NCBI GenBank assembly: GCA_001784175.1
Contig: MFPR01000017.1
Span: 150,975-214,974, forward strand
Length of the DNA: 64,000 nt
From: Candidatus Lindowbacteria bacterium RIFCSPLOWO2_12_FULL_62_27
GTDB taxonomy: Bacteria; Lindowbacteria; 2-12-FULL-62-27
Reading direction: 5' to 3'
Part shown: in pieces, positions 1 through 64,000 of the stretch
Layout: the number at the start of each line of letters is the position of its first letter
Position numbering within the stretch: position 1 is the stretch's first letter
Notes under the pieces: model-generated
What the model was told of the DNA's origin: nothing
The model's input: the letters and a program-made list of their open reading frames with translations, nothing else
Database searches by the model: none
Translations under genes and position numbers: made by a program

Positions 1-927
1 ACCCGTCACGAGGTACCGGCGCCCGCGGAAAACGAAGACCAGCGCCGAAATGAGGATCAGCATGAAAGCGCAGCCCGTGACTTTCCAAACTGGCGGCGGC
101 GCGGCGGCCAGCGGATAAAAAAACGCCAGATCCACAGGATACAGCATCATCCATACGTATTTCACGTAACTCACAACCATGTTTGACAGGCGCACCGAAA
201 GCGGAAACGTTTCAGATGTCATGATCGACCGCCCCCCGTGCTGGGCGAGGACGGTCAAGAGGGAGGAAAGGCCGGACAAAACCAGCAATGGAATTTTTTC
301 AAGGATCACCCGTCTCAGGGATCGCCCGCGCATGCCGAGCGGCCAGTAATCGAGCAGAAGCAGCACGAGCGGCACCGTGACCAGCATCGGTTTCGCCATC
401 AAGCCCACGGCGAAAAGGGCGGCCACGCCCGCGTATCGCGCGGCGTTTGGCCGGTCGACATATCGGGCGTAGGCCCACAGCGTCAACAGCCAGAAGAACG
501 TGCTCAGGACGTTCTTGCGTTCCGCCACCCATGCCACCGATTCGAGCGCCAGCGGATGAACCGCGAATACGGCCGCGACAAACGCGCTCGGCCGGACCGC
601 GCCGGTCAGCCGTCGAAGCACGAGAAACACGAGAAGCGCGTTTGCCGCGTGAATCCACAGGCTCGTCAGATGGTGCCGGCCCGCGTCCATCCCGTACATC
701 TCCACGTCTGCAAGATGCGACAGCCACGTCACCGGATGCCAGTTGCTCGCCTTGTACGTCGTGAAGGCCCACGCGATGGTTTCCCGCTCCAGCCCCCGCT
801 GAACCTGCGGGTTGGTCCTCACGTAGCTGTCATCGTCGATGTCCAGAAACTCGAATCCGCGAATCGGCCAAAAAACGCCAACCGTCAGGACCAGGAGAAG
901 GACACAGATCATCCAAGTTCGGCGCAT
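1..927 (-). CDS. DUF1736/TMTC-like multi-spanning membrane protein, C-terminus beyond window edge
   Basis: The reading frame is open from the ATG at 927 to the window edge (309 codons), so the C-terminus is missing. The N-terminus has one membrane segment, followed by the DUF1736-type signature (W-H-P-V-T-W-L-S-H near residue 57, H-H-L-T, then H-P-L-A-L-E-S-V-A-W with A-E-R-K-N). At least six hydrophobic segments are visible. Family members are polytopic, resemble PMT/ArnT-type glycosyltransferases, and often end in TPR repeats; the TPR part would lie outside the window. The likely role is membrane-bound glycosyl transfer, inferred from the family only. It diverges from the CCA-adding gene. 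No clear ribosome-binding site was seen. Confidence 0.85.
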   Translation of the reverse strand, partial: MRRTWMICVLLLVLTVGVFWPIRGFEFLDIDDDSYVRTNPQVQRGLERETIAWAFTTYKASNWHPVTWLSHLADVEMYGMDAGRHHLTSLWIHAANALLVFLVLRRLTGAVRPSAFVAAVFAVHPLALESVAWVAERKNVLSTFFWLLTLWAYARYVDRPNAARYAGVAALFAVGLMAKPMLVTVPLVLLLLDYWPLGMRGRSLRRVILEKIPLLVLSGLSSLLTVLAQHGGRSIMTSETFPLSVRLSNMVVSYVKYVWMMLYPVDLAFFYPLAAAPPPVWKVTGCAFMLILISALVFVFRGRRYLVTG

Positions 928-985
928 GTATGGAAATAAACAAAAAATCCCCCGCGTGTCCATGTGCCCCGCATCGAGGCACAGG

Positions 986-1015
986 TTGACAAGTCTTTCG
1001 CCGCCGTCTTAGGCT
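986..1015 (+). promoter_or_regulatory. Predicted promoter of the CCA-adding gene, leaderless-type spacing
   Basis: TTGACA at 986-991 is followed after 18 nt by TAGGCT at 1010-1015. The ATG at 1025 is 9 nt past the -10 element, so transcription would start within a few bases of the start codon. The -35 matches the consensus fully and the -10 is weak. Confidence 0.4.
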
Positions 1016-1024
1016 CTCTTAGAT

Positions 1025-2425
1025 ATGGAAGCGAACAAACTGCTGGACTGTCTGAAACCGCTTTTGCCTCCCGGAAGTTTTCTCGCGGGGGGCGCCGTGC
1101 GTGACATGCTGCTGGGCGTCGAACCGAGGGACGTCGATGTCCTTGTCCCGGCCGATCCGATGGTCCTCGGCCGTACGATCGCGGAGCGCCTCGACGGGTT
1201 CTTCGTCCCGCTGGACGAATCGCGGCGGATCGCCCGCGTGGTCCTTCGCGGCGGCGACGACGTGGATCTTCTGCCCATCCCCTCGGGCGGCGTTCCCGAA
1301 AGCCTCGCGGAACGGGACTTCACCATGAACGCGATCGCGCAGTCGCTCGACACAGGCGCGCTCGTGGATCCCTTCAATGGCCGGGAGGATTTGAAGAACA
1401 AAACGATCCGGCACGTCGCCGAAAAGAACCTGGAGGACGACCCGCTCCGGATCCTCCGCGCATGGCGGTTTCACGCCACCCTCGGATTTTCCATCGATCC
1501 GGCGCTTCTTGCGGCCATTCGACAAAAACACAACCGCATCTGGTCCGTCGCCCCGGAACGGATTGCCGAGGAGTGGTTTATCATCCTCGCCGCGCCCGCC
1601 GCCGGGCGAGCCGTCCGCGCCATGGCCGACGCCGGCACGCTGACCGCGCTCCTGCCGGAACTCCTGCCGATGCGTGGGTGTACCCAGAACGAGTTCCACC
1701 ACCTCGACGTGTTCGATCACTCCCTCGCGGCAATCGATGTGGTCGATGACATCGCCGGCCGGCCGGAGCGGCAGTTCCCGCCGGAGGCGGCGCCGGTGGT
1801 CGCCGAGTACCTTGCGCGGACCCTCGTGGGCCGCCGGCCGCGCGTGGCGTACCTTCGATTCGCGGCCCTCCTCCACGACATCGAAAAACCGTCGGCCCGG
1901 TCGGTCGACCCGGACGGCCGGGTGCATTTCTACGGACACGAAAAAACGGGAAGGGCGTCCGCCTCCGCGATCTGCGGGAAACTTCGACTCGCCAGGGACG
2001 AAAGCGATCTCGTCGCCCGGCTGGTCGCGCAGCACATGATCTTCGGGCCGGAACTCTTCGACGCGACGGCCGACCGCGACCGGTTTTTTTATAGAATCTT
2101 CCGCGACTTCGGAGGCGACGACGGCATCGGCCTTCTGATCCTCTCCCTCGCCGACCGCATGGCCAGCCTGGGCCCGGCGGTGACGGGCGACTTCAACGAG
2201 AGCCACCGCCGGCTGGTCGTCGACGGCGTCGTCCGATACATTCAGGAAAAGGAGCGGGTGGTGCCGCCCAAGCTGCTGTCAGGCAATGACGTCATGACCG
2301 CCCTGAACCTTCCCCCCGGCCCGGCCGTCGGCGTGATCCTCGAACGCGTCCGGGAACTCCAGGCCGAAGGCAAAATCCGCAGCCGCGACGACGCCCTCCG
2401 CGCCCTGCCCTCGCTCCGCCCGTGA
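1025..2425 (+). CDS. CCA tRNA nucleotidyltransferase / poly(A) polymerase family protein with HD domain
   Basis: This 466-residue protein belongs to the class II nucleotidyltransferases that add or repair the 3' CCA end of tRNA, or polyadenylate RNA. The head domain has G-G-A-V-R-D at 22-27, the metal-binding pair D36/D38, and R-D-F-T-M-N-A-I-A at 97-105. The neck region has N-G-R-E-D-L and D-P-L-R-I-L-R-A-W-R-F. An HD phosphohydrolase-like region follows (H-L-D-V-F-D-H near 230, L-L-H-D-I near 285), as in HD-containing CCA enzymes. No tRNA lies beside it. The stop overlaps the putA ATG (TGATG), so the two are probably co-transcribed. CCA addition and poly(A) activity cannot be separated from sequence alone. 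Confidence 0.9.
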   Translation: MEANKLLDCLKPLLPPGSFLAGGAVRDMLLGVEPRDVDVLVPADPMVLGRTIAERLDGFFVPLDESRRIARVVLRGGDDVDLLPIPSGGVPESLAERDFTMNAIAQSLDTGALVDPFNGREDLKNKTIRHVAEKNLEDDPLRILRAWRFHATLGFSIDPALLAAIRQKHNRIWSVAPERIAEEWFIILAAPAAGRAVRAMADAGTLTALLPELLPMRGCTQNEFHHLDVFDHSLAAIDVVDDIAGRPERQFPPEAAPVVAEYLARTLVGRRPRVAYLRFAALLHDIEKPSARSVDPDGRVHFYGHEKTGRASASAICGKLRLARDESDLVARLVAQHMIFGPELFDATADRDRFFYRIFRDFGGDDGIGLLILSLADRMASLGPAVTGDFNESHRRLVVDGVVRYIQEKERVVPPKLLSGNDVMTALNLPPGPAVGVILERVRELQAEGKIRSRDDALRALPSLRP

Positions 2426-5352
2426 TGCGCACCTTCGAGCCGGCGATTGCCGGCCGCGCCCGCGGCCTGCTCGAGGCCGTTGACCGCCGGGAACGGGAAC
2501 TGTCGGTCGGTGAAACGCTCGAGGACCGGATCTTGGACTGGAGCATGGCCGATCCCGACCGCAAGACCCGAATCCTGCGGTTCATCGACGTATTCCCCGC
2601 CCTCAAGACCGACGCCGAGATCGTGGACCATCTCAAACAGTACTTTCCTCATTCGGACCAGCGTCTCCCTCTCACGCTTCGGGCCGGCCTCCGCGTCACC
2701 GGGGGGCTCTTGACCGGCCGGCTGGTGGCGGGCACGGCCCGGATGGTCATGAAAAACATGGCCTCGCGATTCATCGGCGGAGAAACAGAAGCGGAGGCGG
2801 CGGAGTCGATCCGGCGGCTCCGCGCGCAGAAACTCGAATACACCCTCGACTTCCTCGGCGAAGCCACCTTGTCCGAACCGGAGGCCGACCTCAATCTGGA
2901 ATCGATCCTTTCGATGCTCGCGTACCTGTCCCGCGATGGCGCGCGCGCGCACTTCTCCGTCAAATGCTCATCCCTCACCTCCTTTCTCGATCCCGTCGAC
3001 CCGGACGAGGTGGCCCGGCGGCTCGCCCCCAGACTTCGCGCACTCTTTCGGCAGGCGGCGGAAAAAAACGCGTTCCTTCATTTTGACGCCGAACACTACG
3101 AAACCTGCGATCTCGTCCTCGACCTCGTACTGAAACTTCTCGACGAGCCCGACGGCTGCGCCCTGCCGGACGCCGGCATCGTGATCCAGTCGTATCTTCA
3201 CGACGCGGCTGCTCGCGTCGATCGTGTCCTCGACTGGTGCCGCCGTCACCGGCGATCCATGACGGTCCGGCTGGTCAAAGGGGCGTACTGGGATTCCGAA
3301 GTCATCCGCGCCCGGCGGCTGGGACATGCCGAGCCTGTCTATCTGAACAAATGGGAAACCGACGCCGCGTTCGAACGGATCCTTCTCACGCTCCTCGATG
3401 CTCACGCGGTCGTCCGCACGGCCGTCGCGAGCCACAATCTCCGAAGCATCGCCGCCGCGCAGGCGCTCGCGGAAGAACTCAAAGCGCCGCCCGGACAGCT
3501 CGAATTCCAGTTCCTCCACGGCATGGCCCGCGCCACACGGTCGGTCCTCGTCGATCAGGGTCACACCGTCCGCGTCTACATGCCCTACGGCCGCTTGATT
3601 CCGGGTATGGCGTATCTCGTCCGCCGGCTCCTGGAGAACAGCTCAAACGTGTCCTTCCTCCGGCGCCGCCGAATCGGCGATCAGCCGGCGGAGGAACTGC
3701 TGAACCCTCCTCGTGTGAGCCCGCCCGCCGAACCGGAGAGGGTCGACCGCCCGCCGGATTCCGCCGGCGATACATTTCATAATGTCCCCTTGATCGAATT
3801 TTTCAGGAAGGGTGTTCGCGAGGCCATGCACGAAGCGCTCCAACACAGGTTGATGGCCAACCCCGAGCGGATCGGACCGATCATCGATGGTCAGCCGGTC
3901 GGCGGGAAAACGGAAATCCTCTCACTCAATCCCTCCCACCCCGATCGCGTGGTCGCCGAAACCGATCTCGCCGACGCACAGATGGCCAAAGACGCCGTCT
4001 GCGCCGCCCGTCGGGCATGGCCGAAGTGGCGGAACACAAGCGCCGCCGGCCGCGCCAGAATTCTGCGTGCGGCGGCCAGCCTGATGACGGCGAAACGCCA
4101 CGAGCTTGCGGCCCTGGAAGTTTGCGAGGCGGGGAAACCCTGGGAAGAGGCACAGGCAGACGTCGCCGAGGCCATCGATTATCTGCGTTACTACGCGACC
4201 GAAGCCGAGCGTCTCGAAGCGGGCCGGCGATACCAGCCACACGTGCCCGGAGAACTCAACCTCGGAATGTTCCGCCCGCGCGGGGTCGCCGCCGTCATCA
4301 GTCCTTGGAATTTCCCGCTGGCCATCCCCGCCGGCCAGACCGCCGCGGCCCTGGCGGCCGGCAACTGCGTCGTCTTCAAACCGGCCGAGCAGACGCCGCT
4401 GGTCGCGCACCATCTCGCGCGGATTTATTTCGAAGCCGGTCTGCCCGCGGGCGTCCTCCAGTTTCTGCCGGGCATCGGCGAGTGGGTCGGCCCGGCCCTC
4501 GTCGAACATCCGGACGTCGATGTGATCGCATTCACCGGCTCGAGAGCCATCGGCGAGGAGATTATCAAACGCGCAGCCGCCGCGGGCCCGGCGCCGTCAG
4601 GCGCAAAAAAAGTGATCGCAGAAATGGGCGGGAAAAATGCAGTGATCGTCGATTCCGGCGCCGATGTTGACCTTGCCGTCCAGGAATGCGTCCGGTCAGC
4701 CTTCGACTACGCTGGCCAGAAATGCTCCGCGGCCGGCCGGCTCATCCTGCTCAAGGATATTTATGAGGCCTTCTTGAAGCGCTTCGCCGCCGCCGTCCAA
4801 AGCCATCCGCTCGGCTACGCCGAAATACCTTCGACGCGCATCTCGCCGCTCATCGACGCCGCCGCGCTCACTCGCGTGAATGAGCGAATCGACCTCGCCG
4901 TCCGCGAAGGCCGCTGGGTCCTGCCGCCCGACCCCGGGCGTATTCCAAAAGAAGGTTACTTCGTCCCCCCCGCCATCGTCTCCCTCACGTCCGTGAGCGC
5001 GCGAACGGCCCAGGAGGAAATCTTCGGCCCTCTCCTCGCCGTCCTCGAAGCCCGCTCGATCGACGAGGCCATCGAGATCGCCAACAGCGTGCCCTACGCG
5101 CTCACCGGCGGGATTTTCTCCCGCCACCCCGGCCACATCGAACGCGTGCGCCGCCATCTCGACGTCGGCAACCTCTACATCAACCGCGCCATCACGGGCG
5201 CGGTCGTCGGCCGGCAGCCGTTCGGAGGACACCGCGCGTCGGGCGTGGGCTCCAAGGCCGGCGGCCCCGACTACCTCGCGCAGTTCTGCGTTCCGGTCAC
5301 CATCTCCGAAAATCTCACGCGTCACGGGTTCTCGCCGGACGTCTCGCGCTAG
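2425..5352 (+). CDS. putA: Bifunctional proline dehydrogenase / L-glutamate gamma-semialdehyde dehydrogenase
   Basis: The protein oxidises proline to glutamate in two steps: FAD-dependent proline dehydrogenase (roughly residues 130-410), then NAD-dependent P5C dehydrogenase (roughly 470-960). Visible PRODH signatures include L-V-K-G-A-Y-W and a C-terminal R-R-L-L-E-N-S-S-N. The aldehyde dehydrogenase half has S-P-W-N-F-P-L, F-T-G-S-R, E-M-G-G-K-N and the catalytic Cys near residue 767 (G-Q-K-C-S-A). At 975 residues it lacks the N-terminal DNA-binding domain of enteric PutA, so autoregulation is not expected. The ATG at 2425 overlaps the upstream stop; a GTG at 2422 is also possible. Electrons would enter the quinone pool. 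Confidence is high. Confidence 0.95.
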   Translation: MRTFEPAIAGRARGLLEAVDRRERELSVGETLEDRILDWSMADPDRKTRILRFIDVFPALKTDAEIVDHLKQYFPHSDQRLPLTLRAGLRVTGGLLTGRLVAGTARMVMKNMASRFIGGETEAEAAESIRRLRAQKLEYTLDFLGEATLSEPEADLNLESILSMLAYLSRDGARAHFSVKCSSLTSFLDPVDPDEVARRLAPRLRALFRQAAEKNAFLHFDAEHYETCDLVLDLVLKLLDEPDGCALPDAGIVIQSYLHDAAARVDRVLDWCRRHRRSMTVRLVKGAYWDSEVIRARRLGHAEPVYLNKWETDAAFERILLTLLDAHAVVRTAVASHNLRSIAAAQALAEELKAPPGQLEFQFLHGMARATRSVLVDQGHTVRVYMPYGRLIPGMAYLVRRLLENSSNVSFLRRRRIGDQPAEELLNPPRVSPPAEPERVDRPPDSAGDTFHNVPLIEFFRKGVREAMHEALQHRLMANPERIGPIIDGQPVGGKTEILSLNPSHPDRVVAETDLADAQMAKDAVCAARRAWPKWRNTSAAGRARILRAAASLMTAKRHELAALEVCEAGKPWEEAQADVAEAIDYLRYYATEAERLEAGRRYQPHVPGELNLGMFRPRGVAAVISPWNFPLAIPAGQTAAALAAGNCVVFKPAEQTPLVAHHLARIYFEAGLPAGVLQFLPGIGEWVGPALVEHPDVDVIAFTGSRAIGEEIIKRAAAAGPAPSGAKKVIAEMGGKNAVIVDSGADVDLAVQECVRSAFDYAGQKCSAAGRLILLKDIYEAFLKRFAAAVQSHPLGYAEIPSTRISPLIDAAALTRVNERIDLAVREGRWVLPPDPGRIPKEGYFVPPAIVSLTSVSARTAQEEIFGPLLAVLEARSIDEAIEIANSVPYALTGGIFSRHPGHIERVRRHLDVGNLYINRAITGAVVGRQPFGGHRASGVGSKAGGPDYLAQFCVPVTISENLTRHGFSPDVSR

Positions 5353-5360
5353 CCGCCGCG

Positions 5361-5667
5361 TCACCACCGCGGGCGAAAGCCCCCGCTCATCTTCGCCGCC
5401 ACCGCCGTCGCCAGCATGTAGGCCACGACCGCCACCAGCACGTTAAAGATACCCCCGGCTGGACTCGTGCACCACCAAACCGATCGAGGCCCAGTACAGC
5501 AGATCTTCCACCCCGGCCAGCAGAGTCGCGGATTTCACGCGGCCCCACACGACCATCACCGTCTGCACTTCCGTCAGCAGACTCGATGTAAACCGGACGA
5601 CAAAAATCAGCGGAACGGCAAACCAGCTCGACAGAGCGGTCGTCAACGCCGTCTCCAGGTCCATCAT
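5361..5667 (-). pseudogene. Frameshifted DUF5698/DUF2179-type small membrane protein
   Basis: A strong SD (GGAGGTGA, 5 nt spacer) precedes the ATG at 5667. The first frame encodes hydrophobic segments with V-V-R-F-T-S-S-L-L-T and V-V-W-G-R-V-K-S-A-T, resembling the N-terminal membrane domain of DUF5698/DUF2179 proteins. It then stops after S-S-R-G-Y-L. The next frame continues smoothly as G-I-F-N-V-L-V-A-V-V-A-Y-M-L and ends at 5361. The switch is at the G run read from 5456-5452; four Gs instead of five would restore about 102 codons. This could be a real lesion or an indel error. It converges with putA. The family function is unknown. Confidence 0.6.
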
Positions 5668-5816
5668 GATACTCACCTCCCACACTCACACCGCTGGATA
5701 TTCAAGCACGCCTCGGGTTCCCATCTCAGGGGGTGTCGTGTTCCTATGCCCGATTGTCCCGCTCCCCGGCCCCCCGAATCAAGACACCCCGCCGAAAAGA
5801 TTTTATCCCCCACCGC

Positions 5817-5841
5817 CTCTAAGGTACCCAACTCCTTAGAG
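5817..5841. repeat. Perfect inverted repeat upstream of moxR
   Basis: CTCTAAGG at 5817-5824 and CCTTAGAG at 5834-5841 form perfect 8-bp arms around a 9-nt loop. No T run follows, so a terminator is not obvious. Lying about 40 bp upstream of the predicted moxR -35, it could be an operator. Otherwise 5690-5879 shows no gene. Confidence 0.45.
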
Positions 5842-5879
5842 CCGTTAAGTCCCTAACCCGTTGTTCCGCCGGAAACAAA

Positions 5880-5908
5880 TTGACGCGGCCGGGGTTTTGA
5901 GGTCAAAT
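5880..5908 (+). promoter_or_regulatory. Predicted moxR promoter with start codon 13 nt past the -10
   Basis: TTGACG at 5880-5885, a 17-nt spacer, and TCAAAT at 5903-5908. The ATG is at 5922 and no SD precedes it. The mRNA would have a leader of only about 7 nt. Confidence 0.45.
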
Positions 5909-5921
5909 CATTTAACCGGCC

Positions 5922-6872
5922 ATGACCTTGGATGCGATTTCAACGTTTGAGCAAAATGTGAATGCTGTGCTTCTCGGAAAACGCGAGATTGTCCGGCGGG
6001 CCCTGATCGTTCTCATCTGCCGCGGCCATATGCTTCTGGAGGATGTCCCCGGCACGGGCAAGACTGTTTTTGCAAAGGCCATCGCGCGTTCCCTTGAGGC
6101 CGAGTACAAGCGGATCCAATTCACGCCCGATTTGCTCCCCTCGGACGTGACCGGCTCCAGCATCTTCAATCAAAAAACAAACGCCTTCGAATTCATGGCC
6201 GGCCCGCTTTTTACCCATGTCCTCCTCGCGGATGAGATCAATCGCGCCACGCCCCGAACACAGGCGGCGCTCCTTGAGGCGATGGAGGAACGGCAGGTCA
6301 CGGTGGACGGAACCACCTACCGCCTCCCGGACTCGTTTTTCGTCATCGCAACCCAGAATCCCATCGAACAGCAGGGCACCTTTCCCCTGCCGGAGGCGCA
6401 ACTCGACCGGTTTCTCATGAAGATGTCCATCGGCTATCCTCCCGTCGAGAGTGAACTTTCCGTGATCGACATCCGCGCCGACAGCCACCCCGTGGACTCC
6501 GTCCGGCCCGTCATGAATCTGGAATCCCTCCAGAGCCTGCGGACGCACGTGGAAAATGTGTTTGTCCATTCCTCGATCAAGATGTACATCCTCTCCATCG
6601 TCCGCATGACCCGCGCGCATTCCGACCTCGTGCTGGGCGTGTCGCCCCGCGGCGCCCTTGCCCTCCGCCGGTGCGCCCAGGGCCTGGCCCTCGTCGAGGG
6701 CCGCGACTACGTGACGCCGGACGACGTGAAGCGGCTCACGGTGGACGTGCTGTCGCACCGCATCATGATCAAACCGCAGGTTCGGGTCGGCGGAAAATCC
6801 GAGCAGCAGATCATCCTGGAGATACTGAACTCGGTCCAGGTACCCGTCGAGTACGCGCCGCAGGCGCCGTAG
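5922..6872 (+). CDS. MoxR-family AAA+ ATPase
   Basis: This is a 316-residue AAA+ protein of the MoxR type, a chaperone-like ATPase that typically works with DUF58/VWA proteins on membrane or periplasmic assemblies. Walker A is E-D-V-P-G-T-G-K-T at 40-48 and Walker B is L-L-A-D-E-I-N-R with D104/E105. The usual A-T-Q-N-P-I-E-Q-Q-G-T-F-P-L-P-E-A-Q-L block and a C-terminal lid follow. It heads an operon with the DUF58 and DUF4129 genes, 6 bp from the next start. This is the classic MoxR-DUF58-DUF4129 arrangement, but no transglutaminase core or VWA gene follows. The client substrate cannot be predicted. Confidence 0.93.
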   Translation: MTLDAISTFEQNVNAVLLGKREIVRRALIVLICRGHMLLEDVPGTGKTVFAKAIARSLEAEYKRIQFTPDLLPSDVTGSSIFNQKTNAFEFMAGPLFTHVLLADEINRATPRTQAALLEAMEERQVTVDGTTYRLPDSFFVIATQNPIEQQGTFPLPEAQLDRFLMKMSIGYPPVESELSVIDIRADSHPVDSVRPVMNLESLQSLRTHVENVFVHSSIKMYILSIVRMTRAHSDLVLGVSPRGALALRRCAQGLALVEGRDYVTPDDVKRLTVDVLSHRIMIKPQVRVGGKSEQQIILEILNSVQVPVEYAPQAP

Positions 6873-6878
6873 CGCCGA

Positions 6879-8168
6879 TTGGATCCGTCCGGAATCGAAA
6901 CGTTTGAGCTGAAACGCCGCGGCGTGGCCCGCGCCCATGTCTCAGTCGCCGGATTCTTTTTTCTGATCGGCCTCCTCAAAGGCGCCGGCGCGGTGATCGC
7001 GCTGAGCCTCTTCATCCTCATCCTGCCCCTCCTGTTCGGTCTCGTTCATCGCCGGGCGCTTTCGGCCCTGTCCATCCGGAGGCGTATGGTCGCCGGGCAA
7101 TATGAAGGCCGCCCCGTGGCGGTCGAACTCCTGGTTCAGAATCGGTCGCCGATCCCGTTCTTCATGCCCGAAATCGAAGATCCCTTCATGGCCGACCCGA
7201 TGCCGGCCAAGCGCGCGTTTCTCTCCGGATGGCTGCACGCCTGGGGGAACATGACCGCCCGGTATACGGCGCTGGCCAAAGGTCCCAGGGGAGAGTACAC
7301 GGTCGGCCCCTCGATCCTCTCCCTGATCGATCCGCTGGGATTGAGCCGGACGGCCGGCGTCGTCGAGAACACGGATCTTTTGACCGTCTATCCGACCGTC
7401 TTCCCCATCCGGCAGATGCCCTTCGAGGCTGCCCGGGCGCGTTTCAGCCTGCACCTCAAAAGCACGACCAAGGCATCCCAGGGCCAGGATTTTTACGGCG
7501 TCCGGGAATACCGCCGGGGCGATTCGATGCGCCATATCCACTGGCGGTCTTCCGCGCGGCATCTGCGGCTCATCGTCAAGGAATTCGAAATGCCGGCCTC
7601 GAAGAACGTCTACCTGTTCATCGATCTCTTTGAACGCACCGCCCGCGGAATGGGCCACCGGTCCGCCACCGATTATTCGATTCGCATCGCCGCCGCCATC
7701 GTCACGTACGCGATCCAGTCCAGCCACTGCGTCGGACTCTATGGTCACGGCCAGACCGCGATCCGTATGCCGCCGGCCGGCGGGGTGCCCCAGCTTCAGC
7801 GCATCATGCGAATGCTCGTCGCCGCCCGGCAGGTCGGCCAGACGCCCTTCGACCAGTTGCTCCTCGAACATCTCGCGGATATCCCCATCGACTCGGTGGT
7901 CGTTCTCATTTTCCCCACCTCCCAGGTGGATATCGGCCGATACGCTCACGCGATTTCCGTCCTGAAAGCCCGCGGGGTCTCGCCGGTGGCGGTCCTCATC
8001 GACGATCGGTCGTTCTACCGGGTCCGGGGCGAGGTCAAGGATTACGGTCAGGAACGTTCGGTCGATGATGTGATGTCCGGCATGGTCTCGATCGGGCTGA
8101 CGGTCTACGCCGTCAACGAAACCTCGGATCTCGAAGAAGTCTTCCGAAGGCCGCTCTATGCCTGCTGA
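6879..8168 (+). CDS. DUF58 domain-containing membrane-anchored protein
   Basis: The 429-residue protein starts at TTG 6879, the only start that keeps the N-terminus, 6 bp after moxR. Two adjacent hydrophobic segments lie at about residues 23-60. The DUF58 signature G-D-S-M-R-H-I-H-W-R-S-S-A-R sits near 213-227, with a VWA-like fold predicted beyond it (V-Y-L-F-I-D-L-F). DUF58 proteins are partners of MoxR ATPases, and the biochemical role is unknown. The gene overlaps the next one by 11 bp, indicating translational coupling. Confidence 0.88.
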   Translation: MDPSGIETFELKRRGVARAHVSVAGFFFLIGLLKGAGAVIALSLFILILPLLFGLVHRRALSALSIRRRMVAGQYEGRPVAVELLVQNRSPIPFFMPEIEDPFMADPMPAKRAFLSGWLHAWGNMTARYTALAKGPRGEYTVGPSILSLIDPLGLSRTAGVVENTDLLTVYPTVFPIRQMPFEAARARFSLHLKSTTKASQGQDFYGVREYRRGDSMRHIHWRSSARHLRLIVKEFEMPASKNVYLFIDLFERTARGMGHRSATDYSIRIAAAIVTYAIQSSHCVGLYGHGQTAIRMPPAGGVPQLQRIMRMLVAARQVGQTPFDQLLLEHLADIPIDSVVVLIFPTSQVDIGRYAHAISVLKARGVSPVAVLIDDRSFYRVRGEVKDYGQERSVDDVMSGMVSIGLTVYAVNETSDLEEVFRRPLYAC

Positions 8169-9294
8169 CTCCGGAACCGGCCCCTGGGACGCGGTTCACA
8201 GGCTCTTTGTACTCAGCTTCGCGGCTTCCTGTTTCGTCGGATGGCTTGGCGCGAGCGCGGCGACCCCGACGGCGGTCCTTCTCATGACCGGCGTGTATCT
8301 GCTCATTATCCGTATCGGCCTGTACTCCAGCGCTGTCCGGTCGGCGGCAGCGTCCAACAAAAACGTCTGGCTCGGTTTCGTGGCCGCCGCCCTCCTCGCG
8401 CTGGTCGGCGGGCTGAGCGGAAAAATTTCGGCGATCTGGCTGCTCACCGGAATCGCCGGCGCGCTGTCGGCCATGATCGCCTCCTTCTGGTTCTCCAAAC
8501 CGACCGGCCTCTCCATTTTTTTCGGCGCGCACCTCGCCCTCTTTCTGGCCGGCGTGCTCAAGACCGGCGCGCTGGACCCACTCCCGGCGACATGGTTCGC
8601 CTTCAGTTGGATCGGCGCCTGCCACTTCACTCGAACGCACGCCGCTTTCTCCGAATCCGGCGCGCACCGCCGCCCGCCGCTGTCGACCATGCTCAAAAAT
8701 GTGGCGGTCCTCGCCGCGCTGGTCTTCGCCCTTTACATCCCGTGGTCCCTGCTTGTGAGCATGAAGGCGCCGGCCGCGGGCGTTCAAGCGCCGGCCGGCC
8801 CCATTCTTTCCCCGGGATCAGGCGCGGCCGGCGTGGACATGGAGCGCGTGATCAAGCTGCTGACGATGACCGCCGTCCTGCTCCTGGCCTTGCTCGTGTG
8901 CCTCATGATCTATTTGAAAAAATCCAGAAAAGAAAAGTCCCTCCTGCGCGTCCGGGATGCCGGTTCGCGCATCGACATCGAAACCGCCGAGGGCGGGCGG
9001 CCCCCCGATCCGGAGCGGTATCGCGACACGGGTCTCAGTGGGAAAATCATCGAAGAGTATGCCCGGCTATTGACCCTCTGGAAAAAAACCGGCTACAGCC
9101 GCGAGCCGAGCGAAACGCCGTTGGAATTCGCCCGCCGGGTCGGCGGCCTCTTCCCGCAACTCTCGACGCCTTTTCAAACCGTCACGGCCATCTATCACCA
9201 GGCGCGTTATGGAGGCGATTCCCCAGCCCCCGCCGACTACGACCGTTTCGCGGGCCACCTCCACGAAATCCAGCGCCTGCCGCCGTTTCGATAA
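8158..9294 (+). CDS. Polytopic membrane protein with C-terminal DUF4129
   Basis: This 378-residue protein has about six hydrophobic segments in the first 190 residues and another near 240-260. A soluble C-terminal tail (about 300-370) resembles DUF4129, containing E-E-Y-A-R-L-L, a predicted helix with T-P-L-E-F-A-R-R and a following Y-H-Q-A-R-Y-G-G. TgpA-type proteins in this gene context usually carry a transglutaminase core between membrane part and DUF4129; here that core is absent. The protein probably pairs with the upstream MoxR/DUF58 proteins at the inner membrane. The function is unknown. Confidence 0.75.
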   Translation: MPADSGTGPWDAVHRLFVLSFAASCFVGWLGASAATPTAVLLMTGVYLLIIRIGLYSSAVRSAAASNKNVWLGFVAAALLALVGGLSGKISAIWLLTGIAGALSAMIASFWFSKPTGLSIFFGAHLALFLAGVLKTGALDPLPATWFAFSWIGACHFTRTHAAFSESGAHRRPPLSTMLKNVAVLAALVFALYIPWSLLVSMKAPAAGVQAPAGPILSPGSGAAGVDMERVIKLLTMTAVLLLALLVCLMIYLKKSRKEKSLLRVRDAGSRIDIETAEGGRPPDPERYRDTGLSGKIIEEYARLLTLWKKTGYSREPSETPLEFARRVGGLFPQLSTPFQTVTAIYHQARYGGDSPAPADYDRFAGHLHEIQRLPPFR

Positions 9295-9300
9295 GCACCC

Positions 9301-10254
9301 ATGAACGCCTCTAAAAAGGCCAGATTCTATGCCCAGCTTGCAGACGCCTTCTCCGCCGGCCTGTCGGCCACCGCAGCCTTGGATCTTGTCGGCGGGAATC
9401 CAAATTTTTCGTTGATCTGCCGCCGTGTCCGGGAGGCCGTGGGCCGTGGCGAAAGCTTGGCTGTGGCGTTCCGGCGTGAACCCGAAATATCGGTGTTTGA
9501 TGTTGAATTGATCGCGGTGGGAGAAAAAAGCGGCACGGTTGATCGGCAGTTCAGAGCCTTGGAGGAGCGGTATGAGAATGTCTGGCGGATGACCCTTTCG
9601 ATCGCATCCCACCTGGCCGGCCCGCCGCTCTGGTATCTTCTGGTATTGGGACTTGCGGTGATGCTGGCAATCCCGGCCAAAGGCATCGGCCTTGCTATTC
9701 ATCTCCTCATGGATTTGGGACTGGCGGCCTTGGTTCTTGGCGGGTTCGTCCTGCCCTTTGTGTATTTTCCGTATGGCTCCCGTCCCACGCTGCAGAAAAG
9801 CTTCTTGAGGCTTCCCTTCCCATACGGCGCATACGTCCGCATGAAAATCTTTTATCCGTTCGTGAACGCCCTCCGGCATCTTTTTCGCGCCGGACTGACC
9901 ATCGGTCAGGCGCTCGAAGTCGCCGCGGCCAGCACCGATGCCGAAGCGGTGAAATCGGACCTCAAGCCGGTGGTTGCGCAACTTGTGAACGGATGGAGCG
10001 TCGAGCGGAGCCTCGTCCTGTCGGATCTTCTGCCGGAGGACATTCAGGACGCCATCCGGATCGGCCATTCCGTCGGAAAACTCGAAGAGACCTTGGCGCG
10101 GATCGAGGAACAATATGTCTTTCGGATGAAGGAAATATTGAGGCAGGTTCCCTTCTGGGTGAGCGCCATCGCCCTGATTCTGATCATGGCCATCATTGTC
10201 TACTACATCTTCGTGATGCTCGCGCCTGTCCTGACCTTCTATCAAGGAATCTGA
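9301..10254 (+). CDS. Type II secretion/type IV pilus F-family membrane protein (orphan GspF/PilC-like)
   Basis: The protein has 317 residues, compared with about 400 for canonical GspF/PilC. It contains two T2SF repeats. The first has F-Y-A-Q-L-A-D-A-F-S-A-G and V-G-E-K-S-G-T-V-D; the second has L-F-R-A-G-L-T-I-G-Q-A-L-E and G-H-S-V-G-K-L-E-E-T-L. Each is followed by hydrophobic segments, with the last at the extreme C-terminus. F proteins are the inner-membrane platform that couples the assembly ATPase to pseudopilin extraction. No other secretion or pilus gene is nearby, so it is either an orphan platform protein or part of a dispersed system. It begins 7 bp after the DUF4129 gene and may share its transcript. 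Confidence 0.85.
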   Translation: MNASKKARFYAQLADAFSAGLSATAALDLVGGNPNFSLICRRVREAVGRGESLAVAFRREPEISVFDVELIAVGEKSGTVDRQFRALEERYENVWRMTLSIASHLAGPPLWYLLVLGLAVMLAIPAKGIGLAIHLLMDLGLAALVLGGFVLPFVYFPYGSRPTLQKSFLRLPFPYGAYVRMKIFYPFVNALRHLFRAGLTIGQALEVAAASTDAEAVKSDLKPVVAQLVNGWSVERSLVLSDLLPEDIQDAIRIGHSVGKLEETLARIEEQYVFRMKEILRQVPFWVSAIALILIMAIIVYYIFVMLAPVLTFYQGI

Positions 10255-10269
10255 GCCTCGGTCCGGCGA

Positions 10270-10500
10270 TCAGACTTCCCGGATGTTCAACAGGACGATC
10301 GTGCGCCGCTGATACTCAAAGTCGACGATCTCGCCCGCCTCAGTCTCGATCTCCCACCCCTCGTCGTGCGGCGTGCCTGAGACTTCGGCGGCGCGCAGTT
10401 TATAAATCCAGGCGTCAACCCGTTTTTGGGCCGCACCCTCCAGACGCAGGAATGCCCGGCGAAACTCGGGCGACATGAGAACGTCGTACAGGATGGCCAT
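10270..10500 (-). CDS. RelE/ParE-like toxin of a type II toxin-antitoxin pair
   Basis: This 76-residue basic protein has the RelE/ParE outline: an N-terminal strand, a helix with S-P-E-F-R-R-A-F-L-R-L, then strands including I-V-D-F-E-Y-Q-R-R-T-I-V-L-L-N-I-R. It starts 3 nt after the stop of a Phd/YefM-like antitoxin, in the usual antitoxin-first order. RelE-type toxins cleave mRNA in the ribosome and ParE-type toxins poison gyrase; this sequence is too short and divergent to say which. The call rests mainly on gene pairing and size. Confidence 0.65.
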   Translation of the reverse strand: MAILYDVLMSPEFRRAFLRLEGAAQKRVDAWIYKLRAAEVSGTPHDEGWEIETEAGEIVDFEYQRRTIVLLNIREV

Positions 10501-10503
10501 GAC

Positions 10504-10788
10504 TCACCGGCCGGCCGCCCATCCCAGCTCCTTGCGAAACTGATCGTACGGGATTCCCTTCCCGGCCGCGATCTGCCGCTTGGCCCGTCGGATGGCCCGG
10601 AGCCGCCGTGGATCGCGGTTCAGCCTGTGGGACGCCTGCATCGATCGAAACTCCTCCTCCGAGAGAAGGACGGCGTTGTTGCCGCTGGCGTGCCGGATAT
10701 AAAACCGCCGCCCGTTTGCCGTCTCCCTCACCATCTTCATGAATTGAACCCGCGCCGCCGACGCGGAAAGAACGTTCGGATTGAACAC
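10504..10788 (-). CDS. Phd/YefM-like antitoxin
   Basis: A 94-residue product is obtained from the GTG at 10788, chosen because GGAGG lies 7 nt upstream; the frame extends further 5' but would run across the promoter. The N-terminal part (L-S-A-S-A-A-R-V-Q-F, then A-V-L-L-S-E-E-E-F) matches the Phd/YefM DNA-binding fold. The C-terminus (R-Q-I-A-A-G-K-G-I) would bind the toxin. The antitoxin should neutralise the downstream RelE-like protein and repress the shared promoter. Confidence 0.7.
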   Translation of the reverse strand: MFNPNVLSASAARVQFMKMVRETANGRRFYIRHASGNNAVLLSEEEFRSMQASHRLNRDPRRLRAIRRAKRQIAAGKGIPYDQFRKELGWAAGR

Positions 10789-10824
10789 CGGAAGCCCTCC
10801 GTTCGCGATTTGTACTGCTTTCCA

Positions 10825-10854
10825 AGTATATGCCTGGATAGGGATGCAAGTCAA
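10825..10854 (-). promoter_or_regulatory. Promoter of the Phd/RelE-like toxin-antitoxin operon
   Basis: On the minus strand TTGACT (10854-10849), an 18-nt spacer and TATACT (10830-10825) lie about 37 nt upstream of the GTG start. This is one of the best sigma-70-like matches in the window. Confidence 0.6.
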
Positions 10855-10925
10855 GGATGCGTAGAGCGGGCACTTGCGTTCTGAACTCGGGGCGGCGCCC
10901 GGATAACAAGCCTCCAAGCAGACGA

Positions 10926-11114
10926 TCAAAACGGTTTGCCAAGGCCGGCCTGCTTGCAGATTTCATTGGCCGTGACACGGTCCAATGTACGGTGACGTTT
11001 GACCGGAATCGTCCTGATTCCGTTTGTATAGATGGTGTGATTGCCGCCTTCGCGAAGAAAATAAAAGCCATGCCTTTCAAGATAACGTATCAGGTCGATG
11101 CGCTTGACGGACAT
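10926..11114 (-). CDS. hicA: HicA-family mRNA interferase toxin
   Basis: This 62-residue protein has the compact HicA double-stranded RNA-binding-like fold: an N-terminal helix with R-Y-L-E-R-H-G-F, then R-E-G-G-N-H-T-I-Y carrying the catalytic His, then P-V-K-R-H and a C-terminal helix ending I-C-K-Q-A-G-L. HicA toxins cleave mRNAs independently of the ribosome. The gene lies 6 nt after the HicB-like gene, so the order is antitoxin first, the less common arrangement for hic loci. It is immediately upstream of the second toxin-antitoxin operon on the same strand. Confidence 0.88.
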   Translation of the reverse strand: MSVKRIDLIRYLERHGFYFLREGGNHTIYTNGIRTIPVKRHRTLDRVTANEICKQAGLGKPF

Positions 11115-11120
11115 TCGGGG

Positions 11121-11336
11121 TCACATGGCAACGGCCAGTTGCTCCAGCAACGCGCCTCCAAGGGGAATACGCTTCCTTTGTTTCCTGTAAGCCTTGACCA
11201 TTTCCTTCAGGGCGTCCTTCAGCATATCCCGGCAATCTTCCAGCGTCCGCCCCTCCGTAACGACTTCGGGCCATTCAACAATCTGCCCCATGTATCCGGA
11301 AGGGATTTTCGTATATTTGGCCGTGTAATGGGTCAT
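11121..11336 (-). CDS. hicB: HicB-family antitoxin
   Basis: This 71-residue protein has the HicB partial RNase H-like fold: N-terminal strands ending G-Y-M-G-Q-I-V-E-W-P-E-V-V-T-E-G, then the helix T-L-E-D-C-R-D-M-L-K-D-A-L. It lacks the C-terminal DNA-binding domain of longer HicB proteins, so it probably neutralises HicA but may not autorepress. An AGGAA sits directly before the ATG. No strong promoter was seen in 11337-11417. Confidence 0.85.
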   Translation of the reverse strand: MTHYTAKYTKIPSGYMGQIVEWPEVVTEGRTLEDCRDMLKDALKEMVKAYRKQRKRIPLGGALLEQLAVAM

Positions 11337-11417
11337 TTCCTGTTTTTCCTCGCTTTCATTTCAAAGGTACCAATTAGTCTGCAACGAATCAATCTTTTCC
11401 CGCGCCGTTTCCCCCGG

Positions 11418-12602
11418 TCAGCGTCCGAACGTCAGTTTCTTCATCTCAAACTCCGCTGCCTGCACCAGCGGATCCCGCTTGTCGCCGCCCGCCAGTTCCT
11501 CAAAAATCACACGCGCTTCATCCGCCCGGTCCAGCTTGTTCAGGAGTTCGCCCATGCGGTAGCGGTACTGCGCCGGCCGCTGCGCGTCCGGATGGCGGGC
11601 CAGATAGTCCCGGAACAGCTCGTAGGACTCCCGGGTGTTTCCGTTGTTCTCCAGGAGCAGGCCGAATTCCATCACCGATTCATGTGGATCGACAGGACGG
11701 AATGCCGATCGGAGGATGTGCCCGCTCAGGCGGCCTTTGACGTCCTCCTCCGGAATGCAGGGCAGGATGCCATCGATCATCCGCTCGGCCGCCTCCGTCC
11801 GTCCGGCTCTCAGGCTCATCACGGCGTACCAGTATTTTAAATTCGGATTGTCGGGGCTTTGGTCGAGAACTTCCTTGATGGCCGTCATCCCCACCCGGGG
11901 GTCCACGTCGTCCGGCAGATTCTGCGCTTCATCGATCGCCGCGTGGGCTTTGACCTTCGAAAACGCCCGCTTGAAGTCGCCTCCGAATTTGAGGTAGGTC
12001 GTGACGACAAACCCGGCCAGAAATCCGCCGATGTGCGCGAAAAACGCCACGCTGCTCATGTCGTGCTTCGATGCGCTGTCCCACTGGAGGATGAACCAGT
12101 ATCCCAGCACCAGCCACGCGGGGAGGGAAAACTGAAGGCGCGGAAAGATGATCAGGCAGTGCCTGATTTTGATCGTCGGATAGATCACAAAAAATGCGCC
12201 CATGACGCCCGAGATCGCTCCCGATGCGCCGATGAGAGGCTGGTCGATGTCGTAGGGTTTCAGGCTCAGCCAGTGCATGAGGACGGCCGCGACGCCGAAA
12301 AAAATGTAATACGCCACAAATCCAACGGGACTCAGCGCGCGCTCGACCCCCGGCCCATAGATCCACAAAAACAGCATGTTGCCGATTAGATGCATGAGTC
12401 CCCCGTGCAAAAACATGCTGGTCAGCATCCGCAAAATCCCGAATTCGAAGGCGCTGAAGCCCCAGTTCTGATAAAACATCTGCAGTTCCTCGGGCTTCAG
12501 CGTATCCACAAGAAAATAGATGGCGACGTTGATCCCGATCAGCGCGAATGTGGCGTATGGTTTCTCATCCAGTTCCAGGTCGCTCCGAAAGGGGATGATC
12601 AT
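11418..12602 (-). CDS. Rhomboid-family intramembrane serine protease with C-terminal TPR-like tail
   Basis: The 394-residue protein is read from the ATG at 12602, which overlaps the upstream stop as ATGA; the frame is open further 5' but inside the neighbour. Six or seven membrane segments fill residues 15-205. The rhomboid signatures are H-G-G-L-M-H-L-I-G-N (66-75), the catalytic G-A-S-G with Ser127, and A-H-I-G-G with His190. A helical soluble C-terminal half (about 225-390) looks like TPR units. Rhomboids cleave transmembrane segments inside the bilayer. The coupled upstream membrane protein is the obvious candidate partner or substrate, which is an inference. Confidence 0.9.
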   Translation of the reverse strand: MIIPFRSDLELDEKPYATFALIGINVAIYFLVDTLKPEELQMFYQNWGFSAFEFGILRMLTSMFLHGGLMHLIGNMLFLWIYGPGVERALSPVGFVAYYIFFGVAAVLMHWLSLKPYDIDQPLIGASGAISGVMGAFFVIYPTIKIRHCLIIFPRLQFSLPAWLVLGYWFILQWDSASKHDMSSVAFFAHIGGFLAGFVVTTYLKFGGDFKRAFSKVKAHAAIDEAQNLPDDVDPRVGMTAIKEVLDQSPDNPNLKYWYAVMSLRAGRTEAAERMIDGILPCIPEEDVKGRLSGHILRSAFRPVDPHESVMEFGLLLENNGNTRESYELFRDYLARHPDAQRPAQYRYRMGELLNKLDRADEARVIFEELAGGDKRDPLVQAAEFEMKKLTFGR

Positions 12603-13789
12603 GACCTCAGCCGCTCCTCGGCCTTCCGGATCCAGATCGATTTGCCGCCCTGCTGAATCGCCTCTTTCCAGAGGTCCTTCGCCTCCGCCGGCTTGCCGGA
12701 TTTGTCGAGGCACTCCCCATACCGGTACAAGAGTTCGGCATTGTTGAACGATCGTTTCTGCCCCTCGCCGAACAATACGGCAAACCGGGGATCCAGATCC
12801 TCGACATCCTGCGTCAGTTGCGCGAACATCTTGGACCATTTGTTGTCCTTGGGAATCAGTTTTTCTTTCAGGTCGGAAAATATTGTGCGTGCCTCGAAGG
12901 TGTCGTCGCGGTGGAGATACAGAAGGCAGGCTCGATAAAAATTGTAATCATCCTCCCGGTTGAGTTCTTTCGCCTCTTTGGAGAATTCCGCCATGATTCT
13001 GTCCATGGTTTCATAGTCTTCCTTCTGAAGGACCGCGCGGATCTGCATCGCGATGCACTGGCCGCGAACGTCGTCGTCCACCGTCTTGTCCGCCACCACA
13101 TGACCGGCCGCGTCGAATTGGAGCTGGTACCAGCGGTTGGATCGCCGTGTCTCCTCCCGTTCCAAAAACCGGTCGGCCATCCGCTGGGCCCGCCAGCTCT
13201 GAACCAGATACATCTCGGTCTCCACCCGCTGGACGCCCTTGGTCTTGACTTCCTTCATCGCCCCCGTCATCGCGGACAGAAACAAAAAGGCGATCAGCAT
13301 CAGGCAGACGCCGAATACCGGGCGTTCCCGGAAAACCAGAATGACCTGTTCCATGAATCCGCTCGTGCCCTTTTCGACCCGGCCCTCGGCGAACTTCACG
13401 CACTCGGCGCAATAAAACCCTCCGGCTCGATAGCGGACACACTGCGCGCACAAAAACTTGGTGCACCGGTGGCAATGCCCTACCGCGTATGTGTCCGGGT
13501 GGGCCGGGCAAAAACACAGGGGGGCGGATTTGGGGGACTGGGAAATGCAGGCGTCCTCCGGGATCAGCTCGGCCGGCGGCGGGTCCTGAATTTGAGATGG
13601 AGAAGATCGATTCAGAAATTCCGAGATGGGAACCCAGCGCTCCTCTGTGGCCAGCCAGATATGGTCACCCTCGACCAGTTGCTGGTCATTCCAATATTGC
13701 TGGATCTCGGCGGCTGCGTAAGGACCAAACGTCTGATCGCCTCGACCCACGTAAAAGCGCTCGGGCTCGGACTCCGACGATGCGTCCAT
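12599..13789 (-). CDS. GYF_2 domain, B-box-like zinc ribbon, single-pass membrane protein
   Basis: The 396-residue protein has an N-terminal GYF_2 (DUF4339) domain, residues about 12-60, with F-Y-V-G-R-G-D-Q-T-F-G-P-Y and W-V-P-I. A Cys/His cluster follows at about 90-130 (C-F-C-P-A-H, C-H-R-C, C-A-Q-C, C-A-E-C) and resembles a B-box or double zinc ribbon. One membrane segment lies near 157-175. The rest is helical and charged, TPR-like. This looks like a membrane-tethered adaptor whose function is unknown. Its stop overlaps the rhomboid start (ATGA), so the two are translationally coupled. It diverges from ppx. Confidence 0.7.
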   Translation of the reverse strand: MDASSESEPERFYVGRGDQTFGPYAAAEIQQYWNDQQLVEGDHIWLATEERWVPISEFLNRSSPSQIQDPPPAELIPEDACISQSPKSAPLCFCPAHPDTYAVGHCHRCTKFLCAQCVRYRAGGFYCAECVKFAEGRVEKGTSGFMEQVILVFRERPVFGVCLMLIAFLFLSAMTGAMKEVKTKGVQRVETEMYLVQSWRAQRMADRFLEREETRRSNRWYQLQFDAAGHVVADKTVDDDVRGQCIAMQIRAVLQKEDYETMDRIMAEFSKEAKELNREDDYNFYRACLLYLHRDDTFEARTIFSDLKEKLIPKDNKWSKMFAQLTQDVEDLDPRFAVLFGEGQKRSFNNAELLYRYGECLDKSGKPAEAKDLWKEAIQQGGKSIWIRKAEERLRS

Positions 13790-13873
13790 TCGCGCCCCTT
13801 ATACATTACCGCGATGAATATTAGAAGCCTGAATCCTTGCCCGACCGCGCGGCCAAAGATAGCTTGTGCGGCC

Positions 13874-14845
13874 ATGACACGAGAATTGCCGCCCGGCGTG
13901 GCGGCGATCGACCTTGGGACTAACACGTTCCGCCTTGTTTCGCGCGGGGTGCAGGTGGTGGAGTATCCGCGGATCGGGCTTGGCGTGGACCGCACCGGCC
14001 GGATCGCGCCCGCGTCGGCCCGGCGCGGGATGGCGGCGCTCGCCGCGTTCGCCCGGCTTGTCCGCGCCCGCCGCCTGCGCGTCGTCGGCGTGGTTGGCAC
14101 GAGCGCGCTGCGCGAGGCGGCCAACGGCCCGGCGTTTTGCTCAGCCGTCGAACGCCGCTTCGGCTGGCGCGTCGAGATCATTTCGGGCGAGGAAGAGGCG
14201 GCGCTCACCTTTGAAGGCGCCACCGCCACGCTGGACCTGCCCAAAAACCGGCGCGTCCTCATCTCCGATGTCGGCGGCGGGAGTACCGAACTTATCTGGG
14301 GAGAACCCCCCACCTCGATCATCCCCCACAAGGGGGGAGGAAGGAAACAGTATGCGTCCCTGAAACTCGGCTCCGTTCGCATGACCGAACGGTTCGGCAC
14401 GGCCGGTCAGGTATCGACGGCCAGACTTCGGGCGCTGCGCGAGGGCGTCCGCCGCGTCCTCCGGTCGAGCGGCGTGCCTTGGATGAAGGCCGGCTCAGTC
14501 GTCGGCGTCGGCGGGACCGCCACGACCCTCGCCGCCATCCTGTATGGCGTCGATCCCTACGATGAGAAGCAGGTCCACGGCGCCCGCGTGCCGGCCGAGT
14601 CCCTCGATAAAATGGTCGAGGTGCTCGCCCGGATGACGCCGCGCGAGCGCCAGTTTTTGCCGAGCCTGCCGAAAGGCCGCGCCGACATCATCGTCGCGGG
14701 CGCCGCCATCCAGACCGAGATCGTCCGGCTGGCCGGCGCGTCCGAGATGATCGCATCCGATGCCGGCCTCCTCACCGGCCTCATCCTCCGGCGCGGCTCG
14801 CGCGGCCGACAGAAATCTCTTGCGCGGCGCGCCCAAAAAGTGTAG
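13874..14845 (+). CDS. Ppx/GppA-family exopolyphosphatase or guanosine pentaphosphatase
   Basis: This is a 323-residue member of the ASKHA superfamily. Family members hydrolyse terminal phosphates of polyphosphate or convert pppGpp to ppGpp. Seen are the phosphate-1 motif A-A-I-D-L-G-T-N-T-F-R at 10-20, the I-S-G-E-E-E-A loop, the phosphate-2 motif I-S-D-V-G-G-G-S-T-E, and V-G-V-G-G-T-A-T-T. It has only the N-terminal Ppx core, without the C-terminal HD-like half. The start is ATG 13874, next to the core; ATG 13814 would add 20 residues. An in-frame palindromic repeat (14305-14345) inserts about 14 residues after the W-G-E strand. The aminotransferase begins 10 bp downstream. Confidence 0.88.
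   Translation: MTRELPPGVAAIDLGTNTFRLVSRGVQVVEYPRIGLGVDRTGRIAPASARRGMAALAAFARLVRARRLRVVGVVGTSALREAANGPAFCSAVERRFGWRVEIISGEEEAALTFEGATATLDLPKNRRVLISDVGGGSTELIWGEPPTSIIPHKGGGRKQYASLKLGSVRMTERFGTAGQVSTARLRALREGVRRVLRSSGVPWMKAGSVVGVGGTATTLAAILYGVDPYDEKQVHGARVPAESLDKMVEVLARMTPRERQFLPSLPKGRADIIVAGAAIQTEIVRLAGASEMIASDAGLLTGLILRRGSRGRQKSLARRAQKV
14305..14345. repeat. Interspersed palindromic repeat, copy 1, inside ppx
   Basis: This 40-bp C/G-block unit contains a CCCCC-ACAA-GGGGG hairpin and is about 33/40 identical to the intergenic copy at 17581-17620. Here it is in frame and encodes a Pro/Gly-rich insert (P-P-T-S-I-I-P-H-K-G-G-G) in the phosphatase core. Confidence 0.75.
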
Positions 14846-14855
14846 GGTCTTGGCC

Positions 14856-16142
14856 ATGCGGGGGAAAATCAAGATCGAATGGGCGCGCCGGATGGACCGG
14901 TTGCCGCCCTATCTCTTTGCGACCATCAACGAGCTTCGCCACAAGATGCGCCAGGCCAACCGCGACGTCATTGACCTCGCCATGGGTAACCCCGACCGGC
15001 CGACGCCGCCGCACATCGTGAAAAAGATGATCGAGGCCGTGTCCGACGGACGCAATCACCGCTACTCGGTCTCCAAAGGCATCTTCAATCTCCGTCGCGA
15101 CGTGGCGATCTATTACAAGAACCGCTACGGCGTTGAACTCAATCCCAATTCCGAAGTCGTCGCCTGCATCGGGTCCAAGGAGGGTATTTCCCACATGGCC
15201 CTCGCCATGCTCGGACCTGGCGACACCGCCCTCGTGCCGTCGCCCTTTTTCCCCATCCACGTCTATACCGCCATCATCGCGGGCGCCAACGTCATCACGG
15301 TGCCCATGAACGACCCCCGCGCGCCTCACGCGGCCCATGAGAAGGGCGACGGATCGTTTCACGTCGACGGGTTCCTCGGGCGGCTGTCCATGGCGATGAA
15401 ACAGCTCCACCCGACGCCGAAGATGCTCTATCTCAATTTCCCGCACAATCCGACCGCCTACGTGGTCGAGCCCGACTTCTACACCGAGGTCGTCAAGCTC
15501 GCCCGGAAGAACGGCATCTGCATCATTCAGGACTTCGCCTACAAAGACATCGTGTTTGACGGCTATCGAAGCCCCAGCATCCTGGCGGTACCCGGCGCCA
15601 AGGACATCGCGGTCGAGTTCTTCACACTCTCCAAGAGCTACAACATGGCCGGCTGGCGCATGGGCTTCTGCGTCGGAAACGAGAAAATGTGCTCGGCCTT
15701 GGCCAAAATCAAGGGATATTACGACTACGGCCACTTCCAAGCCGTCCAGATCGCGGCCATCGTCGCGCTGCGTTCGCCCCAGGAGATCGTATCCGAGATC
15801 GCCAAAATATACGAACGGCGCCGCAATGTCCTCATTGATGGCCTCAACCGCATCGGCTGGCCCTGCAGTCCGCCGAAGGCATCCATGTTTGCCTGGGTGC
15901 CCATGCCTCGCCAGTACCGCAAAATGGGATCGATGAAGTTCTCGCTCATGTTACTTGAAAAATCCGAAGTCGCAGTATCCCCCGGCAAGGGCTTCGGGGA
16001 CGACGGTGAGGGCTTTCTGCGCATCGCACTTGTGGAAAACGAGCAGCGAATACGCCAGGCAGTTCGCCAGATTGACCACGTCCTGAACCTCCGGCCAAAG
16101 CCGGAGCCAGTCAAAAAATCGACTCGGTCGGCGAGTTCCTGA
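14856..16142 (+). CDS. Class I/II PLP-dependent aminotransferase (AlaC/DapL-like)
   Basis: This 428-residue fold-type I aminotransferase starts at ATG 14856. Features are D-L-A-M-G-N-P-D near the N-terminus, Y-S-V-S-K-G-I, N-F-P-H-N-P-T-A, and the PLP-binding lysine Lys260 in T-L-S-K-S-Y-N-M-A-G-W-R-M-G-F. The pattern is closest to the alanine/aspartate and LL-diaminopimelate aminotransferase group (AlaC-like), which make alanine from pyruvate or act in lysine synthesis. The substrate cannot be fixed by eye. It sits 10 bp after ppx and is probably co-transcribed with it. Confidence 0.88.
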   Translation: MRGKIKIEWARRMDRLPPYLFATINELRHKMRQANRDVIDLAMGNPDRPTPPHIVKKMIEAVSDGRNHRYSVSKGIFNLRRDVAIYYKNRYGVELNPNSEVVACIGSKEGISHMALAMLGPGDTALVPSPFFPIHVYTAIIAGANVITVPMNDPRAPHAAHEKGDGSFHVDGFLGRLSMAMKQLHPTPKMLYLNFPHNPTAYVVEPDFYTEVVKLARKNGICIIQDFAYKDIVFDGYRSPSILAVPGAKDIAVEFFTLSKSYNMAGWRMGFCVGNEKMCSALAKIKGYYDYGHFQAVQIAAIVALRSPQEIVSEIAKIYERRRNVLIDGLNRIGWPCSPPKASMFAWVPMPRQYRKMGSMKFSLMLLEKSEVAVSPGKGFGDDGEGFLRIALVENEQRIRQAVRQIDHVLNLRPKPEPVKKSTRSASS

Positions 16143-16225
16143 CATAAAGTGACGCACTACAGCCCGGATAAATGATTAAAGTGGGCTTCAAGTAATATCC
16201 ATGCGCCTCAAGCGAGGAAACGTAA

Positions 16226-16681
16226 ATGTCGGAAGAAGCTAAGGCTACAGAGGGACTGAAGTCGATCAGCGAGGTAGCGCAGGAAACCAGTATCCCCGAG
16301 TCGACGCTCAGGTATTATGACTCTGAATTTAGTGATTCCCTCGATATCAAGCGGGACCCGGCCAATCGGCGCATGTTCGACCAGAACGACATCCGGCAGA
16401 TCATGTACATCCGCAGGCTTCTCAAAAAGGACAAGCTGACGGTCAAACAAGTCAAGGACAGGCTGGCTGTGGAAAAGGATCTGCTGATGGGCCCGGTCAG
16501 ACAAATGGAGGACTCTGCGATGAGCGCACTGACCGACCGGCTGGACCGGATCGAGCGCCAGCAGGAGCTTCTGGTGAAGGCCGTCGAGGCCACCTTGAAT
16601 GAGGTAAGACACAGTCAGCGGCTTCTGGATCTTAATTTGACCCGCCTCTCATTGATCATCGGACAGCCAGAGCAGAAGTAG
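16226..16681 (+). CDS. MerR-family transcriptional regulator
   Basis: This 151-residue protein has a MerR helix-turn-helix at about residues 12-80 (S-I-S-E-V-A-Q-E-T-S-I-P-E-S-T-L-R-Y-Y, N-R-R-M-F, I-R-R-L-L-K-K-D-K-L-T-V-K-Q-V). A coiled-coil dimerisation helix follows (about 95-145). No Cys cluster or ligand-binding domain is present, so it is not a metal sensor of the classic type. It resembles the short MerR proteins related to chromosome or stress functions. The SD GAGGAAA precedes the ATG by 5 nt. Its targets are unknown. Confidence 0.88.
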   Translation: MSEEAKATEGLKSISEVAQETSIPESTLRYYDSEFSDSLDIKRDPANRRMFDQNDIRQIMYIRRLLKKDKLTVKQVKDRLAVEKDLLMGPVRQMEDSAMSALTDRLDRIERQQELLVKAVEATLNEVRHSQRLLDLNLTRLSLIIGQPEQK

Positions 16682-18048
16682 GCAAGTGCCGTCGCAGTAT
16701 TTTACGGCGGATCCCTCTATCCGTACCACATATCCTGATGGCTGATAATATCCTGTAAGGTTTAATTGACGAATTAGCAGGCTATTTTGATGTGCTACCG
16801 CCATCCTGACTTGAGTGTTGGGTGTCCTTGTCCACGTACTCGTGCATGGAGGCTGGATCGTTGTCTGGTTTTTTCTCTCGCCTGGCATAGCTTTAATACC
16901 CGCCGCACGAGGTTTATAGATTTTTTTCGTCGCAGTAATGCTTGGATGCCAATCTTGCAGTTTTTTTTCCGTGCATGTAGCTAACTGCCGGCTTTTGGCG
17001 GTCATCCGAGGGGGGCAACGAGCATCTCGTTAAAGCTGCAAGTAGCAATTGTGCCCGGTTGCGGCAATAAATAGAGTGGTTTCATGACTCGTTGACGTCT
17101 CGCAATCATGTGCGGCTACTTTAGATCTGCTTGAAGATATTTGTGCGCCTCTGATTGCCAATCTGCTTGAGGATGGGGCTAGAGACAGCGCTAATGTCCC
17201 TCTATTTGTCATGAATCGTTTCGCCGGCCTTCCCTGTGTACCAGCGGTGCTGTGTATGGAATATCAGGGATGTTTGTAAATACGCGTTTCGTTAGGGTGA
17301 GGCCCCTGCGGGACTGCGGCGGGCGTCAGTACACCCACCGATGTTGCGAATTGATGGGTTGCTGGGTGATGTTTTACATCGGCCGCCAAAAATTTTTTCG
17401 TTTTGCAGGATGCGGGATTTACCGGCGGATGGGTGGCTGTGGCTTTAGCGGGGTGGTTCATGTGCGTGGAGGCGGGTCGGGAAATATTTTTCCTGTCGCT
17501 TGAAGTAGAGGCGTGCAGATGGCGGGTACACGTAGGCCAGTTGGCCAGGGCGGGGTGCAGATGGTGAAAACCAGTCAAAGACCCCCCATCCCGGCCTTCC
17601 CCCACAAGGGGGGAAGGAGGAGTACTTCTGAAGACATGTGAAAGGCAGATGCTTAGCGGTTACTTGAGGCACTCCATTTCGCTCGAGGGTGAGCGGGCGC
17701 GGGTAGGGTCTGATTCCGTGTTTGGTGGAGGACGTGTATTTCGTTTCGAGTGGTTGCTTGAACAGGGCGCAGACGATCTCTCTTCCGATCGGATCGGCCA
17801 TCCGCTTTGACTGGGAGGCCTTCAGCAATCGGGCCTGAGCGCGGTTTTGAGTTAATGTCGGCAAAATTTTTTCCACCCGGTCGGCTTAAAAAGAGATTCC
17901 GGCGGCGTTTTGGCCTCGCGGGCGCGCTCTCAGTGTATGAACGTTTTCAATGAGCTGTGACCAGTCCTGTTCGTCGGTTCCTGTTGTTGATGTTCGTTGT
18001 GACTTGCAGTTGAAGACCCGGGCCGGGATTGCCCCCGGCCCACCAACC
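16682..18048. other. Gene-poor, lower-GC interval
   Basis: These 1.37 kb contain only short, overlapping, low-complexity reading frames with no recognisable domain, coding bias or ribosome-binding sites. Base composition is visibly less GC-rich and T runs are frequent (16920s, 16960s, 17390s). The only recognisable element is the palindromic repeat at 17581-17620. It may be decayed DNA, an unrecognised RNA gene region or an acquired fragment. Confidence 0.5.
17581..17620. repeat. Interspersed palindromic repeat, copy 2, intergenic
   Basis: This is the same 40-bp C-block/hairpin/G-block unit as at 14305-14345, including CCCCCACAAGGGGGG. It lies in the gene-poor interval with no coding role. 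Confidence 0.75.
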
Positions 18049-18324
18049 TTAGATCCGGGCGCGGCTGGCCTTGTCAAAAGGCATGCCGTGGGTCTTCTTG
18101 TGTCCCAGGAGCGCTTGTTTCAGAATCTGAGTAAGCGACTTGCTCATGACCAACACCGGTTTCTGGCTGATCGATACGAACAACTGTATCGGCACGGCGA
18201 GCAAATTGATGGTCGTCTGCGTCGTCTGAAGCTTTGTCTTCTTTGCGTTAATGCTCGCATCAGCCGGAGTGGTAGTGGCTAGAGCAAACAGGATCATCGT
18301 CACCAAAAGCAGGGCTCGTGTCAT
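18049..18324 (-). CDS. Small secreted protein of unknown function
   Basis: A 91-residue product is read from the ATG at 18324, favoured over ATG 18330 or 18339 because GGAGG lies 8 nt upstream. Residues 1-24 form a signal peptide (M-T-R-A-L-L-L-V-T-M-I-L-F-A-L-A then T-P-A-D-A-S). The mature part is Lys/Thr/Gln-rich and amphipathic (Q-T-T-Q-T-T-I-N-L-L-A-V-P-I) and predicted helical. No family is recognised. It has its own promoter and a dyad in the leader, so it is probably a real, regulated gene despite its size. Confidence 0.6.
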   Translation of the reverse strand: MTRALLLVTMILFALATTTPADASINAKKTKLQTTQTTINLLAVPIQLFVSISQKPVLVMSKSLTQILKQALLGHKKTHGMPFDKASRARI

Positions 18325-18354
18325 TGCCATCTCCTCCACGAATGGCTGTCATTC

Positions 18355-18371
18355 GAACTGCAACGCAGTTC
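18355..18371 (-). promoter_or_regulatory. Perfect 7-bp dyad in the leader of the small secreted protein gene
   Basis: GAACTGC at 18355-18361 and GCAGTTC at 18365-18371 are perfect inverted arms separated by 3 nt. The dyad lies between the predicted transcription start (about 18403) and the ATG (18324), so it could be an operator or an RNA hairpin. Confidence 0.45.
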
Positions 18372-18409
18372 GGTCCCTCCCTGCCTGTTCTCTTGGCTTG
18401 TTTGTCCAC

Positions 18410-18439
18410 AGTATACCGGGGGAATGTATGAAAATCCAA
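18410..18439 (-). promoter_or_regulatory. Predicted promoter of the small secreted protein gene
   Basis: On the minus strand TTGGAT (18439-18434), 18 nt, then TATACT (18415-18410). The -10 element is strong and the -35 weak. The implied leader is about 80 nt long. Confidence 0.45.
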
Positions 18440-18490
18440 TTTTTGTAATAAATTTGTGTAATTTTTTTTGCGCTGAGGGTATGCCGGGTC

Positions 18491-20629
18491 TTATTTCCGC
18501 CGCTGATCTGCCGTTTTCCTGATCCGCGCAATCGATTCGGTCGCGCGCCGGGTGTCGGGGTGGGCCGGGCCGAGGAGTTTGGTGAGGACGGTGGCGGCGC
18601 CGGCGTACATGGGTTCGGCTTTCTCGTTCAGGCCCTGGTGTTCATAGAATCGGCCGAGATGATTCAGGGTGTCGGCGACCTCCCGGTGGCTCGAGCCGAG
18701 GGTTTTTGCCTTGATGGCGAGCGCGCGAATAAAGAAGTCTTCCGCTTCCTTCAAGCGGCCGAGCGTTTCGCAGAGAAGGCCGAGCTTGTCCATGACCTCC
18801 GCCACTTTCGGATCGTTCATGCCAAATTTCGCGATCCGCATCGACAGCGACCGGCGATACAGTGCTTCGGCCCGGTCGACCCGGCCGTCCCGGAAGGAAA
18901 TCGTCGCGAGATTGTAGCTCAGTTGGGAGAACACTTCCGAGCGGTCCTCGAAGGGGTCCTGCAGGTAGATGTCCATGGTACGTTCCAAGAGGGGCAAGGC
19001 CTCCGCAAACCGGCCGTTTTCGGCGTAGAACGTGCCCAGGCTGTACAGACAGACGGAGGTCCGGGGATGGTTTGGCCCCAGCGATTTTTCAAAGATGGAC
19101 AGCGCCCGCTTGAGCAGGGACTCCACGCCGGTTTTCCGGCCCATTCCCATCCGGAAATCCGCGAGCATGTGGAGGCTTTCCCCGACGTCCGGATGGTCCG
19201 GTCCCAGCGTTTTCTCCCGGTAGGCCGCCAGGCGCGTGACGAGCGGCTCGGCCTTTGTGTCCTCGAGATTGGTCATGTAGTTGCGCGTCAGGGCGGTCAG
19301 GCTTTCCACCACCGCCGGGTGTTCCGGGCCGAACAGTTTCTCGCGGATGTCAAGGGATTGCTTGAAGTACTTTTCGGCCTTGCGCGTGTCGAGGAGCTGC
19401 TCGTGGAATAAACCCAACCGGTATCGCGCGCCCGCGACCTCCGCGTGGGTTTTGCCCAGCACGTCCTCGCGCATCTTCAGGGCCGACAGGAACAGGGTTT
19501 CGGCCTCGTCCATGCGCCGCATGAACTGGTAGAGTCCGGCCAGTCCCTCGACTGCGGCGGCCACCGCCGGGCTCCGCTTGCCGGTCAACTTTTCCCGCAT
19601 GGCGATCGCCGATTTGTACAGCCGCTCGGACTCCGACAGGTCGTTGCTGCGGTACAGGTCCGCAAGATGCATCAGGCTCTCCGCGACTTTCAGATGGTCC
19701 GGCCCGTAAGTTTCCCGGCGGATCGCGAGCGCTTGGGAGAGTCGGCGGTAGGCGGAGGCGTATCTTTCGCGCGAAATATCGGCGCTGCCGAGCAAGTCCA
19801 GCGCGTCGGCCGATTGCGGTTCCGCGGCCGGCGTCAGGGCGGGCGCCGCGGCGGCGGCCGGCGTTATTTTGCGCGGGCGCGGCCCGACCGCCGGAATATC
19901 GAAGACGAGCCATGTGTCGGTCGGCGCCTCCAGAGCCGCGGCCATCGGGGCATGGGCCTTGGCGATGAACTGAATCCCGGAGTGGGCGTTGCCTGGCGGG
20001 TAGGTCGAATCCTCGAACACGGCGGTCCGGTCGAACCAGACGCCGGTGTCGAAGGTGGCGGTGATCCGGTGCCGGCCGCCGATCCCGTGGCGGATGGAGA
20101 TTTTCCGGATGGCGTGGACCGGGTTGGCGGGCAGCCACGCGTTGCCGAGCATTTCGATCCAGCCCGTGTCCATCCGATAAAAAATCATCTCGTTCGTCCC
20201 GTCCCCGTGCCGGAGCAGCCGCAGGACGTATCCGTTGCGGGCGCCCCGATACGAGTTGGACTTGGCGCCGTACGGCAGCGGAGGGAAGGCGAGTCCGCCT
20301 CCGTCGGCGAGGGCGTAGCTGATGAAAAGCGAATTGGACATCTCAAACCCGCAGCCGAGCAGATTCATCTCGATGACGCGCTCGTCGATGTCCACAACGC
20401 TTGGGGGCAGCCAGCACTCGATCCCGTTCGGCGGTGAATTGGGCATCGCGGAGTAGGTCAGAACGAGGCTGCCGTTGCGGAAGGTATGGGCCGAAAACCG
20501 CGTGTCGAACAGGTCGCGATTCGAGGTTACGGGCGTGTCAAACGTCTCACGCAAAAGCGGCGCCGCCGAACATTCGATGGCCAGGAGCGCCGCACATACG
20601 ACAACCGCGCCGCGTGTCATGCGTGTCAT
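18491..20629 (-). CDS. Secreted tetratricopeptide-repeat protein (kinesin-light-chain-like repeats)
   Basis: The 712-residue protein starts with a signal peptide (residues 1-22, ending E-C-S-A-A). Residues 25-250 look like a beta-rich lectin or jelly-roll module. From about 275 to 700 there are roughly ten TPR units of about 42 residues, with the kinesin-light-chain pattern L-G-P-D-H-P-x-V-x-x-S-L, A-E-x-L-Y-x-x-A-L and similar. Such repeats form protein-protein scaffolds. Being exported, it is probably periplasmic or surface-exposed. No enzyme motif is visible and the partner is unknown. Confidence 0.85.
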   Translation of the reverse strand: MTRMTRGAVVVCAALLAIECSAAPLLRETFDTPVTSNRDLFDTRFSAHTFRNGSLVLTYSAMPNSPPNGIECWLPPSVVDIDERVIEMNLLGCGFEMSNSLFISYALADGGGLAFPPLPYGAKSNSYRGARNGYVLRLLRHGDGTNEMIFYRMDTGWIEMLGNAWLPANPVHAIRKISIRHGIGGRHRITATFDTGVWFDRTAVFEDSTYPPGNAHSGIQFIAKAHAPMAAALEAPTDTWLVFDIPAVGPRPRKITPAAAAAPALTPAAEPQSADALDLLGSADISRERYASAYRRLSQALAIRRETYGPDHLKVAESLMHLADLYRSNDLSESERLYKSAIAMREKLTGKRSPAVAAAVEGLAGLYQFMRRMDEAETLFLSALKMREDVLGKTHAEVAGARYRLGLFHEQLLDTRKAEKYFKQSLDIREKLFGPEHPAVVESLTALTRNYMTNLEDTKAEPLVTRLAAYREKTLGPDHPDVGESLHMLADFRMGMGRKTGVESLLKRALSIFEKSLGPNHPRTSVCLYSLGTFYAENGRFAEALPLLERTMDIYLQDPFEDRSEVFSQLSYNLATISFRDGRVDRAEALYRRSLSMRIAKFGMNDPKVAEVMDKLGLLCETLGRLKEAEDFFIRALAIKAKTLGSSHREVADTLNHLGRFYEHQGLNEKAEPMYAGAATVLTKLLGPAHPDTRRATESIARIRKTADQRRK

Positions 20630-20736
20630 GCCTGCATGGTATCACCGGTCCGCGCAAAAATCCTCCTTGACACTGCGCCGCAAGCCGGGCATCATGCAGC
20701 AAGGGGCCGAGGCCAACCGGAGAGGGGAGCGTGGCG

Positions 20737-21330
20737 ATGAGCGTTCCAAGGACATTCATGACAATTCTGGCGTGTGCGGGCATGGCGTGCGCAGGTCTGC
20801 CGGCGGCGCTGGCGGAGGAAGACGGCGCATCGGGCGAGTGTCAGCCGGCGGTGGGGCGCGGCGCGAAAGGCAAGAGCGCGGGGCGCGGCGGCGCGGAGCG
20901 GGCCGGGCCTGACGTGCGCGTCGAGGGGCGCGAGGTGAGTCCGGACATGGACCGGACGTTTGAGATGTATCGGGACATGGATCGTGTGTTCGACCGCGTT
21001 CGATCGCGCAAGGCGCGGTCCGGCCGCAAGGTCCGGAAAGAGGACGGGCGGCGCGAGGAGCGGCGGGCGCGCGCGGGGGACGAGGAACGCGCCCGGCCCG
21101 GGCGCACGCGCCCCGAGGAGAAACAACTGGACGGACTGATTCGTGCCGACGTGGGCCGCGCGACCGGGTTTTCATCGGCGTCCGGGCCGTCGGATCTTGC
21201 GGATGAGCAGTTCTCGTCTTCGATCGGCAAATCGGGAGACGAGGCGCATGCCTTTGTCCGCCGGGCCGCCCAGTGGGGCGTGCCATTTCTGCCGGCGGAT
21301 CTCGCGAAAAAGCTGGGTTACACGCCTTAA
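20737..21330 (+). CDS. Secreted highly charged protein of unknown function
   Basis: The 197-residue product is read from ATG 20737; GTG 20731 is possible, but GGGGAG lies 7 nt before the ATG. A signal peptide is clear (M-T-I-L-A-C-A-G-M-A-C-A-G-L-P-A-A-L-A). The mature protein is dominated by Arg, Glu, Asp and Gly and is probably disordered from about 30 to 130. It ends in a short ordered tail (F-V-R-R-A-A-Q-W-G-V-P-F). No homologue is recognised. High Arg/Gly content in a high-GC strand can mimic coding, but the signal peptide and SD argue that it is real. Confidence 0.6.
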   Translation: MSVPRTFMTILACAGMACAGLPAALAEEDGASGECQPAVGRGAKGKSAGRGGAERAGPDVRVEGREVSPDMDRTFEMYRDMDRVFDRVRSRKARSGRKVRKEDGRREERRARAGDEERARPGRTRPEEKQLDGLIRADVGRATGFSSASGPSDLADEQFSSSIGKSGDEAHAFVRRAAQWGVPFLPADLAKKLGYTP

Positions 21331-21366
21331 CCGGTACACCAATTTCGGACGGGGAGAAACGCCGGA

Positions 21367-21813
21367 ATGAGAGACTTCAAGCCTGTCTTCAAAGACATCG
21401 AGAAAGGTTTGTCGCGCCAGAAGTGGTTTGACGAAAACTGGCGGATTTACAACCGCGGTGTTTACATGCAGGTGTACAAGGAAAACTGGTTCAACGACAA
21501 CCAGGGCGGGATCCATTTCGAAACCTATGTCGAAAAATATGAGCTGGAGGAGAAGATCGTCCCGATCCATATGCACGTCGAGGACGATTTTCCGGAGAGC
21601 GCGGCGTTCATTCCGCGTTTTGTCGAGCGCGCTCGCGGAATCATCGAGGGCTGGAAAGGCTACAAGGTCTACGGGACCGGGTATCTCGTCTGCCAGCGCA
21701 AACTTCCGCTGGACCCCGGCGCGCTGGCGGGCCGGCTGCTGGAGGAGTTCGGCCGGCTGCAGAGTTTGGCTCCGGTGATCGATCAGACGATTCAGGACGT
21801 TCTGCAGGGATGA
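21367..21813 (+). CDS. Conserved-looking hypothetical protein coupled to a [2Fe-2S] protein
   Basis: This 148-residue soluble protein has no signal peptide. It is rich in aromatic residues (K-W-F-D-E-N-W-R-I-Y, Y-K-E-N-W-F-N-D-N-Q-G-G-I-H-F-E-T-Y) and has a charged central strand-loop (H-M-H-V-E-D-D-F-P-E). The E-T-Y followed by a conserved-looking D-D could be an endonuclease-like or ligand-binding core, but I do not recognise a family. Its stop overlaps the start of the ferredoxin-like gene as ATGA, so the two are translationally coupled. Confidence 0.6.
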   Translation: MRDFKPVFKDIEKGLSRQKWFDENWRIYNRGVYMQVYKENWFNDNQGGIHFETYVEKYELEEKIVPIHMHVEDDFPESAAFIPRFVERARGIIEGWKGYKVYGTGYLVCQRKLPLDPGALAGRLLEEFGRLQSLAPVIDQTIQDVLQG

Positions 21814-22220
21814 GCCAAACGGAGGTGTGGATGTGCTACGGGTGCTGTTGCGGCGTTGCGGCCGTCGACGTGCGGCATAGGCCGCGCCGCGAGCCCCTCG
21901 ACCGCATCCGGACCGCGATGGAGGTCCGGCTTCGCGAGGGGGGTTTGGGTGACGTCAGAATCCAGAAAACCGGCTGTCTGGGTCCGTGTTCGAAGGGCAA
22001 CATGGTGGTGGTCCATCGGCCGGGCGTGGAAGCGCATGTATTTCAGGGCGTGAACAACCAGCGGGTGGGCGTCGATGTGGCGGATTTCGCGATGGATATG
22101 GAGCGCCGGGGCTGGGGGTCCGAAGTTCCGGCGTCGCTCGACCCTCACGTGTACGGCACGGTCGCAGCAGACGAAGTCCCGCCGCCGCCGTCTCCGGAAC
22201 CTTACAAGGACCGGCATTAA
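21810..22220 (+). CDS. Thioredoxin-fold [2Fe-2S] ferredoxin-like protein
   Basis: This 136-residue protein has C9-Y-G-C12-C13-C14 and C56-L-G-P-C60, the spacing of thioredoxin-like [2Fe-2S] ferredoxins (Shethna-type, the fold also used by NuoE). A hydrophobic strand follows the second pair (N-M-V-V-V-H-R). The C-terminal 30 residues are Pro-rich. It would carry single electrons. It sits 130 bp upstream of nuoA on the same strand, in an operon region that lacks nuoE, nuoF and nuoG, so a link to complex I is plausible but unproven. Confidence 0.8.
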   Translation: MSQTEVWMCYGCCCGVAAVDVRHRPRREPLDRIRTAMEVRLREGGLGDVRIQKTGCLGPCSKGNMVVVHRPGVEAHVFQGVNNQRVGVDVADFAMDMERRGWGSEVPASLDPHVYGTVAADEVPPPPSPEPYKDRH

Positions 22221-22235
22221 GGAAACAACTTAACA

Positions 22236-22285
22236 ACTTACGGTCTGGCCCCAACATTCGACTTACGGTCTGGCCCCAACATTCG
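22236..22285 (+). repeat. Perfect tandem duplication of 25 bp upstream of nuoA
   Basis: Two identical 25-bp units (each beginning ACTTACGGTCTGGCCCCAAC) lie head to tail at 22236-22260 and 22261-22285. They end 3 bp before the predicted nuoA -35 element. They could be regulator sites, a recent slippage duplication, or a remnant of a mobile repeat. Confidence 0.85.
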
Positions 22286-22287
22286 GT

Positions 22288-22317
22288 TTGACTCCTGAGC
22301 TTGACCGGTGTTATTCT
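22288..22317 (+). promoter_or_regulatory. Predicted nuoA promoter
   Basis: TTGACT at 22288-22293, 18 nt, then TATTCT at 22312-22317. The ATG is 34 nt past the -10. A second TTGACC at 22301 could serve as an alternative -35. Confidence 0.35.
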
Positions 22318-22350
22318 CATCCCAATACGCGAACAACAAACTTTGAACTC

Positions 22351-22731
22351 ATGGGGGCGCTTGACGTGACGGAACAATACGCCATTGTGGCGGTGTTTAT
22401 CCTGATAGGGACGCTGATGGTCCTTGTGCCGCTGGTTCTCGGCCGGCTGGTGCGGCCGCACCATCCGTACGCGCAGAAGAATATGCCGTACGAGTGCGGG
22501 AAGGACCCGATGGGGGAGGCGCACAGCATGTTTGACATCCGGCTGTACGTGCTGATGCTGGCGTTTCTGATTTTCGACGTGGAGTTTGTGACGATCGTCC
22601 CGCCGATGCTGGTGCTGGGCAAGCTGGGACTGGTGGCGCTCTTGGAGGTGTTCGCCTTTGTCGGCGTTCTCCTTCTCGGTCTTGTATATCTGTGGCGGCA
22701 CGGGCATCTGGAGTGGGTCAAAAACATATGA
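22351..22731 (+). CDS. nuoA: NADH-quinone oxidoreductase subunit A
   Basis: A 126-residue membrane protein with three transmembrane helices is read from ATG 22351; a longer frame upstream would cross the promoter. The hallmark is the cytoplasmic loop around Y-E-C-G with K-D-P and the following F-D-I-R-L-Y, then F-L-I-F-D-V-E. NuoA sits at the junction of the quinone-binding peripheral arm and the membrane arm. It opens the 11-gene nuoABCDHIJKLMN operon; NuoC and NuoD are separate proteins here. Confidence 0.95.
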   Translation: MGALDVTEQYAIVAVFILIGTLMVLVPLVLGRLVRPHHPYAQKNMPYECGKDPMGEAHSMFDIRLYVLMLAFLIFDVEFVTIVPPMLVLGKLGLVALLEVFAFVGVLLLGLVYLWRHGHLEWVKNI

Positions 22732-22766
22732 GATTTTGGATTTTAGATTTTGGATTTTGGATTGGA
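22732..22766 (+). repeat. AT-rich low-complexity repeat between nuoA and nuoB
   Basis: The 35 bp contain repeats of GATTTTGG/GATTTTA, starkly AT-rich in a GC-rich operon. Units of this type recur as interspersed repeats in several bacterial lineages. It replaces the usual overlap or short spacer between nuoA and nuoB; the nuoB SD (GGAG) follows at its edge. Confidence 0.6.
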
Positions 22767-22776
22767 GAAAACATAT

Positions 22777-23433
22777 ATGGGGGTCCTTGAGTATAAATTC
22801 GAAGAGAACATCATACTGACCAAGGTTGACTGGTTGCTCAACTGGGCGCGCAAGTCGAGTCTCTGGCCGATGACGTTTGGCCTCGCGTGTTGCGCCATCG
22901 AGATGATGGCCACCGGCGCGAGCCGCTTTGACCTCGACCGGTTCGGCGCCGGCGCGTTTCGCGCGACGCCCCGCCAGTCCGACCTCATGATCGTCGCCGG
23001 CACCGTCACGCTCAAGATGGCGCCTTGCGTGCGGCGGCTCTACGACCAGATGCCGGAACCGCGCTACGTCATCGCGATGGGCGCCTGCACCATCGGCGGC
23101 GGGCCTTATGCGCTGCACGGGTACCACGTGCTGAAAGGCGTGGACCTCATCGTGCCCGTGGACGTCTACGTTCCAGGCTGCCCGCCCCGGCCCGAGGCGC
23201 TGATCGACGGCCTGCGAAAGCTTCAGGAGAAAGTCCAGAAGCAGGGCCTCCTGGCGCGGCCCGCGAAACCCGCCGCAAATGCCGGAGACCATGTCCTCGA
23301 GTACAGCCGGATGGACGGCGTGCGCCGGAAATGGGAGGAGACACAGAAGCACGGGGGTCTCACCCCGCAGGACGAGGAGGCGGCGGTCGAGGAACAGAAG
23401 AAGAAGGATAAAGAGGCCGTCGCCAAAGTTTAA
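22777..23433 (+). CDS. nuoB: NADH-quinone oxidoreductase subunit B (cluster N2)
   Basis: The protein has 218 residues from ATG 22777, with GGAG upstream. The N2 [4Fe-4S] ligands are visible: tandem C38-C39 in [12 protein letters not shown]104 in M-G-A-C-T-I-G-G, and C135 in P-G-C-P-P-R-P-E. It is longer than typical NuoB (about 160-180) because of a charged C-terminal extension rich in Lys/Glu from about 155 onward. It passes electrons from the peripheral arm to ubiquinone or menaquinone. Confidence 0.96.
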
Positions 23434-23437
23434 CGAT

Positions 23438-23971
23438 ATGCCTTCCGTACTCTCCGCCTCCGGCCAGACGGCCGCCGATCAGACGAAAGCCAGGTATGGA
23501 GACGCGGTCCTGGAAATCCAGAAGTGCGCGACCGACGTAATTCTGAAAGTCGCGCCGGGCGCATGGGCGGAAGTCCATGCGTTCCTGAAAGGCCAGGGCT
23601 TTGACCTCCTGGTTTCGATTTGCGCGGTGGACTGGCCGAAGGAAAACAAGATGTGGGTCGTTTCGCATCTCTACGACCCGGAGGGCAGGCGGCGGATTTC
23701 GGTGAAGACGGAGTCGCCCCGGGACGCGGCCCGCGTGGACAGCCTGACGCCACTTTGGGCGGCGGCCAACTGGCATGAGCGCGAATGTTTTGATCTTTCG
23801 GGTGTCGTCTTCACGGGACACCCGGACCTCCGGCGGATTCTCTGCCCGGAGGATTGGGAGGGACACGCGCTCAGGAAGGATTACAAGGCCCCGGATTTTT
23901 ATCACGGCATCGCGAACAACGTGAACCTGATCGATCTCGACCACCGCCCGCCCATTCCGGAGATCGTGTGA
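23438..23971 (+). CDS. nuoC: NADH-quinone oxidoreductase subunit C
   Basis: The protein has 177 residues from ATG 23438. The 30-kDa subunit signature is present: V-S-I-C-A-V-D-W, the central H-L-Y-D-P-E-G-R-R, then W-H-E-R-E-C-F-D-L-S-G-V-V-F-T-G-H-P-D-L-R-R-I and E-D-W-E-G with L-R-K-D-Y. It is a peripheral-arm structural subunit. Its stop shares one base with the nuoD start (TGATG). Confidence 0.95.
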   Translation: MPSVLSASGQTAADQTKARYGDAVLEIQKCATDVILKVAPGAWAEVHAFLKGQGFDLLVSICAVDWPKENKMWVVSHLYDPEGRRRISVKTESPRDAARVDSLTPLWAAANWHERECFDLSGVVFTGHPDLRRILCPEDWEGHALRKDYKAPDFYHGIANNVNLIDLDHRPPIPEIV

Positions 23972-25104
23972 TGGTTGCTGTTGAGAAGGACGTCCGCACC
24001 GACGAGCTGGTCATCAACATGGGCCCGCAGCATCCGTCGACCCATGGCGTTCTCAGGGTCGTGCTCAAGACCGACGGCGAGATGTGTCTGGACGCGCAGC
24101 CCGACATCGGGTATCTGCACCGGTGCGCTGAAAAAATCGCCGAAAATCTTCCCTACGGCCAGTTCGTTCCCTACACCGACCGGATGGACTACGTGTCCGG
24201 CATGGGCTGCAACATGGGCTACTGCATGGCGGTGGAGCAGGTGGCGGGCATCCAGGTCCCGGAGCGGGGCGAGTGGCTGCGGGTCATCGTCACCGAACTC
24301 AACCGGATCGCGTCGCATCTTCTGGCGTTCGGCACCTACGGCCTGGACACAGGCGCGATCACGCCGTTTCTGTACGGATTCCGCGAGCGCGAGCTGGTGC
24401 TGGACCTGCTCGAGATGCTGTGCGGCGCGCGGTTGACGTACAGTTACATCCGGATCGGCGGCGTGGACGGGGACGTGCCGCCGGAGTTCATGGACAAATT
24501 GAAGGAGTTTCTGGATATCTTTCCGAAAAAAATCAGGGAATATAATAAATTGTTGACGTATAACCATATTTTCATGAAACGCACCGTTGGTGTCGGCGTG
24601 TTGCCGGCCGACGTCGCCATCGCCTACGGCGTGACCGGCCCGTGCCTTCGCGGGTCAGGCGTGCGGCAGGACGTGCGGCGGGACGAGCCGTATTCGGTTT
24701 ATCCGAAGCTCGAGTTCGACGTCCCGGTCGGCACCGACGAGCACGGGCCGATCGGCGACGCGTGGAACCGGTATTACATCCGGATCCGGGAGCTGGAGGA
24801 GAGCGCGAAGATTCTGAGGCAATGTGTGAAGATGATCTCGCCCGGGCCTGTCCTCGCGGAGAAGGTCGGCCGGGTGAAACCGCCGGCCGGGGCCGAGGCC
24901 TACACGCGGTCGGAAAACGCGCGCGGGGAACTCGGCTTTTACATCGTGAGCGACGGCACGATGACGCCGGCGCGGGTGAAGGTCCGCGCGCCGAGTTTTT
25001 CGAACATCAGCGTCTTGCCGGCGATCGTGCGGGGCCAGATGTTGGCGGACGTGGTGGCGATCATCGGAAGCTTGGACATCGTGCTTGGGGAGATTGATCG
25101 ATGA
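23971..25104 (+). CDS. nuoD: NADH-quinone oxidoreductase subunit D
   Basis: This 377-residue 49-kDa subunit starts at ATG 23971. It carries G-P-Q-H-P-S-T-H-G-V-L-R with the quinone-site His, Y-L-H-R-C-A-E-K, Y-T-D-R-M-D-Y-V, R-G-S-G and the C-terminal L-G-E-I-D-R that is a vestige of the hydrogenase metal-binding motif. NuoD forms the quinone cavity with NuoB and NuoH. It overlaps nuoH by ATGA. Confidence 0.97.
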   Translation: MVAVEKDVRTDELVINMGPQHPSTHGVLRVVLKTDGEMCLDAQPDIGYLHRCAEKIAENLPYGQFVPYTDRMDYVSGMGCNMGYCMAVEQVAGIQVPERGEWLRVIVTELNRIASHLLAFGTYGLDTGAITPFLYGFRERELVLDLLEMLCGARLTYSYIRIGGVDGDVPPEFMDKLKEFLDIFPKKIREYNKLLTYNHIFMKRTVGVGVLPADVAIAYGVTGPCLRGSGVRQDVRRDEPYSVYPKLEFDVPVGTDEHGPIGDAWNRYYIRIRELEESAKILRQCVKMISPGPVLAEKVGRVKPPAGAEAYTRSENARGELGFYIVSDGTMTPARVKVRAPSFSNISVLPAIVRGQMLADVVAIIGSLDIVLGEIDR

Positions 25105-26144
25105 GCGAGCTGGCCGCGGTTCTGCCGGGTGTGTTGGAGAAGGCCGGCTGGTCCGTGCCCGGCGGGCTGGTGCCGGTCCTGGCCATGTTCATCTGCGCGT
25201 CCATCGTGGCCGCCGCGATGGGCCTTTCGGCGGCGGTCCTCGTGTGGGCGGAACGCAAGCTGGCCGGGCATTTCCAGTGCCGGCTGGGTCCGGTGTACGT
25301 GGGCGGGAAATTCGGCTGGCTGCAGTCGATCGCCGACGGGATCAAGCTCTTGCTCAAGGAGGACATCATCCCGGCCGACGCGGACCGGCCGCTCTTTCGG
25401 CTGGCGCCGTACTTGGTGGTGCTGGGCGTGTTTCTGGCGTTCATCGCGTTCCCGGTCTCGGAGAAGTTGATGGTGGCGGACCTGAACATCGGAATATTTT
25501 TCATCCTGGCGGTGTTGACGCTCGAAGTCTTCGGCGTGATCCTGGCGGGCTGGGCGTCGAACAACAAGTGGGCGCTTTTGGGCGCGATGCGGGCCGCTGC
25601 GCAGATGGTCTCCTACGAAATCCCGATGGGACTGGCGATTTTGCCGGTGGTGGTCGAAGCGCAGAGCCTGTCGCTGAAATCGATCGTGGCGGCGCAGTCG
25701 GGCGGGATGTTGCGCTGGTACGTGTTTCAGCCGCCGTTTTTCATGGGCGTGAGTTTCCTGATTTTTTTCCTTGCAGGGTTGGCGAGCCTGAAGCGCGCGC
25801 CGTTTGATCTGCCGGAGGCCGAGTCGGAGTTGACGGCGGGGTTTCACACCGAATATTCAGGCATGCGATTTTCGTTCTTTTTCATGGCCGAGTACGCCGG
25901 GATGATTCTGGTGTCGGGCCTGGCGGCGGCGCTGTATCTGGGCGGCTGGCACGGAATTTTGCCGGGCCAGTCGGGTGCGATGTGGTTCCTCCTGAAAACG
26001 GCCTTTCTCGTGTTCGTCATGATCTGGCTGCGCTGGACGCTGCCGCGCCTGCGGATCGACCAGGTCGTCTACGTGGGCTGGAAGGTTCTCACGCCGTTTG
26101 TTCTCGCGTGCGTCCTCGGCCAGGCGCTGATGGCGTACAAATAA
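25101..26144 (+). CDS. nuoH: NADH-quinone oxidoreductase subunit H
   Basis: This 347-residue membrane subunit has about eight or nine transmembrane helices. Signatures are W-A-E-R-K-L-A-G-H-F-Q-C-R-L-G-P, Q-S-I-A-D-G-I-K-L, Q-M-V-S-Y-E-I-P-M-G and F-D-L-P-E-A-E-S-E-L-T-A-G-F-H-T-E-Y-S-G. It forms the quinone channel and the first proton-coupling helices. Confidence 0.97.
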   Translation: MSELAAVLPGVLEKAGWSVPGGLVPVLAMFICASIVAAAMGLSAAVLVWAERKLAGHFQCRLGPVYVGGKFGWLQSIADGIKLLLKEDIIPADADRPLFRLAPYLVVLGVFLAFIAFPVSEKLMVADLNIGIFFILAVLTLEVFGVILAGWASNNKWALLGAMRAAAQMVSYEIPMGLAILPVVVEAQSLSLKSIVAAQSGGMLRWYVFQPPFFMGVSFLIFFLAGLASLKRAPFDLPEAESELTAGFHTEYSGMRFSFFFMAEYAGMILVSGLAAALYLGGWHGILPGQSGAMWFLLKTAFLVFVMIWLRWTLPRLRIDQVVYVGWKVLTPFVLACVLGQALMAYK

Positions 26145-26160
26145 ATATGGAGAAGCGGCG

Positions 26161-26619
26161 ATGACGGCGGTCAGGACATATTTTTCCGACGTGTTCATGG
26201 GTCTGTGGACGGCGCTGGTCGGGATGTCGATCACGCTGAGGTATCTTTTTTCCAAGCCGGTGACGGAGATGTATCCGGACGTGAAGCCCCGGACGCCGAC
26301 GCGGTACCGCGGGATACACGTGTTCGAGGAGGAGAAGTGCATCGGCTGTTACGTCTGCGCGAAGGCCTGTCCGGTCGACTGCATCGAGATCGGGGTGGTG
26401 CGGAAGGGCAAGGAGATCAAGATCACGAAATTCGACATCGATTATCAGAAATGCATGTTCTGCGATCTCTGCTGTGAACCCTGCCCGGCCCACTGCATTC
26501 ACATGGGTCCCGAATTCGAAAAGGCGTCGTTCACGCGCAAGGGCACGATCCTCCAGTTCGCGACCCCGAAGACATTGACGGAGGAAGAGAAGAAGGTCGA
26601 GAAGGTGGCCCGGAAATAG
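26161..26619 (+). CDS. nuoI: NADH-quinone oxidoreductase subunit I (2x[4Fe-4S])
   Basis: This 152-residue ferredoxin-like subunit has two cluster motifs: C60/C63/C66/C70 with C-I-G-C-Y-V-C-A-K-A-C-P, and C98/C101/C104/C108 with C-M-F-C-D-L-C-C-E-P-C-P. An N-terminal amphipathic helix docks to the membrane arm. GGAG lies 8 nt before the ATG. With NuoEFG missing, NuoI is the outermost redox subunit encoded here and the most likely entry point for electrons from a soluble ferredoxin. Confidence 0.96.
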   Translation: MTAVRTYFSDVFMGLWTALVGMSITLRYLFSKPVTEMYPDVKPRTPTRYRGIHVFEEEKCIGCYVCAKACPVDCIEIGVVRKGKEIKITKFDIDYQKCMFCDLCCEPCPAHCIHMGPEFEKASFTRKGTILQFATPKTLTEEEKKVEKVARK

Positions 26620-26620
26620 A

Positions 26621-27130
26621 ATGAGCGCTGAGAAGGTTGCGTTTTTCATATTGTCCGGCCTGACGCTCGGCGGCGGGCTGGCGATCCTGTTTTCCGTGCG
26701 GCTCATGCGCGCGGTCGTGTATCTGCTCGTGTCGCTCTTCGGCGTGGCCGGCTTGTACATCCTGCTGAACGCGGAGTTTCTGGCGGCGCTGCAGGTGTTG
26801 ATCTACATCGGCGGAATCACCATCCTCATGGTGTTCGGCCTGATGCTCACCGGGCCGGGCCAGTTCGTGAACCCGGCCGAGAGCCGTTTGAAGGCCGTCG
26901 CCGCGGGCGTGTCGAGCCTGACGACCGCGATCGTGCTGCTCTTGATCGTCAAGAAGACGAAGTGGCCTGCGGGGACGCAGGCGCTTGCCGGTGACACCAC
27001 GGCCGAGATCGGCCGGCTTCTTCTGACCGACCACGTCTTCGCCTTCGAGATCGCCTCCGTGCTGCTTTTGGTGGTCCTGGTCGGCGTCGCGCTCTTTGTG
27101 CGTCTGGCCAGGGACGGCGGCAAACCATGA
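26621..27130 (+). CDS. nuoJ: NADH-quinone oxidoreductase subunit J
   Basis: A 169-residue protein with five hydrophobic segments. The conserved third-helix stretch (L-Q-V-L-I-Y-I-G-G-I-T-I-L-M-V-F) carries the pi-bulge region that gates proton transfer. It starts one base after the nuoI stop and overlaps nuoK as ATGA. Confidence 0.95.
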   Translation: MSAEKVAFFILSGLTLGGGLAILFSVRLMRAVVYLLVSLFGVAGLYILLNAEFLAALQVLIYIGGITILMVFGLMLTGPGQFVNPAESRLKAVAAGVSSLTTAIVLLLIVKKTKWPAGTQALAGDTTAEIGRLLLTDHVFAFEIASVLLLVVLVGVALFVRLARDGGKP

Positions 27131-27429
27131 TCACGCTTCAGGAGTATCTCTCGGTGGGCGCGCTGCTCTTTACGGTGGGGCTTCTGATTGTCCTGTTCCG
27201 GCAGAACGCGATTTCGATTCTGATGGGGATTGAACTCATGCTGAACGCGGCCAACATCAACTTCGTCGCGTTCTCAAACGCGCTCGGCGGGTTGACCGGC
27301 CAGGTGCTTGCGATTTTCGTGGTCGTGGCGGCGGCGGCGGAAGCGGCGGTGGCGATCGCGATCATCGTGCTTCTGTATCAAAACCTGGGCACCGTCGACG
27401 TCGAAAAGGCGAGGAACCTGAATGGCTGA
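27127..27429 (+). CDS. nuoK: NADH-quinone oxidoreductase subunit K
   Basis: A 100-residue protein with three transmembrane helices. The conserved Glu is in G-I-E-L-M-L-N-A-A-N and a second acidic residue lies in A-A-E-A-A-V-A-I-A. These are the antiporter-like proton-path carboxylates. It overlaps nuoL by 8 bp. Confidence 0.96.
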   Translation: MITLQEYLSVGALLFTVGLLIVLFRQNAISILMGIELMLNAANINFVAFSNALGGLTGQVLAIFVVVAAAAEAAVAIAIIVLLYQNLGTVDVEKARNLNG

Positions 27430-29299
27430 GCTGTACGGGCCGTTGGGCCTGTCGTGCCTTTTGCACGGGATATTCTTTCCATATTTTATCGCCTTCGGCG
27501 TCATCATCCTGTTTTTGCGCCGCTGGGAGAAGGCGGCGATGGCCGTGTCGATCCTGGCGTCGTCGACGGTTCTCGCGTCCACCCTGATGCTTTTTGCGCG
27601 CCACCAGGGTCTGGCCGCCGGCCATGAGGGGGTTCTGCCGGCGGCGACCTACACACTGAGCTGGCTGTCCACGGACTCGGCGGCGTTTCAGTTCGGGTAC
27701 ATTCTGGATCCGCTGTCGGTGTTGATGCTGATCGTCGTCGAAGTGGTGAGTTTTCTGGTGCAGGTTTATTCGATCGGCTACATGCACGGCGACCCGGGCC
27801 GCGCGCGGTTTTACGCGTATCTGTCGCTGTTCTCCGGCTCGATGACGGGCCTGGTCGTGTCGCCGAATCTTCTGCAGACCTACATTTTCTGGGAGCTGGT
27901 GGGGCTGTGTTCGTACTTGTTGATCGGTTTCTGGTGGCACAAGCCGGAGGCGGCGGCCGCCGCGAAGAAGGCCTTCGTGATGACGCGGTTCGGGGATTTG
28001 GGGCTGTTCATCGGGCTGCTCATGCTGCTCCACGCGAAGGGCAACGCGGCGTTCACCGATTTCGGAACGCTGGGACTGCCGGCCGGTCTCGCCACGTGCA
28101 TTTCGCTCCTGATTTTTTGCGGCGTGATCGGCAAAAGTTCGCAGTTCCCCCTGCACGTGTGGCTGCCGGACGCGATGGAGGGGCCGACGCCGGTGTCGGC
28201 CCTGATCCACGCGGCGACGATGGTGGTCGCCGGCGTGTATCTTCTGTCGCGCTCGGCGCCGCTGTTTCTGGCGTCCGAAACGGCGATGCTCGTGGTGCTC
28301 TCCTTCGGCGTCGTCACCGCCTTTGTGGCCGCGACCATGGCGTGCGTCCAGCGGGACATCAAGAAAGTGTGGGCCTACTCGACCGTGTCGCAGCTCGGAT
28401 ACATGGTGCTGGCCTTCGGCGCAGGCAGTTCGCAGGCGAGCATGTTTCATCTGTTCACGCACGCTTTTTACAAGGCGCTGCTTTTTCTGGGCGCCGGCAG
28501 TTTCATCCATCACGCCGGCTCCAACGATCTCTTCGAGATCGCGCGCAAGGGCGGGCGCGGCATGCGGATCACGTTCTGGACGACGGTGATCGGCGCGCTG
28601 GCGCTGGCGGGCCTGCCGCCGTTTTCTGGATTTTTCAGCAAGGACGCGATCCTGGTGGCGGTGAAGGAGAATTGCCATCCGCTGTGGTACATCAGCGTGA
28701 TGTTTGTCGGGTTTCTGACCGCGTATTATTCGTTCCGGGTCGTGTTCATCCTTTTTCGAAAACAGGAGGCTGGTCCCGGAGTCGCGCACGGGCACGGCGG
28801 CCACGACTCGCCGTTGGTCATGACCGGCCCCTTGATGGTGCTTGCGCTGGCGACGATCTGCGTGGGCGCCTGGGAGGGGGGCTTCGGCCATTATCTGTCA
28901 GGCGCGCCGCATGGCGCTCTGCATTGGGACGTCGCGATCCCGGCGACGTTTCTTGCGCTGCTTGGCATAGTTCTGGCCGGCGCGTCGTTCGGCTCAGGCG
29001 GGCGGGAGGAGGGCGTATTGGACCGGCTGCCGGTCATGGAGATACCGCGGCGGAAATACTATCTGGATGATTTCTATTACTGGGTCACGCAGAAAATCGT
29101 GCTCGGATTTTCCTTCCTCTGCGCCTACGTCGACCGGCACTTCGTGGACGGCGCGGTGAACGGCGTGGCCGACACCGTGCGCTGGATGGGCAGCCAGTGG
29201 TCGAAGATGCAGACCGGTCAGGTGCAGCAGTACCTGAACGTGTTGATCCTGATTTTTTCCATATTGGGCTTCGGCGTGTATCTGACGGTGAAATTCTGA
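27422..29299 (+). CDS. nuoL: NADH-quinone oxidoreductase subunit L
   Basis: The 625-residue antiporter-like subunit has about 15-16 transmembrane helices and the long C-terminal lateral helix. Motifs include F-W-E-L-V-G-L-C-S-Y-L-L-I-G-F, S-S-Q-F-P-L-H-V-W-L-P-D-A-M-E-G-P-T-P-V and H-A-A-T-M-V, with S-K-D-A-I near 400. A His/Gly-rich loop (A-H-G-H-G-G-H-D) lies between helices around residue 460. It pumps protons at the distal end of the membrane arm. Its TGA overlaps the nuoM ATG by one base. Confidence 0.97.
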   Translation: MAELYGPLGLSCLLHGIFFPYFIAFGVIILFLRRWEKAAMAVSILASSTVLASTLMLFARHQGLAAGHEGVLPAATYTLSWLSTDSAAFQFGYILDPLSVLMLIVVEVVSFLVQVYSIGYMHGDPGRARFYAYLSLFSGSMTGLVVSPNLLQTYIFWELVGLCSYLLIGFWWHKPEAAAAAKKAFVMTRFGDLGLFIGLLMLLHAKGNAAFTDFGTLGLPAGLATCISLLIFCGVIGKSSQFPLHVWLPDAMEGPTPVSALIHAATMVVAGVYLLSRSAPLFLASETAMLVVLSFGVVTAFVAATMACVQRDIKKVWAYSTVSQLGYMVLAFGAGSSQASMFHLFTHAFYKALLFLGAGSFIHHAGSNDLFEIARKGGRGMRITFWTTVIGALALAGLPPFSGFFSKDAILVAVKENCHPLWYISVMFVGFLTAYYSFRVVFILFRKQEAGPGVAHGHGGHDSPLVMTGPLMVLALATICVGAWEGGFGHYLSGAPHGALHWDVAIPATFLALLGIVLAGASFGSGGREEGVLDRLPVMEIPRRKYYLDDFYYWVTQKIVLGFSFLCAYVDRHFVDGAVNGVADTVRWMGSQWSKMQTGQVQQYLNVLILIFSILGFGVYLTVKF

Positions 29300-30780
29300 T
29301 GGAGCACGGATTCGGCATTCTGACGTCGATGTGGGTGACGCCGATGATCGGCGTCCTCATTTTGATTTTCCTGCCATCGCGGTACGAGACCGGCGTGCGC
29401 CTGGTGTCGCTGCTCGCGGCCGCGATCACGCTTGTGTCGTCGATTTACCTGTACATTCAATTTGACCCGCGCGGCGGATTTCAGTTCGAGGAGAACATGC
29501 TCTGGATCGACTATTTCGGCGTCCGCTATCACCACGGGGCCGATGGCCTGTCAGTGCCGTTGCTCCTCCTGACGTCGATCGTCATTTTCTGCGGGATTCT
29601 GTCATCGTGGGACGGGATCAAGCACCGGGTAAAGGAATTTCACATTCTCATGCTGCTGCTCGTGTCCGGCGTGTTCGGCGTATTCATCTCTCTGGACGCC
29701 GTGTTCTTTTTCATTTTCTACGAGATCGCCGTTCTGCCGATGTATCTGCTGATCATTGTGTGGGGCTCCACGCGCAAGGAGTATTCCGGGATGAAACTGA
29801 CGCTGTATCTTCTGTTCGGGTCGGTCTTCGTGCTCATCGGTCTGATCGCGGTCTACGTCCACACGGGCATGAAGACGACGGACCTGCTCGAGTTCAAGGC
29901 GCTTCTTGCGGCGAACCCGCCTTCGGACCTTTTTGTGCGCACGATTTTTCCTATGATGTTCCTGGGATTCGGGATGCTGGCCGCGATCTGGCCCTTCCAC
30001 ACGTGGTCCCCGGACGGCCACGTCGCCGCGCCGACGGCGGCGTCGATGCTGCATGCCGGGGTCCTCATGAAACTCGGCGCGTTCGGCATCCTGCGTGTCG
30101 CCGTGTATCTTTTGCCGGAGGGTCTTCGATACTGGGCCGACATGATCGTGGCGCTGTCGCTGGTGAACATCATCTACGGCGCGTTCGTGGCGATGCACCA
30201 GACGGACCTCAAGTTCGTGATCGGATACTCGTCGGTGTCCCACATGGGGATCGTGATGTTCGGGATCGGGATGCTGAACTACGAAGGATTCGCCGGCGCG
30301 GCCTTCCAGATGTTCGCGCACGGCGTGATGACCGCGCTCTTTTTTGCCTGCGTCGGCGCGATCTACGACCGCGCGCACACGCGGCAGATTCACGCTTTCG
30401 GCGGGATCTACCGGCGGATGCCGATCGTCTGCGGCGCCTTTCTGTGCGGGGGCCTGGCGGGTCTGGGCCTGCCGGGCTTTGCGGGATTCGTCGCGGAGTT
30501 TCTGGTGTTCTGGGGCGCGTTCAAGGCGCATCCGGTGATCGCGTCGATCGCGGTGGTGGGCTTGGTGTTGACGGCGTTTTACGTGTTGCGCGTATTTCAG
30601 CGCGCGTTTTTCGGCGAGCCGAATCCGAAATGGGATGGTCTGACGGACTCGTCGGCGATTCAAAACACCGCCTACGCGATCCTGATCGGCACGATGCTGG
30701 TCTTCGGAATCTGGCCGCGCCTGTTTTTGGACATCGCGCAGGCTGACCTGAACCTGCTTCTTTCCGAGGTGCTCCGCTGA
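29299..30780 (+). CDS. nuoM: NADH-quinone oxidoreductase subunit M
   Basis: A 493-residue antiporter-like subunit from ATG 29299. Motifs are F-F-I-F-Y-E-I-A-V-L-P-M-Y-L-L-I, I-W-P-F-H-T-W-S-P-D-G-H-V-A-A-P-T-A-A-S and H-A-G-V-L-M-K-L-G, then S-S-V-S-H-M-G. About 14 transmembrane helices. It is the middle proton pump of the membrane arm. Confidence 0.97.
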   Translation: MEHGFGILTSMWVTPMIGVLILIFLPSRYETGVRLVSLLAAAITLVSSIYLYIQFDPRGGFQFEENMLWIDYFGVRYHHGADGLSVPLLLLTSIVIFCGILSSWDGIKHRVKEFHILMLLLVSGVFGVFISLDAVFFFIFYEIAVLPMYLLIIVWGSTRKEYSGMKLTLYLLFGSVFVLIGLIAVYVHTGMKTTDLLEFKALLAANPPSDLFVRTIFPMMFLGFGMLAAIWPFHTWSPDGHVAAPTAASMLHAGVLMKLGAFGILRVAVYLLPEGLRYWADMIVALSLVNIIYGAFVAMHQTDLKFVIGYSSVSHMGIVMFGIGMLNYEGFAGAAFQMFAHGVMTALFFACVGAIYDRAHTRQIHAFGGIYRRMPIVCGAFLCGGLAGLGLPGFAGFVAEFLVFWGAFKAHPVIASIAVVGLVLTAFYVLRVFQRAFFGEPNPKWDGLTDSSAIQNTAYAILIGTMLVFGIWPRLFLDIAQADLNLLLSEVLR

Positions 30781-30794
30781 TCTCGTGGTCGCGC

Positions 30795-32237
30795 GTGATC
30801 GACGTCGCGCCGGAGGCGTACGTTCTGGGCCTGGCGGTCTTCTGGCTGATCGTGTCGGTGGTGCGGCCCGGCCGGGATTGCACGTGGCTGGCGATCGTTC
30901 TGGGTCTGGTCGGGATCTGGATCACGTGGGAGTCGTCGTTTCGATTCGGCGTCATGTCGCCGCAGATCCGTTTCTATCAGGCGTATCGCGTGGACCTCTT
31001 CTCGCAGGGATTCAAGCTGCTTCTCATGATCGGCTACGTCCTCATTCTGAACCTCCACAAGAGCGACCGGTCGCTCGTGAAGCGCTCGCAGGCCGAGTAT
31101 CAGTTTCTGCTGGCGGCCGCGCTTTTCGGGATGATGATGCTGACGAGCGTCTACGACCTGTTGGTGTTGTATCTGGCGATGGAGACGACGTCGTACAGTT
31201 TGTACGTGCTGTGCGTTCTGCGGCGGCGGGTGACTGAATCGACGGAGGCGGGCCTGAAATATGTGCTGATCGGCGCGGTGTCCTCGGCCGTCATGCTGTT
31301 CGGCATCAGTTATCTCTACGGCCTGACCGGCACGACCTCCATCCCCGGCGTCATGTCGAGGTCGGCGGACCTGGTGAACACGCCGGGCTTTGTCCTCGGG
31401 ATGTTTCTTCTGTTCTCCGGTCTCTTTTTCAAACTCGCGGCCTTTCCGTTCCATTTCTGGGCCCCGGACGTGTACGAAGGGACCAGCAACCAGGTGGCGG
31501 CGTACTTGGGGACGGTGTCGAAAGTCGCCGCGACCGCGTTCATTTTGCGCGTGGTGTCGATGATGCCGAAGGCCGCCGAGGTGATGAACGTCGCGCTGTA
31601 CGTGGTGGCGATTGCGTCGATGACCTACGGCAATTTCGTCGCGATCCGTCAGACGGACATGAAGCGGATGCTGGCCTATTCGGGCATCGGCCACATCGGC
31701 TACCTCATGGTCGGGGTCCTGGCGGCGATCAACATGGGCGAGTCCGGCTACACCGCGACGATCTACTACACGGGCATGTACATGATCATGAACTTCGCCG
31801 CGTTCATGGTGGTCCACGCCTGCGTCGACGAGTCGGGCCGCGCCCTCATCCGGAACTTCAACGACCTGTACCGCCGCTCGCCGCTTCTGTGCGCGACGCT
31901 GGTGGTCTCGATGTTCACGCTGGGCGGCATTCCGCCGATGGCGGGATTTTTCGGCAAGCTCTATCTCTTCATGACCGCTTTTAAGGGCGGATTCGTGTGG
32001 CTGGTGGTGGTGGGGCTCTTGAACAGTTTCGTTTCCCTTTATTATTATCTGCGCGTCTGCAAGGCCGCGTTCATGGATCCGCCGGCGGCGCCGATGCCGG
32101 AGATCCGGCTGGAGCCGCGCCGGGCGGCGCTGTGCATCATTCTGATCGCCTACATGGTCCTGTTCGGTTTCTTCTCCAACGCGGTCGACAACTACGCCGC
32201 GCTGGCCCGCTCTCTCTTGGGACCCATCGGCGTTTAA
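30795..32237 (+). CDS. nuoN: NADH-quinone oxidoreductase subunit N
   Basis: A 480-residue antiporter-like subunit from GTG 30795. Motifs include Y-L-A-M-E-T-T-S-Y-S-L-Y-V-L, F-K-L-A-A-F-P-F-H-F-W-A-P-D-V-Y-E-G and K-R-M-L-A-Y-S-G-I-G-H-I-G-Y-L. It closes the nuo operon. A gap of 14 bp after nuoM and no visible SD leave the exact start uncertain by a few codons. No terminator was seen before terC. Confidence 0.96.
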   Translation: MIDVAPEAYVLGLAVFWLIVSVVRPGRDCTWLAIVLGLVGIWITWESSFRFGVMSPQIRFYQAYRVDLFSQGFKLLLMIGYVLILNLHKSDRSLVKRSQAEYQFLLAAALFGMMMLTSVYDLLVLYLAMETTSYSLYVLCVLRRRVTESTEAGLKYVLIGAVSSAVMLFGISYLYGLTGTTSIPGVMSRSADLVNTPGFVLGMFLLFSGLFFKLAAFPFHFWAPDVYEGTSNQVAAYLGTVSKVAATAFILRVVSMMPKAAEVMNVALYVVAIASMTYGNFVAIRQTDMKRMLAYSGIGHIGYLMVGVLAAINMGESGYTATIYYTGMYMIMNFAAFMVVHACVDESGRALIRNFNDLYRRSPLLCATLVVSMFTLGGIPPMAGFFGKLYLFMTAFKGGFVWLVVVGLLNSFVSLYYYLRVCKAAFMDPPAAPMPEIRLEPRRAALCIILIAYMVLFGFFSNAVDNYAALARSLLGPIGV

Positions 32238-32297
32238 TTTTCCTTTGTGGCGCCCGCCGCTCGGCGGGCGATCAAGTGCGATTCGGGGGGACGTCGC

Positions 32298-33035
32298 ATG
32301 GACTGGATAACGGATCCGCAGGCTTGGATCGGCCTGGTCACACTCACGGCGCTCGAAGTGGTCCTCGGCATCGACAACATCATTTTCATCTCGATTTTGT
32401 CGTCGAAACTGCCGGAACACCGGCAACCGCGCGCGCGAAAGGTGGGCCTGGCGATGGCGATGCTGACGCGGATCGGGCTTTTGCTGTCGCTGACGTGGAT
32501 GTCGCGCCTGACGGCGCCGCTGTTCGGCGTGTTCGGCCATCCTTTCTCGGGGCGGGACATGATTTTGATTCTGGGCGGGATTTTCCTGCTGGCGAAAAGC
32601 ACGCATGAGATTCATCAGAAGCTGGAGGGCGAGGAGGGCGTGGCGTCGGCGCGGGTGGCACCGGCGTTTTGGGCCGTGATTGTCCAGATCATGCTTCTGG
32701 ACATCGTGTTTTCGCTCGACTCGGTGATCACGGCCGTCGGGATGATCAATCAGATCCCGATCATGGTCGCGGCGATTGTGATCTCCGTCGGATTCATGAT
32801 GTTTTTCGCGGACCCGATCAACGTGTTCGTGAACCGGCATCCGACGGTGAAGATGCTCGCGCTGAGTTTTCTGCTCATGATCGGGCTTCTCTTGGTCGCT
32901 GACGGGTTCGGGCATCACATTCCGAAGGGCTACGTGTATTTTGCGATGGCGTTTTCGGTCTTCGTCGAAATGCTGAACCTCCGGCTGAGAAGGGCCGTGT
33001 CGCCGGTGAAACTCCGCGACGCTTACACGCCCTAG
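32298..33035 (+). CDS. TerC-family integral membrane protein
   Basis: A 245-residue protein with seven hydrophobic segments. The TerC signatures are present: L-E-V-V-L-G-I-D-N-I-I-F near the N-terminus and D-I-V-F-S-L-D-S-V-I-T-A-V-G in the middle, both with membrane-embedded Asp. TerC/Alx-type proteins are linked to metal (notably manganese) export and tellurite or alkaline-pH resistance. A GGGGGG run lies 7 nt before the ATG. It follows nuoN by 60 bp and may be read from the same transcript. Confidence 0.92.
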   Translation: MDWITDPQAWIGLVTLTALEVVLGIDNIIFISILSSKLPEHRQPRARKVGLAMAMLTRIGLLLSLTWMSRLTAPLFGVFGHPFSGRDMILILGGIFLLAKSTHEIHQKLEGEEGVASARVAPAFWAVIVQIMLLDIVFSLDSVITAVGMINQIPIMVAAIVISVGFMMFFADPINVFVNRHPTVKMLALSFLLMIGLLLVADGFGHHIPKGYVYFAMAFSVFVEMLNLRLRRAVSPVKLRDAYTP

Positions 33036-33047
33036 CACCGCCGCCTG

Positions 33048-34181
33048 ATGCCGACCGTGTCCTGGCGCGCGTCGCCGCTCCTTGTGGTTGCGGGATTCGC
33101 GCTGTCGGGGGTTCTGACGGGGGCGCTTTTGCAGACGGACGTGATCGCGTATGAGCGGACCTTCGGGCTGAACCACGCGCAGGTATCGTTCTGGCTGAGT
33201 TTTTTTTCGCTGCTCACGGCCATCGGCGGCACCGCCGCTTCCTGCGTGTCCGACCGGTTGGGCGCGGGCCGGATTTATCGCGGAAGCCTGCTCCTGTCGG
33301 GGCTGGGACTTCTCGCGTTTTCCCGGGGCACCGAGCCTTGGATACTCGCCGGCGTTGTCACCGGGGGCCTCGGAATGGGCGGGCTGGTGGTGGGAAATAT
33401 TCTTGTATCTCAAGGCGAGAGCGCCGCGCCGAACCGGGCGCTGAACCGGCTGCACGCGGCGCACAGTCTCGCGCGCCTGGCGGGCGTTCTTCTGTCGATG
33501 GCGGTTCTGGCCATGTCCTGGCAGACGAGCTATGCGGTGCTGGGCGCCGTTTTTTGTTGCCTTGCGGCGCTGTACTGCGCTCCGGGGTTCCAGACGGCGG
33601 CGCCCGTTTCGCCCAACAGTCCGGCCGGCGGCGGTATTTCGAAATTGCCGCTCTCGTCGATCGCTCTTGGATTTTTCGTGTACATGACGGCCGAAATGAT
33701 TTTGATCACGTGGCTTCCGGCCTACCTCGAACGCGACCGGCAGTGGGGGAGCCTCGCGTCCAAGTCTGCTTATGGCGTGTTTCTCGCGGGCATGATTGCC
33801 GGCCGCATGATGTGCGCGGGCCGCTGGCCGGAAGAGCTGACGTCGTCGTCGTGTGCGGTGCTGGCGGCGGCGCACGCGGCGGCCATCGCCCTGTTTATTT
33901 TTTTGCCGAACCCGGCGGCGGCCCACGTTGCGCTGGCGGTGGCGGGTTTCTGTGAAGGCCCCGGCTGGCCGTCGCTGTATGCCTACGCGATCCGCCGATC
34001 GAGAGGCGCGGAGGGTAAGGTCACCGGCGTGATTTATGTCGCCGTCTGTTCGGGCATCCTCGTGTCGACCGCCGGGAGCGGCGTTCTGGCGCAACGCGCG
34101 GGGTTGGAGAGTGTCTTCTACGTCGTCGGCGTTGCCCACGCGGCGTTCAGCCTCATTTTTCTGAATCTGCTCAGGCGGTGA
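33048..34181 (+). CDS. Major facilitator superfamily transporter
   Basis: A 377-residue protein with about twelve hydrophobic segments. The motif-A-like cytoplasmic loop between helices 2 and 3 reads C-V-S-D-R-L-G-A-G-R. The overall layout with a central loop and R-S-R-G in the second half resembles FucP/YbjJ-like MFS proteins. The substrate is unknown. It starts 12 bp after terC and overlaps the next gene as GTGA, so terC-MFS-LMF form one translational unit. Confidence 0.82.
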   Translation: MPTVSWRASPLLVVAGFALSGVLTGALLQTDVIAYERTFGLNHAQVSFWLSFFSLLTAIGGTAASCVSDRLGAGRIYRGSLLLSGLGLLAFSRGTEPWILAGVVTGGLGMGGLVVGNILVSQGESAAPNRALNRLHAAHSLARLAGVLLSMAVLAMSWQTSYAVLGAVFCCLAALYCAPGFQTAAPVSPNSPAGGGISKLPLSSIALGFFVYMTAEMILITWLPAYLERDRQWGSLASKSAYGVFLAGMIAGRMMCAGRWPEELTSSSCAVLAAAHAAAIALFIFLPNPAAAHVALAVAGFCEGPGWPSLYAYAIRRSRGAEGKVTGVIYVAVCSGILVSTAGSGVLAQRAGLESVFYVVGVAHAAFSLIFLNLLRR

Positions 34182-35752
34182 GCGGCGTGGTTGGTGACCG
34201 TGTGGTGATCACGCGGTGGTTCATCCGCTGTCTGGGTCTCGTCCATCTGTTCAATTTCGGCTCGCTGGCCGAGCAGGTCCGGCGCTGTCTCGGGAGTGAC
34301 GGGCTTTCGCCGGTAAATGATTACATACAGGGCCTGTGGGGCAACACGAGCCTGACCTATTTCGAGCGGATCGTGGAGTGTCCGAGCCTGTTCTTGTGGT
34401 TTCCGGGCGACGCCGCGCTGATCGGATGCGCCTGGGCCGGTGTGGTCCTTGCGCTCATGACGATTGCGGGACTCTTCAGCCGATGGTGTTTCATCCTCAT
34501 GTTCATTCTGTATGGCAGCGTCATGGAAGTCGGCGGTGTACTGTACAGTTTCCAGTGGGACCTGCTCATTCTGGAGACGACGTTCCTTGCGATCCTCCCG
34601 CCATCGAGCGGCGTGCTGTTTCGGAAGTGGACGCGCGGCGCGGACGCGCTGGTGACGTGGCTGATGCTGTGGCTCGTGTTCCGGCTCTACATCGAGTCCG
34701 GCGTGGCCAAGCTTTTCTGGGGCCCGGACACGTGGGCGACGCTCGACGCGATGCGGCGCTACTACGAAACGGCGCCGATCCCGACCTGGATCGGCTGGCA
34801 TGCGCATGCGCTGCCGGCCGGATGGCACCAGTTCGAGACGGGCGCGACGCTGGTGGTGGAGCTGCTGTTTCCGGCGCTGATCTTCGCGGGCGCGTGGCCC
34901 CGGCGGATCGGGTTTGTGGTTTTCACCGGATTTCAGATCGGGATTATCCTGACCGCCAATTACGGGATTTTCAATTACAATTCGATCTGCCTCCACCTTT
35001 TCCTGCTCGACGATCACGATCTTGCCGCGATCGCCCGGCGGCTGCCGGTCATGCGCCGGCGCTTCGCCGAGTGGACGCCCGGCCCGCCGGCACGGCCGCG
35101 CGGGTGGATGGCTCCGATCGCGGCGGTGGTGATCGCGTGCACGATCATCGAGTTTCTGATGCTGGCGGGCGGCCGGGCGATTCACGAGACCGAGGTGGCG
35201 AAGATCGAGCGCTACGTTCGCGCGACGCACATCGCGAGCAAATACCATCTCTTCGGGCCGATCGACCCGACGCGATACGAAATGGTTTTCGAAGGAAGTC
35301 CCGATCACCAGACCTGGTTTGAGTACGAATTCCCGTACAAGGCCGGGAGCCTGCGCCGGCCGCCTCCGTTTGTGGCGCCGCACCATCCGCGCGTGGATTT
35401 CCGGATGTGGTTCGAGCGATATCCGCTCCGGTGGAACAACCTGACGATCCCGTATCCGGACGCGTCGGCGGCGCCCGCCGCGCTGCCGTCCTATGTCAAC
35501 AAGCTCGCCGTCCAGTTGCTGGAATCGCCGCACCTGGCGCTGCGGCATTTTGTATCCGACCCGCTGAAGGGCGCGAAGCCGGTCGAGGTACGAATCACAT
35601 TTTACCATTACCGTATGACGCGCCGAGGTTCGCCGCCGGCGGCGGGCGGCCAGTACTGGGAGCGGGAGAAGGTCGGAACGCTCTACGTCGATCCCAAGCT
35701 CGGCCGGGACGGTCGGTCCGGTGCCGTGCCGCAGCGCACGACGGGGCCGTAA
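34178..35752 (+). CDS. Lipase maturation factor (LMF1)-like membrane protein
   Basis: A 524-residue protein from GTG 34178. Multiple membrane helices occupy residues 10-330. The LMF hallmark region is present: S-F-Q-W-D-L-L-I-L-E-T-T-F-L-A-I and then F-R-L-Y-I-E-S-G-V-A-K, W-H-Q-F-E-T-G-A-T-L, and N-Y-G-I-F-N-Y-N-S. A soluble C-terminal region (about 350-500) contains R-Y-E-M-V-F-E-G-S and a K-Y-H-L-F-G-P-I-like block. In animals LMF1 helps lipoprotein lipase mature in the endoplasmic reticulum; the bacterial role is unknown. It overlaps the MFS gene start to stop. Confidence 0.85.
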   Translation: MSGVVGDRVVITRWFIRCLGLVHLFNFGSLAEQVRRCLGSDGLSPVNDYIQGLWGNTSLTYFERIVECPSLFLWFPGDAALIGCAWAGVVLALMTIAGLFSRWCFILMFILYGSVMEVGGVLYSFQWDLLILETTFLAILPPSSGVLFRKWTRGADALVTWLMLWLVFRLYIESGVAKLFWGPDTWATLDAMRRYYETAPIPTWIGWHAHALPAGWHQFETGATLVVELLFPALIFAGAWPRRIGFVVFTGFQIGIILTANYGIFNYNSICLHLFLLDDHDLAAIARRLPVMRRRFAEWTPGPPARPRGWMAPIAAVVIACTIIEFLMLAGGRAIHETEVAKIERYVRATHIASKYHLFGPIDPTRYEMVFEGSPDHQTWFEYEFPYKAGSLRRPPPFVAPHHPRVDFRMWFERYPLRWNNLTIPYPDASAAPAALPSYVNKLAVQLLESPHLALRHFVSDPLKGAKPVEVRITFYHYRMTRRGSPPAAGGQYWEREKVGTLYVDPKLGRDGRSGAVPQRTTGP

Positions 35753-35793
35753 GTCAAAAAGTCAAGACCGGCACTTTTCTCCTTCGGACGATC

Positions 35794-36663
35794 TCAGCGG
35801 CTGCTGTAGCGGCGTTCCAGCTCGTAAAACCGGTCGAGGTCCACCATGGCGTGGAAATCGGACCATGGAAGAAGCATGTCCAAATGATCGCGCGTGGTGC
35901 CCTTCTCGCGCAGGAGCCGGAAGACGTCGGAATAGGCGCGGGCCGCCGCGTAGAGGGCGCTCAGCGGATGGACGACGAGATCGAATCCGATCTCGTGGAG
36001 TTCCTCGGGCGTCTGGAGCGGCGTTTTGCCTTTCTCGAGCATGTTGGCGACTTTGACGCCCGGGACCTCCCGGCCGATCGTTCTCATCTCGTCGACCGAG
36101 TGCGGCGCCTCGATGAAGGTCGCGTCCGCGCCCATCTCGTGCGCGCGCTGCGCCCGCCGGATGGCCTCGTCGAGGCCGAGCGGCTCGCGGGCGTCGGTGC
36201 GGGCGACGATGAAGAAATCGCCGGTCGCGCGGCCGTCGATGGCCGCCTGCAGTTTCGATTCGAATTCCTCCGGCGGGATGACTTCCTTGCCGGCCATGTG
36301 CCCGCATTTTTTGGGCCAGACCTGGTCTTCGAGAAACATGCCCGCAACCCCGGCTTGCTGGAGGCCGCGGACGGTGTGAATCACGTTCAGCGCGTTGCCG
36401 TATCCGGTATCGGCGTCGACGATGAGCGGCGTCGACGGTTCGGCTGCGCAGACCCGCCGCGCGACGTCGATCATTTCTGTGGCGGTGAGGAGCCCGAAAT
36501 CGGGCGAGGCGAGGCGCGTGGCCGACATGCTGTATCCGGACGTGAAGATGACCTCAAATCCGGCGCGGACGGCGATCCGGGCGGTGAGGGGATCGAACAC
36601 GCCGGGCATGAGAAGCGGCTGCCCGGTCTGGAGTCTCTGCCGGATTCGCTCCGCGAGCGTCAT
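35794..36663 (-). CDS. Isocitrate lyase/PEP mutase superfamily enzyme
   Basis: A 289-residue TIM-barrel protein. Catalytic signatures are D-A-D-T-G-Y-G-N (metal site), F-L-E-D-Q-V-W-P-K-K-C-G-H-M with the reactive Cys, and V-A-R-T-D-A-R. The K-K-C-G-H loop places it with the lyases (methylisocitrate lyase, 2,3-dimethylmalate lyase, oxaloacetate decarboxylase-like) rather than PEP mutase. The substrate would be a 2-hydroxy dicarboxylate. It stands alone on the minus strand, convergent with the LMF-like gene. No prpC or prpD is present, so a methylcitrate cycle cannot be inferred. Confidence 0.85.
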   Translation of the reverse strand: MTLAERIRQRLQTGQPLLMPGVFDPLTARIAVRAGFEVIFTSGYSMSATRLASPDFGLLTATEMIDVARRVCAAEPSTPLIVDADTGYGNALNVIHTVRGLQQAGVAGMFLEDQVWPKKCGHMAGKEVIPPEEFESKLQAAIDGRATGDFFIVARTDAREPLGLDEAIRRAQRAHEMGADATFIEAPHSVDEMRTIGREVPGVKVANMLEKGKTPLQTPEELHEIGFDLVVHPLSALYAAARAYSDVFRLLREKGTTRDHLDMLLPWSDFHAMVDLDRFYELERRYSSR

Positions 36664-36722
36664 GCGGAAACGCTCGCTTAGAATGGGGGGAATGTCAAAC
36701 CCATGTTAAACTGCCGGCGCCG

Positions 36723-37106
36723 ATGGAGAGACGAACTTATTCGCGCACTGTGATTTTCGACGGCGACTGCGGGTTTTGCCGGCGGTCGATCCGGATCGGC
36801 CGGGCGCTCGACTGGTTCGGCCGGATCTGGTGGCGGGCGAGACTCGAGCCCGGGGTTCGGGAGGAATTTCCGCAGCTCAGCGACGAGGAAACCCGGAACC
36901 GGATGGTGTCGATCCTGCCGGACGGGCGGACCTTCGGTGGCTTTTACGCCGTTCGCGACATCCTGGTCCGCCTGCCGCTCACCGCGTTGCCGGCGCTCCT
37001 CCTGTACATCCCCGGCGTATCGATCGTCGGCGTGCCGGTCTACCAATGGATCGCGCGGAACCGCCACCGGTTCGGTGGGCGTCAAGACGATCAGTGCGCT
37101 ATGTGA
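36723..37106 (+). CDS. DCC-family (DUF393) thiol-disulfide oxidoreductase-like protein
   Basis: A 127-residue thioredoxin-like protein with the name-giving motif F-D-G-D-C-G-F-C at 12-19, a hydrophobic stretch near 80-98 (L-P-A-L-L-L-Y-I-P-G), and the C-terminal Y-Q-W-I-A-R-N-R-H-R-F-G. DCC proteins are thought to reduce disulfides, often near the membrane and sometimes fused to HTTM domains. The 3' end overlaps the convergent luxC-like gene by 8 bp. Confidence 0.88.
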   Translation: MERRTYSRTVIFDGDCGFCRRSIRIGRALDWFGRIWWRARLEPGVREEFPQLSDEETRNRMVSILPDGRTFGGFYAVRDILVRLPLTALPALLLYIPGVSIVGVPVYQWIARNRHRFGGRQDDQCAM

Positions 37107-38298
37107 CCAGGAGGCTGCGCAGGCACGGGACACCGGCGTTGCGCCACGTCAGCGGCGGGCGCTGCATGAGGCCCGGCGGGCAGAAGTAACTCGCGCCGAG
37201 TCTTCGCAGGAGCGGCTCGAGGATTTCGAGGTCGTCCACAGGCGCGGCGCCCACGCCCTGGAGGCGGCCGTCCTGCGGCTGCAGCAGGGCCGCAACTTCG
37301 GCAAGTGATCGAACCGGTTTGACGAGAATCGTGCGGCCCAGCGGAGAGGGGTGAAAGATTGGCGCGGTGTCGATCACGATTGTGTAGGCGAGCCGGTCGC
37401 CGAAGAAACAGGGCGCGCCGTGAAAGGCGTAGTCTCCGCGAAAATTCCTGATCTCACCCGCCTGCGCCACATCCATGCGGCCCGCCGGCAGGGATTCGGC
37501 GAGAAGCTGCATCTCCCCGGCGAGCATTTCGCAAAACCGCGCCGGCGCGACCGGCGCGCCGGCCGCGATAAAGGCGCAGTGTGGCGAGAGGCAGCCGGAC
37601 TGGTCGTACATCGCGACGTCGATCGCCAATCCCTTCGCCGCGTCCAGCGCGCCCGCCTCATTTTGCAGGGCGCCGTCTCTGATCACTGCCACGCTGACTT
37701 TGTGTCCATGCCCGACGACGCGCGCGCAGGGCGGCGCCGAAGCGCGGATCGCTGTGATGGTTTCGTCCGATCCATAGGCCACGACCGTGTCGGCGTTCAA
37801 GGCAGCGATATCCGAATGATCAAAATATCCGGCCTCGACGGCCGCGCCGACGTCGGGATCGACGGACCGGAGGGCGTCGGTGAAGATCGGCAGGATCGTT
37901 TTCTCATGGGACGAGCATTTGACCACGATCGGAGACTTGACGAGGAGCGAATAGACGACGCCGTTGACCGCCGGTTGAAAGATGGCGCCCGCCGCGATCA
38001 GAAGCGTCGCGCCGGGCGACCGGATCGCCGGGTCGTCGGCCGCGTCGTCGCTGCCGAGATCGTCGATGAGGACCCGGCGCATCTCGCCCGCCGTGATCTC
38101 GGAGAAGGTCCAGTCCAACGCCCGCTCGATCATCGGCGCGCTGAATCCGGACTGCGCCGCGCCCTCCCGCACGGCCCGGTGCCTCAGCGCAGACCCGGGC
38201 GCCAACAGTTCGCCCGCCGCAGCCTCAAGGCTCGCCATGATCCGGCGCACCGGAACCTGACGCAACCGCGCGCGCGCGGCCTCCCGACGTCCGGTCAA
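37099..38298 (-). CDS. LuxC-like acyl-CoA/acyl-protein reductase
   Basis: A 399-residue aldehyde-dehydrogenase-fold protein of the LuxC family. LuxC proteins take an acyl group from LuxE or CoA onto a Cys and reduce it with NADPH to an aldehyde. The active-site region is A-M-Y-D-Q-S-G-C-L-S-P-H-C with nucleophile Cys236; V-V-K-C-S-S-H-E-K precedes it and C-F-F-G-D-R-L-A-Y follows. It is the last gene of a tight four-gene minus-strand cassette and starts 2 bp after the LuxE-like stop. No luxA, luxB or luxD is present, so the aldehyde serves something other than light production. Confidence 0.88.
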   Translation of the reverse strand: MTGRREAARARLRQVPVRRIMASLEAAAGELLAPGSALRHRAVREGAAQSGFSAPMIERALDWTFSEITAGEMRRVLIDDLGSDDAADDPAIRSPGATLLIAAGAIFQPAVNGVVYSLLVKSPIVVKCSSHEKTILPIFTDALRSVDPDVGAAVEAGYFDHSDIAALNADTVVAYGSDETITAIRASAPPCARVVGHGHKVSVAVIRDGALQNEAGALDAAKGLAIDVAMYDQSGCLSPHCAFIAAGAPVAPARFCEMLAGEMQLLAESLPAGRMDVAQAGEIRNFRGDYAFHGAPCFFGDRLAYTIVIDTAPIFHPSPLGRTILVKPVRSLAEVAALLQPQDGRLQGVGAAPVDDLEILEPLLRRLGASYFCPPGLMQRPPLTWRNAGVPCLRSLLVT

Positions 38299-38300
38299 GT

Positions 38301-39404
38301 TTACTTGGGCAGCATCTCGTCGATGAGGAGGGAACAGCCGCGGGGATCGGCGCCCTTGGCCCGGCCGATGATCCTGAATCCGCCGCCTTCCTGGACGCCG
38401 ATGTCCTCGGTCTGAATCGAGACGACCGACCCGCGGTTGGCGAGGTCCGTCACGCGGATGAGTCCGGGCACGCCGGGCGCCGCCGGCTCGTCGGTCACCG
38501 GATCGATGATCCTCACGCGCACCCAGGGCGGCGGAACCTTGACCGCCGGCCCGGCCGATCCGGTTTGGATGAGCGTCCGGAGGGAGTCGTCGTAGATCTG
38601 TGAGGAAAGTTCCGTCATTCCGTACTCGTTGACGACCCAGGCCGGCGGGATCCCGAGGATGTCCCGGGCCAGTTCGTAGAAACGCTCGCGCGTGACCTCC
38701 CGGGATTTCCCCTTGTATCCGCCGGTTTCCATGATCCGGCTTCCGGCCGGCAGCGCGAATTTTATTTGTTTTTCGGCGAGCGCGTCAAAGAGGTGGACAA
38801 AGGCGAATGCCGGTCCCATCAGAATCCTCGGATCGCCGGTTTCGACCGACAGGCCCAGGTCCTCCACCAGCGCGTCGACGTTGAGCTTTCGGTCGTGGAT
38901 GTACCATTCCGCGTTGACGGCGAAGGCGTCCGCCGCGATGCGGCACATGTAGACGAGGCTTGAGTGCGGCGCCTCCTCGATCGTCGGCAGCAGTATACGC
39001 ATCGGGAGGCTCGCGCCGTCCGGCAGGACATGCCGGCCGAAATTGGGGATGGCCGACTCGTCGTAGAGCATCAGCGTATCGAGATGGTGTTTGCCGGGTT
39101 TGCCGGTGGTCGTTCCCGACGTTTCAAACACGCGGACGGTCTTGGCGGGCGAGAAGCTGGCGAGGACCGCCGCCCTGAAGGCGGTCGTGGGCGCGGCCGG
39201 GATTTTTTCCCACGAGGAGACCTGAGCCGGAGTCGTCCGCCGCAGCATGCAGAACATCCGGTACGGCGTGTTCTGGGCGAACTGGTGCGCAAAGAGTTCC
39301 ACTGCCAGGCCGTTGAACTGTTCCTCGCCGACCTCTTCCGAAAGGGACTGATGGATGAAGTCGACGATTTTCCGGTCCAGGGCCTGCGCGAAGGCGCCGT
39401 TCAT
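38301..39404 (-). CDS. LuxE-like acyl-protein synthetase
   Basis: A 367-residue member of the LuxE/PaaK-like adenylating family, read from ATG 39404 (the frame extends 54 codons upstream into the neighbour). The AMP-binding P-loop is F-E-T-S-G-T-T-T-G-K-P-G at 93-104. E-T-G-G-Y-K-G-K-S-R follows, then N-E-Y-G-M-T-E-L-S-S-Q, the adenylate motif. LuxE activates a free carboxylic acid with ATP and hands the acyl group to LuxC. It sits between the QueF-like gene (10 bp gap) and luxC (2 bp gap). The chain length or nature of the acid is unknown. Confidence 0.9.
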   Translation of the reverse strand: MNGAFAQALDRKIVDFIHQSLSEEVGEEQFNGLAVELFAHQFAQNTPYRMFCMLRRTTPAQVSSWEKIPAAPTTAFRAAVLASFSPAKTVRVFETSGTTTGKPGKHHLDTLMLYDESAIPNFGRHVLPDGASLPMRILLPTIEEAPHSSLVYMCRIAADAFAVNAEWYIHDRKLNVDALVEDLGLSVETGDPRILMGPAFAFVHLFDALAEKQIKFALPAGSRIMETGGYKGKSREVTRERFYELARDILGIPPAWVVNEYGMTELSSQIYDDSLRTLIQTGSAGPAVKVPPPWVRVRIIDPVTDEPAAPGVPGLIRVTDLANRGSVVSIQTEDIGVQEGGGFRIIGRAKGADPRGCSLLIDEMLPK

Positions 39405-39414
39405 GGGCGGCGGG

Positions 39415-39744
39415 TCAGTATCCTTCCTCGATCTTGCACCATGCGGGAATGTGGGATGCCGTCTGGATGTCGATTTCAACGCGGAGCGCCGTGGGCTGCG
39501 CGATTTCCTTGACCGTATCGAAAATCTCCCGGGCCAGCGCCTCGGAGGACGTCTCGGCCTCGTCAAAGCCCCGGATGAAGTCTCCGAAGGACAGATATTC
39601 GATCAGCAGCGCGCCCGGCCGGTACGTCACGATGACTTCGCCGGCAAACCGCTCGTCGGTGACGGAACAGATGGTCGAAAAGGCCGACCGCAGCGCGACT
39701 TCGGATATCCCATGAACGTTGGGAAGCGTGTCGAAAGCGGACAT
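39415..39744 (-). CDS. QueF-like T-fold protein (divergent)
   Basis: A 109-residue single-domain protein resembling type I QueF, the NADPH-dependent nitrile reductase that converts preQ0 to preQ1. The QueF-type C-x-V-T motif is I-C-S-V-T with Cys26, followed by V-T-Y-R-P-G-A-L-L-I-E-Y-L-S-F and a C-terminal strand V-E-I-D-I-Q. Relative to Bacillus QueF (numbering from memory: Cys55, Asp62, His96, Glu97) the Cys and Glu (Cys26, Glu68) are kept, but the Asp position is Phe33 and the His position is Ser67. Queuosine synthesis is therefore doubtful and a new T-fold activity is possible. It lies 6 bp after the aminotransferase gene. Confidence 0.6.
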   Translation of the reverse strand: MSAFDTLPNVHGISEVALRSAFSTICSVTDERFAGEVIVTYRPGALLIEYLSFGDFIRGFDEAETSSEALAREIFDTVKEIAQPTALRVEIDIQTASHIPAWCKIEEGY

Positions 39745-39750
39745 TCGGAC

Positions 39751-41118
39751 TCAACCCTCCCGGATTTTTATTTCTGTCAGGGCATCTTCCAAGACACCGA
39801 CGCAAAAGTCAATCTCGCGTCGGCCGACCACCAGCGGCGGGGAGAGCGAAATGACATTCTGATGGATGCCCCCGCCGAGGATCATGAGCCGCCGGCGGAG
39901 CGCTTCGACGACCACGCGGCTGCACCGTTCGGGATCGGGAGTTTTCGTCCGAAGGTCCTTGACCAGCTCGATCCCCGCGATGAGCCCCTGCCCGCGAATG
40001 TCGCCGACCCCCCGCAGCCCGCCGAGCCGGCGGGCCAGTTCGGCGCGCAAATAGGACCCCATCCGCTCCGCCCGGCTGTGCAGCGAGCGCCTTATATATA
40101 TGGAGAGAGCCGCGAGTCCCATGGCACAGCCGAGGGGGTTGCCCAAGAAGGTGCTGGTGTGGATCGCCTCGCCGGCCGACCGGCCCCAGCGGCGCATGAC
40201 GGCCGGCGTGCCGATGCAGGCGGACATGGGAAACCCGCCGGTCATGCCCTTTCCGAGGCACAGGATGTCCGGCGTCACCCGTTCGTGTTCGCAGGCGAAC
40301 ATGCGGCCGGTGCGCGCAAACCCCGTGTAGATCTCGTCGGCGATCAGGAGGATCCGTTCGCGCCGGCAAAACCGGGCAAGCCTCGCCAGCCAGCCGGGCG
40401 GCGGCACAATCTCGCCGCCCCTGCCCTGGATAGGCTCAACGATCACGGCTGAAAACCGCCGGGCGCCGCCCGCCGCGCGAATTTTCCGTGCGGCGCCGTC
40501 GAGGCAGGCGATGCCGCAGCCGGGATACGCGAGTTTCAGCGGGCAGCGGTAGCAGTAGGGGTAATCGACGAAGAGCGTTTTTTTTGAAATCCTTCCGGCG
40601 AAGGGCGCTCGAAACATGCGCTGGCCGGTGACCGAGAGCGCGCCGTAGGAGAGTCCGTGGTAGCTGCCGGAGAACGCTACGAGCGCATCGCGTCCGGGCC
40701 GCGCGATCTGCGCCGTCTTGATGGCCGATTCGACGGCGTCCGATCCGTTCTGGGAGAGGATGGTTTGCGAAAGCGCGCCGGGCGCGGCGCCGGCGAGGGC
40801 CGCCAGGAATCGGGATTTGATTTCCGGCGGATGAACGTCGCCCATACCGTGAATCATGAGTCGCGTCTGGCGGCGAAGGGCGGCGATGAGCGCGGGATGG
40901 CCATGCCCAAGATTCGCGACCGCAAACGCGGCCGTCATGTCGACGTAGCGCCGTCCCCGGACGTCCCAGACGAAACACCCGGACGCTTTCCGCCAGAAGA
41001 CGGGGAAGTCTCCGGAAAAGTAAGTGACCTCGGGACACTCATGGGCCCTCAGGGCCCGTACGAGATCCTGCACATGTTTGTCCACAGAACCTTTTCGCTT
41101 GGCGGGCATCTCCGGCAT
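39751..41118 (-). CDS. Class III PLP-dependent aminotransferase
   Basis: A 455-residue protein of the ornithine/GABA/diamine aminotransferase class. Seen are G-R-R-Y-V-D-M-T-A near 55, S-Q-N-G-S-D-A-V-E-S-A, S-Y-H-G, the Cys-rich Y-P-Y-C-Y-R-C-P typical of one GABA-aminotransferase branch, I-A-D-E-I-Y-T-G-F-A-R-T-G, and the PLP lysine in L-G-K-G-M-T-G-G-F-P. Members convert terminal aldehydes to primary amines or the reverse. As first gene of the cassette with LuxE/LuxC it could aminate the aldehyde they make. GGAAGGG lies 10 nt before the ATG. Confidence 0.9.
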   Translation of the reverse strand: MPEMPAKRKGSVDKHVQDLVRALRAHECPEVTYFSGDFPVFWRKASGCFVWDVRGRRYVDMTAAFAVANLGHGHPALIAALRRQTRLMIHGMGDVHPPEIKSRFLAALAGAAPGALSQTILSQNGSDAVESAIKTAQIARPGRDALVAFSGSYHGLSYGALSVTGQRMFRAPFAGRISKKTLFVDYPYCYRCPLKLAYPGCGIACLDGAARKIRAAGGARRFSAVIVEPIQGRGGEIVPPPGWLARLARFCRRERILLIADEIYTGFARTGRMFACEHERVTPDILCLGKGMTGGFPMSACIGTPAVMRRWGRSAGEAIHTSTFLGNPLGCAMGLAALSIYIRRSLHSRAERMGSYLRAELARRLGGLRGVGDIRGQGLIAGIELVKDLRTKTPDPERCSRVVVEALRRRLMILGGGIHQNVISLSPPLVVGRREIDFCVGVLEDALTEIKIREG

Positions 41119-41161
41119 GGTATGTTGTCCCTTCCGAGGCAGTCAACGGCGCGCGCCGTGC

Positions 41162-41190
41162 TTGAAAATAGGGCTAAACGACAGTAAACT
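41162..41190 (+). promoter_or_regulatory. Predicted promoter of the first HD-GYP gene, leaderless-type
   Basis: TTGAAA at 41162-41167, 17 nt, TAAACT at 41185-41190. The ATG at 41200 begins 10 nt after the -10, so the transcript would start within about 3 nt of the start codon. No SD is present. Confidence 0.45.
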
Positions 41191-41199
41191 CCCTGTGGT

Positions 41200-42558
41200 A
41201 TGAGCCGAAAGACTGTACATATCGACAAGGTTGAACAGGGGATGAAGCTTGCGTCCGCTGTCGTGACCGTATCGGGTCAGCGGCTGATGGCGGCCGGCGC
41301 GGTTCTGGACGGCGAAAACATCGGGCTTCTGAAGAAGGCGGGCATCCGGTACGTCCAAATTTACGAGACCGCCTATCAGGAATCGATCGACGAGAGCGTA
41401 TTCAAGGATGTTCTGAAGCGAATGGCCGAGCGCGCCGGCGCCCCCGTTCCGCCGTTGCCCCCGGTTGCGCCGCCTGCGCCGCCGCCTCCCGCCCCCGCGG
41501 CCTTGCCGGGCGATGAGGGCCTCAAGCGCGAGGAAGCCAGGAAAACGGCGGAGAGCCTGCGGGCGAAGCTTCAGGAGGACCGCGCGCGATACGCGCAGGA
41601 ATTCGGCGAGCGATACACGACGATCTCCTACACGCTGGGCGACCCGATCCCGAGGGCGCCGGCCACGCCGGACGCGGCGTTTGTGGATCTGCTCAACGTT
41701 CTGGTGCGGAACATGACCGACAAATTGATATTCGAGCGCCGGATCGACGAAGACACGGTCCAGCTTCTGGTGCGGGACGTGATCACAGAATTGTCGAGCC
41801 GGGAGAACGTGATGCAGCTTCTGACGACCGCGTATTCGGTCAGCCGGTATCTGTTGTCGCACATGGTAAACGTGAGCCTGTTTTCGATGCGCGTGGCCGC
41901 AGAGATGAAGCTGAGTTCGGCCGAGGTGACCGACACGGCCATCGGCGCGGTCCTGCACGATATCGGGATGGTCCTCATTCCGGTGGGATTCTGGACCACG
42001 CGCCGGGAACTCACGCCGAACGCGCGGTCCGAGGTCCAGAAACATCCGGAACTCGGCTACCGGCTGATCCGCGAGACGCCGAACACGCGGGAGGCGTGGG
42101 CCCTGCCCGCCCTGGATCATCACGAGCGCCTGGACGGCGGGGGCTATCCCCAAGGCAAGCGTTTCGAACAGTTGTCGGTCGGCTCCCGGATCGTCCAGAT
42201 CTGCGACGTCTACGAGGCCCTGACGTCCGACCGGTCGTATCGATACGCAAAGTTTCCCGACATATCGATGAAGCACATCCTCGGGAGTCCCGACCAGTTC
42301 GACCGGGAGATCGCGCAGGTGTTTTGCAAATCCCTGGGATTTTACCCGGAAGGCTACAGCGTGAGGCTGTCGACCGGCGAGCATGCCGTGGTGCTGTCCT
42401 CGAATCCCAAGAACGTCTTCCGGCCGCTGATCCGGCTGCTGACCGATTCGAAGGGCGCCACGCTCGATCCGGACGCGCAGCTCGAGCTGGACCTGAACCA
42501 CCGGCTGGACCTGCGGATCGTCGAGATCTCGAACCGGCGGATGCCGGCCGCGTCCTGA
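41200..42558 (+). CDS. HD-GYP domain protein (putative c-di-GMP phosphodiesterase)
   Basis: A 452-residue soluble protein. The N-terminal 70 residues resemble DUF3391-like modules (V-E-Q-G-M-K-L-A-S-A-V). A Pro-rich linker lies near 85-110. The HD-GYP domain (about 180-400) has S-H-M-V-N-V-S, the metal pair H-D in L-H-D-I-G-M, H-H-E-R-L-D and G-G-G-Y-P. These match active HD-GYP enzymes that linearise c-di-GMP. Its paralogue follows immediately. It diverges from the class III aminotransferase gene (81 bp apart). Confidence 0.88.
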   Translation: MSRKTVHIDKVEQGMKLASAVVTVSGQRLMAAGAVLDGENIGLLKKAGIRYVQIYETAYQESIDESVFKDVLKRMAERAGAPVPPLPPVAPPAPPPPAPAALPGDEGLKREEARKTAESLRAKLQEDRARYAQEFGERYTTISYTLGDPIPRAPATPDAAFVDLLNVLVRNMTDKLIFERRIDEDTVQLLVRDVITELSSRENVMQLLTTAYSVSRYLLSHMVNVSLFSMRVAAEMKLSSAEVTDTAIGAVLHDIGMVLIPVGFWTTRRELTPNARSEVQKHPELGYRLIRETPNTREAWALPALDHHERLDGGGYPQGKRFEQLSVGSRIVQICDVYEALTSDRSYRYAKFPDISMKHILGSPDQFDREIAQVFCKSLGFYPEGYSVRLSTGEHAVVLSSNPKNVFRPLIRLLTDSKGATLDPDAQLELDLNHRLDLRIVEISNRRMPAAS

Positions 42559-42566
42559 GGCCTGAC

Positions 42567-43754
42567 GTGCCCCGATACGAAATCTACCATCTTCAGGCCA
42601 ACGTGATGTTCGACGCCCCGCTCTATACCCCCGAGAAGCTCCTCCTCATGCCCGCCCGGCGCCTCGTGACCGCCGACGATCTGGCCGCCCTCAAAAAGTG
42701 GCAGGTCGACTACGTGGAGACGTCCGGCCGGAAGCTGACGGACCAGGAAGTGGAGCGCATTCTTCAGACGATGATGGCGAAGAAGGCCTCGACGCGGGCG
42801 CTGTACGGGAAGGTCAAGGACTACGAGAAGAAGCGGGCGTTCGAGTTTTATGTGGACGCCGAGGGACTCGTGCGCACCATGTCCGAAGCGCTTTGCTCCG
42901 GGATGCGCGTCGATCCGGAGAAGCCGCGGGGTCTGGTGAGGCGGCTGGTCGAGGAGATCCGCCGCAGCCGCGACATTTATTTGAACATCATTCACAACGA
43001 TTACGGCAAGGAGGAGCACCTGGTGTTTCACATGCTCAACAACATGGTCCTGTGCCTGACGATCGGCGTCTCGTCCAACATGCGCGAGGAGGATCTGCTG
43101 ACCCTCGGCCTCGGCGCCTTTTTCGCCGACATCGGGATGCTCAAGGTTCCCAAGCACGTCCGGGACAAGACGCGGGAGCTGACGGAATCGGACCTTTCCA
43201 TGATCCGCAAGCATCCGCTCGAAAGCGAGAAGATCCTGAACCGGTGGATTGAAGATTACGACGACGCGGTCATCCGGATGGCGGTCGAGCATCATGAGAA
43301 CGTCGACGGCAGCGGTTATCCGTACGGCAAGAAATCGCACGAGATCCACAGCCACGCCAAGATTCTCGCACTGGCCGACGTTTACAACGCCATGACCAAG
43401 AAACGGACCTACCGGGAGGGCAAGGCGGCGGTGTCGGCGATGAAGGAGCTCCTGCTCATGAAGGACAAAAAATTCGACGCCGCCATCCTGAAGACCTTTC
43501 TCGGCGTCATGTCGGTCTTCCCGGTCGGCACGATCATCAAGCTGTCGGACGGGACGTTCGCGCTCGTGGTGCGCCCGAACGTCGGCATGCCGCTTCAGCC
43601 GATCGTCAAGGTTTTGTTCGACGCCGAGGGCAAGCGCCTGGAGCAGCCGGTGCTGGTCGATTTGAGGAGCGAGTCGCCGCAAGACGGCGTGAAGATCGTG
43701 GGTCCGGTGGATCCGGCGTCGCTTCCCAGGATTGACATTGTCGACGAGCTCTGA
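42567..43754 (+). CDS. Second HD-GYP-like protein with altered metal motif
   Basis: A 395-residue paralogue of the preceding gene from GTG 42567 (ATG 42606 is an alternative). The N-terminal module is similar (L-Q-A-N-V-M-F-D-A-P-L-Y-T-P). The HD-GYP region retains H-H-E-N-V-D-G-S-G-Y-P, but the core H-D pair reads F-F-A-D-I-G-M, so the metal-binding His is Ala. It may be a non-catalytic partner or sensor of the first protein. The 3' end overlaps yraN by 23 bp. Confidence 0.85.
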   Translation: MPRYEIYHLQANVMFDAPLYTPEKLLLMPARRLVTADDLAALKKWQVDYVETSGRKLTDQEVERILQTMMAKKASTRALYGKVKDYEKKRAFEFYVDAEGLVRTMSEALCSGMRVDPEKPRGLVRRLVEEIRRSRDIYLNIIHNDYGKEEHLVFHMLNNMVLCLTIGVSSNMREEDLLTLGLGAFFADIGMLKVPKHVRDKTRELTESDLSMIRKHPLESEKILNRWIEDYDDAVIRMAVEHHENVDGSGYPYGKKSHEIHSHAKILALADVYNAMTKKRTYREGKAAVSAMKELLLMKDKKFDAAILKTFLGVMSVFPVGTIIKLSDGTFALVVRPNVGMPLQPIVKVLFDAEGKRLEQPVLVDLRSESPQDGVKIVGPVDPASLPRIDIVDEL

Positions 43755-44130
43755 AAGCTCGACGGCGAAGTCCGCGCCGGCCGTGGGCCGATGGGCGGAG
43801 GACACGGCGGCGGCGTTTCTCGAATCCAAAGGATGCCGCATCCTCTCGAGAAATTTCCGGACGCGCGCCGGCGAAATCGATCTCGTCGCGGAAGAGGGCG
43901 AGACGCTGGTGCTGGTCGAGGTCAAGTACCGGTCGGATGAGGCATTCGCGCCGGCCGAAGAAGCCTGGACCGCTTCGAAACGCAAGAAGGTTCTCAAGGC
44001 TGGCCGGTGGGCGGCCGCGCGGTGGGGCCGATCGAGGGCCGTGCGGTTTGACCTGATCGTTCTGGTCGGCCCGCCGGATCGGGCGGAAACCCGGCATTAT
44101 TCCAACGTGATCGAGGGCGTGGATCTTTGA
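43732..44130 (+). CDS. YraN/UPF0102-family endonuclease-like protein
   Basis: A 132-residue protein from TTG 43732 (TTG 43738 is equally possible). The restriction-endonuclease-like core is G-R-W-A-E-D-T-A-A-A-F-L, then R-N-F-R-T-R-A-G-E-I-D-L-V-A and L-V-L-V-E-V-K-Y-R-S, which supplies the E-x-D and E-V-K catalytic residues. K-R-K-K-V-L follows. Family members are predicted Holliday-junction or structure-specific nucleases, largely uncharacterised. Overlap with coaX (4 bp) places it in the same transcript. Confidence 0.9.
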   Translation: MTLSTSSESSTAKSAPAVGRWAEDTAAAFLESKGCRILSRNFRTRAGEIDLVAEEGETLVLVEVKYRSDEAFAPAEEAWTASKRKKVLKAGRWAAARWGRSRAVRFDLIVLVGPPDRAETRHYSNVIEGVDL

Positions 44131-44927
44131 AGGCGCGATCGTCCGGCAAGACGCTCGCCGTCGACATCGGAAACACCAACATCACCCTGGGCGTGTTTCA
44201 GGACTCGCGGCTGCTCTGTTCCGCGCGGGCGGTCACCGGCCGGCGGACGGTGGACGAGATGGAGGTGGTGATTTCGGCGCTCCTCGCGCAGCGCGGCGTT
44301 GCGCTGTCGAAGATCGCGGTTTCCGTGGTGGCGTCGGTGGTCCCGGACGTGACGCCTGCCTTGGTGTCTGCGCTCCGGCGCCATCACCGGACGGTCGTGG
44401 ATGTGAACGACCCGAAGGCCCGGGCGCTGGTGCCGGTCGATTACCGGCCGGTCGCGTCTGTCGGCGCGGACCGGCTCGCCAACGCCGTCGCGGCGCACCA
44501 GATGTATCCGAAGGGCCGCGCGAAGATCGTGGTCGATTTCGGGACCGCCACCACGTTTGACTGCGTTTCAGCCGATGGCGTGTATCTGGGGGGCGCGATC
44601 CATCCGGGGGTCGAAATTTCAGCCCAATCGCTCTTTGAAAAAACGGCGCAGCTTCCCCGGATCGATTTCACCCCGGAGCGGCGCGCGGTGGGCAAAGACA
44701 CGCAGAGCAGCATCCGAGCGGGTTTATTTTTCGGCATCGTCGGCGCGGTTCGGGAGCTGATCCGGCAGATCGAACGCGAGATCGGCCCGTCGTACCGGAT
44801 CGGCGCCGGGGGTCTGGCGCCGCTGGTCTGCCCCGCGGTCGGCGGCTTTCACGCGGTGGACGCGGACCTGACGCTCAAGGGCATCAAGATGTGGTTTGAC
44901 AAATTCCGTGCATCGCAAGTAGCGTAG
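44127..44927 (+). CDS. coaX: Type III pantothenate kinase
   Basis: A 266-residue ASKHA-fold kinase that phosphorylates pantothenate, the first step of coenzyme A synthesis. The start is TTG 44127, overlapping the yraN stop. Motifs: L-A-V-D-I-G-N-T-N-I-T-L-G (phosphate-1), G-A-D-R-L-A-N near 112, V-D-F-G-T-A-T-T-F-D (phosphate-2) and G-G-A-I-H-P-G. The usual birA neighbour is absent. Confidence 0.94.
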   Translation: MKARSSGKTLAVDIGNTNITLGVFQDSRLLCSARAVTGRRTVDEMEVVISALLAQRGVALSKIAVSVVASVVPDVTPALVSALRRHHRTVVDVNDPKARALVPVDYRPVASVGADRLANAVAAHQMYPKGRAKIVVDFGTATTFDCVSADGVYLGGAIHPGVEISAQSLFEKTAQLPRIDFTPERRAVGKDTQSSIRAGLFFGIVGAVRELIRQIEREIGPSYRIGAGGLAPLVCPAVGGFHAVDADLTLKGIKMWFDKFRASQVA

Positions 44928-44933
44928 CGGGAT

Positions 44934-45392
44934 ATGGCGCTGCCGATCAGTTCAAGCTACCGGATTTTCTGGACCGGAAAATATCTCGAACGCGCGGAGG
45001 TTCTGGCCCGGCTTCTGGACCAGAAACTGCTGCACACCTTTGACATGTCGCCCGCCCAAAAGCTCGTGGCGTGGGAGGAACTCCTCAAGGCCTTCGGTGT
45101 CCACACGGAGTACGTCCGGCGGCACACGGAAGTGTCGACCGCGGAGGTTCTACAGTTTTTCGTACTCGAGGAGCAGTCGCCGACCTCCATCCTGAATTCG
45201 ATGCACATGGCCCGGGAAAATATTTCGGGGTCGATGCCCGACGACATCTTCGTCGTTGTCAACAAGCTCTATCTGAAACTTCGCGACAAATCCGCCGCAG
45301 AGGCCTTGGCGAAAAAACCGCATGAATTCCTGAGCGAAGTCATCCAGACGTGCATGCAGGTGGTCGGGATCGTCAACCGGCTGTGGGGATGA
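44934..45392 (+). CDS. Short alpha-E (DUF403)-like helical protein
   Basis: A 152-residue all-helical protein. The N-terminus (Y-R-I-F-W-T-G-K-Y-L-E-R-A-E-V-L-A-R-L-L-D) matches the opening of alpha-E proteins, which are normally about 310 residues. W-E-E-L-L-K-A-F-G, F-F-V-L-E-E-Q-S-P-T-S-I and A-R-E-N-I also fit, but the second half is missing and no frameshift is evident. Full-length alpha-E proteins usually accompany an ATP-grasp ligase and a transglutaminase; neither is here. It overlaps tyrS as ATGA. The function is unknown. Confidence 0.75.
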   Translation: MALPISSSYRIFWTGKYLERAEVLARLLDQKLLHTFDMSPAQKLVAWEELLKAFGVHTEYVRRHTEVSTAEVLQFFVLEEQSPTSILNSMHMARENISGSMPDDIFVVVNKLYLKLRDKSAAEALAKKPHEFLSEVIQTCMQVVGIVNRLWG

Positions 45393-46573
45393 CCGCCGAT
45401 CCCCACCCGCTCCTTCGGGGCGTCGTCGAGGCGATTCCGGAAGGGGATCTCTTGCGGCGCGCGTCGCAGAAGAAGCTGCGGGTCAAGTTCGGCGTCGATC
45501 CCACCGCGCCGGATTTGCATCTGGGGCATCTGGTCGTCCTGCGGAAACTCCGGCAGTTCCAGGAACTCGGCCACACGGTCGTCTACATCATCGGCGATTT
45601 CACCGCGCGGATCGGCGACCCCTCGGGCCGCAAGACCACCCGGCCGCCGCTGGAGCCGGACGTGATTGAGGCGAACGCCCGGACGTATCTCGACCAGGTC
45701 TTTCAGGTGCTGGACCGCGACCGGACGGAGGTCGTGCGGAACGGGGAGTGGTTTGGGAAAATGGGATTCGCGGATGTTCTGAGACTGGCAGGGTCCGGAA
45801 CGGTTGCGCGGACGCTTGAACGCGACGATTTCGCCGAACGGGTGAAAACCGGCAGTCCGATCGGGGTACACGAGCTTCTGTATCCGCTCATGCAGGGATA
45901 CGATTCGGTGGCGGTGCGAGCGGACGTGGAGATCGGCGCGACGGACCAGAAGTTCAACCTTCTCGTCGGCCGCGATCTGCAGGAGCGCGCGGGCCAGGCG
46001 CCGCAGGTCATCGTGACGATGCCGCTTCTGGTCGGGACCGACGGAACGCAAAAGATGAGCAAGAGCTACGGGAATCACATCGCCTTCCGGGACGATCCCG
46101 AGAATTTCTACGGAAAGGTCATGTCGATCCCCGACGCCCTCCTCTTCGACTACTGGCGGCTCCTGACCGACCGGGATGAGAACGAGATCGGGGAAATGGC
46201 CAAAGCCTGCGCGGCCGGCCGCGAAAACCCGCGGGACGTCAAGGCGGCGCTGGCGCGCGAGCTTGTTTCATTTTTCCACGGCGCGGAATCAGCCGGCCGC
46301 GCCGAGCGGCATTTTCAGAAAGTCGTGGTTTCGAAGGACGCGCCGGACGACGTCGAGGAATTCCGCGTGGAGGCCGGCGCCGCCGCGGACCTCGCGGGCC
46401 TGCTCGCGAAGGCCATGCTGGTGCCGTCCAAGAGCGAGGCCCGCCGGATGCTGCGGCAGGGCGCGGTGTACGTGAACGGGCAGCGGATGGATGAGAAGAC
46501 GGCTTATCTTCCGAAGGACGGGGACCTCTTCAAAGTCGGCAAGCGGCGGTTTGTCCGGCTGCGCGTCTCGTGA
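45389..46573 (+). CDS. tyrS: Tyrosyl-tRNA synthetase
   Basis: The protein has 394 residues from ATG 45389. The class I signatures are H-L-G-H at 44-47 (HIGH) and K-M-S-K-S near 225. D-F-T-A-R-I-G-D-P-S-G-R follows the HIGH region, and an S4 RNA-binding domain with S-E-A-R-R-M-L-R-Q-G-A-V-Y-V-N-G closes the C-terminus. The H-L-G-H variant and length fit the TyrZ-type bacterial branch. It charges tRNA-Tyr. Its stop overlaps the PAS-LuxR gene as GTGA. Confidence 0.96.
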   Translation: MTADPHPLLRGVVEAIPEGDLLRRASQKKLRVKFGVDPTAPDLHLGHLVVLRKLRQFQELGHTVVYIIGDFTARIGDPSGRKTTRPPLEPDVIEANARTYLDQVFQVLDRDRTEVVRNGEWFGKMGFADVLRLAGSGTVARTLERDDFAERVKTGSPIGVHELLYPLMQGYDSVAVRADVEIGATDQKFNLLVGRDLQERAGQAPQVIVTMPLLVGTDGTQKMSKSYGNHIAFRDDPENFYGKVMSIPDALLFDYWRLLTDRDENEIGEMAKACAAGRENPRDVKAALARELVSFFHGAESAGRAERHFQKVVVSKDAPDDVEEFRVEAGAAADLAGLLAKAMLVPSKSEARRMLRQGAVYVNGQRMDEKTAYLPKDGDLFKVGKRRFVRLRVS

Positions 46574-47214
46574 GCAGGCTCGGGACGCTCTTTTCGCGCA
46601 CCGCCGACGGCGTGTTCGTATCGGACGTGAACACGCATCGGATCGTCTATTGGAATCACGCGGCTCAGTCGATCTTCGGCCGGCCCTCCTCGAACGTGTG
46701 CGGCAAGTTCTGTCACGACGTGGTGCGCGGGATGTCCCGCGACGGCACGCCGTTCTGCGGCCCGGATTGCCCGGTGAAGTGGGCGGCGCGGAGCGGCCGG
46801 GTCGTTCGGCATTTCGATCTGATCACGCATGCCGCTTCCGGCCGGAAAATCCGGCTCGACGTGAGCATCCTCGTCGTCTGGGCCGGCCCGGGCCGGAAAC
46901 TCCGGGTGGTGCATCTGTTTCGAAAAAAGACGGCTTCGATTCTTCGGCCGCCCCGCCCGGCCGGATCGCCGGGCGCGCGCATCCGTTTGGCGCCGGCCGA
47001 CGGTGAAATCCTCATCGCCCTCACCCGCCGCGAGCGCGATGTGCTCGACCACATGGCGGACGGCCTCTCCACGAGGGCGCTCGCCGCCCGGCTGGGCATC
47101 CGGTACCTGACGGCCCGCACGCACATCCAGCGCATCCTTTCGAAACTCGGCGTGCACACCCGCGTCGAAGCGGTCCTTCTGGCCATCCGGCGGCCGCGGG
47201 CTCCGGGGGGCTGA
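46570..47214 (+). CDS. PAS domain LuxR-type response regulator (paralogue 1)
   Basis: A 214-residue protein from GTG 46570. Residues 5-120 form a PAS domain (T-A-D-G-V-F-V-S-D, I-V-Y-W-N-H-A-A) with a Cys cluster C-G-K-F-C-H-D-V-V and F-C-G-P-D-C. Residues 150-205 form a LuxR/GerE helix-turn-helix (L-T-R-R-E-R-D-V-L-D-H-M-A-D-G, L-G-I-R-Y-L-T-A-R-T-H-I-Q-R-I-L). It lacks a phosphoreceiver domain and an acyl-homoserine-lactone domain. A paralogue lies at 59665. A lux-box-like dyad 16 bp downstream controls the next gene, so this is a candidate activator of it. The cysteines could hold a metal, cluster or redox switch. Confidence 0.85.
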   Translation: MSRLGTLFSRTADGVFVSDVNTHRIVYWNHAAQSIFGRPSSNVCGKFCHDVVRGMSRDGTPFCGPDCPVKWAARSGRVVRHFDLITHAASGRKIRLDVSILVVWAGPGRKLRVVHLFRKKTASILRPPRPAGSPGARIRLAPADGEILIALTRRERDVLDHMADGLSTRALAARLGIRYLTARTHIQRILSKLGVHTRVEAVLLAIRRPRAPGG

Positions 47215-47229
47215 TCCCGCCGCGGGCGG

Positions 47230-47277
47230 TATACTGCATTTGCTGTATTGATTCTTTCCGGCCGGCTCATCTTACAT
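47230..47277 (+). promoter_or_regulatory. Lux-box-like dyad plus promoter upstream of the aminotransferase-transketolase operon (box A)
   Basis: The 20-bp imperfect dyad TATACTGCATTTGCTGTATT covers 47230-47249. It overlaps the -35-like TTGATT (47248-47253), which is followed after 18 nt by TTACAT (47272-47277). The start codon is 6 nt later at 47283, implying a leaderless transcript. The same arrangement with identical distances occurs at 59609-59656, including TTGATTCT, TCCG and TCATCTTA. The dyad centre would be at about -44, a class II activator position typical for LuxR-type proteins. Confidence 0.7.
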
Positions 47278-47282
47278 GAAGC

Positions 47283-48953
47283 ATGACGCTTTTCGGCAGA
47301 TCGCTGGACCGGTTCCCGTTTCATCTGCTCAACCTCGCCGCGTCCAAACTGGCCGGTGGGAACACCGGCCGGCTCCGCTCGCATCTCGTCCGGGGCATCC
47401 TCGAGATGAACCACGAATTTGCCGCGAGCCTCCGGCGCGGCGTGCCGTCCCATCCCTGCTGCCGGCCGCTCTTCATGCGGAATCTCTCCTGCGGCGCGCC
47501 CCGGGCCGGCCTCAACAACAGCGTCGAAACCTGGCTCAGCGAATCGGCCTTCGGGTTCGGCGCCATCATCGCCGCGATGGAGGAGACGGACCGGGCCGCC
47601 GCCGATTCGCCGCAGATGCTGGAACTTCTGAGGGAATCCGACGGCGCCGTTCCGGAATTCGGCGCCCCTCCCTCGCGGACCGCCGCGCCCATCGCCAAGC
47701 TTTCCATCGGCGCGCCCGGAAGTCCGCCGCCGCGCATTCTCGTCGACAAGGAGATTGAACTCCTTTCGACGAAGGACCCTGCGGACCTCCGGTCCCTCTA
47801 TGCGTATCTGCCGGGTCCGGGCAGCGCCCAAACCCTCGGCGCGATCGCCCGGCGGTACGGCGAGCAGTTCGGCGTGCGGATTTCACGAAGCGAAGTGATG
47901 ATGCTGGCCAGTTGCAAGAGCGCGATTTTCACGTTCCTCCTGGCCGTGCTCAATCCCGGCGAGGAGGTCGGCGGCATGACCCCGGAATTTCCGATGCACC
48001 GGTCCGTCCCGGAAATTCTCGGGCACCGGTACGTCAGTTGGGAGCCGCGGATCGACCGGGGCAAATTCACGTACGCCGTCGCCGATCTGGCGTGCCTCCT
48101 CCGGACGCATCCGCGCATGCGGGTGCTGATTCTTTCCTATCCCGGCAACCCGGCGCCGTTCATGTTCTCGGAGGAGGACCTGCGTGAGATCGTGGATCTG
48201 TGCCTCCGAAGCGGCGTGCGGATCTACGTCGACGCGCCTTATCACGAAATCATTTATCCCCAGATACCGGGCAACCGCTATCCGAATATTTTCCGGGCCC
48301 ATCCGGCGGCCCGCGACATCTGCGTGGTTTCGCTTTCGGAATCGAAGCGCCTCGCCGTGCCCGGCCGGCGCATCGGATACCTCATCGCGCCCGAGGGCAT
48401 CATCCGCGCCATGACGCGCCTCGCGATCAATTTCTGGAGCTGCCCGAATTCCCTCAACGACCGGCTGATGCAGTGGGCCTACGGCGACGGGTACGACGCA
48501 ATCGTTGCCTGGGTGCGGGACGAGGCGGCGAAGTACGGCGAGAAGGCCGCGCACACGTTCGGCCGCCTCAAGGAGCTGGAGGCCGACGGCCTCCTGCACA
48601 TCGAGCAGCCGCGCGGGGGATTCTACGCCTTCCCGATTCTGACGCCGGACTTCCTCGGCTGCGCCGGCATGAAGGCCCTCGCCGGCCGGGGCCTGGAGGG
48701 CGTTCGGGGGCTGGCGATCTATCTTCTGCTGGTCTACAAGACCGCCGCCATTCCGGGCACGAGTTTCGCCGACCCGAAATCGTTCGTGGGCCGGAGCGGC
48801 ATCCGGATTTCGTTCGCGGGCCGCCGCGTTGAGGATGTGGCGGTGGGCCTCGAGAGGTTCTGCGGGGCACTGCGGTCCTTGAAGACCGGGACCGTTTTCG
48901 GCATCCCGGAGAAATACGGAAATCACGTCGACGAGCTTCTGGCCGTCCTTTAA
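47283..48953 (+). CDS. PLP-dependent aminotransferase, class I/II fold, with long N-terminal extension
   Basis: A 556-residue protein. Residues 1-150 are an extension without a recognised domain (R-N-L-S-C-G-A-P and S-A-F-G-F-G-A are visible). The aminotransferase core runs from about 165: Y-A-Y-L-P-G-P-G, L-S-Y-P-G-N-P-A-P, V-D-A-P-Y-H-E-I-I-Y and the PLP lysine Lys355 in S-L-S-E-S-K-R-L-A-V-P-G-R-R-I-G-Y. A closing Arg is in G-I-R-I-S-F. The substrate is unknown. With transketolase 21 bp downstream it forms an operon controlled by box A. Confidence 0.82.
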   Translation: MTLFGRSLDRFPFHLLNLAASKLAGGNTGRLRSHLVRGILEMNHEFAASLRRGVPSHPCCRPLFMRNLSCGAPRAGLNNSVETWLSESAFGFGAIIAAMEETDRAAADSPQMLELLRESDGAVPEFGAPPSRTAAPIAKLSIGAPGSPPPRILVDKEIELLSTKDPADLRSLYAYLPGPGSAQTLGAIARRYGEQFGVRISRSEVMMLASCKSAIFTFLLAVLNPGEEVGGMTPEFPMHRSVPEILGHRYVSWEPRIDRGKFTYAVADLACLLRTHPRMRVLILSYPGNPAPFMFSEEDLREIVDLCLRSGVRIYVDAPYHEIIYPQIPGNRYPNIFRAHPAARDICVVSLSESKRLAVPGRRIGYLIAPEGIIRAMTRLAINFWSCPNSLNDRLMQWAYGDGYDAIVAWVRDEAAKYGEKAAHTFGRLKELEADGLLHIEQPRGGFYAFPILTPDFLGCAGMKALAGRGLEGVRGLAIYLLLVYKTAAIPGTSFADPKSFVGRSGIRISFAGRRVEDVAVGLERFCGALRSLKTGTVFGIPEKYGNHVDELLAVL

Positions 48954-48974
48954 AATTCTGAAGGAGGAATGCTC

Positions 48975-51368
48975 ATGACCTGCGCCACGTTTGGGGGACT
49001 GGGAACATTCAAACTCGAGGGCGTCAACCACGTTCATCCGGTCGTCCACCGGCCGGACGTCGAGTACGTCGACGTCGGTGATCTGCTCGATGGCCGCGCC
49101 TATCTCAAATCCGCCGACCGGGCGATCCTCGACCGCATCTTCATTCTGCAGCGCGCTCTTCTGTCCATGCTCTTCAACTTCGCGCAATCGGGACACCCCG
49201 GCGGATCCATCTCCGTGAGCCGCGCGCTCATCGTGCTCTTTCTCACGGACCGGACCGCCTATGACATCGGCGATCCGTGGCGGCGGGACGCCGACATCGT
49301 GTCCATGGCCGCCGGCCACAAGGCGATGGGATGGTACGCGTTCAACGCGATCCTGAATGAGGCCGTCCGGCAGGCCAAGCCGGGGCTTCTGTCGGCCAAT
49401 CGTAAAAACTCGCTCTTCCTCGAAGACCTCCTCGGATTCCGAAAAAACGAGGCGGTCCTGACGCCGCTCCGGGAGAAATTCAGGTCGAAATGCCTGGACG
49501 GCCATCCGACGCCCGCGACGCCTTTCACGTATCTGGCCACGGGCGCGTCCGGCGTGGGCGTGGCGTCGACCGCGGGGCTGGCGATCGCGGCGCGCGATGT
49601 CCACCGCACGATGCCGCCGCGGGTGTACTGCCTCGAAGGCGAAGGCGGAATGACGCCGGGCCGCGTCGAGGAAACGCTCCAGATCGCCGAGCGCGCACAG
49701 CTTGGCAATTTCATCATGGTCGTCGACCACAACGACGCCTCCATCGACGTGCCGGGTGTCTGCGCCGGCGACTACACCTTCGTCAAGCCGGAGGAACGGG
49801 GCCTCTTGCACGGATTCAATACGGCGGTCGCCGACGGAAAGAATTTCGACCAGGTCGTCGCCGCGTTCGATTACGCCTGCCAGTATTTCCAGCACACGCG
49901 GCCCGCGATGATCGTCCTGCGCACCGAAAAGGGCGAGGGCTATGGGATCGGCACGAACAAAAGCCACGGCGCGGGGCACAAGATGGATTCCGACGCGTAT
50001 TTCGCCGCGCAGAAGGTTTTCCGCGAAACATTCGGCGTGGAGCTGCCGAAAGGCGCGGGCGGGTCGGCGGCCGCGGTCGAGGAGAATTTCTGGAAGAGTC
50101 TGTTGACCGTCCGCGCCGTTCTTCAGAAGGACGCCGCGGTGCGGGAATTCATCGCCGAGCGCGTCGAGGTCGCGAAGGTACGGCTGGGAAAACTTGCGGA
50201 ACAGCGGGACCGCTTCAACGGAAACGGTTCGAGCCGGACGCCGGATTTGACGGCCATCGAGCAACTGGACCCGGCCCACCCACCGGAGGCGATTCAGCCC
50301 AAACCCGGCGCGAAGATGGCCCTGCGCGAGGCCTTGGCGAGAACGCTGGGCGAAATCAACCGCGTGTCGAAGGGTGGCGTGTTCCTCGCCGCCGCCGACC
50401 TCTACGGTTCGCTCGATTTTCCCAAGGGCATCGAATACGTTCCCGTCGATACCGGGCATCCTGACGGCCGTGTGGTCGCGACCGGCATCACGGAGGACGG
50501 CTTCTCCGGCGTCATGGCCGGCATCTGCGCCTACGGGCGACACATCGGCGCCGGCGGATCGTATGCCGCGTTCATGACGCCGATGGGGTTCACAGCCGCG
50601 CGGCTCCTGGCGATCGGCCACGAAGTGAGCGGTCGGACGGCCAATCCCCTGATCCTGGTCGGCGGCCATGCCGGCCCAAAGACCGGTGAAGACGGTCCGA
50701 CCCATGCGGACCCCCAGGCGCTCTCGGCTTGGGCGTCCTTCCCGCGGCATTCCGCCATCACGCTGACGCCGTGGGACAATCTCGAACTTTGGCCGCTCGT
50801 CATTTCGGCCCTGAAGACGCGTCCCCGGCCTGCCGTGATCGTTCCGTTCGTGACGCGGCCGCAGGAAACGGTGATCGACCGCGCCGGGCTCGGGCTGGCC
50901 CCAGCGATCGAGGCAGTGAAGGGCGTGTATCATCTGTTGCCGGCGCGGGAGGGAGAAGTGGACGCGTATGTGGTCCTCCAGGGGTCGGCCGTCGTCCACG
51001 AACTGCTTTCAAACGACCGCGAGGTCCTGTTCGACATCCTGGAATCCGGCCTGAACATCGGATTTGTGTACGTTTCCAGCGCCGAGCTGTTCGACGCGCT
51101 GCCGGACGTCGAGCGGCGCGTCCTATGGAACGAGCAGATGGCCGGGCGCGCAATGGGCGTGACCGATTTCACGCTCGACACGATGATGCGCTGGATTCCG
51201 ACGGAGGAGGGTCGCGAGTCCTCCCTGCACCCGTTCAAGGCCGGACGTTTTCTCGGCAGCGGCATCGGGCCGCACGTGCTCAAGCAGGGCGGCCTTGCGG
51301 GCGAGGACATCCGGAATGCCGTGATCGAGTTTGCGAAAAGAATATCCGCGGAGCACGCCGCGCGCTGA
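48975..51368 (+). CDS. Transketolase-family ThDP enzyme with altered metal motif
   Basis: A 797-residue protein; AAGGAGG at 48961-48967 sets the start at ATG 48975 rather than 48969. The order of domains is transketolase-like: S-G-H-P-G-G-S near 75, A-A-G-H-K-A-M-G-W-Y-A, the ThDP site G-E-G-G-M then N 28 residues on (D-H-N-D), and E-D-G-F-S-G-V-M as the second-half Glu. Canonical transketolases have G-D-G; here the metal-binding Asp is Glu. It is longer than usual (about 660-700) and has a 50-residue N-terminal extension. It could be a transketolase with unusual substrates in the pathway of the upstream aminotransferase. Confidence 0.88.
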   Translation: MTCATFGGLGTFKLEGVNHVHPVVHRPDVEYVDVGDLLDGRAYLKSADRAILDRIFILQRALLSMLFNFAQSGHPGGSISVSRALIVLFLTDRTAYDIGDPWRRDADIVSMAAGHKAMGWYAFNAILNEAVRQAKPGLLSANRKNSLFLEDLLGFRKNEAVLTPLREKFRSKCLDGHPTPATPFTYLATGASGVGVASTAGLAIAARDVHRTMPPRVYCLEGEGGMTPGRVEETLQIAERAQLGNFIMVVDHNDASIDVPGVCAGDYTFVKPEERGLLHGFNTAVADGKNFDQVVAAFDYACQYFQHTRPAMIVLRTEKGEGYGIGTNKSHGAGHKMDSDAYFAAQKVFRETFGVELPKGAGGSAAAVEENFWKSLLTVRAVLQKDAAVREFIAERVEVAKVRLGKLAEQRDRFNGNGSSRTPDLTAIEQLDPAHPPEAIQPKPGAKMALREALARTLGEINRVSKGGVFLAAADLYGSLDFPKGIEYVPVDTGHPDGRVVATGITEDGFSGVMAGICAYGRHIGAGGSYAAFMTPMGFTAARLLAIGHEVSGRTANPLILVGGHAGPKTGEDGPTHADPQALSAWASFPRHSAITLTPWDNLELWPLVISALKTRPRPAVIVPFVTRPQETVIDRAGLGLAPAIEAVKGVYHLLPAREGEVDAYVVLQGSAVVHELLSNDREVLFDILESGLNIGFVYVSSAELFDALPDVERRVLWNEQMAGRAMGVTDFTLDTMMRWIPTEEGRESSLHPFKAGRFLGSGIGPHVLKQGGLAGEDIRNAVIEFAKRISAEHAAR

Positions 51369-51373
51369 ACGGT

Positions 51374-51814
51374 GTGAGACGCGCCTGTCGGATATCGCCC
51401 GGGACGATTGCCGTCGGCGTTTTGCTTTCGCTTCTGTTCGTGTCCATCGAACCGGCGGCCGGTGAAAAAAACGGCCGCATCGCCATTACCCATATGCGCA
51501 AGATTGCCGGCAACGGCGGGCGGCCCGCCTGGAGCCCGGATGGAGCGCGCATCGCGTTTGATCGAAGGAGCGCGAAGGACGACTGCTACGATCTTTGGAT
51601 CATGAACGCGGACGGCTCCGAACGCCGGCGCCTGACCTTTTTCAACTCTCCCGGCCATCCTCATCACACCGGCGACATCGTCAACGCCGCGGCCTTTTCA
51701 TGGAATCCGGCCGGCACGTCCTTCTGCGGCGTCTTGAACCGGACGCCCCGGGGCAAGCAGGGTTCGCTCGAATTGTGGCTTTTCAAGGTCGAGGTGTCGG
51801 ACACAGACTTATAG
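51374..51814 (+). CDS. Short secreted TolB/PD40-like beta-propeller fragment
   Basis: A 146-residue product from GTG 51374. A signal peptide (about 1-28, I-A-V-G-V-L-L-S-L-L-F-V-S then P-A-A-G) precedes two WD40-like/PD40 blades: A-W-S-P-D-G-A-R-I-A-F-D-R and L-W-I-M-N-A-D-G-S-E-R-R-R-L-T-F. A third partial blade follows (F-S-W-N-P-A-G-T-S). A full propeller would need six or seven blades, so this looks truncated at the 3' end; no continuing frame is evident downstream. It sits 5 bp after the transketolase stop. Confidence 0.65.
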   Translation: MRRACRISPGTIAVGVLLSLLFVSIEPAAGEKNGRIAITHMRKIAGNGGRPAWSPDGARIAFDRRSAKDDCYDLWIMNADGSERRRLTFFNSPGHPHHTGDIVNAAAFSWNPAGTSFCGVLNRTPRGKQGSLELWLFKVEVSDTDL

Positions 51815-52046
51815 AGTTTCTGGCACTATGTCCACGCCACGCGCCGAACAATTATTGTCCTGTATCGAGACACGCATACACCGGGCCGGGATTGATTTGA
51901 CCCCGCGCCATCCTCGTCAACCGGCGCGGGCCGCGCGGGTTGGGTAATAACGCCGTGGGTCTGCGGGGATCGGTATAATATTTGCTGTCGTACAGTAAGT
52001 TAAGTAGCATGAACATTTATTTGTATTTTAAACATTTACCCCGGGG
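51815..52046 (+). other. Intergenic region with a TATAAT element before the FTR1-OprB chimera
   Basis: The segment holds TATAAT at 51974-51979, a good -10, but only weak -35 candidates 17 nt upstream. A GC-rich hairpin-capable stretch lies at 51920-51945 (CGGCGCGGGCCGCGCG). No gene was seen. Confidence 0.3.
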
Positions 52047-53777
52047 TTGCTTGACTTGTACAGATTGCCTAATTTCCGAGCGGCGCTGGTGCTTGCCGCT
52101 CTCATGCCGGTCTTCGCCGCGCGTGCCGACTCGGCCGTTGTCCGGAATTTCCCGCACGCGGAAACGATTCAGAGCATTGACCAACGGCTCCGGTCGGCCG
52201 CCGGAGTCTACCGGCGGGGTGAGCGGGCGGCGGCCAAATCGGCGGTCGGCGCCGCATACTTTGACCTCTTCGAAGGCCGCGGGCTGGAGGCATGGATCGC
52301 CGGCCGCGATCCGGCGCTCAAGGCCGAACTCGAATCGCTCTTCGCGCAGTGCATCTCCGCTGCGCATGCAGGACGACCGACCGCGGAGTTTGACGCTGCC
52401 ATCGACCGACTCCGGTCCGCGCTCGATGCCCTTCCCGCGCGCTTCGCCGATCAGCCTCGCACGGGCCCGGCGGTCTTCGCCAACTCATTTTTGATCATCG
52501 TCCGCGAGGGCGCTGAGGCGATCTTGATTCTGAGCGCGCTCATCGCTTATCTCGTAAAAACCGGACACGCGGGGCGCGTGCGCGTCATCTACGGTGGCGC
52601 CGGCGCGGCGCTTTTCGCCGGGATCGTCACGGCCGTCGTTGTCGACGCCGCATCGACGGCAAGCGGACAAAGCCGGGAAATCACCGAAGGCTTCACCTTG
52701 CTTCTGGCCGCCGCCGGATTCGGCGCCGGCCTGACGTTGATCGGCCAGGCGACGGGAGAGAATCCCGCCGTCAAGGACAGAACGGAGGCGTCGCTTTCGA
52801 GCGACCTCCGGATGTCCTTTCCCGTCGGACCCTACGGCACGATGCTCCTTCGGCATCATACCGGGCAGGGCGCGGGCATCGCGCCGCGGCTGCCGACAAT
52901 GTTCGCCGGCCCCAACGCCGATCTTGAATTCAACGCGGCGCAGCCTAACCTCGTCGAGGCCTGGTACGGCATGACGCTTCCCTGGCCGAATATTCGGGAC
53001 CCGAGAATCACATTCAACATCGGCAAACTCGATCCGACGGGATTCTTCGACGCCAATCGGTTCGCCAACAACGAAGCCGAGCAGTTCATGGCCACGCCGT
53101 TTGTCAACAACCCCGCCATCGAGTTCGGCGGCGACGCCAACGGTTATGGATTCGGCGGCCGGATCGCGTATCAGTTCATGTCCGTTTATCAGAAGGGCCT
53201 GACGATCGTCGGATCGTACGGATATTTCGACGCCGCCGGCGATTTTGCCGAATCATTCCGCAAGCCGTTCCACATGGCCGAAATGGCCGTCTCGCGCAAG
53301 AACTACGGCTTCGAACGGAACGTCCGCACGTACGCGTGGATGAACCGCAAGGACCACGCGCGATGGGCAACGCCGGCGGGCGACCCGAAACACAACCGGG
53401 GATTCGGATTGAGCTGGGACGAGGACGTCTCCACCAACCTCGGGATGTTTTTGCGCTACGGCCACCAGGACCCCGACGTGGCGAAATTCGACCACTCGCT
53501 GACGCTGGGTCTGCGCGTCATCGGCAACGCCTGGCGAAGGTCGCGGGACCATGTCGGATTCGGTTACGGCGTCAACCGCATCAGCGACGATTACAAACGC
53601 GTTTCGACCGGGACCGACGGCTATCCTGCGGACACCAACGAGCACACCTTCGAGGCCTATTACAAATGGTATGTGCTTGGCAGTTTCTACCTGACGCCGG
53701 ACGTGCAGTACGTCCTGAATCCGGGGGGGACGACGACAAAGACGGCGTGTGGATTATCGGACTCCGGCAGCAGTTGA
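52047..53777 (+). CDS. Chimera: N-terminal half of FTR1-type iron permease fused to OprB-type porin
   Basis: A 576-residue frame from TTG 52047. Residues 1-27 are a signal peptide and 30-140 a helical periplasmic domain. Residues 145-223 contain two or three membrane helices with the FTR1 iron motif R153-E-G-A-E157 and R-E-I-T-E-G. After L-L-L-A-A-A (223) the protein switches to an OprB carbohydrate-selective porin: [33 protein letters not shown] and [12 protein letters not shown]1 proteins normally have seven helices, so about half is missing. The 3' end is shifted in a run of seven G (53723-53729); one more G would give a barrel end with a terminal Phe at 53785. Confidence 0.75.
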
Positions 53778-53816
53778 ATTTCTGAAGAAGAAACTGCTCG
53801 GGATTATATTACCTCG

Positions 53817-54992
53817 CTATAACTTTCGGATCAGCGCGGAAAGGATTTCTCTGGCATCGGCGACGACGCGGTGGGAAGCGACGTTGAATATTGGCGCATC
53901 GGCATTTTTATTGATGGCGATGATGACGTCGGAAGACTGCATGCCGACGGCGTGCTGGATGGCGCCGGAGATGCCGCAGGCGATATATATTTTCGGGCAG
54001 ACGGTCTTGCCCGTCTGGCCGACCTGATGGCTGTAGGTGGTCCATCCCTCCTCCACCGCCGCGCGCGATGCGCCGACCCCGCCGCCCAGGAGTTTCGCGA
54101 GCTGCTCAACCAGTTTGAACCCCTCGGGCCCGCCCATGCCCCGGCCGCCGGAGACGATGACGTCGACTTCCTGCAGATTGACGGCTGCCTCCGATGCCTC
54201 CTTGACGCTTTCGAGGACGCGGGTTCGGGAATCATAATTGGGCGCTTTGAGAAGGACGATTTCGCCCTTCCGGCCCGGGTCGTACGTTCCTTTCTTCATG
54301 ACCCTGGGTCTCACGGTTGCGATCTGCGGCCTGCGGTTCGGGCACAGGATCGTGGCCATGATATTGCCGCCGAACGCGGGGCGGACTTGAAGGAAATTGC
54401 GGGTTTGGAGATCGACATCGAGCGAGGTGCAATCGGCGGTAAGCCCGGCGCTCAATCGGGCGGCGACCCTTGGGACGAATGACCGGCCAACCGCCGTGGC
54501 GCCGGCGAGCACGATCTCGGGCTTGTGTTCGCGAATCAGGCCCGACAGCAGGTTCGTGTAAGGCTCGTCATTGAATTCCTTCAGCTCGGGGCTGTCATAG
54601 AGATAGACCTTCTCAGCGCCCCACTTGATCAGCTCTTCCGCCTCGGCTTGCCCGGCGCCGAAAATCGCCGCCGTGAGGCAGACACCGAGTTTGTCCGCCA
54701 GATGCCGGCCCGCGCCGATGAGTTCGATGGCGACCTGCGCGAGGGATCCATGTCGCTGTTCGGCGAAGACCATCACACCCTGGTAGCTGTCGAAGTCCGG
54801 CTGTTTTTCCTGCATGCTCTCCCCGCTGACCAGAATGGCTTCGACGGGGCAGGAACTGATGCAGGATCGGCATACCTGGCAAACTTCGAGGATGACCGCC
54901 TTGTCGTCTTTCATCACGATGGCGGCATAGGGACACGCGGCCAGGCAGGTTTCGCATCCGATACATTCATCCGCATTGACAAAGAGGCGCAT
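53817..54992 (-). CDS. etfA: Electron transfer flavoprotein alpha subunit with N-terminal 2x[4Fe-4S] ferredoxin domain
   Basis: A 391-residue protein. Residues 1-60 are a bacterial-type ferredoxin with C10/C13/C16/C20 and C38/C41/C44/C48. The rest is EtfA: the N-terminal alpha/beta domain from about 70 and the FAD domain with [18 protein letters not shown] and G-I-S-G-A-I-Q-H near 330-350. Ferredoxin-fused EtfA occurs in some anaerobe complexes such as CarE. It lies in an operon with etfB and an acyl-CoA dehydrogenase (11 bp after etfB). It would carry electrons between the dehydrogenase and a ferredoxin or quinone acceptor. Confidence 0.94.
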
Positions 54993-55003
54993 TTAGCGGT
55001 TTC

Positions 55004-55798
55004 CTATCCGGGTTGGATGCAGTGCAGGGCTTTGAGTTCGTCGAGGATCTGCGCGGCCATTTCATCCGGCGTGCCGGTGATGGTTTTCCGTTCTTTTTTA
55101 ATCACAGGCGCGAAGATGTTCGAGACCCGGGTTGGAGAGCCGTTCAAGCCGGTGAGGGAATCCTCCGCGCCGATATCCTGGCGAGTCCATTTTCTGATTT
55201 CAATTTTTTTTGCCCGCATTTTCCCCTTGATCGACGGCAGCCGGGGCGTGTTGAGTTCCTTGACGACGGTCATGAGCAGCGGCAACGAGGATTCGAGGAC
55301 GTCGTATCCGTCGTCCATCAGCCGGTGGACGGTGATTTTGCCGGTCTCGATTTTTTCTATTTTCTTCACGTAGGCGATATGCGGGATGTTCAGAAACTCG
55401 GCCATCTCGGGACCGACCTGCGCCGTATCGCCGTCGATGGCCTGTTTCCCGCAAAAGATCATGTCGAAGCCGATCTTTTCGGCGGCCTTTGCCAGGGCGT
55501 ACGCGGTCGCCCACGTGTCCGAGCCCGCAAAGGCCCGGTCGGTCAGGAGCGCCGCGTCGTCAACCCCCAGCGCGATCGCGTCCCGCAGCGCGACCTCGGC
55601 ATGGGGCGGCCCCATCGTGAGGGCGGTCACCGTCGAGGCGGGGTCCTGATCCTTGATCTGGAGCGCGGCCTCGATCGCATGGAGGTCATAGGGATTGATG
55701 ATGCTCGGCACGCCTTCGCGGATGAGGGTGTTGGTCTCCGGATTGATCCGCACTTCCGACGTGTCGGGAACCTGTTTGATGCAGACGATGATCTTCAT
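55004..55798 (-). CDS. etfB: Electron transfer flavoprotein beta subunit
   Basis: A 264-residue protein with the EtfB fold: K-I-I-V-C-I-K-Q-V-P-D-T at the N-terminus, N-P-Y-D-L-H-A-I-E-A-A-L, G-x-Q-A-I-D-G-D-T-A-Q-V-G-P and the signature region near 195 (A-K-K-I-E-I). The D-G-D-T-A-Q-V-G-P motif is shared by ordinary and bifurcating ETFs and cannot decide between them. It starts 9 bp after the acyl-CoA dehydrogenase stop. Confidence 0.95.
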   Translation of the reverse strand: MKIIVCIKQVPDTSEVRINPETNTLIREGVPSIINPYDLHAIEAALQIKDQDPASTVTALTMGPPHAEVALRDAIALGVDDAALLTDRAFAGSDTWATAYALAKAAEKIGFDMIFCGKQAIDGDTAQVGPEMAEFLNIPHIAYVKKIEKIETGKITVHRLMDDGYDVLESSLPLLMTVVKELNTPRLPSIKGKMRAKKIEIRKWTRQDIGAEDSLTGLNGSPTRVSNIFAPVIKKERKTITGTPDEMAAQILDELKALHCIQPG

Positions 55799-55807
55799 CG
55801 GGAAGGC

Positions 55808-56965
55808 CTATTTATGCCGCGCGGCCTCCTTGATGAGCGCCTGGCCGATGACATTCCGCTGGATCTGGTTGGTGCCTTCATAAATCTGGAGGATCTTCGC
55901 GTCCCGCATCATCTTCTCGGCGGGATACTCTTTCATGTAGCCCGATCCGCCCATCACCTGGACCGCGTCGATGGTGACGCGCATCGCCATGTCCGACCCG
56001 AAAACCTTGGCCATGGCGGCCTCTTTTGTAAAGTCCTTCGCGCCGGTGTCGATATGGCGCGCAACCGCATAGACGAACGCGCGTGTGACCTCGACCTGCG
56101 TCGCCATGTCCGCAAGGATGTGCTGGACGGCCTGGATCGCGGAGATGGGTTTTTCAAACTGGATGCGCTGCCGGGCGAACTTGACGGCCTCGTCCAGCGC
56201 CGCCTGCGCCACGCCGACGCCCTGCGCGCCGACGCCGACCCGCGACTGATCGAGGGTCCGCATCGCGATGATGAACCCCATGCCTTCGCGGCTGATGAGG
56301 TTTTCCCTGGGAATCCGGCAGTTGTCAAAGACGAGTTCGCGCGTCACGGAGGATCGAATCCCCATTTTGTGTTCCTTCTTGCCGAACGTGAACCCCGGCG
56401 TGCCTTTTTCGACGACGAACGCCGACGCCCCGCGGGCGCCCTTGGTCTTGTCGGTCATCGCGATGATGGTGTTGATCGCCGCTTCCCCGCCGTTGGTGAT
56501 CCATTGTTTGGTTCCGTTGAGGACGTACTCGCTGCCTTCGAGCCTGGCCGTGGTCTGAACTCCGCCGGCGTCGCTGCCTGCGTTGGCCTCGGTCAGGCCG
56601 AAGGCGACCAGTTTTTTTCCGGCGGCGATCTCCGGCAGATATTTTTTCTTCTGTTCATCCGTGCCGTAGAGGATTAGCGGGTAGGTGCCGAGTGCGGCGG
56701 CGGCGAAGGTGGTCGACACGCCGATACAGGCGCGGCTCAACTCCTCGATCACGAGGCACATGTCCAGCGAGCCTTTGCCCAGCCCCCCGTATTCCTCCGG
56801 GACGAAAAGGCTGAACATGTCGGACTGGGCGAGTGCGTTCACGATGTCCCACGAAAACTCGTCTTTCTCATCCAGCTCGGCCCGCACGGGCATGATCTTC
56901 TCAACGGCGATCTTGCGCGCGAGTTCCTGTATCATCTTTTGATCGTCCGTCAGGAAATGATCCAT
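55808..56965 (-). CDS. Acyl-CoA dehydrogenase
   Basis: A 385-residue FAD enzyme from ATG 56965, with GGAGGA upstream; the longer frame is not supported. Signatures are F-G-L-T-E-A-N-A-G-S-D (FAD site), N-G-T-K-Q-W-I-T-N-G, Q-V-M-G-G-S-G-Y and the catalytic Glu in Y-E-G-T-N-Q-I-Q-R-N. The sequence fits the short/butyryl-CoA (Bcd/AcdA) branch. Paired with EtfB and ferredoxin-EtfA, it may form a Bcd-Etf complex that oxidises butyryl-like CoAs or reduces enoyl-CoAs. Confidence 0.94.
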   Translation of the reverse strand: MDHFLTDDQKMIQELARKIAVEKIMPVRAELDEKDEFSWDIVNALAQSDMFSLFVPEEYGGLGKGSLDMCLVIEELSRACIGVSTTFAAAALGTYPLILYGTDEQKKKYLPEIAAGKKLVAFGLTEANAGSDAGGVQTTARLEGSEYVLNGTKQWITNGGEAAINTIIAMTDKTKGARGASAFVVEKGTPGFTFGKKEHKMGIRSSVTRELVFDNCRIPRENLISREGMGFIIAMRTLDQSRVGVGAQGVGVAQAALDEAVKFARQRIQFEKPISAIQAVQHILADMATQVEVTRAFVYAVARHIDTGAKDFTKEAAMAKVFGSDMAMRVTIDAVQVMGGSGYMKEYPAEKMMRDAKILQIYEGTNQIQRNVIGQALIKEAARHK

Positions 56966-57330
56966 ATCGTCATCCTCCACCGTTCTGCTGACCGTCCACG
57001 GCCAAGCCGCCGATGAAAGGCCCATTTGAGCACAGTCGGGGTGGACTATCAAGAAAGAGGGAATGACCCCCAGAAGTTCCTCACGCCTCTGAAAAATCTG
57101 GGGGGGGGGTAAAAGCCCCCTCCCGGTTGAAGCCAAAAAAACGAAATATTTTTGAAAAAAGATGGGGAAATCCCGGAGAATAGGTCCGGGAGGGGGACAA
57201 ACTCACCAGTTGAAGGCATACAAGCATTTTGCCGAGGGGAAATTCAAGCTTTTTCATTGGGCGTCGATCCAAAAGGATGGTCGGGGTCGATATCGAGATT
57301 CTGCGGGTCTCTGAGCGCCGGCGCCGCCCG
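56966..57330 (-). other. Intergenic region with G10 tract and hairpins between adk and the acyl-CoA dehydrogenase gene
   Basis: This 365-bp region has no credible gene. It contains a run of ten G at 57100-57109 close to a C run (57116-57123), able to form a hairpin or other G-rich structure. A second hairpin is annotated separately. Any dehydrogenase promoter should lie here, but no good -35/-10 pair was found. Confidence 0.4.
57171..57191 (-). terminator. Possible terminator downstream of adk
   Basis: TCCCGGA and TCCGGGA form perfect 7-bp arms with a 7-nt loop. On the minus strand a T6 run begins about 10 nt downstream. The distance from hairpin to T run is long for a standard intrinsic terminator, and it lies 140 nt past the adk stop. 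Confidence 0.35.
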
Positions 57331-57903
57331 TCAGGCGAAAACCGCCGCGATCCGCGCGGAGACCTCGTCGATCGATCCGATGCCGTGGATGTCCTTCACG
57401 ATCTTCTTCGGCCGGTAATACGCGAGGCACGGCTCGCTCTGGTTCTTGTAGGTGTCGATCCGGTTCTGGATCACGGCCGGGTCGGCGTCGTCCGCGCGGC
57501 CTTCGATGGCGGCGCGTTTGGAGAGGCGCGAGCGGATTTCATCGTCGGAGATGGAGATATTGACGACGGCGTCGAGCCGGCGGTTTTTCTCGGACAGAAT
57601 ATTGTCCAGCGCCTCGGCCTGGGGTTTTGAGCGGGGGAATCCGTCGAGGAGAAATCCGCCCTTGACATCGTCCTGGCCGAGCCTCTCCCGCACCATCGCA
57701 ATGGTGACTTCATCGGGGACGAGTTTCCCCTTGTTCGAATACTCCTTGGCCGTCCGGCCAAGTTCTGTGTTGTTCTTGATGTGATACCGGAACATGTCCC
57801 CGGTCGAAATGTGGGGGATGGAAAGAAGCGTCTTGAGCTTGACGGCCTGCGTGCCTTTTCCGGCGCCGGGCGGGCCGAAGAGAACGATGTTTTTACCGGG
57901 CAT
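57331..57903 (-). CDS. adk: Adenylate kinase (short-LID form)
   Basis: A 190-residue P-loop kinase balancing ATP, ADP and AMP. The P-loop is G-P-P-G-A-G-K-G-T, then H-I-S-T-G-D-M-F-R, G-F-L-L-D-G-F-P-R-S and R-A-D-D. The LID is short, without the four-Cys zinc finger or the long insert of larger bacterial enzymes. GAGGAGG precedes the ATG by 10 nt. A lux-box-like dyad lies 85 bp upstream. Confidence 0.95.
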   Translation of the reverse strand: MPGKNIVLFGPPGAGKGTQAVKLKTLLSIPHISTGDMFRYHIKNNTELGRTAKEYSNKGKLVPDEVTIAMVRERLGQDDVKGGFLLDGFPRSKPQAEALDNILSEKNRRLDAVVNISISDDEIRSRLSKRAAIEGRADDADPAVIQNRIDTYKNQSEPCLAYYRPKKIVKDIHGIGSIDEVSARIAAVFA

Positions 57904-57987
57904 GATGGTCTCGCCTCCTCTGATTCGGGTTTGGTGAATCCTGATGAATCCACGCGCTGGACCCTACCTGCCGCAAGCTAAAAGGGA

Positions 57988-58007
57988 AATACTGCATATG
58001 CGGTACT
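57988..58007. promoter_or_regulatory. Lux-box-like dyad, box C
   Basis: AATACTGCATATGCGGTACT matches box B (59609) at 17 of 20 positions. It lies between the 3' end of the DASS transporter gene and adk, 85 bp upstream of the adk start. The flanking promoter block seen at boxes A and B is not conserved here. Confidence 0.45.
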
Positions 58008-58017
58008 CCCCCCGCGC

Positions 58018-59544
58018 CTACGCAAGGCCGAGCAGCGGGCAAAGAACAAAAAGGCCGAGCCAGAGGGTAAAGAAACCGATCACGTCGAATAGAATCCCGG
58101 CGCGGACCATTTTGGTGATCGGCACCAGACCCGAGCCGTAGACGATGGCGTTCGGCGGCGTCGACACCGGAAGGCAGAACCCGTAGCTGGCGCCGAGACA
58201 CGCGCCGAGGGCCGGCGGCAGAAGCGGCACGCCGGCCTCTTTCGCCACCGCCATCGCCACCGGAATGACCATGCTCGCCGCCGCCGTGTTGGAGGTCAGT
58301 TCGCTCAAAACGATCGCCATCCCGATCGACAGGCCCGTGATCGGCCAGAGCGTGTGGACGTCGAGAATCCGGGTAAGGCCGCCGCCGAGCGCCTGCGCGA
58401 CGCCGGTTTTGAACATCTGATCGCCCAAGCTAAGCCCGCCGCCGAAGAGCAGGATCGTCCCCCAGTCGATCCCGGCGGCGTCGCGCCACGTGAACGTCAT
58501 GCGCTCGAATCGGCGGTCCAGCGGCATGAGGAAGAGAAGGCATCCGGCCAGGAGCGCGACGACCGATTCGTTCAGGCGCGCGTCAATCCATTTGAACGCC
58601 GGCGAACCGGACCCGCACGCAAGACCGATCGCGCCCGGAAGGATCCAGAGAGACACGGCGAGTCCGAAGGCGGCGAGGGTGTTGCGCTCGCCGGCGGACC
58701 AAAGAGGTGACGCTGCCCCCGTCTCTGTATTTTCCCCTCTCCCGCCTCTGGCGGGAGAGGGCAAGGGTGAGGGTGGCAAATGGCCGCCGGCGGGGTGCAA
58801 GACATACAGGAGACTGAAGAGCACGGCAAACATGACCGCTGTCAAAGGAACGCCGATCAGCATCCACTGAAAAAACGTGATCCGCACGCCCGCCTGCTCC
58901 GCGATGAATCCGATCCCGATCAGATTCGGCGGCGTTCCGACCGGCGTGGCCAGCCCTCCGACGCTTGAGGCGTACGCCGCCATGAGCATCAGCCCGCAGG
59001 CATAGCGGCGGCCGGCGTTCAGACTGCGGATGAGCCCGAGCGCGATCGGAAACATCATCGCCGTCGCCGCCGTGTTGCTGATCCACATCGAGAGAAACGC
59101 CGTGAGGCCGCCGAAGGCCAGCATCACGCGGGCGGGATGTCCCCGCACAAAACGCCACGCGAGAACGCTCGACGCGATCCGCCGGTCGAGCCCGTGCGTT
59201 GACATCGATTTCGCGAGGAAAAAACTTCCGATGAACAGAAAAATCAGCGGATGCGCGAACGGCGCGAAAATATTTTTCGCGCTGTCCACGCCGAGGAGCA
59301 CGCACAGCGCCGCGCCCAAAAGCGCCGTCGCCGAAATCGGGATCGGCTCGCAGATCCAGTACGTCCCGACCAGCGCCAGAATCGCCGACAGCGCGTGTCC
59401 CTGCGCCGAAAGGGGCGCCGGCCAAAAAAAGATCAGAACGCCGAGCGCGGGCCCCAAGAGCAGCCCGGCCTGCGCCCGGCGTCGCGAAAAGCGCTCCTCC
59501 GCATCGGATAGTATCTCTCCGACCGCCCCTTCGTCGTGGATCAT
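58018..59544 (-). CDS. DASS-family (SLC13) sodium-coupled anion symporter
   Basis: A 508-residue membrane protein read from ATG 59544 (GTG 59550 or TTG are alternatives). About eleven to twelve transmembrane segments. The two S-N-T motifs that bind sodium and the dicarboxylate are present: I-S-N-T-A-A-T-A-M-M and L-T-S-N-T-A-A-A-S-M-V. Typical substrates are succinate, malate, citrate or sulfate. A palindromic repeat inserts about 15 residues (P-L-P-S-P-A-R-G-G-R-G-E) in a cytoplasmic loop near residue 265. It diverges from the second PAS-LuxR gene across box B. Confidence 0.9.
   Translation of the reverse strand: MIHDEGAVGEILSDAEERFSRRRAQAGLLLGPALGVLIFFWPAPLSAQGHALSAILALVGTYWICEPIPISATALLGAALCVLLGVDSAKNIFAPFAHPLIFLFIGSFFLAKSMSTHGLDRRIASSVLAWRFVRGHPARVMLAFGGLTAFLSMWISNTAATAMMFPIALGLIRSLNAGRRYACGLMLMAAYASSVGGLATPVGTPPNLIGIGFIAEQAGVRITFFQWMLIGVPLTAVMFAVLFSLLYVLHPAGGHLPPSPLPSPARGGRGENTETGAASPLWSAGERNTLAAFGLAVSLWILPGAIGLACGSGSPAFKWIDARLNESVVALLAGCLLFLMPLDRRFERMTFTWRDAAGIDWGTILLFGGGLSLGDQMFKTGVAQALGGGLTRILDVHTLWPITGLSIGMAIVLSELTSNTAAASMVIPVAMAVAKEAGVPLLPPALGACLGASYGFCLPVSTPPNAIVYGSGLVPITKMVRAGILFDVIGFFTLWLGLFVLCPLLGLA
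58734..58777. repeat. Interspersed palindromic repeat inside the DASS transporter gene
   Basis: A perfect dyad, CCCTCTCCCGCC and GGCGGGAGAGGG with a 3-nt loop (58735-58761), continues into AAGGGTGAGGG. The type, recognisable from encoded S-P-L-P-S-P-A-R-G-G-R-G, is common as an interspersed element in other bacterial genomes. Here it is in frame. Confidence 0.8.
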
Positions 59545-59555
59545 CAACACGCGCC

Positions 59556-59584
59556 GGTGTACGCCTTCCGCCGCGGTTTGTCAA
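59556..59584 (-). promoter_or_regulatory. Predicted promoter of the DASS transporter gene
   Basis: On the minus strand TTGACA (59584-59579), 17 nt, TACACC (59561-59556). The ATG at 59544 is 11 nt past the -10, again giving a near-leaderless transcript. Box B is centred about 34 bp upstream of this -35. Confidence 0.4.
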
Positions 59585-59608
59585 ACGACCTGCGCCCTTT
59601 TTCAGTGA

Positions 59609-59656
59609 AATACTGCAATTGCGGTATTGATTCTCTCCGATTCGATCATCTTAGAT
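59609..59656 (+). promoter_or_regulatory. Lux-box-like dyad plus promoter upstream of PAS-LuxR paralogue 2 (box B)
   Basis: The dyad AATACTGCAATTGCGGTATT (59609-59628, one mismatch between arms) overlaps TTGATT (59627-59632). TTAGAT (59651-59656) follows after 18 nt and the ATG comes 8 nt later. Distances and several flanking blocks match box A. It sits between divergent DASS and PAS-LuxR genes and could control both. Confidence 0.7.
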
Positions 59657-59664
59657 GAGCCTCG

Positions 59665-60321
59665 ATGACGCGGACCGATTTGAAGAAGTGCCTCGCGGCG
59701 ACGGCGGACGGCGCGTTCGCGATCGACGCGAAGAAGCGAATCATCCTCTGGAACGCCGCCGCCCGGCGGATCTTCGGCCGGACGTCCGGGGAAGTGCTCG
59801 GGCGGTGCTGTCACGAGGTGGTGGCCGGCTACGATGTCTTTTGCAATCCCTTTTGCAAGCGAGACTGTACCATCGCGTCGATGGTCCGGCGAGGCGAGAT
59901 GCCGGAGCATTTCACGATCAAAACAAAGACCCGGACCGGCCGGGACCTGTGGCTGAGCGTGAGCATTGTCGTGCCGCCGATTCGTCCTGTGCGTAGCGGG
60001 CCGGTGATTGTCCATCTGTTCCGCCCGACGCAATGGTCGGATCGGCTTGACGTCACCGCCCGGGAAATCGGGACGCATCTTTCCCGGAGGATCGGCGGCG
60101 GGCGGCCGGCGAATCCCGCGCCGCCGCCGTCGCCCTTAAGCCGCCGGGAGCACCAGGTTCTCGGCCTGATGGCGGACGGCGTCGAGTCCAAGGCCATCGC
60201 CCAAAGACTGGGCATCAGCTATCCGACCGTCCGCGTCCATACGCGGAGCATCCTGTTGAAATTGAAATGCCACAGCAGGCTGGAAGCGGTCTCGGAGGCG
60301 CGCAAGCGCGGCTTCGTCTGA
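59665..60321 (+). CDS. PAS domain LuxR-type response regulator (paralogue 2)
   Basis: A 218-residue paralogue of the protein at 46570. The PAS domain (about 5-120) has T-A-D-G-A-F-A-I-D, I-I-L-W-N-A-A-A-R-R-I-F-G and the Cys cluster C-C-H-E-V-V-A-G with F-C-N-P-F-C-K-R-D-C. The C-terminal LuxR/GerE domain has S-R-R-E-H-Q-V-L-G-L-M-A-D-G, L-G-I-S-Y-P-T-V-R-V-H. The start ATG 59665 lies just downstream of box B, so autoregulation is likely. The shared C-H-x-V-V-x-G and F-C-x-x-x-C pattern suggests a common ligand or redox cofactor. Confidence 0.85.
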   Translation: MTRTDLKKCLAATADGAFAIDAKKRIILWNAAARRIFGRTSGEVLGRCCHEVVAGYDVFCNPFCKRDCTIASMVRRGEMPEHFTIKTKTRTGRDLWLSVSIVVPPIRPVRSGPVIVHLFRPTQWSDRLDVTAREIGTHLSRRIGGGRPANPAPPPSPLSRREHQVLGLMADGVESKAIAQRLGISYPTVRVHTRSILLKLKCHSRLEAVSEARKRGFV

Positions 60322-60395
60322 ACGGGACCCCCGCCGCCGGAACCCGTCGCGGAAAGACACAATCCGCCTGAATAATAATGCAAACGCGCTAGAAA

Positions 60396-60415
60396 AACAC
60401 CGCAATTGACGAATT
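60396..60415. promoter_or_regulatory. Degenerate lux-box-like dyad, box D
   Basis: AACACCGCAATTGACGAATT matches the reverse complement of box B at 16 of 20 positions; the left half is nearly perfect and the right half poor. A GATAGT at 60437-60442 could act as -10. It lies upstream of the giant surface protein gene. Confidence 0.3.
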
Positions 60416-60559
60416 GCCCCGCGCCGGGGGATGGCGGATAGTCACGGCAGTGTCTGTGTCGTACGCATCCATGGGTGCAGGCTCCGGGGCGTCTTCAGGG
60501 GGTTGGCCATGACAGGGCTGTCATTCGGTCAAGCAAACGGCGGTTTCGGAGGCAACGCG

Positions 60560-63500
60560 ATGGTTGGAGTGCTCGGCGTGAATCGATCGGTGGTAGGCCG
60601 GACGGGAAGAGGGAAGGTGTGCGCCGTCCCTTCCGGGATTCGAATATCGAAAATCGCAATCCGAAACAAAAATGTCAAATTCTTGAACTACGAAAGGACG
60701 CGACCGGTTCTCCGTCTCGCTCTTTCGATCCTCTCCCTTCTGGCTTCCGGCTTCTGGCTCCTGGCGCCTGTCACCGTCGCCGAAGCCGCGTGGACCAACG
60801 CCGCCGAACCTTTGGGCGCCGGCGCGGGTTTGAGCACCAGTTCCATCCAGTGGGGCGATTACGACAATGACGGCGATCTCGATCTTGTCGTGTCCGGTTG
60901 GAATGTCGCGCTGACTCCTCGATTGATCGTGTACCGAAATAACGGCGGCGGAAGTTTCTCAAGCGCGTCCGAGCCGATGGGCGCCGGCGCGGGGGTTCGT
61001 GGAAGTTCCGTCCAGTGGGGTGATTACGACCGGGACGGCGACCTCGACTTCGCCGCGGCCGGAAATGACGACGTGAACCCCCGGCTGATCATATTCCGGA
61101 ACAACGGCAGTGACAGTTTCACGAACGTGGCCGAGCCCAAGGGCGCCAATGCGGGGTTTAACACGGCGACCCTCGATTGGGGCGATTACGATAACGACGG
61201 CGACCTCGACCTTGCCGTGGCGGGACACGATGGCACAAACTACCGATTGATCGTCTACCGGAACAACGGCGGCGGAAGTTTCTCGAACGCGTCCGAGCCG
61301 ATGGGCGTCAACGCCGGGCTGACCACGGGTTCCGTCCGGTGGGGCGACTACGACAACGACGGCGACCTTGACCTTGCCGTGTCGGGACAGGATGCAGGCA
61401 CAAACAGTCGATTGATCGTCTACCGGAACAACGGCGGCGGAAGTTTCTCGAACGTGTGCGAGCCGAGGGGCGTGAATCTCGGCGTGGAATCCAGTTCCGT
61501 CCAGTGGGGCGATTACGACACCGACGGCGACCTTGACCTTCTGGTTTCGGGATATGAGAGCGCCACAACCAACAAACGATTGATCGTCTACCGGAACATC
61601 GGCGGCGACACTTTCACGAATGGGGCCGAGCCGATGGGCGTCAACGCGGGCGTGGGTTGGAGTTCCGTCCAGTGGGGCGACTATGACAACGACGGCGACC
61701 TCGACATCGCGGCCACGGGCGAGGACGGCGTGAACTACCGGCTGATCATCTGGCGGAACAACGGCGGCGACAGTTTCACGAACGTGGCCGAGCCGTTCGG
61801 CGCCAACCTGGGATTCTACAACAGCTCCATCGCGTGGGGCGACTACGACAACGACGGCGACATCGACTTGGCGGTATCGGGAGATACGGCCAGCGGCGGC
61901 GACAAGCGGCTCATCATCTTCCGCAACGACGCCAACGGCGCGGTGAACATTCGCCCGAACGCGCCGGCGCTGAATTACCCCAAAGGCGACACCATCACAC
62001 TGGGTGACACTATCACGTTCCGGTGGACCGCCGTGACGGGCGACACGACTTGCACGGCCGCGATGACGTACAACCTGCGCATCGGTTCTACGACAGCGAA
62101 CTGCAATTATTTCGCCGCTGACACCAACGACGCCGATTCGTCGGGCAATGCAGTCCTCGGCAACGTCCAGAACGACACATGGGCGCGGCTCGACACGGCG
62201 CTTCCGGTCGGCACGTACTACTGGTCGGTGCAGGCGGTGGACCAGGGGATGATGCGCTCCACGTGGGCGACGGCGGAGACGTTCGCCATCACGGCGCCGC
62301 CTGCATACTCCGGCCCGGACTGGTACGTGAACGACACGTCGACGTCGGGCGATTCGTGGACGAGCGCCATCGGCAGCGACACTAACGACGGGTCGGCGTC
62401 CGCGCCGTTTCGAACGATCATCAAGGCGCTCAACAGCGCCGAGTCCGGCGAGACCATCTACATCGACAAAGGCATTTTCGATTCGTACGTGGTTGTCAGC
62501 GCCACCGAAACAGCCGGAATCAGGATTGACACGAACAGTATCACGCTTATCGGCAAGGATTCCGCGTCGACGATCATCGACCCGCCGGGGGCGAAAACTG
62601 TCACGGGTCTCTACGGCATCTACGCCGACACGCAGACGGGTCTTCGCATCCAGAACATCGGCGTGACGGGGGCGTATGATGGGATCAAATTCGTCAACGT
62701 GGATGCATCGACGATCTCCGGCGACAGCGCTTGCTCCAACGGCGAGTACGGCATACTCCTGATGAACGGCTCCGACAGCAACACTGTCTCGACATCGATC
62801 ACCGGGTTCAATTCCTCGATTGGGATACTCGTGACCGGTTCGAACTATAACGCTCTCGACAACGTCATCGCCGATTCGAACTCGAACGCCGGCGTCAATT
62901 TCTCGTCCTCGTCCTACGACACCGTCATGAACAGCACGATGAATTCGAACGGGTTCACCGGACTCGACTTGAACGGGGGATCCAACTATGTCATCACAGG
63001 CAACAAGGCGAACCAGAATTCATCCTACGGTTTCTATCTCGAAGCCGGAACCAACAACAACTCGGTGAAAAACAATACGGCGGATTCGAACGCGAGCGGC
63101 GGTTATTATCTGACCGGCGGCGCCGACACCAACACGCTCTCGTTCGACACCGCAATCGGGAGCGGTGACGGCATCAAGATTGTCAACAGCCGCAACAACA
63201 CGATCGCAGCCTGCGTGGTGAGATTGAGCACGTGGAACGGGATCGTTCTGTCCGGCGCGCGCGACAACATCCTCGAAACCAACCTGTGCCGTTCGAACTC
63301 CATGGAGGGCATCCTCCTCGCGGACACGTCGAACTTCAACACCCTGCGGAACAACGTGTCGGAGACAAACACCTGGAGCGGGATCAAGATAGCAGGCGGC
63401 TCGTACGACACGGTGACGGGGAACACGGCGCGGTGGAATGCGATTTACGGCATCTGGCTGGACGACACAGCCACGAATAACGTTGTGAGGAACAACACTG

Positions 63501-64000
63501 TGTCGTCGAATGCCAATATCGGCATTTATCTGTCAGACGGTTCGGACACGAACACGGTGGACAGCAACACTGCCAATTCGAATTCGGACGGAATCAAACT
63601 CCAGGCGAGTCATGGCAACCTGGTCGTGTCGAACACAGCCGATTTCGACACTTACGACGGCATCGTGTTGTCGATGGCGAACCGCAACTTGGTGGAGACG
63701 AACACGTGTCGGTCGAACCTGCAGGTGGGGATACTGGTGGCGGACGGGTCGCAATACAATCTGGTGCGGAACAACACGGCTGACACAAACACGCAGGTCG
63801 GTATCAAAATGTTGAACAGTTCCTACGACACGGTAACCGCGAACACGGTTCGAGGAAACCTTCTCCAGGGAATCCTGCTGGATGGGTCGGACACGAACAC
63901 GATTGACAGTAACACGTGCGACGTGAACGGGGACGGGATCAAGCTCTCGGCGAGCCACGGCAACACTGTGACGAACAACGCGGCGATATCCGACACGTAC
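60560..64000 (+). CDS. Giant secreted protein: FG-GAP repeats, Fn3-like domain and right-handed beta-helix (3' end beyond window)
   Basis: The frame is open from ATG 60560 (GGAGG at 60548-60552, 7-nt spacer) to the window edge, 1147 codons, so the C-terminus is missing. Residues 42-75 look like a signal peptide (L-R-L-A-L-S-I-L-S-L-L-A ending A-E-A-A) after an unusually long basic leader; TTG 60683 would give a shorter one but lacks an SD. Seven FG-GAP/VCBS repeats follow (W-G-D-Y-D-N-D-G-D-L-D-L), then an Fn3-like domain near 61975-62300, then a pectate-lyase/NosD-type beta-helix with N-N-T-A-x-S-N-like turns. It is probably a calcium-binding surface or adhesin protein. Confidence 0.85.
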   Translation, partial: MVGVLGVNRSVVGRTGRGKVCAVPSGIRISKIAIRNKNVKFLNYERTRPVLRLALSILSLLASGFWLLAPVTVAEAAWTNAAEPLGAGAGLSTSSIQWGDYDNDGDLDLVVSGWNVALTPRLIVYRNNGGGSFSSASEPMGAGAGVRGSSVQWGDYDRDGDLDFAAAGNDDVNPRLIIFRNNGSDSFTNVAEPKGANAGFNTATLDWGDYDNDGDLDLAVAGHDGTNYRLIVYRNNGGGSFSNASEPMGVNAGLTTGSVRWGDYDNDGDLDLAVSGQDAGTNSRLIVYRNNGGGSFSNVCEPRGVNLGVESSSVQWGDYDTDGDLDLLVSGYESATTNKRLIVYRNIGGDTFTNGAEPMGVNAGVGWSSVQWGDYDNDGDLDIAATGEDGVNYRLIIWRNNGGDSFTNVAEPFGANLGFYNSSIAWGDYDNDGDIDLAVSGDTASGGDKRLIIFRNDANGAVNIRPNAPALNYPKGDTITLGDTITFRWTAVTGDTTCTAAMTYNLRIGSTTANCNYFAADTNDADSSGNAVLGNVQNDTWARLDTALPVGTYYWSVQAVDQGMMRSTWATAETFAITAPPAYSGPDWYVNDTSTSGDSWTSAIGSDTNDGSASAPFRTIIKALNSAESGETIYIDKGIFDSYVVVSATETAGIRIDTNSITLIGKDSASTIIDPPGAKTVTGLYGIYADTQTGLRIQNIGVTGAYDGIKFVNVDASTISGDSACSNGEYGILLMNGSDSNTVSTSITGFNSSIGILVTGSNYNALDNVIADSNSNAGVNFSSSSYDTVMNSTMNSNGFTGLDLNGGSNYVITGNKANQNSSYGFYLEAGTNNNSVKNNTADSNASGGYYLTGGADTNTLSFDTAIGSGDGIKIVNSRNNTIAACVVRLSTWNGIVLSGARDNILETNLCRSNSMEGILLADTSNFNTLRNNVSETNTWSGIKIAGGSYDTVTGNTARWNAIYGIWLDDTATNNVVRNNTVSSNANIGIYLSDGSDTNTVDSNTANSNSDGIKLQASHGNLVVSNTADFDTYDGIVLSMANRNLVETNTCRSNLQVGILVADGSQYNLVRNNTADTNTQVGIKMLNSSYDTVTANTVRGNLLQGILLDGSDTNTIDSNTCDVNGDGIKLSASHGNTVTNNAAISDTY
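60844..61935 (+). repeat. Seven tandem FG-GAP/VCBS coding repeats
   Basis: Units of 163-168 bp start near 60844, 61008, 61172, 61334, 61497, 61665 and 61829. Each encodes the calcium-binding D-x-D-x-D-G-D-x-D and R-L-I-V/I-x-R-N-N-G. Nucleotide similarity between neighbours is high, which suggests recent internal duplication. Confidence 0.8.

Follow-up and report, generated by a model that had tools for sequence, protein, structure and literature searches.

An aminotransferase, LuxE and LuxC gene set as a candidate nitrile-free bypass of QueC and QueF in bacterial preQ1 synthesis

Introduction

The tRNA base queuosine is built from the precursor preQ1, which the described QueC/QueF branch reaches from 7-carboxy-7-deazaguanine (CDG) by way of preQ0 and a four-electron nitrile reduction. 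In reconstructions of queuosine metabolism, QueC and QueF count as obligatory, and genomes without them are scored as salvagers (gene sets in PMC6593275 and PMC11130926). QueF itself is defined by Cys55, Asp62 and Glu97 together with the NADPH-binding motif E(S/L)K(S/A)hK(L/Y)(Y/F/W), and sequences missing any of these are considered non-QueF (PMC5372742). Crenarchaeal QueF-L, an archaeosine synthase, is a short single T-fold protein that retains the Cys and the Asp general acid/base and is no nitrile reductase (PMC5485725). Two further systems are close to the locus described here, namely the LuxC/LuxE fatty acid reductase of bioluminescence (7xc6), for which fatty acids are the classic substrates, and the class III aminotransferases of the GABA, putrescine and PigE type. 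Here, we compare with these systems a locus of a Lindowbacteria genome of 4.39 Mb, in which relatives of all of them stand side by side.

Results

A compact four-gene cassette is conserved in a Lindowbacteria-type family

Within the window, by which we mean the whole stretch of 64,000 nucleotides that was analysed, a class III aminotransferase (AT), a QueF-like protein, LuxE and LuxC are encoded in this order (Table 1), with intergenic gaps of 6, 10 and 2 bp. The open reading frame coordinates agree exactly with the four minus-strand genes and the gaps that the initial annotation had claimed.

Table 1. Genes of the cassette, with positions given in the window
Feature	Length (aa)	Position	Strand	Start codon	Pfam match
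Class III PLP aminotransferase (AT)	455	39751..41118	(-)	ATG	PF00202, 320 bits
QueF-like single T-fold protein	109	39415..39744	(-)	ATG	PF14489, 30 bits
LuxE-type acyl adenylase/acyl-protein synthetase	367	38301..39404	(-)	ATG	PF04443, 83 bits
LuxC-type acyl-thioester reductase	399	37099..38298	(-)	TTG	PF05893, 158 bits

The order AT, QueF-like, LuxE, LuxC was kept in all three genomes of the Lindowbacteria-type family that were compared (the source and two family mates), with identities to the two mates of 69-70% for AT, 76-78% for the QueF-like protein, 53-59% for LuxE and 48-49% for LuxC. Because both mates keep the same order, the adjacency is not due to chance, and the conserved co-occurrence that the initial annotation had proposed to look for was indeed found. 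Nor is the AT orthologue a lone housekeeping enzyme, the finding that would have spoken against a cassette: beyond the family, the adjacency of AT and LuxE, mostly with LuxC too, was found again in many families.

None of the four proteins reached an NCBIfam equivalog cut-off, so that sequence gives no support for assigning them as preQ1 synthase, fatty acid ligase or fatty acyl reductase. No que gene adjoins the cassette in the window, a PADLOC run gave no match, and a scan for preQ1 riboswitches in the window and 14 related loci (15 sources) came back empty.

AT, LuxE and LuxC keep their catalytic residues

The PLP lysine of AT is K290, a lysine conserved in all 13 cassette ATs, and the catalytic Cys of LuxC is C236, conserved in every full-length member. 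The C-terminal acyl-acceptor Cys of LuxE is C357, present in 27 of 28 aligned LuxEs, and by analogy with the Lux system it is presumably the acylated residue. With these Cys and their matches to PF04443 and PF05893, the two proteins are members of the LuxE and LuxC superfamilies.

The closest solved chains were LuxE and LuxC of 7xc6, respectively, and the pair is homologous to the reductase of bioluminescence, with the acyl-acceptor and catalytic Cys conserved. The cassette proteins lie, however, far under the equivalog cut-offs of the LuxE long-chain fatty acid ligase (NF052244, 58 bits against 550) and the LuxC long-chain acyl reductase (NF052251, 59.6 bits against 750), genes of this kind stand beside AT or que genes, and the substrate that we propose is a heteroaromatic acid. 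AT shares the fold and the PLP lysine of class III aminotransferases, the closest solved relatives being GABA/putrescine aminotransferases, but it is linked to LuxE/LuxC and scores under the NCBIfam cut-offs among the best matches listed.

The QueF-like protein probably binds a 7-deazaguanine and is probably no nitrile reductase

The QueF-like protein passes the Pfam cut-off (27.3 bits) and stays below that of NCBIfam TIGR03139 for QueF (27.6 versus 86.9 bits). Its residues were read from an alignment with 19 canonical QueFs, in which the catalytic Cys55 and the substrate-anchoring Glu97 of QueF correspond to C26 and E68 and are invariant. The QueF motif reads EYLSFGDF, keeping E49 (Glu78 of QueF) and S52 and losing both Lys, and the general acid Asp62 is replaced by F33, with F also in both orthologues. 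As the catalytic Asp and the Lys of the NADPH motif are gone, nitrile reduction by this protein is improbable, and judging from its residues it is probably no nitrile reductase; the same losses weaken the idea of the initial annotation that it adds a reductive or amidine-type step.

The AF2 model of the protein (pLDDT 94.5) had as best PDB matches QueF (4f8b) and the archaeosine synthase QueF-L (5jyx), both thioimide structures. It resembles crenarchaeal QueF-L in being a short single T-fold with a Cys (model rmsd about 1.3 angstrom to 5jyx) and, probably, in not reducing nitriles, but it lacks the general-acid Asp which completes the Cys and Asp feature of QueF-L, and it sits in a bacterial cassette with AT, LuxE and LuxC. 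Since Cys and Glu are retained and a confident model superposes on QueF and QueF-L, the binding of 7-deazaguanines has probably been kept. A predicted 7-deazaguanine binder without nitrile reduction moved our attention from lipid amines to deazaguanine chemistry.

Relatives of the QueF-like protein were searched for by peptide pattern in 84,980 genomes, which returned the two family mates only, and by profile in 386 genomes, where the 27 best other matches examined were canonical QueFs, nearly all with the full Cys-Asp motif. Because both searches gave family mates and otherwise canonical QueFs, the protein is, as far as its sequence relatives tell, a lineage-specific add-on and not the core of the system; being absent from most genomes, it would be dispensable for the chemistry. 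In Lindowbacteria it may, as a guess, hold a 7-deazaguanine intermediate through the retained Cys and Glu.

Lindowbacteria hosts encode queuosine genes on both sides of a gap

The Lindowbacteria-type genomes encode QueD and QueE outside the cassette, and TGT and QueA adjoin each other in the host. No canonical QueF was found in the host genome, the cassette copy being its sole QueF relative. A divergent QueC-like protein is carried by the three Lindowbacteria-type genomes and by G357; in the Lindowbacteria-type genomes, it scores 51-65 bits against a QueC cut-off of 150 bits, and the best solved match of the host protein is CBASS Cap9, ahead of QueC. The gene content fits a replacement within the preQ1 pathway, with QueD, QueE, TGT and QueA present and canonical QueC and QueF absent. 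Outside the family, QueD, QueE, QueA, LuxE and LuxC were present in G014, where QueC and QueF were not found.

QueF-like and QueC-like relatives in all three Lindowbacteria-type genomes, together with a QueF-like model that superposes on QueF, could also mean that preQ0 is supplied by the QueC-like protein and reduced by a functional QueF-like enzyme, with LuxE, LuxC and AT as unrelated neighbours. We find this scarcely credible: Asp62 and the QueF-motif Lys are missing, which by the published definition makes the protein a non-QueF (PMC5372742), the QueC-like protein is closer to Cap9, and most other families with AT, LuxE and LuxC have neither the QueF-like nor the QueC-like protein.

LuxE and QueC exclude each other among genomes with QueE

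If LuxE, LuxC and AT led directly from CDG to preQ1, genomes with QueD, QueE, TGT and QueA and without QueC and QueF would be expected. A LuxE profile made from four sequences was searched over 386 bacterial genomes, as were QueF and QueA, and QueC and QueE were tested in 80 of them, comprising all 28 LuxE-positive genomes and 52 controls. A score of more than 130 bits was taken as genuine QueC; the three Lindowbacteria-type genomes, G357 (113 bits) and G127 (38 bits) were thus counted as QueC-negative, and G041 was counted as QueC-positive on two fragments. LuxE orthologues of at least 220 bits occurred in 19 of the 386 genomes.

QueE was present in all 28 LuxE-positive genomes. The 60 QueE-positive genomes divided into 24 with LuxE and without QueC, 4 with both, 31 with QueC and without LuxE, and a single one with neither (Fisher p = 1.3e-11, not phylogeny-corrected). 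This last genome is G051, whose QueE is weak; it is the only QueC-negative case among 32 LuxE-negative genomes with QueE. The split persisted when the four discovery genomes were removed (p = 2.5e-10) and when each family outside the discovery families entered only once (p = 3e-9, controls not collapsed), all p values being guides, as the survey genomes are neither random nor phylogeny-corrected. The 24 LuxE-positive, QueC-negative genomes belong to 19 families, and canonical QueF was absent from every one. Among QueA-positive genomes, canonical QueF was found in 2 of 18 with a strong LuxE versus 187 of the remaining 315 (p = 5e-5).

These counts bear on the possibility that the cassette turns CDG into another 7-deazaguanine, a metabolite or a DNA base, while the preQ1 for tRNA comes from salvage. 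The many fates of 7-deazaguanines and a QueF-like protein with Cys and Glu but without reductase residues would suit it. We nevertheless judge it very unlikely, since QueA is present in all 18 strong-LuxE genomes other than G001 (a family member in the set, 88% complete, in which QueA was not found), the conversion of the CDG acid through an aldehyde to an amine gives exactly the preQ1 needed by TGT and QueA, and a complete bypass would be expected to go with the joint loss of QueC and QueF.

LuxE, LuxC and AT genes lie near QueD and QueE in several genomes

In G127, five overlapping genes encoding AT, LuxE, LuxC, QueD and QueE form one operon, all of them backed by Pfam and NCBIfam except the short LuxE, which was seen only by the LuxE profile. 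G174 carries QueE (above the TIGR04349 cut-off), AT and then an 878-aa LuxE-LuxC fusion protein; LuxC lies 3.6 kb from QueD-QueE in G332, and QueD 1 kb from LuxE in G334. The chance of 4 que linkages within 10 kb among 24 was roughly estimated at P about 0.002. Besides Lindowbacteria, AT, LuxE and LuxC are neighbours in G267, G357, G128, G375 and G248, and AT and LuxE in G111, G069 and G210. In several LuxE-positive, QueC-negative genomes, AT or LuxC does not adjoin LuxE, and the steps there would therefore be unlinked or performed by other enzymes.

The main competing view is that the cassette makes a lipid amine or another amine outside the deazaguanines, with queuosine precursors being salvaged. 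Fatty acids as classic LuxE/LuxC substrates, the PF04443 and PF05893 matches, and related plasmid LuxE-LuxC pairs found with transporters and SDR point that way. It leaves unexplained, however, why QueE occurs in 28 of 28 LuxE-positive genomes and QueC is missing in 24 of them, and why operons with QueD and QueE exist, given that salvagers do not need QueD and QueE; we regard it as improbable.

Exceptions and plasmid relatives indicate more than one substrate in the LuxE clade

The four genomes with both LuxE and QueC were G257, G097, G119 and G310, and in the LuxE tree the QueC-positive genomes do not form a single clade. The LuxEs of G257 and G097 sit on a separate long branch far outside the clade, and the LuxC motif there is ACSS versus GC[LMV]S in most others. 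The LuxEs of G119 and G310 nest within the clade and coexist with QueC and QueF; both have an altered METGG motif, and that of G310 also lacks the acyl Cys.

Plasmid relatives of LuxE with 39-43% identity were found in Priestia, Azospirillum and Pantoea. They were rejected as instances of the same cassette, as they sit in separate LuxE-LuxC-ABC-SDR cassettes, in which the partners are an ABC transporter and an SDR in Priestia and Azospirillum and an SDR only in Pantoea. The LuxE clade is therefore not tied to CDG alone and would serve more than one substrate, the others presumably being other small acids. A phage origin of LuxE was dropped, as viral contigs yielded no confirmed relative and phage records gave only one weak partial match.

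Discussion

Gene content, conserved adjacency, catalytic residues, the exclusion of QueC and QueF in QueE-positive genomes and the operons with QueD and QueE together make it, in our view, highly likely that AT, LuxE and LuxC form a nitrile-free bypass of QueC and QueF to preQ1. From comparative analysis of the genes we infer what each enzyme does, in which order the steps follow and which cofactors they use. QueD and QueE would make CDG, whose carboxylate LuxE would adenylate and convert to a thioester with its own C-terminal Cys, with the Cys of the QueF-like protein, or with both. LuxC would take over the acyl group on its own Cys and, with NAD(P)H as reductant, produce 7-formyl-7-deazaguanine, which the class III aminotransferase would convert, as the last step, to preQ1; TGT and QueA would then place preQ1 on the tRNA route. 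Such a route would share its start, CDG, and its end, preQ1, with the QueC/QueF branch, and in the host the upstream QueD/QueE and downstream TGT/QueA genes are the same. It would differ in having no nitrile intermediate, with carboxylate activation, thioester reduction and transamination in place of a four-electron nitrile reduction.

The logic of acid to aldehyde to amine, put forward in the initial annotation, is thus supported in kind by comparative genomics. The products it had considered, an aminated lipid, a long-chain amine or an unspecified small molecule, are not supported, as the same comparisons point to CDG as the acid and preQ1 as the amine. A more elaborate proposal for the Lindowbacteria is that the QueF-like protein descends from a nitrile reductase and has become a dedicated covalent carrier, on whose Cys LuxE would load the CDG thioester, with Glu anchoring it while LuxC reduces it and the aldehyde goes to AT; we consider this doubtful, though conceivable.

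The initial annotation knew of no described pathway with this gene set, and we likewise found no prior description in the openly licensed literature. In its full text, no paper was found that treats queuosine and LuxE together, and no mention of 7-formyl-7-deazaguanine; subscription papers may differ. If the bypass is true, bacteria of at least 19 sampled families have been misread as unable to make preQ1, LuxE and LuxC would gain a mainstream role beyond bioluminescence, and the route would represent new chemistry on 7-deazaguanines.

Gene neighbourhoods and related cassettes

Close to the cassette, both in the window and in genome G002, lies a PEP mutase/methylisocitrate lyase-like gene accompanied by lipase maturation factor and MFS genes, a proximity that may be plain synteny. 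A divergent QueC-like protein is common to the three Lindow genomes and to G357, a genome with adjacent aminotransferase, LuxE and LuxC genes; its top match among solved structures is CBASS Cap9.

In G014, outside the family, a class I AspC/TyrB-like aminotransferase gene begins in overlap with the stop codon of LuxE; it is possibly a non-homologous stand-in for the class III enzyme. G051 carries a weak QueE and lacks QueC, QueF and LuxE, a pattern that reflects either a missed gene or one more route.

In G119, which keeps QueC and QueF, LuxC-LuxE is followed by FAD/NAD oxidoreductase, aconitase-like and citramalate synthase-like genes, and the neighbourhood looks like a biosynthetic cluster of another kind. 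Plasmids of Priestia megaterium and Azospirillum ramasamyi carry LuxE-LuxC-ABC transporter-SDR, and a Pantoea dispersa plasmid the shorter LuxE-LuxC-SDR; the window LuxE is 39-43% identical to the LuxEs of these cassettes. They look suited to importing a small acid and reducing it to an alcohol, one guess at the substrate being a thiamine-pyrimidine-like acid.

Locations of the features discussed
Feature	Location
PEP mutase/methylisocitrate lyase-like gene	window 35794-36663; L015 10460-11344 (G002)
Divergent QueC-like protein	L024 1462-2139; L022 797-1489; L023 1474-2139; L168 1532-2200
LuxE and class I AspC/TyrB-like aminotransferase, G014	L016 17288-19001
LuxC-LuxE cluster, G119	L122 7080-10849
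Plasmid LuxE-LuxC cassettes	L179 7989-13825; L181 8058-13911; L180 7926-11273
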